Positions 1-25,620 of a stretch of 25,620 nt of DNA are shown here, piece by piece. Below the pieces are notes generated by a model. The model did not search any database, was not told the DNA's origin, and saw only the letters and a program-made list of their open reading frames with translations. Source of the stretch: a virus. The DNA lies in IMG/VR virus record IMGVR_UViG_3300027963_000308, positions 1 to 25,620 of that record, one strand, 5' to 3'. The first letter of the stretch is position 1. Every line of letters starts with the position of its first letter. Position numbers and translations under genes: made by a program.

Positions 1-3000
1 TTCCTCCACTTAATCCAAGCACAATTGATTCAAGGTTATTTTTTAAAACATAATTAGAAAAATCTACCAAGTTTCTTAATGCTTCAATTCTATCTTTAAA
101 CAGAGTTTGTTGTGGTCTTATGCCCAATCCGTATCTATTTCTAAATGTCAATTCAGGTGCCGGAACAGATCGTCCATATAAGTCCCTACCTAACAAGCTG
201 TCTATCAACTTTTTGTCTAATAATTCAGTAGGCATCGAATGTGAACTGCCTTCTTGCATCAGCATCCATTCGGTATGTCTAGGAATTTGATTATTAATTT
301 TATCAAATGCTATGTTGGCAGAAATTCTATTGCCTACTAAAGACGCCTGTACATTGGCAAATGCTATTGAATTAGCTGAAAGAACTTGAACAAATTTTAA
401 TCCATTAGCCAACGGATCTGCAATTAAATTAGCCACCTGTAGAGAACTTAGCCTTCTATTAACCAATCCAGGTACTGTTGCTTTATTTTTTACCCAGAAA
501 TAATAGACATTTTCAAACGCCCCTGTCACAGTGTTAAACACCTGCTTGACCGATATTACTGTATTGTCAGGATACTTTGGCTGACCACTTATACCTCTAA
601 TTAGACCACGTGTAGTATCTGCCTGTGCCGCCCATTCGCTAGGCAACAGGTCAGATTTAACCCATTCATAAATGTCAATACTGGCTCCAGGAAACAATTT
701 ACCCCAATTGTTTTTTCTAAAAACATCATTCCCTTGCTCGTACCAAACATATTTGGCTGTGCTTAAATCCCACCACAATTCGCCAACGTGTTCATCTAGC
801 CAATTAGTTTCTGTATCATTATTAGTTGCTGCTAGACCGACAGAATATATAGCCGGATCTGCTGCCAACTTGTATTTTAATTCTTGTTCTGCAGTCCCAA
901 CTATCTTGTTTTTTAATGGATCTACTATATCTAGGTAATCAAGAACTTCTTCATTGAATGTATCAACTAATGCAATTCGTTGGAACGGTTTAACATCAAC
1001 TAATGATTCTTGATTTCTCAATCTATACCAAGAATTTTTAGTAGAATCCTTTTTCTTAAATTGATAAACTTTAGATTTATCTTGTATAGTTTGTGTAATA
1101 TCATTAAACGGGGCTCCAACAAATATGCTATTGTCTGTTGATGCCAACGCTAAACCATATCGACTGCCTTCTAATATTTCATCAGGTAGTAGCTCGTCTG
1201 CCTGAATAAAGAAGTTGTCAAAATTATTGTAGACATAAACTGCTCCTGAGTCAGGCACAGATGATAAAAATCTTGTTTCGTTATTATCAAAAGTAGTCTC
1301 GCCTAATTTTTTATCAGTATTTTGATAAAATTTCACAATCCTAGATCTATTAGTACCTAACGAACTGATGGTTAAATTTTGTTCGTCTTGACTAATTGAT
1401 ATCGCTGACCCAAATCGTAAGTTGGTGTTTACTAAGGGGTTACCTAATATTTGAGACAGCACATAGGTACCAGAGCTGTTTGCGGTGTAGACCGCAACCT
1501 TACCAATAGTACCTATATAAGATTGCGATCTAATTGAAGAAACAAATATAAATTCTCCGCTTGATGAAACTTCTACAGTATATCCAAATTCATCATTTAC
1601 ATCAAATGGTGAATAGAGGGTCTGTTTCCAAAATAGATTTTTATCAAATATTTGAACAATTCCAGATGACCCCGAACTATAAAACTTAGGAGCACTGATT
1701 GCAATAGTATCTCCTGTGCTACTACCCGAAATAGAATAACCCCACAGACTTCCACGATTTAACGATACTGTAGATGTACTGTTTACTGTGGTTCCTGTAG
1801 GATGATTAGTCACAGTGACAGTTGTGCCAAATTTGTCAATATTAAATGCATATACCGTTCCGGTACCAAGGTATGCATTACTACCTGGGGCACCAACCAA
1901 CAATAAAGTTGACGTAGATGCTGCAACCTGGGTAACATAAAGAGAATGACCGAATCTAGAATTAGCATTAGTTGCGGTCGAATAAGGCTGTGCTAACACT
2001 GCTGAAGTTACTTCAGCAGTGTTTTGATCATTCCTACTGCTTATTTTAACTAGCCCTTCTTTGTATAAAGGCCTAGTAACCCCTGTACCTGTAGATAATA
2101 CCAATGTCGTGCTAGTAACTGTTGTCGCTCTAATAGCCGAGGCAATTGGAGCTCCGGCAACAAATAAATCTTTTGCATTGTCTAATGCTAACGAATATCC
2201 AAAATCTGTTGAAGTGTTTGGTTGACAATAATTCTTACCGCCTGTGTTTAGTGCATAATCAAATTTCTTAACAAGATTTTCATTAGTAAATTTAGTATAA
2301 ACCGAAATTTTTCCATAATTAATTGATGTCGCTGACTTATATCCCGGCAAAGAAACTAACACAGTGTTGGAATCTTTATCTGCAACAATAGCAGCTCCCA
2401 TGTGTTGACCAAATGGCGTTGGCATACTGGCATAAACTGTACCTGTGTTATAATTTTTTATTTTTTCATAAACTGCCCATTTTTGATCAATATCTCGATC
2501 AATCCACACCTTGCTGTTTTCTGGGAGATTAAAAAGATCTGATGCAGTAGCAAGTGCTGCAAAATCACTGTGTCTAGCTGATTCAAATCTGTAAAGACTA
2601 CCATAAGCCAATAAAGGTTCGTTAAGAATTCCTGCAAGGGCCGAAGCTACAGTAAACTGTCCTACTTCAGGAATAGCAGTCACTATGTGAATACCGTCAA
2701 CTTGAGCATTAAATCGAACTACAGAAACTATATCCCCTATCTGTAGATTATGATGAACATTGGTAACAAAAGTGATTTCAGCACCAGGGCTACTTACATA
2801 AACTCCGGCTATTTTTGCTCGCTGATGTGTATATCTATAAACGTCCCAGTCACCATTTTCTAAGAAACCTAGCCAGATCGTGTCACCGTTTTGCAGTATG
2901 CTGTTGTTGGCTATATCTAAAAGGCTATTCTTATTGTATGCTGTAGCAGTTACATCATCTGCCCTCACATATCCAGCCGTGGTCAATTCTAAATTATAGT

Positions 3001-6000
3001 CATCAAATGTTCCATCAATTGTTGCAAAAGTTGCAGTGGCAATGTAATTTGACGGTGTAATTAATAAGTTAGTTGAACTAGTATAATGTATTAACGCTAG
3101 TGGATCAGACGGAGCCTTATCAACAAATTCAATAACATAGGGATTTTCTAAATAGAGTCCTTCTTGTAAAGGAAACTCAATTTCATTGTAGGTTTCAAAG
3201 CCGCCATAATTACCGACCCTAATAGCCCATTCTTCGTTGATTTCAATTGATCCCTGATCTCTGTTTTGACTAGCTTTTAATATCTTAGACAGTGGATTTT
3301 TAGTTCCTTTTTCTCTAATAAAACCTTGATAGAATTTATATTGAGCAATAGGATCTGTAAAGATTTTATTCAAATAATTTCTAGGTGTATAACCTATAAG
3401 ATGCTGAGCTAACTGTTGTTGACTGTAATCAAAATTATCTATGTCTAAACTGTAAAAATCATCAAACTGTGTGATTTTATAATCAAAGTTAGGCACAAAC
3501 TGAGGAGTTGGTTTTGACGCTAAAATATCCCATTTGGTAAAATCAAAGGTTTCATCACTGATAATTTGCTGATTAGCTTCGTAATAAACTCCGTTATATC
3601 TTACCACTTTTCCAGGAATATAACTCTTATAAGATTGCCACTCAGTTATCTCTACATTGTCATAGACAAATCCAGGGCTGGTTAAATCTCCATTCCACCC
3701 TTTTGTTCTAAATCCATATAATCGTATTCTTTTTTGCCCGTAACCAGAATCGGGATCATATATAGTGTCATTGAATATGGTAGTATTATTGAACACCATG
3801 CCATGCTCTTTTTGCACTGAATTTAATACTGCAAAAAATATTCCTTCTTGTGTGTCTTTGGTCTGTATTGTACATCCGCTATCTTCTCTAGTGATATCGA
3901 AGTTATCTTTAGGAAAACCTTGCCCATCTGCTTTTTGTAAACTATATTCGTAATTTTTAGCAAACAGATTATCTACAACAGAATCTTTAAATTTATATTT
4001 TAGATAGTCTGCAAAGGGCGATAATGTTATTAGATTACCCTCAGCCCATTTCTGTGTACTCCAATACAGGAATTCTTTACCGGTAAATTTCCAATCCATC
4101 ATTTCAGCTAGGTCGGAATTGTATTGATCAAAAATAAATCCCTGGTCCTCTAACCATGCTCCGTAACCTATCAAGACGTCATACACTTCTTGAATTGTAC
4201 TAAACATTGTCCCATAAATTACTTTAGTAACAACTGTTTCAAATCTGCTAGATGTTTGAGCTCTTGCACCACCGGTGGTGGGCAATCCTGGCAACTGCTG
4301 AAATAAATTAGGATCAAATGTAGTCTGTGCATTATGACTGGTTTTAACTCTATAGTATCTTCCGTTGTGCAGAACAATCTGCCCTTGTTTATAAAATTTA
4401 ATAGAATAGGTATTAGCCGTGGTAATCTCAATAGCACTCAGCCCACTATTACCATCGCTAGTAGCTGGTTGCCATAGATCATAATGTTCTTGTTTTCCAC
4501 CAACAACAACCGCACCGTCTATAGCACTTTTAATTGGTTGGTAGATATTAAAGAATGGATAATTTCTGTCATAACCTTTTAGAACAAAATTTCCATTAGC
4601 CTTTTGTACTATTACACCCGATATTCTTGCTGATTTTATTGGATTGCTGACATTTAATATTAGACTGTAATCTTCAGGAGGTAAAATTACACCTGGTTTA
4701 GTCGACTGAGGATCAACTGCATTGATCTTTACCTGGAGCTTTTCTTTGCTGGTAAATCCGCCCAACTTATGGAATAAATTTAAATCTAAGTAGGTCAAAT
4801 CTTGTGATAATCTTGTTGCATAATCTTGATAGTTTTTTTGCCCTTTCTCTATTACAAAATTTCCAAACCCAGAGGTTTGTGCGTCATTTACTCCATCTAT
4901 CAACAGTTTTCTAGGATCAAGATAAAGATTATCTTCTTTATAGACAACTTGCCCTATTGCATTAATAGTAGTTCTGCTGACGTCAAATAATTTAGAATTG
5001 TAATCACTAGGACGTAAAAGAACAGCAGCAATATTCAATGCAAACGGCCAGTAACTGCTGTTTCTCCAAGCGACTTCAGCGGGACTATAATCTCCAAAAA
5101 TCCAATCCTCTTTTTGATTTGAAGGTCCTGCATTTGTAACTAAAAATGAATTAAGATCTCTCAAAGCCCCACTAGAATTTACAGGGATAATATTCGCTAA
5201 TCCAGGTCTTTTATATTTGTTCCATGTTCCTTGATATTCACCATTTGCAATATATCCATTTTCTAGATCGATCCACATTTGAGTATTCAAAGATGTATAG
5301 GGACCGGCTCCATAACTAGCATTCCACCAAGAAGGCTTAATAGTAAAACCCAACATTTCCCAGGGATGGGTATGAGGACGATCTGTGTCGTAGAAATATT
5401 TAAATACTGCTCTCCATGTTCCGAAGGCAGGTTTACCTAGTAGTGTGTCAGTGGTATTCTTATAATTCCATGTTCTATATGTCCCAGCATCATAAGTGTC
5501 ATTAGTAAAAATATCTACATTATAAACAGATGCCCATTTGGTATAGTCGTGTACCAAAAGATCATTAGCCTGACTAATAGTATAATCTGATTCTCTAAAA
5601 GCACCGGGAATTACCGACACCATGTCATAAAGTGTACGATTATATTCTACCTTAATATTGTTGAAAATTCTTTTTTCAAATTCAAGAATTACATTATCTC
5701 TATAATCTCCGTAGGCCTTTATTAGACTGCCATCATGTCCCATTATCATCAACTGAGAACCGTTGGCATATCTATCATCAGTAACAAGCCCAGGAACAAA
5801 TTTTGGGTACAGTCCTAATTTTGTAGGAGTAGAAGGAATAAAACAACCAAGGGTATTTTCATAATAATGAATTTTTATAACTGAACCTACAGACAATGTT
5901 GTTAAAAAATTCACTGTTCCGTTGGCCAATATGAATTCGTAATCTTGACCCGAAACTAGTTGTACATCATTGACATAGATCAATACCGATTTGAAACTTA

Positions 6001-8353
6001 GACTGCTGAGATCAAATTCAACTCCGATAGGATATTCTGATATATAAGAATTTGTAACTGTAATTTCTCTTATGGTTTTTACAGCACCATATCCTGCCAT
6101 GTCAGATCTATAAAAAGATCCTCCAGCAGTATTATTTTGATTAATTTCCGATAGGAGTGTGTCCACTATCGACACAATATCAACCTGATCAGTAATAGTG
6201 TCCAGTGTTCTAAGGAAATTTAATTTAAATTGATTATACTGTTCCCCTGCAGATCTAATTGAGTCAACAACATTATGTTCTTTTTTTCCTAAGAAAATAT
6301 GTGCAAAACTGATAGGATTTTCATTCGTGATTAATTGTGTTCCGTATTTTGCATAATCATATAAATCTCGAAGATTGTTTGAGCCAGGGAATTCTCCAAC
6401 GAAATCACTGTCAAAGAATCTATAAACCATACTAGCTACATGATCAGTTAGCTGGCTAAGTGTTACACTGGCTATTGGGCCGTTGAGAGGATTATTAGTT
6501 AAACTTAAAGGAGGCTCATAATATCCATTGGTGTTAGGAACTTGATCGGTGTTGATTTTTAATAACACAACATCGTTATCGACTAGGTCATTATCAAAAG
6601 AAACAGCTAATGAATTTGCAGTAATGGTCGCAGAAGTTTGTGTTATCTTTGAATTAACAAACGATAGATAAGATGTAACAGTATTAGTTAATGGAGCATC
6701 TAAAGATAATGCGGTTACTGTAGATGTTGATAGACCTATTATCTGAGTTTCTAAAATTGGAATTTGATATTCTTCTGTTGATCTCCAAACATTGGTTAAA
6801 GAATATGTATCAGTATCAACATCATTAATTTTAAGAAACGTTGTAGAAACCAGCTGTGTCTGTCTAACTTTATCTACAACAATAGAAAAAGAATCTGTTG
6901 AGAAATAGTTTTTAAACAGATAGCTGCCAATTCCTATGGCATTTTGATCTTGTTTAACTGGAAATCCTAGTACAGTGTCTGCGACACCAGATCCTAAATC
7001 ATAACCAAATATCTTGTTTCCACTGAAATTGTTTTCATTTGCATTTTTAGTGTAGCTTATTCCGTCGCTGCTAAAAAGATCAAACAAAGGAAACTCATTC
7101 AAAGATTCGTGTTGTTGAGCATACAGCCATTTGTCATCGTCTGCAGAATAGTAAAAACTTTTTCCAGAATAATTAGTTCCGTAGTTTACAGATATACTAT
7201 CCAGATCATTAACCCCAGAGTCGATAGTCTCAATCAGATAGATAGCGGAAGTACTGGTAGTAAATCTAACTTCATAGATTTTATTTCTAATAGTAAGATC
7301 GTCAGCATTGTTCAGTACAATTCTATATCCCTGTTGTAATAATTCTCCGTCTACATAATAGCCAAGAGCACCTGCTATTGTATCTATATCTGTTGTAGAA
7401 TTGTCAATAAGATCTATATTTTGAATTCCATTTTTACCAAATTTATATAACTGGATATCTGCTTTAAATTCTACAATAGGTCGTTTGGCTTTGTAATTGA
7501 ATTGATAGACTGGATCAATATCATTTATTATGGATGTTGTATTAATTACATCTCGATGAACCCATCTATTATATCTAGACCAAGCATTTAGATCTCTACT
7601 GGCTCTATTAATTGTGATATACTCTGGAATTAAAGCTACCCTTTCATCTGAATCAAAACCATATTGATCAAATGACGAATTATCAAAAGTTTCGTTATAG
7701 ATCGTAGCTAAAGATCCGTTAACTTCTAATAGGTTGATATCTATTAGTCTAATAGAATTGCCCACACCTTCAACCATGTACTCGGTGCCTGATGAAATAC
7801 TAGTAGTACCCGAGGTAACTGAATTAGTAAACGTAACCTTCATACCATTGCTTAAGGCATAGCCGTTAGGCATGGTATATGTAGACCGCCCTATAATATT
7901 AGTGCTGGTTGTTATGCTTATGCTATCTGGGCCATTAGGTAACCAGTAGTATTGATCGTAATTGACCAACTTGTCCCAGTTAATTAAGGGATCATAAGAA
8001 TAAAATTTTGTCCTAAAAACCCTATCTAAATTGTCAGCATTACCGCCCTGTACTGAAATTTCATTAATTAAATCATCGAAGCTGACCACATCTGTAATGT
8101 TAGATACAGAGTCTCGAAATACCACTGCCGGCTCTAATTGATAGGCATTTCTTAGAGGAGAAGCAGATGTAATATAATTGTCAACAGATGGATCAAAATT
8201 AGGAGCTATCTTAGATCCAATAAACCCGTCTATTCTTTCTAACTGGGGTGATTGTATCAACTGATCGATTGTGCTGGACAAAAATTTTGAATTTTTATCC
8301 GATCTGACGTATGCCGGTAAAAAATTTACTGATTTTTTATTTTGTTCAGCCAT
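1..8353 (-). CDS. Giant baseplate/virion protein in gp7 position, FG-GAP-type propeller (3' end outside window)
   Basis: An open frame runs without a stop from ATG at 8353 to the window edge, at least 2784 residues; the frame read at bases 2-34 agrees with the frame at the start codon, so no frameshift is evident. It begins one base after the gp6 stop codon. The N-terminus (MAEQNKKSVNFLPAYVRSDK, then STIDQLIQSPQLERIDG) is of the kind I recall from very large structural proteins of marine T4-like phages. Roughly residues 1975-2425 hold seven repeats starting with FG/WG/YG (FGQHMGAA, FGYSLALD, FGHSLYV, WGYSISG, FGYTVEV, FGSAISI, RYGLALAS), each followed by a hydrophobic strand and often a GAP/SAP turn, as in FG-GAP beta-propellers. 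Short motifs near residues 1320 (GQIVLHNGRYY) and 1575 (GKVVRYNGVYYEA) resemble carbohydrate-binding modules. T4 gp7, the wedge initiator normally encoded after gp6, is only about 1030 residues. Role as wedge or peripheral adsorption protein is inferred from position. Confidence 0.85.
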   Translation of the reverse strand, partial: MAEQNKKSVNFLPAYVRSDKNSKFLSSTIDQLIQSPQLERIDGFIGSKIAPNFDPSVDNYITSASPLRNAYQLEPAVVFRDSVSNITDVVSFDDLINEISVQGGNADNLDRVFRTKFYSYDPLINWDKLVNYDQYYWLPNGPDSISITTSTNIIGRSTYTMPNGYALSNGMKVTFTNSVTSGTTSISSGTEYMVEGVGNSIRLIDINLLEVNGSLATIYNETFDNSSFDQYGFDSDERVALIPEYITINRASRDLNAWSRYNRWVHRDVINTTSIINDIDPVYQFNYKAKRPIVEFKADIQLYKFGKNGIQNIDLIDNSTTDIDTIAGALGYYVDGELLQQGYRIVLNNADDLTIRNKIYEVRFTTSTSAIYLIETIDSGVNDLDSISVNYGTNYSGKSFYYSADDDKWLYAQQHESLNEFPLFDLFSSDGISYTKNANENNFSGNKIFGYDLGSGVADTVLGFPVKQDQNAIGIGSYLFKNYFSTDSFSIVVDKVRQTQLVSTTFLKINDVDTDTYSLTNVWRSTEEYQIPILETQIIGLSTSTVTALSLDAPLTNTVTSYLSFVNSKITQTSATITANSLAVSFDNDLVDNDVVLLKINTDQVPNTNGYYEPPLSLTNNPLNGPIASVTLSQLTDHVASMVYRFFDSDFVGEFPGSNNLRDLYDYAKYGTQLITNENPISFAHIFLGKKEHNVVDSIRSAGEQYNQFKLNFLRTLDTITDQVDIVSIVDTLLSEINQNNTAGGSFYRSDMAGYGAVKTIREITVTNSYISEYPIGVEFDLSSLSFKSVLIYVNDVQLVSGQDYEFILANGTVNFLTTLSVGSVIKIHYYENTLGCFIPSTPTKLGLYPKFVPGLVTDDRYANGSQLMIMGHDGSLIKAYGDYRDNVILEFEKRIFNNIKVEYNRTLYDMVSVIPGAFRESDYTISQANDLLVHDYTKWASVYNVDIFTNDTYDAGTYRTWNYKNTTDTLLGKPAFGTWRAVFKYFYDTDRPHTHPWEMLGFTIKPSWWNASYGAGPYTSLNTQMWIDLENGYIANGEYQGTWNKYKRPGLANIIPVNSSGALRDLNSFLVTNAGPSNQKEDWIFGDYSPAEVAWRNSSYWPFALNIAAVLLRPSDYNSKLFDVSRTTINAIGQVVYKEDNLYLDPRKLLIDGVNDAQTSGFGNFVIEKGQKNYQDYATRLSQDLTYLDLNLFHKLGGFTSKEKLQVKINAVDPQSTKPGVILPPEDYSLILNVSNPIKSARISGVIVQKANGNFVLKGYDRNYPFFNIYQPIKSAIDGAVVVGGKQEHYDLWQPATSDGNSGLSAIEITTANTYSIKFYKQGQIVLHNGRYYRVKTSHNAQTTFDPNLFQQLPGLPTTGGARAQTSSRFETVVTKVIYGTMFSTIQEVYDVLIGYGAWLEDQGFIFDQYNSDLAEMMDWKFTGKEFLYWSTQKWAEGNLITLSPFADYLKYKFKDSVVDNLFAKNYEYSLQKADGQGFPKDNFDITREDSGCTIQTKDTQEGIFFAVLNSVQKEHGMVFNNTTIFNDTIYDPDSGYGQKRIRLYGFRTKGWNGDLTSPGFVYDNVEITEWQSYKSYIPGKVVRYNGVYYEANQQIISDETFDFTKWDILASKPTPQFVPNFDYKITQFDDFYSLDIDNFDYSQQQLAQHLIGYTPRNYLNKIFTDPIAQYKFYQGFIREKGTKNPLSKILKASQNRDQGSIEINEEWAIRVGNYGGFETYNEIEFPLQEGLYLENPYVIEFVDKAPSDPLALIHYTSSTNLLITPSNYIATATFATIDGTFDDYNLELTTAGYVRADDVTATAYNKNSLLDIANNSILQNGDTIWLGFLENGDWDVYRYTHQRAKIAGVYVSSPGAEITFVTNVHHNLQIGDIVSVVRFNAQVDGIHIVTAIPEVGQFTVASALAGILNEPLLAYGSLYRFESARHSDFAALATASDLFNLPENSKVWIDRDIDQKWAVYEKIKNYNTGTVYASMPTPFGQHMGAAIVADKDSNTVLVSLPGYKSATSINYGKISVYTKFTNENLVKKFDYALNTGGKNYCQPNTSTDFGYSLALDNAKDLFVAGAPIASAIRATTVTSTTLVLSTGTGVTRPLYKEGLVKISSRNDQNTAEVTSAVLAQPYSTATNANSRFGHSLYVTQVAASTSTLLLVGAPGSNAYLGTGTVYAFNIDKFGTTVTVTNHPTGTTVNSTSTVSLNRGSLWGYSISGSSTGDTIAISAPKFYSSGSSGIVQIFDKNLFWKQTLYSPFDVNDEFGYTVEVSSSGEFIFVSSIRSQSYIGTIGKVAVYTANSSGTYVLSQILGNPLVNTNLRFGSAISISQDEQNLTISSLGTNRSRIVKFYQNTDKKLGETTFDNNETRFLSSVPDSGAVYVYNNFDNFFIQADELLPDEILEGSRYGLALASTDNSIFVGAPFNDITQTIQDKSKVYQFKKKDSTKNSWYRLRNQESLVDVKPFQRIALVDTFNEEVLDYLDIVDPLKNKIVGTAEQELKYKLAADPAIYSVGLAATNNDTETNWLDEHVGELWWDLSTAKYVWYEQGNDVFRKNNWGKLFPGASIDIYEWVKSDLLPSEWAAQADTTRGLIRGISGQPKYPDNTVISVKQVFNTVTGAFENVYYFWVKNKATVPGLVNRRLSSLQVANLIADPLANGLKFVQVLSANSIAFANVQASLVGNRISANIAFDKINNQIPRHTEWMLMQEGSSHSMPTELLDKKLIDSLLGRDLYGRSVPAPELTFRNRYGLGIRPQQTLFKDRIEALRNLVDFSNYVLKNNLESIVLGLSGG
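1995..2023. repeat. Perfect 14-base inverted repeat inside the giant gene
   Basis: Arms 1995-2008 (AACACTGCTGAAGT) and 2010-2023 are exact reverse complements around a single central base. The repeat lies in coding sequence for ...QNTAEVTSAVLA..., between the second and third propeller repeats. A perfect 14-base arm at such short spacing is not expected by chance in 25 kb. No T-run follows on either side, so it is not a typical terminator. Function unknown. Confidence 0.9.
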
Positions 8354-8354
8354 G

Positions 8355-11300
8355 TTAAGTTGTAGTAATAATAGTTGAAGGTGCTTTCAATTGCGAGGCT
8401 GTAACCGCATCAATAATTTCTATATCAGCAATACCGGCTCCACTGACCAATAGTTCATTAGACAAACAACTGACTTCATACAGGCTGCCAAACCCTGTGT
8501 CTGTTTTAGGAACTAACACAAAATTGGTAATATCTGGGGTTAGATTATTCATAACGTATGTAGACAATTCACTGAAATAAAATGTTTGGCCAAACTCCCA
8601 ATTTTCTAAAGCAAAAAACTCACTAATAGCCGTTAATATTCTAGTTTTTAAATTATTGTCATTGGTAATTTTATTAGCATTTCTAACTGCCTTAAATGTA
8701 CCTTGTAAAGATGCAGATGATTTTTCTCCAAATAGAACCTTATATTTCACAGGATGATAAACAATTTCGTCACTAATGGCTTTGATATTGTTTAAAAATT
8801 CACTGTAATTTTGTTCTAGACTCTGACTAGTCGGTGCCAACGGCTCTGTTTCTGTATTACCAATTAACCAACTTCTATAACTGGTATCGTATCCTGTGGT
8901 TAACACATAGATGTCAATAATATTAGATTTGCTGGGATCAATTCTTCTTTGATCTCCACTGTTATGCACATAATGGAACTTGAGATCGGATCTGCCACTT
9001 TTGCCTATATACTGATCAGTATAGATCAAACTGGCTGTAGCTGTGGCCCAATATTTGACCACATCTAAAGAACTATCGTAGAAATAAAACAACTGATTAT
9101 CAATTTTCAATTCACTAGTCACACTTTGTTCATTGAGCAAAGGCACAATATCATCTCTAGTTAAAGAGTAATTTAAACCATCGGATGTTTTTTTGAAATA
9201 GACATATTCACTGCCGACTACTTCATCAAAAGAATTAGGATTAGTGATCCTTCCCGAATTATTATAATCGTAAAAACTGACTGTAACTCGTTTAGGATCA
9301 ACATATCCATCAGACTCAACAATCACTCCGTCAATTTGCCAATTATGATCACTACCAATAGTGGCCGTAGCCGTAGATATTGCCGAAGGAACTGTGTTAA
9401 TAGACAATATGTCGATCTTGTCTTTAATCACAGTGTTGCTGGTAAAGTCATAATTTACAGAAGTCTTGTCAACATAAAAAGCTGTTTCTTGTTCGCTTTC
9501 AAAAATATAATTTAATATTCTAGATCTAACTTTGTAATACTTGCCAGTCCACGTAAATGACACTAACCAACTGGTATCTAAACCTTGATCTTCAAGATTA
9601 TTTTGATATGCCAACCCAAAATTATCAACAGTGTTTAAATTAGTGTTGGTAATAATGATCCATTCTCTTGTTTCTGTGTCTATAGTCAGTCCGAAATTTT
9701 TATAGGTCATGCATATGTTGGCAATTTCAGTCTCGATAGGATAACCTAAAAGATCAACATATCTGCATAAAATTTCTGTAGCAATAGCATCACTAGGAAC
9801 CCTAGTACCAAGGATAACAGGACCGGTTCCGTCGTCCAATAATCCTGCTCCATTATTAATTACTTGACTAACCGGAGCCCAAATAAACAAAGATCCTGAC
9901 CCAGGTAAGCCAGAAGCTGGTAAAGTTTTAATATTATTTTTGCTATCAAAATACTTGCCTGCAGGAGCAGTAAATTTAATTAAAGCACCCGGAGTTGCAT
10001 AACGAAGATTAGTGTCAGTATATATAGGTCCAACTGCAAAAGTACCATTGGCATTATAAAAATAACCTCTGCTTTGACCAGGAGTTTTATTAACTTCCTT
10101 CCATGTTAATGCTAAACTAGTTAACTCAGGTCTAATGTAATTTTCAAAATAAAATGAGCGAAGTCCTGTACTATTAACTATTGGAGCAATTGAATTTTTA
10201 ATTACTGCCAATACTTGATTTCTGCTGGTAAAATCAAATTCAAATATATTCTCACTGGCATCTTTATAAAGAATACCATCTGTGGCAAAAATATTTGTTT
10301 TACTGTATTTGCCAGTAACATCACTGAGATCAAAATATTTGCTGATGCCACTAGACACTCGATTTACACTTTTAACTTTTAAAATATCAGACCCAGCATT
10401 TAAAGGTGCTATATTATAGTCCTCTCCGGTGATCATTCTATTTTGAGTATAATAAGTCTGGGGTGCTTTGTTTTGTATAGCAGCATTTGATTCAGTACCA
10501 GCACTGTTACTGATTGAATACTGCAAACTCAATGTCATTTGTAAAGTATGAGTTTGTCCAGAAGCATTGGCATAGGGAATAGATATAACAACGCCGCTTA
10601 ACTGATCAGGTTTGATAATGTAGGTTAATCCGTTACTCTGCCTATAAAATAATCTAAATTCGCCTTTAGGTAAATCACCGAAAACTCCATCTGCAAAATT
10701 TAAATCAATTTGATCGTTAGCCCTCGAACTTACTGAATATACAGATCTTATGCTTTTATTAAGACTGTTATAGATAATGTTATTGCCAACTAATGAAGGA
10801 ATCTGTGTCCACAAAGTATCATAATTGCCTTGCTTGTTTAATTGCCATAACCATACATCTGTATTATTAATGTCTGGGGTATTGACTCCAATGATTTCGT
10901 TAGGGACAGGATTAGTGACACTGAAATTTGAAACAGTTAATGTTCCCTGTCTAAAATGTGTGAAAAACCCGGTATTAGCACTGCCTGCACCTTGAAGATC
11001 ATCTTTGTAGAGAAAACTAAAAGTATTACCAGGAACAGGGGCTTCTTCATAAATGTAGTCTTTGCCTGAAAATGTACAAGGTACAATCTCAAACGACATG
11101 TTGCTGCCATTGATCGTCTTGGCAAAATTAAAAATAGACACATCTTGATTTACACTGTTTACTCTATATTGCTCAGTGGTAATTCCGTCAATGGTTTTCT
11201 TAGCAGATGATTTTCCAAAATAGGTAGTCATTGCCGAGTTCATGATATTGATGAACTGCTGATACCAGTCCGGATTAGTGGAGTCGTTCCAAAGGATAGT

Positions 11301-11717
11301 AGTGTCTGCTAGATTAGTTCCGTTAGAATCTAACACTGTGTCAGTGGTAGATACAGCAGTGACTTTTAAAAATCCATGTGCAGGAACATTTCTTGATGGG
11401 TTATAACTGATAAGTTGTGCTAATCTTAAAACGCTATCTCTACGCTGTGCTGTTTCTAAGAAATTTTCCCTAGCATTCAGATCAATCCTAAAACTTAAAT
11501 TTTGCCCAAGATAAGCAATAAGATCAATTAACGCAATATATTCGCTACTTTCAATATAATCGTTGAAATCTTCAGGATAATTTTCCTGAAGATATTGAAT
11601 CATAGTACGTCTTAGGGTTTCAAAATCATAGCTTTTAAAATCAGCATTACGAAAAGATTGGTATATCTTCTTCCAATCTTCAGTAATTAATAGTTGGCTG
11701 GTGGTTGATGGGATCAT
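8355..11717 (-). CDS. gp6: Baseplate wedge protein gp6
   Basis: A protein of 1120 residues. gp6 forms the ring of wedge dimers around the baseplate hub and triggers sheath contraction. The N-terminal 120 residues are typical of the family: TEDWKKIYQSF, the segment ending NYPEDFNDYIESSEYIALID, then LIAYLGQNLSFRIDLNARE and FLETAQRRDSVLRLA, followed by ISYNPSRNVPA. T4 gp6 is 660 residues, so this version carries several hundred extra residues, apparently in the middle and C-terminal beta-rich parts. The gene lies between gp25 and the giant wedge-type gene, as in T4 and its marine relatives (25-6-7). The start ATG at 11717 follows a late promoter box with no strong Shine-Dalgarno; stop and next start are separated by one base, suggesting translational coupling. 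Confidence 0.95.
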   Translation of the reverse strand: MIPSTTSQLLITEDWKKIYQSFRNADFKSYDFETLRRTMIQYLQENYPEDFNDYIESSEYIALIDLIAYLGQNLSFRIDLNARENFLETAQRRDSVLRLAQLISYNPSRNVPAHGFLKVTAVSTTDTVLDSNGTNLADTTILWNDSTNPDWYQQFINIMNSAMTTYFGKSSAKKTIDGITTEQYRVNSVNQDVSIFNFAKTINGSNMSFEIVPCTFSGKDYIYEEAPVPGNTFSFLYKDDLQGAGSANTGFFTHFRQGTLTVSNFSVTNPVPNEIIGVNTPDINNTDVWLWQLNKQGNYDTLWTQIPSLVGNNIIYNSLNKSIRSVYSVSSRANDQIDLNFADGVFGDLPKGEFRLFYRQSNGLTYIIKPDQLSGVVISIPYANASGQTHTLQMTLSLQYSISNSAGTESNAAIQNKAPQTYYTQNRMITGEDYNIAPLNAGSDILKVKSVNRVSSGISKYFDLSDVTGKYSKTNIFATDGILYKDASENIFEFDFTSRNQVLAVIKNSIAPIVNSTGLRSFYFENYIRPELTSLALTWKEVNKTPGQSRGYFYNANGTFAVGPIYTDTNLRYATPGALIKFTAPAGKYFDSKNNIKTLPASGLPGSGSLFIWAPVSQVINNGAGLLDDGTGPVILGTRVPSDAIATEILCRYVDLLGYPIETEIANICMTYKNFGLTIDTETREWIIITNTNLNTVDNFGLAYQNNLEDQGLDTSWLVSFTWTGKYYKVRSRILNYIFESEQETAFYVDKTSVNYDFTSNTVIKDKIDILSINTVPSAISTATATIGSDHNWQIDGVIVESDGYVDPKRVTVSFYDYNNSGRITNPNSFDEVVGSEYVYFKKTSDGLNYSLTRDDIVPLLNEQSVTSELKIDNQLFYFYDSSLDVVKYWATATASLIYTDQYIGKSGRSDLKFHYVHNSGDQRRIDPSKSNIIDIYVLTTGYDTSYRSWLIGNTETEPLAPTSQSLEQNYSEFLNNIKAISDEIVYHPVKYKVLFGEKSSASLQGTFKAVRNANKITNDNNLKTRILTAISEFFALENWEFGQTFYFSELSTYVMNNLTPDITNFVLVPKTDTGFGSLYEVSCLSNELLVSGAGIADIEIIDAVTASQLKAPSTIITTT
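11568..11593. repeat. 10-base inverted repeat near the 5' end of gp6
   Basis: Arms 11568-11577 (ATCTTCAGGA) and 11584-11593 (TCCTGAAGAT) are perfect reverse complements with a 6-base loop. The hairpin falls in codons for QENYPEDFND, about 125-150 bases into gp6. It may be a chance result or an RNA structure affecting early elongation. Confidence 0.7.
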
Positions 11718-11743
11718 TGTTTTACAGTTGCTATTCTATAGAG

Positions 11744-11751
11744 TATTTATA
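11744..11751 (-). promoter_or_regulatory. T4-type late promoter (TATAAATA) for gp6
   Basis: On the minus strand the sequence reads TATAAATA, an exact match to the T4 late -10 box recognised by gp55 together with gp33 and the sliding clamp gp45. Its downstream edge lies 26 bases from the gp6 ATG, giving a short leader. It sits in the 54-base gap between gp25 and gp6, which would let gp6 and the giant gene be transcribed separately from the upstream baseplate genes. No -35 element is expected for this promoter class. Confidence 0.75.
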
Positions 11752-11771
11752 GCAAAAATAAACCCAGTATA

Positions 11772-12209
11772 TTATTGAACTCGAAGCCCTATGGCCTGAT
11801 CAAAGGCCAGTCTCAGTGTGGATGTTTCGTCCGTACTTTTCATCAACAGAGTTAATTCAACTAGATATCCCTGCTCATATTCATTGATTTTTATTTCTAA
11901 AGGACTGACCCTAGGATCAAAATTACAGATTGTGGTTATATCATTGGTCAACAGATCCTTGATTTGATCAGTTAATGGCTCCATGATTAGATCCCACACG
12001 ATGGTTCCAAATGTAGGATTCATTACACGCTCGCCTTTTCTGGTGTTGAAATGATTGATTATATCTTGTTTGATCAGGTCAAAATCAAAAAGTTTTCCGC
12101 CATAGTTAGTGGGATCAACTGTGCTGAAACCTTTATAAATGTGATTCCTAGCTACAGTATGTTGATTGTTGTAATTAGAGGTAGTTATTTCTAAATTTTT
12201 ATACGGCAT
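11772..12209 (-). CDS. gp25: Baseplate wedge protein gp25 (GPW/gp25 family)
   Basis: 145 residues, close to T4 gp25 (132). gp25 is the small wedge component that binds gp6 and gp53 and seeds sheath assembly, resembling part of the sheath protein. Family features visible: FDFDLIKQDIINHFNTRKGE followed directly by RVMNPTFGTIVWDLIMEP, the conserved region around the 'GER...NP.FG' motif that anchors the core, and a C-terminal beta segment (VELTLLMKST) with a predicted strand/helix pattern. It sits 11 bases after the gp5 stop and immediately before gp6, the usual position. No clear Shine-Dalgarno is seen. Confidence 0.93.
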   Translation of the reverse strand: MPYKNLEITTSNYNNQHTVARNHIYKGFSTVDPTNYGGKLFDFDLIKQDIINHFNTRKGERVMNPTFGTIVWDLIMEPLTDQIKDLLTNDITTICNFDPRVSPLEIKINEYEQGYLVELTLLMKSTDETSTLRLAFDQAIGLRVQ

Positions 12210-12214
12210 GACAA

Positions 12215-12222
12215 TATTTATT
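12215..12222 (-). promoter_or_regulatory. Possible late-promoter-like box before gp25
   Basis: The minus strand reads AATAAATA, one base off TATAAATA and compatible with the looser cyanophage late motif (NATAAATA). It overlaps the gp5 stop codon and lies only 5 bases from the gp25 ATG, so a transcript from it would be nearly leaderless. It may be only AT-rich spacer sequence. Confidence 0.25.
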
Positions 12223-14545
12223 ACTTGGCTGAGCCAGTTTTAACTGGGTTTCCACTACCATCAACTACTATTCCGCCAGACCCGCTGCTGACAGCAGCAC
12301 CTTGTAATTGTGCAAGGAAGCACTCGTAGTAGCCTTTTTTCCGAGTGTAAATATCTTTGGTGCAAAAGCCAACCCTTCTATAAGCGGCTTCAAAATAACC
12401 AGGATCTGTTTGAGGTGTCTTTACTAATTTTAAAAAGTATAAAACACTGACTTCTGCTGCAACTTTTGGATCATTGATCAACTTGGGATTATCTACTAGG
12501 GCTGTAGGAGTAGGTAATTTACCTGCTTCATACATCCATTTGCTGAAATTGGTATAATTTGCACGACCAGTTAGGCCTATGTAGCCTCTACCAATAAATT
12601 TACCACCGTCGCCAGGTTCTGTATTTCCTAATCCTTTGCCCTTGGCCGTTTGATATCCGTACAAGAATTCTGGCAAACTGTTATTAGGGTTGCCAGCATA
12701 TTGTTGTGCCAGAGCCTGATCGCCTTTAAACACACTAGGGAACACTTCTAATAATCTAGCCGCACTATAACCAAATTTTTCCTCAACTATTTCCCAATGA
12801 CTTTCACCGCCTGCAACACCTAACAATGATGCAACTGCATAGGGAGTTGTCAAGCCCATCTCAGCCGAAGCTTTCTTTAGGGCCGCAATACCGGTTTGTG
12901 CTGCACGAGCATTGATTTCTTTGGCAAATTCAGGAGTGCAAGTGCCTGCGGCTACTGCTGGAGGATTAGCAGTTTCTTGGGGGTTTGGTGCCCCACCTGC
13001 TGCACTAGCAGGATTTGGTGCCACTCCTGCTTTAGATCTATCAGACATAGTAATGTCTGTGGCTTGAGGACTAAACTGTTGAGGATTGATATTTTCATGT
13101 TGAGGCCATGGTTCGTGTGTAGGAACACGTTGCATTATGCTCTTGATATCAGTAGCTTTATAAAAATTACTACCACTCCATCCTGCAGAAATCTTTCTGT
13201 TAGGTAAAGTAAACAAAGGCAAATCTGGAGGAGTTTCTGCCTGACTAGCCGTTGCAGGTGCAGCGGCTGCAGGGCCATTTAGATCTATTCTAGAGCCCGA
13301 TACTAGAACATTGCCATTGGCTCCTAAATTCAATGCAGCCGCACTACCTATCTTAACATGACTTTCTCCACCTAGATCAATTCCGCCGTCGGCACTGACT
13401 ATAAAGTTTTTGCCTAGCAACGTTTCATAATTTCCACCTACGGTGAATTTTGCTGTTTCACTAACACTGTAATCCTGTGTTCCTCTAACTGAAATTTTAC
13501 TATTAGCATCAACCGTTAAGTGATAGAAACCAGTAACATTGGTCTCCATGTTTTTATTAGCACTGATATGAATATTTCTACCTGCTTCGAGATTTATATC
13601 TCTGTCTGCACGAAAATTAAAATCATGTTCACTGTGAATACTGACAGAATCGTGAGCAAAGATATCTATCTTGCCATTACTGGTCATTTCAATCCACGCG
13701 GTTCCTCTACTGTTGGCAATGTAAATCAGATCCTGACTATTATGCATGAGTATCTGATGGCCTGTTCTGGTCCTAATTCTAACCAATTCATTTTGGCCGT
13801 TAACATCACCATCATCCATGACGAAGGTACTTCCGCCTAATCTACTGACCGGAGCCTCGGTACCTTTTCCATAACCAATATTTCCTCGTTTTGATCCAGG
13901 ACTGGTATCTAACGGACCCGGAGTTGATATACCAAAAACTCCGCTAGGAACTTCTCTTCTGGCACTGCTGGAGGTCACTCCCCTAACGGTATCATTTAAT
14001 AGCCCTTGTTGTAACAACCTTTCAGCAAAGGGATGTACTGGCTTAGCCTTTCCTGATAGACTTACTCCTTCCTTGACAGACGATTTATGAACCTCGGCCA
14101 CAGGCAGCAGATCTGTACCATACTTTCTACGCTGTTCATCTGTAACTTCAACACTTCTACTGGCAGCAATGCCAGGAATCATATGATTTTGAAATGGCTC
14201 TTGTACACAGCCAAACCAATAACATTGATTAGCGTCACCGTCAATAAACATCACCATAACGGTGTTGCCTATGTCGGGAGGTATAGCCCAAAATCCGTAA
14301 CTTTTTTGTACATCATTAAAATCGCTACTGTTGTTTCCCTCAAATCTAATTGAAGTAGATCCCATAAACGGGCTGCAATAACTAGCAATATAAGTTTCAG
14401 ACTGTTCTTTAACCCTGCTGGGCATGTTTTTAATTAGAGCAACTTCTAGTCTACCCATGTAAATTGGATCAAGGTGGCTGGTAACCTCAGCTAAAAAAGG
14501 TCCAGCTGACGGAGGAGGTGATCGTCGTCTTTCTTCGTAGGCCAT
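12221..14545 (-). CDS. gp5: Baseplate hub spike gp5 with C-terminal GH19-type lysozyme domain
   Basis: 774 residues. Residues about 15-125 form the OB-fold seen in gp5/VgrG/gpV proteins (FLAEVTSHLDPIYMGRLEVA, later GFWAIPPDIGNTVMVMFIDG and CYWFGCVQEPF). Residues about 235-425 are a repetitive beta-helix spike (HSEHDFNFRADRDINLEAG, NIHISANKN, VKIG...LNLG). After a Pro/Ala-rich linker (about 425-535), residues about 538-750 look like a GH19 chitinase-fold muramidase: AGGESHWEIVEEKFGYSAARLL, GYQTAKGKGLGNTEPGDG, and GRGYIGLTGRANY. Likely catalytic acids are E581 and E589, by comparison with GH19 endolysins. In T4 gp5 the lysozyme is an unrelated GH24 domain between OB-fold and beta-helix, so both enzyme family and position differ here. 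It would pierce the outer membrane and digest peptidoglycan at injection. The start has a good Shine-Dalgarno (GAGGAA). Confidence 0.93.
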   Translation of the reverse strand: MAYEERRRSPPPSAGPFLAEVTSHLDPIYMGRLEVALIKNMPSRVKEQSETYIASYCSPFMGSTSIRFEGNNSSDFNDVQKSYGFWAIPPDIGNTVMVMFIDGDANQCYWFGCVQEPFQNHMIPGIAASRSVEVTDEQRRKYGTDLLPVAEVHKSSVKEGVSLSGKAKPVHPFAERLLQQGLLNDTVRGVTSSSARREVPSGVFGISTPGPLDTSPGSKRGNIGYGKGTEAPVSRLGGSTFVMDDGDVNGQNELVRIRTRTGHQILMHNSQDLIYIANSRGTAWIEMTSNGKIDIFAHDSVSIHSEHDFNFRADRDINLEAGRNIHISANKNMETNVTGFYHLTVDANSKISVRGTQDYSVSETAKFTVGGNYETLLGKNFIVSADGGIDLGGESHVKIGSAAALNLGANGNVLVSGSRIDLNGPAAAAPATASQAETPPDLPLFTLPNRKISAGWSGSNFYKATDIKSIMQRVPTHEPWPQHENINPQQFSPQATDITMSDRSKAGVAPNPASAAGGAPNPQETANPPAVAAGTCTPEFAKEINARAAQTGIAALKKASAEMGLTTPYAVASLLGVAGGESHWEIVEEKFGYSAARLLEVFPSVFKGDQALAQQYAGNPNNSLPEFLYGYQTAKGKGLGNTEPGDGGKFIGRGYIGLTGRANYTNFSKWMYEAGKLPTPTALVDNPKLINDPKVAAEVSVLYFLKLVKTPQTDPGYFEAAYRRVGFCTKDIYTRKKGYYECFLAQLQGAAVSSGSGGIVVDGSGNPVKTGSAK

Positions 14546-14556
14546 ATTAGTTCCTC

Positions 14557-17500
14557 TTAACCAGTTCCTTTACCAGGAAGTGGAGGCATCCCTAATTTTG
14601 ATCTAATGGCAGCATCACTACCTGTATAGGGGGGAGCATTAGGGTTTCCTATATTATTAACTAATTTAGTCAAAGGGCTCTGCCCTAATGTAGCACTTCC
14701 GAATTTTGCTGCAACAGACCCTACTATATTTTGATCTTTAATAAAAGGAAGGCCGGTCAATGAAGACAACTGCGAATTGGCTCCAAGCACTTTACCTGCA
14801 AAAGATTTAATATCGGTTAAATTGCCAACTGACCGCAGCTTAGATAAAGGATTAAACTGACCTGCTGGAATACTGCTCAATGCGGTATTTGCCAACTCCT
14901 TAGGCAATATGTTAGAAGAGATTTTTTCAACACTGCTGACTCCATAGAGGTTGGCCAATGCCTTAGTCCCTCCTTTGCTGACAACTTCACTAAGGTAAGC
15001 AGAATCAACATAAGGAGGCAATGCTGTTGCATATGGAGGAGTAGGCGGAATATTGGCCAATTTATCAGGAGGAATATAATCTACTACCAGCCCATTATCT
15101 GCTGCCTGAGTTAGATTGACATTTTCTGGTAATGTTTTAAATTTGCCTATTGACCCTAAAAGTTTACTTTGTAATTTTCCACCTAGGCCGGACAACTTAC
15201 TGGGGTCAAGCCCTACCTTAGCAGCCAAGGCTGAAGGATCAGCTGCTGATCCCAACAACGCACCTACTTTGTTAGAAGCATCTCCCACTATTCCGCCTAT
15301 TTTGCCACCGCTGAGCCCTACCACTTTGCCCATGACAGAGCCGGCTACACTGGCCATAGGACCGCCACTTAATAAACTTAGGGTACCTCCTGTAAGAGCT
15401 AGGTCAGCTGCTGATGTTATTAGAGATGTTGCACCTTGCCCTATACCAGATCCTTTGTTAAAGGTATTCAATGCTTTATCTAACGCATTCAAAGAAAGAT
15501 TTCCAGCCAGTGTTTTAGCATTGTCCAAACCTAGCCCACCTGGTAAATTTTTCACAGTTGATACAACCTTGGCCGCATTGGCCAAAGAATATTGACTGAG
15601 ATCGGCCAATCCAGATGAACTTAGCCTAATATTGGTTGCGACATCGTTGGGCAAAGGCAGTCCTATCTGTGCAGACTTGGCCAATAATGAACCTGCAGAA
15701 GGAAAAGATCCTAAAGATTGACTTAGTAATGATTTGTAATTTCCGCCTAGCCCACCTATTGCTGATACAGCATTTACCGGCGAGCCAGGCAGGCCAGGTA
15801 TAGGTATTCCTCTACCAAACTGCTCTTGCACACTAGAAGCATCCAGTCTCTCGCCCCTAGGTACCGCAAAGGTAGTATCTTCTACTACTAAGTCCAGCGG
15901 ATTTGATTCTAGTATCATTGCATCTTTAGGATCGCTAGGCTGTAGATCTTGATCGATAATCTGACCAGGTATTCGAATCACATTCAACAACTGTTTGAAA
16001 ATCCCGTCTTTAAATGTACTGCGAACAGTCTGTACCATATAGACTCCGCTAAAAGGCACTCGATTTGCATCAAAATACATCATTCCATCAGGTTTAATGT
16101 CTATGGGATTTCTAAAATTTATTGTTATTAGAACTTGTCCATAATTGTGTGCAGCCTCACCGTCTTTAGTAACTCCTTTATCATCAACTTCTGGGTTATA
16201 ATTGCCTACTCCGCCTGTGACTAGATAAAATGGATCTCCTATAATTTCTAATTCACCCGTTAACAAGCTGACACTGTTGATAATTTTTTCGTGCATGCTC
16301 CTAGCCATAACACTATAGGGATCATTTAACGGCTGGCCAGCATTGTATCCACTAGGTGGTCGTACAGACGTAGCTGTATAATCTGTCTTTTTGGCAGGCT
16401 CAGGAACCGGAGTGGTTGATTCTCCTTCTTTTTTTGCCTCGCTCTTAGATTTAATTTCTGGGCTGTTTCCAGGAGCTGCGGCTGTTTTAGTTCCAGGAGT
16501 TTCTTTATTTCCCATAGCTGTAGGAACAGCTTCAAAATACAAATTATTAAAATTCAATCTAAACTGTAAAACATCTACATTTTTTCCTGTGTAGATATAA
16601 TCATATTCTCTGTTGGTCGTTTTCTTTAGTTTTTTCTCGTCTATCTTTTGAGATTCGTAATTAGGAATAGCTGTATAATGAATCTTAAAGGGACTAACTA
16701 CGTAAGTGATATTTTGATAAGGCTTTTTGGTATCAGGATTAACTTCTTTTTGGTTTTCCATTTCTATTCTGATACTGAAATATTCTACCATTCCATAGTC
16801 ATCGGGGGTTCCTGGCTTAGTTCCCATATTCTTAATGATATTTCTAGCATATTGGCTGTCTCGAATTACCGCCGAAATGATTTCATGTATATTGGCTCCT
16901 TCAGGAAACTGAACCACAGTTTCTTTAGGATTATATTTGATGCTTTCCGGGGATTTGGCCTGCTTGTCAGGACTAGGCTGACTGGCTTTATCAGCTTGAT
17001 AGGCATTGGGTTTGTTAGTATCACCCGGATCTACCATCTTGTAAAGGGCATTATCCTTACCGATCTCAATTAATTTACTCTTAGGTATTTCTCCATCCGG
17101 GGCATCTGTCCATTTTTTATCAGGTCCTAACTTTTTAAATTTTATAAAATATTTGTCATACTGGGTGTTATTAGTAGTCGACTGCTTAGATTTGTCATCT
17201 GAATGTTTTTGTTGCTCAGTAAGGCCAGTCATTAGACTGGTCAATATAGATCCTACATCTTCACCTGTCATCTTTATTGGCTTTTTTAATATCCCAGCTT
17301 GCCCAAAGGCTTTGTCAGCAAATGGAATAGCTGTGCAGGCGTACTTTGTACCACGCTCAGTAACTTCAACAGTCATTCCTGTAAAAGTAAAAACAAAATA
17401 TCTGCTGGAATTTTTAACAATCTCAGGTTCAGGCAAATTAACATCATCAGGATATCCTACAAAATCCATTTTTAATAAAAAACTAGCGGTAGCATAACTA

Positions 17501-18090
17501 GGATATCCGGCCGCGATAGCTGCGGTATGTAGGGCTTCTATAAATCCATTGATGCTGTAAGGTTCAATGACATCAAATTTAATATTCAATGGTTGAGTAG
17601 TCCCACCTTCTGCGGTGAACGCCATAACAGTTTCTATTTCAACGTGATCAATAAACATGTCAAATCGACCAGGACTTCGTTCATTAAATCCTTGAATCAT
17701 ACTGATATTATTATTAGATACGTCAACATTGTTTTGAGCAGCACTTTGTACTTTGCGATCTCGAGGATCAGCATCATCATTACGTTGAGACAGTCGTAGA
17801 TCTTGTTCAGTTGGACCGGTGCCCGACATTATAGAGGCACCTTTGCCTCCAGACTTCAGTATAACTAAACTTAGCTCACTGTCCCTATATTTTTTAGGAT
17901 CATTGGCCTGATCTGTACTAAGTGCAGACAATGTAAAATTGTAAGTATATGATCTGTATTTGTTTAATACATTTTGCTTGCCCGATGTTTCATAAGTCTG
18001 TTTTAGATCGGCATCTTTTTTTGGCTCGTTAGTTGTTTTAGTACTTTCAGGGTCACTGGTTTTTCTTTCTACGACAGGATTTCCAGGCAT
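14557..18090 (-). CDS. Very large baseplate hub-like structural protein (gp27 position)
   Basis: 1177 residues, 11 bases upstream of gp5. Visible parts: an N-terminal charged stretch (1-45), a beta-rich domain (about 46-290) with YRSYTYNFTLSAL, MFIDHVEIETVMAF and FDVIEPYSINGFIEALH, a charged low-complexity linker (about 295-395), a second beta domain (about 395-525), another Pro/Lys/Thr-rich linker (about 525-590), a third domain (about 590-715) with GDPFYLVTGGVGNYNP and PFSGVYMVQTVRSTFKDGIF then KQLLNVIRIPGQ, and a long Gly/Ala/Ser/Leu-rich tail (about 755-1177). The third domain recalls the C-terminal part of hub proteins such as gp27 and gpD. Position beside gp5, whose N-terminus binds gp27 in T4, supports a hub role. 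T4 gp27 is about 390 residues, so assignment is inference. It starts 3 bases after gp53 with GGGAG as ribosome-binding site. Confidence 0.75.
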   Translation of the reverse strand: MPGNPVVERKTSDPESTKTTNEPKKDADLKQTYETSGKQNVLNKYRSYTYNFTLSALSTDQANDPKKYRDSELSLVILKSGGKGASIMSGTGPTEQDLRLSQRNDDADPRDRKVQSAAQNNVDVSNNNISMIQGFNERSPGRFDMFIDHVEIETVMAFTAEGGTTQPLNIKFDVIEPYSINGFIEALHTAAIAAGYPSYATASFLLKMDFVGYPDDVNLPEPEIVKNSSRYFVFTFTGMTVEVTERGTKYACTAIPFADKAFGQAGILKKPIKMTGEDVGSILTSLMTGLTEQQKHSDDKSKQSTTNNTQYDKYFIKFKKLGPDKKWTDAPDGEIPKSKLIEIGKDNALYKMVDPGDTNKPNAYQADKASQPSPDKQAKSPESIKYNPKETVVQFPEGANIHEIISAVIRDSQYARNIIKNMGTKPGTPDDYGMVEYFSIRIEMENQKEVNPDTKKPYQNITYVVSPFKIHYTAIPNYESQKIDEKKLKKTTNREYDYIYTGKNVDVLQFRLNFNNLYFEAVPTAMGNKETPGTKTAAAPGNSPEIKSKSEAKKEGESTTPVPEPAKKTDYTATSVRPPSGYNAGQPLNDPYSVMARSMHEKIINSVSLLTGELEIIGDPFYLVTGGVGNYNPEVDDKGVTKDGEAAHNYGQVLITINFRNPIDIKPDGMMYFDANRVPFSGVYMVQTVRSTFKDGIFKQLLNVIRIPGQIIDQDLQPSDPKDAMILESNPLDLVVEDTTFAVPRGERLDASSVQEQFGRGIPIPGLPGSPVNAVSAIGGLGGNYKSLLSQSLGSFPSAGSLLAKSAQIGLPLPNDVATNIRLSSSGLADLSQYSLANAAKVVSTVKNLPGGLGLDNAKTLAGNLSLNALDKALNTFNKGSGIGQGATSLITSAADLALTGGTLSLLSGGPMASVAGSVMGKVVGLSGGKIGGIVGDASNKVGALLGSAADPSALAAKVGLDPSKLSGLGGKLQSKLLGSIGKFKTLPENVNLTQAADNGLVVDYIPPDKLANIPPTPPYATALPPYVDSAYLSEVVSKGGTKALANLYGVSSVEKISSNILPKELANTALSSIPAGQFNPLSKLRSVGNLTDIKSFAGKVLGANSQLSSLTGLPFIKDQNIVGSVAAKFGSATLGQSPLTKLVNNIGNPNAPPYTGSDAAIRSKLGMPPLPGKGTG

Positions 18091-18093
18091 GTG

Positions 18094-18393
18094 TTATACT
18101 CCCAACACTCTTTTAATTACAGATAATTTAGGAAGATAGATTTTTGTTCCTGCTGTCATATCATATACGGGATCTTTGAGAATGTCCTTATTACGCATAG
18201 CAAACACCCACCATAATCTAGTTTCTTGATAAAGATCATAGGCCAATAAATCAGGACGAAATTCGTAAGTGGAAACTATTTCAAATAAAATATCATCATT
18301 TTGAATAGGAATATCCCTAAAGGTCATAACATCAAGATAACCATTAACTAGAGGAGTTTTATAATAAGGACTAAACGAATTGTAATCAGACAT
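18094..18393 (-). CDS. gp53: Baseplate wedge protein gp53, short form
   Basis: 99 residues matching the N-terminal half of the gp53 family: SPYYKTPLVNGYLDVMTFRD, then IPIQNDDILFEI, then the conserved YEFRPDLLAYDLYQETRLWW-VFAMRN block and DPVYDMTAGTKIYLP. gp53 joins adjacent wedges in the inner baseplate; the region shown has a LysM-like fold. T4 gp53 is about 196 residues, so this protein lacks the C-terminal domain and ends soon after the conserved part with no sign of a broken extension downstream. Its ATG overlaps the preceding stop by one base (TAATG), a coupling arrangement. The hub-like gene follows after 3 bases. Confidence 0.9.
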   Translation of the reverse strand: MSDYNSFSPYYKTPLVNGYLDVMTFRDIPIQNDDILFEIVSTYEFRPDLLAYDLYQETRLWWVFAMRNKDILKDPVYDMTAGTKIYLPKLSVIKRVLGV

Positions 18394-19697
18394 TAGATAA
18401 ATCCTTTCCCTTTAAATGCTCCATTAAGATACCCAGTAACAGAAAATTTCTGCATTTCTTCTCTGCTGTACATAGGTAAACAGGTAATAGCAATAGTAGA
18501 CAGAGTTGGGACACTGGTCTTTTCAATGTCATTACCGATCCATGGCGTTGCTATGGTAAAGTAATCAACTGAATCAGGAAATTCAGCTCGATAACTGGTA
18601 ATAGCTACTGGTACATTTTCCAACATCATAGCACCATATCCATCTAGCCTACACACAGGAGGAGGTGCACCACTGTCCGAATCCCCATTGTTAGCTCCTC
18701 CAGATCTCATTCTGATCAGTGCTCTTAACAAATGTATTGTGGCCAGATAGATTCTAGCATCTCTGGTATTTTGAACTGAGAATTTTCCACTAATGGTGAT
18801 AAGACTTGTGCTGCTACGCTGGTAAAAATTGATAGGAAAGTTGCTGTGCATAGGATTACTGGCTCCATAATCAGCTTTAGCTTCATAGCTGATTGTAGGA
18901 GTGTAAGGAAAAATTATACCACCAAATGATATCAAGGGTGCGGTCATGCTGTCGGGCTCTAGATATTTAGGAGGCACACGCAGTTTAACTCTGAGATCTT
19001 TCCCCATTTTGCTACCCTGACGAGTAACGACAGTAATACTAGTAGGAGGAGGGGCAATTTTTTCGGCTCCGGCAGACAATCCAGCTGCCTTTGCTCTAGC
19101 CATAGATTCATCTACAAAAGTTTCTGCATCTTTGAGAAGATTTTCAGCACGCTCGTCAACAACTTGCCCAGAAAGATCTACAATACCTGCTGCTTCAATT
19201 TTAGCTGCTGAATCTAATTCAGACTGTGACGGGTTAGTAGTAGCAGCAACATCAGCTACTGATCGAGACGCAACATTGGCTTCGGCTTCTTCTGACGAAG
19301 GAGGTGCCGGGTCTGGCTCTGACGCAGTTTGTGTAACTGCTGCATTAGAATCCTGAACCGGAGAAGTTTGAGCCTGAGGCGGAGCTTCTAATTCTGCCTG
19401 TAGGGTTTTTATTTCATTGAGATTGCCATTATATTCCTTGGCTACAGTTACAAATGCTTCTTGTTTAACATTATAATCTTGTTGAAGAGCAGATATGTAA
19501 TCTGCTTTGTTATTAAATTTTTGTCCATTTAGAAAGAATGTTCCACCTCCGCCTCTACTGGGACCACTCTTTGCAAATTCCAATGCCTCATATGCTTCCG
19601 CTGCATCATTTTTTTTTGCAACAACGTCCGGGTATATGGCCTTGTTCCTAGCTGTTAAAGAATCGATACTCTGTTGTGTTTCTGCTGCGGTGGGCAT
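18393..19697 (-). CDS. Baseplate / tail-tube cap protein, gp48/gp54 type
   Basis: 434 residues from the ATG at 19697. I prefer this start to the longer frame from 19766 because AAGGA (19706-19710) lies 8 bases upstream and the extra 23 residues cross the divergent promoter region. Residues about 1-225 are low-complexity, Ala/Glu/Ser/Pro-rich with coiled-coil potential (EAYEALEFAKSG, KTLQAELEAPPQ). Residues about 235-430 are conserved-looking: PLISFGGIIFPYTPTISYEA, MHSNFPINFYQRSSTSLITI, DARIYLATIHLLRALIRM, PPPVCRLDGYGAMMLENVP and LPMYSREEMQKFS. This resembles proteins that marine T4-like phages carry as gp48-type baseplate/tube-cap subunits, which terminate the hub and nucleate the tail tube. 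It could instead be the gp54 equivalent; I cannot separate the two. It is the first gene of the minus-strand cluster. Confidence 0.72.
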   Translation of the reverse strand: MPTAAETQQSIDSLTARNKAIYPDVVAKKNDAAEAYEALEFAKSGPSRGGGGTFFLNGQKFNNKADYISALQQDYNVKQEAFVTVAKEYNGNLNEIKTLQAELEAPPQAQTSPVQDSNAAVTQTASEPDPAPPSSEEAEANVASRSVADVAATTNPSQSELDSAAKIEAAGIVDLSGQVVDERAENLLKDAETFVDESMARAKAAGLSAGAEKIAPPPTSITVVTRQGSKMGKDLRVKLRVPPKYLEPDSMTAPLISFGGIIFPYTPTISYEAKADYGASNPMHSNFPINFYQRSSTSLITISGKFSVQNTRDARIYLATIHLLRALIRMRSGGANNGDSDSGAPPPVCRLDGYGAMMLENVPVAITSYRAEFPDSVDYFTIATPWIGNDIEKTSVPTLSTIAITCLPMYSREEMQKFSVTGYLNGAFKGKGFI

Positions 19698-19705
19698 TTT
19701 TATTT

Positions 19706-19710
19706 TCCTT
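19706..19710 (-). promoter_or_regulatory. Shine-Dalgarno deciding the start of the gp48/54-type gene
   Basis: AAGGA on the minus strand, 8 bases before the ATG at 19697. It supports this start rather than the upstream in-frame ATG at 19766. Confidence 0.7.
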
Positions 19711-19725
19711 ATATAATATTTACCA

Positions 19726-19733
19726 CATAAATA
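19726..19733 (+). promoter_or_regulatory. Late-promoter-like box in the divergent region
   Basis: CATAAATA on the plus strand, one base from the T4 late box and compatible with the NATAAATA motif described for cyanophages. It points towards gp55, 72 bases upstream of its ATG, and could allow late self-transcription of gp55. No equally good box points towards the baseplate genes, so their own promoter remains unidentified. May be coincidental in AT-rich sequence. Confidence 0.3.
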
Positions 19734-19752
19734 TAGTGCCATTTTAAAGCCT

Positions 19753-19781
19753 TTGACCTCTAACATTACAGATGTTATAAT
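19753..19781 (+). promoter_or_regulatory. Sigma-70-type promoter for gp55
   Basis: TTGACC (19753-19758), 17-base spacer, TATAAT (19776-19781) preceded by TGT (extended -10). This is close to bacterial consensus, indicating transcription by the host's primary sigma factor, i.e. early or middle expression. AAGGA (19789-19793) and the gp55 ATG (19806) follow directly. Confidence 0.85.
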
Positions 19782-19805
19782 AATAGGTAAGGAAAAACTA
19801 TAACA

Positions 19806-20705
19806 ATGACCACACCCATAACCACAACAAGAAAGGTAAAATACCTCAACAATCGCGATTTACTCACAGAAATACACAGAAGCAAATGTACATTTTCCAG
19901 TTTTACCAACAAAGAGTACAGCCAGCACGACATTATTGTGTCAGAACTTAAAAAAATTACCAATAGTATAGTCGAAGATGCCAAAGTAAACAGGGCAAAA
20001 AGAATAGGACTGCAAGAATTTAATGCTGCCAGGGCCTCGGGAGATAAAAAAGTAAAACTGGCCGAACTGATTCCAGATGTTGCTACTATTAAAACTACAG
20101 ATATTATTTTTAGAGTAATGACTTTTGAGCACATACCTTTATCCCCGGGACGTAAGAAAACTACAAAAAGCACTTCAGACAGTCACGAAAAGGTCAATTT
20201 TCCTCCATTTCAGCATTGGAAATTTGATGATACCGGAGAATTAGTCTGTGTAGGAAAAAGTCACTGGCGTGGCCCTATGGACACAGGACGTTTTAACAAA
20301 GAACAAGGACGTATCACAGAAGAACTAGGCAAAATGTTCATTAAACTTAGCGAACGGTATGCCCAACGAAGCAATTGGCGTGGTTATACCTACATTGAGG
20401 AAATGCGAGGTCAGGCCATACTACAGTTAAGTCAAATTGGTCTACAGTTTGATGAAAGCAAAAGCGAAAATCCATTTGCCTACTACACCGCAGCGGTTAC
20501 TAATTCATTTACACGAATTTTAAATATTGAAAAGAAAAATCAAAATATTCGAGATGACATGCTGGTCGAACACGGATTAACTCCCAGCAGCACCAGACAA
20601 CACGCACACGAGTATGCCGAAGAGACTGCCCGACAGGCCAGCATCTATAAAAATGCTCGTATGCCCAAAAGCGAATTGGCTGATGACGAAGAGGAAAACG
20701 TTTGA
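19806..20705 (+). CDS. gp55: Late-transcription sigma factor gp55
   Basis: 299 residues. gp55 replaces the host sigma factor on RNA polymerase and recognises TATAAATA late promoters. The N-terminal piece (KYLNNRDLLTEIHRSK, about 11-26) matches T4 gp55's YVNNKELL. Residues about 175-262 carry the sigma region-2-like core: MFIKLSERYAQRSNWRGYTY then IEEMRGQAILQLSQIGLQFD, ESKSENPFAYYTAAVTNSF, and TRILNIEKKNQNIRDDM. Between them, about 45-172, is a long insertion (including FPPFQHWKFDD and VGKSHWRGPMDTGRFNKEQG) absent from the 185-residue T4 protein; I recall a comparable segment in cyanophage gp55. The C-terminus is acidic (ADDEEENV), plausibly the clamp-binding or polymerase-binding tail. It is first in the plus-strand operon and its stop codon lies inside the gp47 promoter. 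Confidence 0.93.
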   Translation: MTTPITTTRKVKYLNNRDLLTEIHRSKCTFSSFTNKEYSQHDIIVSELKKITNSIVEDAKVNRAKRIGLQEFNAARASGDKKVKLAELIPDVATIKTTDIIFRVMTFEHIPLSPGRKKTTKSTSDSHEKVNFPPFQHWKFDDTGELVCVGKSHWRGPMDTGRFNKEQGRITEELGKMFIKLSERYAQRSNWRGYTYIEEMRGQAILQLSQIGLQFDESKSENPFAYYTAAVTNSFTRILNIEKKNQNIRDDMLVEHGLTPSSTRQHAHEYAEETARQASIYKNARMPKSELADDEEENV

Positions 20706-20730
20706 CTTTTAAAATTCTTCCTGTTATACT
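20702..20730 (+). promoter_or_regulatory. Sigma-70-type promoter for gp47-gp46
   Basis: TTGACT (20702-20707), 17-base spacer, TATACT (20725-20730) preceded by TGT (extended -10). The -35 box overlaps the gp55 stop codon. GAGGAG (20735-20740) is a strong ribosome-binding site 7 bases before the gp47 ATG. The same architecture as the gp55 promoter suggests both are read early by host polymerase. Confidence 0.85.
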
Positions 20731-20747
20731 GATAGAGGAGAATTTTT

Positions 20748-21761
20748 ATGTCACTGTTTAAAAAAGTTGCCTGCATGACAGATCTTCATGTCGGTGCTAA
20801 ATCTAATAGCGTTGTACATCTTCAAGACTGTGAAGATTTTATAGATTGGTTTATTGCAGAAGCAAAGGAGGCTGGTTGTGAAACAGCCATCTTCTTAGGC
20901 GACTGGAGTCACAATCGAAACAGCATGAATTTATATACTCTAGACACCAGTATCAGGTGTCTAGAGAAACTAGGTGCTGCCTTTGAACAGTTTTTTTGGT
21001 TTCCAGGCAATCACGACCTATTCTATAAAGACAAACGAGACATTCATAGCAGCATATTTGGCAGGCACATCCCCGGGGTAACCGTAGTCGAAGGTGTTAC
21101 CACACTAGATAACGTTACTCTAGTGCCTTGGCTAGTCGGTGATGAATGGAAAACCATGAGGAATATCAAAAGCCGTTATGTGTTTGGACACTTTGAACTG
21201 CCTAAATTCTTTATGAATGCCATGGTGCAAATGCCAGACCACGGTGAATTGCGAGCAGAAGACTTTGTTGGACCTGAATATGTGTTCAGCGGCCACTTCC
21301 ACAAACGACAAACCAATCAAAATGTTGTATACATCGGCAATGCCTTTCCGCATAACTTCTCAGATAGCTGGGATGATGAGCGTGGTATGATGATGATGGA
21401 GTGGGGCGGACAGCCAGAATACAAGTCTTGGCCCGATGCTCCCAAGTTTAGAACTATCAAACTCAGCGAATTAATCGATCGCAAGGATGAGATCATGCTG
21501 AGTAAAATGTATCTGCGTGTCAATCTAGACATTGACATCAGTTTTGAAGAAGCTAACTACATCAAAGATACATTTATCAATGACTACGACATCAGAGAAA
21601 TCAGTCTCATACAGGACAAAAGCAATTTAGAAAGCACCTACGAAGACAACCCCGACACCAAATTTGAAAGTATCGATGCTATTGTCAGCGAACAACTGAT
21701 CAATATCGAAAGCGATCAGTTTGACAAAAAGATTCTAATGGATATCTACAACGATCTATGA
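20748..21761 (+). CDS. gp47: Recombination nuclease subunit gp47 (Mre11/SbcD family)
   Basis: 337 residues, near T4 gp47 (339). Together with gp46 it resects DNA ends for recombination-dependent replication and degrades host DNA. The calcineurin-type metallophosphoesterase motifs are all present: D12-x-H14 (TDLHVG), G51-D52 (FLGDWSHNR), G87-N88-H89-D90 (FPGNHDLF), G147-H148 (VFGHFE) and G182-H183-x-H185 (FSGHFHKR), which bind two metal ions. The C-terminal part (about 260-337) is acidic and probably contacts gp46. The stop overlaps the gp46 start (ATGA), so translation is coupled. Own early promoter and strong Shine-Dalgarno upstream. Confidence 0.96.
   Translation: MSLFKKVACMTDLHVGAKSNSVVHLQDCEDFIDWFIAEAKEAGCETAIFLGDWSHNRNSMNLYTLDTSIRCLEKLGAAFEQFFWFPGNHDLFYKDKRDIHSSIFGRHIPGVTVVEGVTTLDNVTLVPWLVGDEWKTMRNIKSRYVFGHFELPKFFMNAMVQMPDHGELRAEDFVGPEYVFSGHFHKRQTNQNVVYIGNAFPHNFSDSWDDERGMMMMEWGGQPEYKSWPDAPKFRTIKLSELIDRKDEIMLSKMYLRVNLDIDISFEEANYIKDTFINDYDIREISLIQDKSNLESTYEDNPDTKFESIDAIVSEQLINIESDQFDKKILMDIYNDL
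20938..20966. repeat. 11-base perfect inverted repeat inside gp47
   Basis: Arms 20938-20948 (CTCTAGACACC) and 20956-20966 (GGTGTCTAGAG) with a 7-base loop. It is in codons for TLDTSIRCLEK. It would form a strong RNA hairpin about 190 bases into gp47. No T-run follows, so it is not a standard terminator. Confidence 0.85.
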
Positions 21762-23545
21762 CATTTCGCATTAAAAATCTCACAGTAAAAAACTTCCTCA
21801 GCGTAGGTAATCAGACCCAGGCGGTGAGTTTTGATCAAGAAGCACTTACACTGGTACTAGGCAGCAACCTAGATCTAGGAGGCGACGACACTGGTTCGCG
21901 AAATGGGACCGGTAAGACCACCATCATCAACGCACTCAGTTATGCCCTATATGGACAAGCACTGACCAACATTCGTAAAGAAAACTTGATCAATAAGATC
22001 AACGGTAAAAACATGTTGGTCACTGTAGAATTTGAAAAAGAAGGGCTTAACTATCGCATTGAACGCGGGCGAAAACCTAACGTGCTTAAACTGTATGTAG
22101 ATAATAAAGAAATTACAGCAGACAATCAGGGTGAGGACGAAAGCCAGGGCGACAGTAGAGAAACGCAAAAGTCTATTGAACAGATGTTGGGCATGAGTCA
22201 TACCATGTTCAAACATCTAGTGGCTCTAAATACCTATACAGAGCCCTTCTTGGCCATGAAGGCTGCTGATCAACGCGAAGTTATCGAACAGCTTTTGGGC
22301 ATTACCTTACTGAGCGAAAAGGCTGAACTACTGAAAACTCGTGTTAAAGAAACCAAAGACCTGATCAGTTCCGAACAATTTCGTATCGAGGCCATTAAAT
22401 CTGCCAATGAGAACGTTCAGAAAAGTATTGACAGTCTGGGATTAAAAAGTTCAGCATGGAATAAAAAGCAAGAAGAAGAAGTTCAAAGATTAGGCACCGC
22501 TATTATTAAACTTGAAGCAGTTGATATTGCAGCAGAAATAGCATTACACGGTGCCCTTAAGACTTGGTTAGAAAACTCAAACAAGATTAGAGACCTAGGA
22601 AAACAACGCAGCACCTATGAAGCAGCAGTAGGGCAGGCAGAAAAGGCAGTCAATAGGTATCGTCGAGAGCTAGAAACCCTTGTTGACAAAAAATGTCCAG
22701 CTTGCGAACAGCATATTCATGATCATAAACATGGAGAAATGACTGAGACTGTTACCAAACACCTCGAAGATGCAGTCACATATCTCGATAAATGTCAAAC
22801 AAACTATGACAATGTACTACAGGAGTTGTCTGATCTAGGAGAACAAGGTCGCAGGCCCGAACCTTTTTATGATACCGAAGCAGAAGCACTAGGTCATAAG
22901 AACAATTTAGAACAATTGATCAAATCTCTGTCTGACAAGTTAGAGGATATCAATCCCTACGATGAACAAATTCAAGAACTAAAGAAAACAGCAATACAAG
23001 AAATATCCTGGGACACCATTAACAGCCTTATTCGCTTGCGAGATCATCAAGAATTCCTACATAAACTGCTGACCAACAAAGACAGTTTTATTCGCAAGAA
23101 GATTATCGATCAAAATTTAAGCTATCTCAACAAGCGATTAAGTTATTATATTGATAAACTGGGACTGCCTCATACGGTGGTGTTTCAAAATGATCTCACT
23201 GTAGAGATTACTCAGCTAGGACAGGACCTTGATTTTGACAATTTGTCACGCGGGGAACGCAATAGATTGATTCTCAGTATGAGTTTTGCCTTCCGTGATG
23301 TATGGGAAGGACTGTATCAAAGTATCAATCTGCTGTTCATTGATGAGTTAGTGGATGCAGGCATGGATTCAGCAGGTGTAGAAAGTGCATTAGCTGTGCT
23401 GAAGAAAATGGCCAGAGAAAGAAATAAAAATATCTATCTCATTTCTCACAAGGATGAACTGATCGGCCGTGTAAATAACGTGCTACGGGTGGTTAAACAA
23501 AATGGTTTCACCAATTACTCCAATAGTATAGACTATGTCAACTGA
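21758..23545 (+). CDS. gp46: Recombination ATPase subunit gp46 (Rad50/SbcC family)
   Basis: 595 residues, slightly longer than T4 gp46 (560). It is the ATP-driven partner of gp47. Visible motifs: Walker A GSRNGTGKT (46-54), Q-loop region around LNTYTEPFLA (157-166), coiled-coil arms (about 185-310 and 325-460) around a zinc-hook C313-P-A-C316, ABC signature LSRGE (496-500), Walker B NLLFIDE (524-530) and a switch histidine H564 (LISHKDE). All key residues are intact, so the enzyme should be active. It overlaps gp47 by 4 bases and the next gene by 11 bases. Confidence 0.97.
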   Translation: MTFRIKNLTVKNFLSVGNQTQAVSFDQEALTLVLGSNLDLGGDDTGSRNGTGKTTIINALSYALYGQALTNIRKENLINKINGKNMLVTVEFEKEGLNYRIERGRKPNVLKLYVDNKEITADNQGEDESQGDSRETQKSIEQMLGMSHTMFKHLVALNTYTEPFLAMKAADQREVIEQLLGITLLSEKAELLKTRVKETKDLISSEQFRIEAIKSANENVQKSIDSLGLKSSAWNKKQEEEVQRLGTAIIKLEAVDIAAEIALHGALKTWLENSNKIRDLGKQRSTYEAAVGQAEKAVNRYRRELETLVDKKCPACEQHIHDHKHGEMTETVTKHLEDAVTYLDKCQTNYDNVLQELSDLGEQGRRPEPFYDTEAEALGHKNNLEQLIKSLSDKLEDINPYDEQIQELKKTAIQEISWDTINSLIRLRDHQEFLHKLLTNKDSFIRKKIIDQNLSYLNKRLSYYIDKLGLPHTVVFQNDLTVEITQLGQDLDFDNLSRGERNRLILSMSFAFRDVWEGLYQSINLLFIDELVDAGMDSAGVESALAVLKKMARERNKNIYLISHKDELIGRVNNVLRVVKQNGFTNYSNSIDYVN

Positions 23546-23870
23546 GAAATTAGAAGCCTATAAAGAGCTGTACTCAAAATATGTCGAGTACAGTTTAAAT
23601 TTGCATAACTATCATTATCAGTTTATACAGACTAAGGGATTAGATTCAGGAAAACAGATTAGAGTTAGTTTGGAATTTATGTATAATCTTTGTAAGGAAA
23701 TGAAAAAAGCCAATATGGAAGCCTACAAAGAAAATAGAGAAAATACCAAAGAAGAAAGAGCAAGGCTTAGAGAAATCAGAGCCAATGCCAAACCTAGGGT
23801 AATGCCTAGAGGAAAATCAAAAGGAACAAAAAATGGCATCAACATTAGAACAACTGACAGCAGCATATGA
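23535..23870 (+). CDS. Small basic protein of unknown function
   Basis: 111 residues, starting inside the last codons of gp46 (11-base overlap). Residues about 1-65 look like two amphipathic helices rich in Tyr and Leu (EKLEAYKELYSKYVEYSLNL, HNYHYQFIQ), followed by a Lys/Glu/Arg-rich helix (NMEAYKENRENTKEERARLR) and a basic tail (PRGKSKGTKNG). No enzyme motif seen. No obvious Shine-Dalgarno, so it may depend on coupling to gp46. The last 38 bases overlap the next gene in another frame. Possibly a nucleic-acid or gp46/47-associated factor, but this is only inference from place and charge. Confidence 0.75.
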   Translation: MSTEKLEAYKELYSKYVEYSLNLHNYHYQFIQTKGLDSGKQIRVSLEFMYNLCKEMKKANMEAYKENRENTKEERARLREIRANAKPRVMPRGKSKGTKNGINIRTTDSSI

Positions 23871-24060
23871 AGAATTTTTAACCGAAGACGGTAAATTCAC
23901 CGGTGGCAATGCAGCCGCAGGTACTCGTGCTCGCAAAGCATTGGCCGAAATGAGCAAGCTAGTCAAAGCTCGACGCAACGAAATCACTGCCGAGAAAAAT
24001 GCTCGCAAGGCAGAGAAAGAAGCTGCAAAAGCCGCACCAGTAAAAGCCGTTAAAAAATAA
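23833..24060 (+). CDS. Small lysine/alanine-rich histone H1-like protein
   Basis: 75 residues. The N-terminal half (STLEQLTAAYEEFLTEDGKF then TGGNAAAGTRARKALAEM) looks helical and the C-terminal half is Lys/Ala/Arg-rich (EKNARKAEKEAAKAAPVKAV), like bacterial Hc1/H1-type DNA-binding proteins. Comparable small proteins occur in marine T4-like phages. AAGGAA (23820-23825) gives a Shine-Dalgarno about 7 bases before the ATG. The start lies 38 bases inside the previous gene. Likely role is DNA binding or compaction; not proven by sequence. Confidence 0.8.
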   Translation: MASTLEQLTAAYEEFLTEDGKFTGGNAAAGTRARKALAEMSKLVKARRNEITAEKNARKAEKEAAKAAPVKAVKK

Positions 24061-24063
24061 TCA

Positions 24064-24489
24064 ATGACCTGGACCTACCAAGGTACGGTCGTTGATCAAT
24101 TACCTGAGGATTGTATTGGTTATGTTTATATCATAACTAATCTTCTCTCAGGCAGGAAATATGTTGGTAAAAAATTGGCCAAGTTCAGTAGAACTACATA
24201 TAAAACAGTAAAATTAAAAAACGGCACTAAGAAGAAGAAACGAATCAGAAGTAAAATAGACAGTGACTGGCAAGAGTATTGGGGCAGCAGCCCCAATCTA
24301 CAGGCAGATATAGAAAAATTAGGCAAAGAAAATTTCACAAGGCAAATACTACATTACTGTAAATCTAAGGCAGAAACCAGTTACATCGAGGCAAGAACAC
24401 AGTTTGAACTGAAAGTATTAGAATCAGACGAATACTACAACGGCATCATAAACTGCCGTATCCATGGCTCCCATATACTGAAAAAATAG
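24064..24489 (+). CDS. GIY-YIG family endonuclease
   Basis: 141 residues. The GIY half is GYVYIITN (19-26) and the YIG half is KYVGKK (32-37); a basic stretch (KNGTKKKKRIRSK, about 52-64) with candidate catalytic Arg, then SDWQEYWGSS (67-76), LGKENFTRQIL (86-96) and a candidate metal-binding Glu, E109 (SYIEART). The protein is essentially only the catalytic domain plus a short C-terminus (NCRIHGSHILKK), with no visible separate DNA-recognition domain, so it may be a repair or host-DNA nuclease rather than a homing enzyme. It starts 3 bases after the previous stop without a clear Shine-Dalgarno. It lies directly 5' of the structured non-coding region. Confidence 0.88.
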   Translation: MTWTYQGTVVDQLPEDCIGYVYIITNLLSGRKYVGKKLAKFSRTTYKTVKLKNGTKKKKRIRSKIDSDWQEYWGSSPNLQADIEKLGKENFTRQILHYCKSKAETSYIEARTQFELKVLESDEYYNGIINCRIHGSHILKK

Positions 24490-24942
24490 GCACAACACGC
24501 GGTAACTAAGGCTTGCACTGGCCAACTTCAAGTGCCCTAAACCTGGACATCGGTGTCTCAGGGACGGAAATCTCTCGCCGCTGAGAGTGCTCAACCACTA
24601 TCCTTTACAGGACGAAGATCGCAAACTCGCCGCGATTTGGTTGTTTGAAGTAAGAGAAAAGGCCAAAAGAAGGGAGAAAAACCCTAGGCATACCAGTATG
24701 TTAGTGTATATTGTTATGCTGCCGTCATATCGAAGACGGGGCTCGAGGTACCGGATGACCGCCTCTGTAATGCCCTAGCACTAAGTGAACATAAGAACTC
24801 GGATAATGTTCAACAATCTTCGCCCTGTGTGGGCGAAGTGTGACCAATGAATCTGGATAATACGTAAAACCTTTTCAGTTCTCTTCGAAGAAGACCATAT
24901 GCTTCGAGCGACTAGCGAAGAGGCAAGCGAACGCAGTTCGCT
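24490..24942 (+). ncRNA. Candidate large structured RNA (unassigned class)
   Basis: About 450 bases with no convincing gene, higher G+C than its neighbours, and many compact inverted repeats. Read on the plus strand: GCACT/AGTGC (24515-24519 with 24531-24535); CCTGGACA closed by TCGG (24542-24562, one bulged T); CTCTC/GAGAG (24572-24576 with 24583-24587); a three-way junction closed by CAACCA (24592-24597) and TGGTTG (24638-24643) enclosing TCCT-TTAC-AGGA (24601-24612) and ATCGC/GCGAT (24618-24636); a long stem CTAGGCAT (24684-24691) with ATGCC(C)TAG (24770-24778) enclosing CCGTC/GACGG (24722-24739) and GAGG..CGG-ATGA-CCG..CCTC (24745-24765); GAACAT/ATGTTC (24787-24811); CTTCGCCC/GGGCGAAG (24818-24838); CTCTTCG/CGAAGAG (24881-24922); GCGAAC-GCA-GTTCGC (24927-24941). 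Strand, ends and class are inferred. The last two hairpins could belong to the next gene's leader. Confidence 0.6.
24818..24838 (+). other. GC-rich 8-bp hairpin within the structured region
   Basis: CTTCGCCC (24818-24825), loop TGTGT, GGGCGAAG (24831-24838). It is the strongest local stem in the non-coding stretch. It is not followed by a T-run (next bases TGTGACC), so it does not look like an intrinsic terminator; more likely a structural arm. Confidence 0.7.
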
Positions 24943-24950
24943 ACTAAATA
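24943..24950 (+). promoter_or_regulatory. Possible late-promoter-like box before the last gene
   Basis: ACTAAATA matches the TATAAATA late box at six of eight positions and lies 20 bases before the ATG at 24971, a spacing similar to the gp6 late promoter. It follows the hairpin at 24927-24941. Weak match, so only a candidate. Confidence 0.3.
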
Positions 24951-24970
24951 GTAAATTATTAGAAATACCA

Positions 24971-25620
24971 ATGAGTCTTCAAACCTTAATATCAAAATTA
25001 GATGCTATCGAAAACTCACCTAGAATCAGTGTGTTTGAAAGTATTGGTCAAGGTGATATTTATTTTCGTACATGGGAAAAAGAAATACACCCGACATTGT
25101 GTGAGGTAGCTCTACAACCCGATCAGATACAACAATTATTTAAAAGCATAGAAACAGGTGCTGGCCGCAGTATGTTAGGCAAAGCAGGTGATGCAATCAA
25201 AGGTGCTGGCAATAAAATTAGTGATGTATGGTTTAATAAGTTTGGAGGTATGCTACAGAACAGTGGCCCAGTTCAAGCATTTGATCAAAAGTGGGAAGAA
25301 ATTAAATCATCTGTTGCTAAGAAAAATCCCGAGTTGGCTGCAAAATTGGCCAAGTACGGTGAGTTTGCTAAGAACAATCCTAATCTACATAAATTCTTGT
25401 TGGCCATTGCAGGTTCAGCCGCAGCCGCATTAGGTGTGGCTGTAGCGGGTGGTGTTGGAGCAGGTGCATTAGCTGTTGGTACAGGTACAGGTGTTGCTGT
25501 AGGCATACTAAACATTGCTGATCGTTTGTTACAAGGGCAGAAAGCCAGTACCGCTATCGGACGTGGTGCTACTGTCGGTGCTGTAGCAGGACTAACAGCC
25601 GCCGCACTTTCCAAAATAAA
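24971..25620 (+). CDS. Glycine/alanine-rich, probably membrane-active protein (3' end outside window)
   Basis: An open frame from ATG 24971 to the window edge gives 216 residues. I do not recognise the family. Residues 1-95 are mixed (SLQTLISKLDAIENSPRISV; VALQPDQIQQLFKSIETGAG), 96-140 are charged and helical (KWEEIKSSVAKKNPELAAKL), and about 142-182 and 198-214 are Gly/Ala/Val-rich hydrophobic segments (AGSAAAALGVAVAGGVGAGA; GAVAGLTAAAL) resembling glycine-zipper membrane helices. There is no clear Shine-Dalgarno. The frame is also open upstream to an ATG at 24899, which would add 24 residues; I prefer 24971 because a hairpin and a late-box-like sequence lie between. It may be a virion or internal protein, but this is speculation. 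Confidence 0.72.
   Translation, partial: MSLQTLISKLDAIENSPRISVFESIGQGDIYFRTWEKEIHPTLCEVALQPDQIQQLFKSIETGAGRSMLGKAGDAIKGAGNKISDVWFNKFGGMLQNSGPVQAFDQKWEEIKSSVAKKNPELAAKLAKYGEFAKNNPNLHKFLLAIAGSAAAALGVAVAGGVGAGALAVGTGTGVAVGILNIADRLLQGQKASTAIGRGATVGAVAGLTAAALSKI

Follow-up and report, generated by a model that had tools for sequence, protein, structure and literature searches.

A covarying phage RNA of about 450 nucleotides with twin sequence elements, related to the Polynucleobacter-1 motif

Introduction

Polynucleobacter-1 (RF01718) was listed among structured RNA motifs as probably cis-regulatory (Weinberg et al, 2010; PMC2864571). Other RNAs of similar gross character to the one described below, namely GOLLD, ROOL, and OLE, form homo-oligomers (PMC12286853). 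The window analyzed here, meaning the whole stretch of DNA under study, is IMG/VR virus record IMGVR_UViG_3300027963_000308, complete at 25,620 bases. It carries baseplate hub and wedge genes, a gp55-type late sigma factor, SbcC/SbcD (gp46/47-type) genes, and a SegE-type GIY-YIG nuclease gene, and, judged by this content, it is a fragment of a T4-like phage. An initial annotation, based on the letters and open reading frames only, had proposed that a gene-free stretch behind the nuclease gene encodes a large structured RNA, which it could not assign to any known class. Here, we describe the family to which this RNA belongs, its predicted fold, its genomic settings, and a pair of jointly varying sequence elements within it.

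Results

Boundaries and known part of the RNA

The gene-free stretch is bounded by the stop codon of the GIY-YIG gene (24489) and the ATG at 24971, as the initial annotation had it (Table 1). Its higher G+C content, also pointed out there, is real (about 0.45), but the rise is only modest compared with the mostly 0.32–0.45 found elsewhere in the window. The region had been drawn to 24970, whereas we place the end of the RNA near 24946, where the late promoter starts. A small Hc1 histone-like gene (PF07432; 23833–24060) lies shortly upstream of the nuclease gene. Pfam and PHROG comparison of the glycine-rich downstream gene matched no family.

Among 4227 Rfam families, RF01718 was the sole significant one for 24490–24946. 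It matches 24510–24646 at 122.9 bits (cut-off 37), over model positions 1–141 of 141. No family was matched by the other ~300 nt, so that the description as unassigned holds for this larger part and fails for the 5′ domain, which is known by the initial annotation's own criterion of a confident Rfam hit. The RNA leaves the GOLLD, ROOL, and OLE models unmatched, and the annotation itself had been unable to show a kinship with GOLLD. That it could not match the stretch to a tRNA, tmRNA, or group I intron was borne out by Rfam and ARAGORN, which gave none of these. Thus, only the first third of the ~450-nt RNA had been catalogued before, as Polynucleobacter-1. The RNA is not confined to that 141-nt motif: about 450 nt are conserved, and covarying pairs reach 24942.

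Table 1. Features of the RNA locus in the window (all on the plus strand).
Feature	Coordinates	Description	Basis
GIY-YIG nuclease gene	24064..24489	SegE-type, 141 aa; abuts the 5′ side of the RNA	Pfam PF19835, 110.6 bits
Whole non-coding RNA	24490..24946	~450 nt	Family matches, length, covariation 24499–24942
5′ helix	24499..24502 with 24578..24581	GCGG with CCGC; the latter is the hairpin loop of the Rfam model, from which the helix is absent	24499:24581 covaries, 96% paired (GC/AU/GU/UA; 160 sequences)
5′ domain	24510..24646	Rfam RF01718, Polynucleobacter-1	cmscan, full model
Three-way junction	24593..24642	Closed by CAACCA/UGGUUG	Compensatory changes in RNAalifold
Middle domain	24671..24719	Hairpin 24671–24686 and long hairpin 24689–24719/24720	Covarying pairs 24673:24684, 24693:24714, 24694:24713, 24699:24708
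Pseudoknot candidate	24701..24706 with 24779–24784	Loop UUAGUG with CACUAA	Two covarying pairs, E 0.025 and 0.05, in the 86-sequence alignment only; below the 160-sequence threshold
Pseudoknot	24724..24727 with 24756–24759	GUCA with UGAC	24726:24757 100% paired (UA109/CG51), 19 joint changes, 0 single
Stem	24739..24775	Encloses inner hairpin GAGGUACCGGA..ACCGCCUC	Covarying pairs 24739:24775, 24740:24774, 24741:24773, 24746:24764
R1	24795..24807	GAA-CUC-GGAUAAU; last 7 nt 24801–24807	
Hairpin between twins	24818..24838	CUUCGCCC/GGGCGAAG	Covarying pair 24821:24835
R2	24849..24861	GAA-UCU-GGAUAAU, 54 nt 3′ of R1; last 7 nt 24855–24861	
3′ terminal domain	24902..24943	GAGCGA..AGCGAA stem-loop and last hairpin GCGAACGCAGUUCGC	Covarying pairs 24904:24921, 24926:24942, 24928:24940, 24930:24938, 24931:24937
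Late-promoter core	24944..24950	CTAAATA, immediately 3′ of the RNA	
Downstream gene	24971..25618	Glycine-rich; likely start ATG 24971	Frame of listed ORF 24899–25618

Distribution and genomic context in phages

IMG/VR was scanned with four patterns, one of 14 bases, one gapped, and two derived from the central part of the RNA; counts that rest on these scans are lower bounds. A profile search of the loci found in this way identified full-length copies in at least 228 loci. The carriers are T4-like freshwater phages, and each of 20 large phage records (up to 400 kb) contains one copy. In the middle 80% of 160 non-redundant members, the RNA is 433–460 nt long. A search for relatives in cultured phages gave only chance matches of 23 bases.

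Among the matches listed, the GIY-YIG gene lies immediately upstream of the RNA in 210 of 219 phage loci, with conserved residues. In L360, L383, L123, L332, and L013, another gene precedes the RNA; in the first two it possibly encodes an SGNH-hydrolase-like protein, as judged by eye. Homologues of the nuclease are present in hundreds of phages, including cyanophages, and the six of their neighborhoods that we inspected contain no annotated RNA and mostly leave too little space for one.

Evidence for a conserved fold

A protein-coding reading was rejected: across the 160 relatives, each forward frame contains 9–10 stops on average in ~450 nt, and of 996 alignment gaps, just 85 have a length divisible by three. 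No reading frame is conserved; conservation as protein is what the initial annotation had named as speaking against a structured RNA. The folding energy (z = −2.2) is weak evidence taken alone. Covariation was assessed over all column pairs of the 160 non-redundant sequences with a G statistic and average-product correction. The null consisted of 50 alignments that were simulated along the family tree and kept the number of changes in each column, a procedure that imitates R-scape but is not R-scape itself.

Twenty-eight column pairs exceeded every value of the null alignments. These comprise 22 Watson–Crick pairs spread over 24499–24942, four pairs between the twin elements described below, and two that fit neither group, 24601:24613 (two registers of one hairpin) and 24671:24685 (a mixed pair). 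One of the 22, 24570:24588, is paired in only 80% of the sequences, and some covarying pairs are absent from the Rfam model or do not nest with the others. Independently, MAFFT and RNAalifold applied to 50 sequences predicted 75 pairs, 46 of them with compensatory changes. The proposal of a large structured phage RNA is thus upheld by covariation along the whole length, and we consider it very likely that 24490–24946 is structured.

The individual parts of the consensus are given in Table 1. The three-way junction had been recognized at 24592–24643 from inverted repeats, and it contains the covarying pairs 24595:24640, 24596:24639, and 24620:24634. The long-range stem that was thought to close a multibranch domain at 24684–24778 is not part of the consensus, which instead has a hairpin (24689–24720), a stem (24739–24743/24771–24775), and a pseudoknot (24724–24727/24756–24759).

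Twin elements R1 and R2

The last seven nucleotides of R1 and R2 are identical to each other in 159 of the 159 aligned phage sequences that have both elements. All 55 substitutions inferred in these 7-mers are joint: whenever one copy changes on a branch, the other changes there too, and no single-copy change was inferred. Four of the seven positions are variable, with 28, 5, 12, and 10 inferred changes, where chance predicts 3.05, 0.10, 0.54, and 0.37 joint changes, respectively. These counts are based on alignment columns without selection for similar pairs; a wider comparison that includes chromosomal relatives did select similar pairs and is illustrative. The rule is broken by one base in the divergent locus L031, the chromosomal locus L210, and one other locus, all outside the 160-sequence set. 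The triplets that precede the 7-mers are invariant and always different (CTC in R1, TCT in R2), the two bases to their left covary only partly, and the right flanks have little in common. Gene conversion is unlikely to have caused the identity of the 7-mers, because the fixed CTC/TCT difference sits inside the repeat. To our knowledge, there is no precedent for two 7-mers that vary in perfect step.

The simplest explanation for the joint changes would be one partner that recognizes both twins. A 13-mer scan of four near-complete genomes revealed no third copy or complement beyond chance, and sites identical or complementary to the 7-mers occurred at chance level in the RNA and contigs, with the 7-mers of other contigs as control. 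Across orthologues from eight large phage genomes, no twin-matching site rose above chance relative to shuffled guides.

The reading that we prefer, to which we give about an even chance, is a free-standing, trans-acting phage RNA with two equal binding sites for one partner. The single-copy RNA of ~450 nt would act in trans as a scaffold, and in R1 and R2 one kind of partner would meet two copies of the 7-nt sequence; this partner would be either a host or foreign nucleic acid that pairs with both copies or a dimeric protein. The invariant CUC and UCU triplets would give each copy a slightly different structural context, and the RNA would probably be made before the late stage, along with the GIY-YIG gene. 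Folding predictions give the twins no more than average accessibility, which counts against two binding sites, and any named partner would be speculative. Joint variation makes the search for it concrete, as the partner is expected to change along with the 7-mer.

Possible, though rather doubtful, is that the RNA assembles with copies of itself, as GOLLD, ROOL, and OLE do, and that the twins are equivalent contact points. The RNA is similar to these in being large, pseudoknotted, phage-borne, and devoid of an obvious protein partner, but their Rfam models do not match it. Moreover, pairing of the twins between copies needs a complement, of which the RNA contains none (0 observed, 2.3 expected; 110 against 112 when G–U pairs are allowed).

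It appears unlikely that this is a guide RNA whose two 7-mers base-pair with one common target, DNA or RNA, and lead a nuclease to it, a role that the neighboring GIY-YIG protein could perhaps fill. Two short sequences that vary jointly without exception would fit two guides for one target, and the nuclease, adjacent in most loci, matches a bare nuclease family without a separate DNA-binding domain. However, the searches of the phages' own genomes found no target, seven bases give little specificity, and the inspected phages with GIY-YIG homologues have no such RNA adjacent. Nor is the linkage obligate: a functional link to the nuclease is not required, because its gene is missing from nine of the 219 phage loci and from the surroundings of the chromosomal RNA copies.

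Some site-specific recombinases require matching overlap sequences between sites, and the twins could accordingly be DNA sites for recombination or protein binding that lie by chance in an RNA gene. We regard this as decidedly improbable, since a fixed 3-nt mismatch precedes the matched 7-mer, the right flanks share little, and no integrase gene was noticed adjoining the phage copies.

Transcription and the downstream gene

The T4-type late promoter has the consensus TATAAATA. Upstream of ORFs in five near-complete relatives, no other hexamer is nearly as enriched as TAAATA (10–15×), as expected of such a promoter. Among the matches listed, it lies between +400 and +520 relative to the RNA, behind the last hairpin and ahead of the next gene, in 124 of 220 loci, and it is almost absent from the 500 nt preceding the RNA. 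By promoter position, the RNA is thus unlikely to lie in the 5′ UTR of the downstream gene; probably it is co-transcribed with the GIY-YIG gene or else made from an early or middle promoter. That the RNA is a cis-acting leader or riboswitch, in line with the earlier listing of Polynucleobacter-1, is highly improbable, because the late promoter of the next gene follows the RNA in these 124 loci and the genes 3′ of it differ between loci in size, strand, and kind.

Chromosomal relatives and DUF6641

In the genome collection, the Polynucleobacter-1 5′ domain was also found in Burkholderiales genomes, including Limnohabitans sp. Bal53. Compared with the phage RNA, the chromosomal RNA is longer and has a different middle domain, but twins are present and the 3′ end resembles the phage 3′ domain; among the chromosomal loci, it is the full-length copies that have both the twin 7-mers and this 3′ end. 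The 7-mers differ from those of phages (AGCGAAA, ATCGAAA, ACAAAAG, and GGCGAAA), and the twin rule still holds; in L217, for example, the twins are GAACTCAGCGAAAG and GAATCTAGCGAAAA. The chromosomal form was not found in 300 further genomes of the Limnohabitans family or in phage and plasmid records, and an IMG/VR pattern scan for it gave no match. Two copies (L212 and L225) are truncated, one of them beside ordinary bacterial genes, which suggests a decaying mobile element.

The chromosomal RNA and a DUF6641 gene (PF20346, phrog_31551) stand head to head, and the RNA usually has TAAATA in front of it; loci with both RNA and gene are L447, L454, L465, L467, L209, L210, L217, L219–L222, L224, and L440. 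In the last of these, a phage-integrase-family gene (8420–9451) adjoins DUF6641 and the RNA copy. Of 399 genomes from the order Burkholderiales, 17 carry DUF6641, with up to four genes per genome. Within 200 bases of DUF6641, TAAATA directed away from the gene was found in 23 of 30 loci, which are related to each other and not independent cases, compared with 8.6% of control windows; it stands ~50–170 nt upstream of the DUF6641 starts (L446–L471).

What follows this motif differs between loci: the RNA described above, a small ORF, or another RNA that looks structured and resembles it at the 3′ end. In L450, L453, L461, and L471, the promoter is followed by an ORF of ~100–130 aa and then by a different, apparently structured RNA, which has the same kind of 3′ end (GUGAUGAGCGA..AGCGAAAUCAC and a hairpin) and no Rfam match. 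Another divergent RNA, in L468 and L470, contains the twin-like sequences CCTCGGTGAAAG / TCCTAGTGAAAG and CCTCAGCGATG / TCCTAGCGATG. The literature on DUF6641 and on phage-satellite RNAs yielded nothing relevant.

From the promoter motif alone, we infer that the DUF6641 loci may be elements that respond to T4-like infection. The position of chromosomal relatives behind phage-type late promoters suggests that the RNA is used by both sides of a phage–host or phage–satellite conflict. Tentatively, it could be a two-site RNA of a new kind, with a chromosomal copy switched on by phage infection, and a tool or weapon shared by phages and resident elements.

Comparison with known systems

The whole Polynucleobacter-1 model aligns to the window RNA, outside of which the latter adds a 5′ helix to the hairpin loop, the middle domain, the twins, and the 3′ domain. 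A catalogue entry of 141 nt thereby becomes a complete RNA of ~450 nt, which has a supported fold and is carried by hundreds of phage contigs. GOLLD and ROOL are likewise large, pseudoknotted, and phage-borne, but GOLLD often exceeds 800 nt (PMC12286853) and is thus longer than the RNA described here. In a further difference from both, ARAGORN found no tRNA genes in the window. Guide RNAs of the OMEGA/HEARO type are structured RNAs next to a small nuclease gene, as in the window. Their nucleases are of the HNH or RuvC type and they carry one guide, whereas the RNA of the T4-like phages matches no such Rfam model, lies beside a GIY-YIG nuclease, and contains twin elements, for which the searched phage genomes gave no target.
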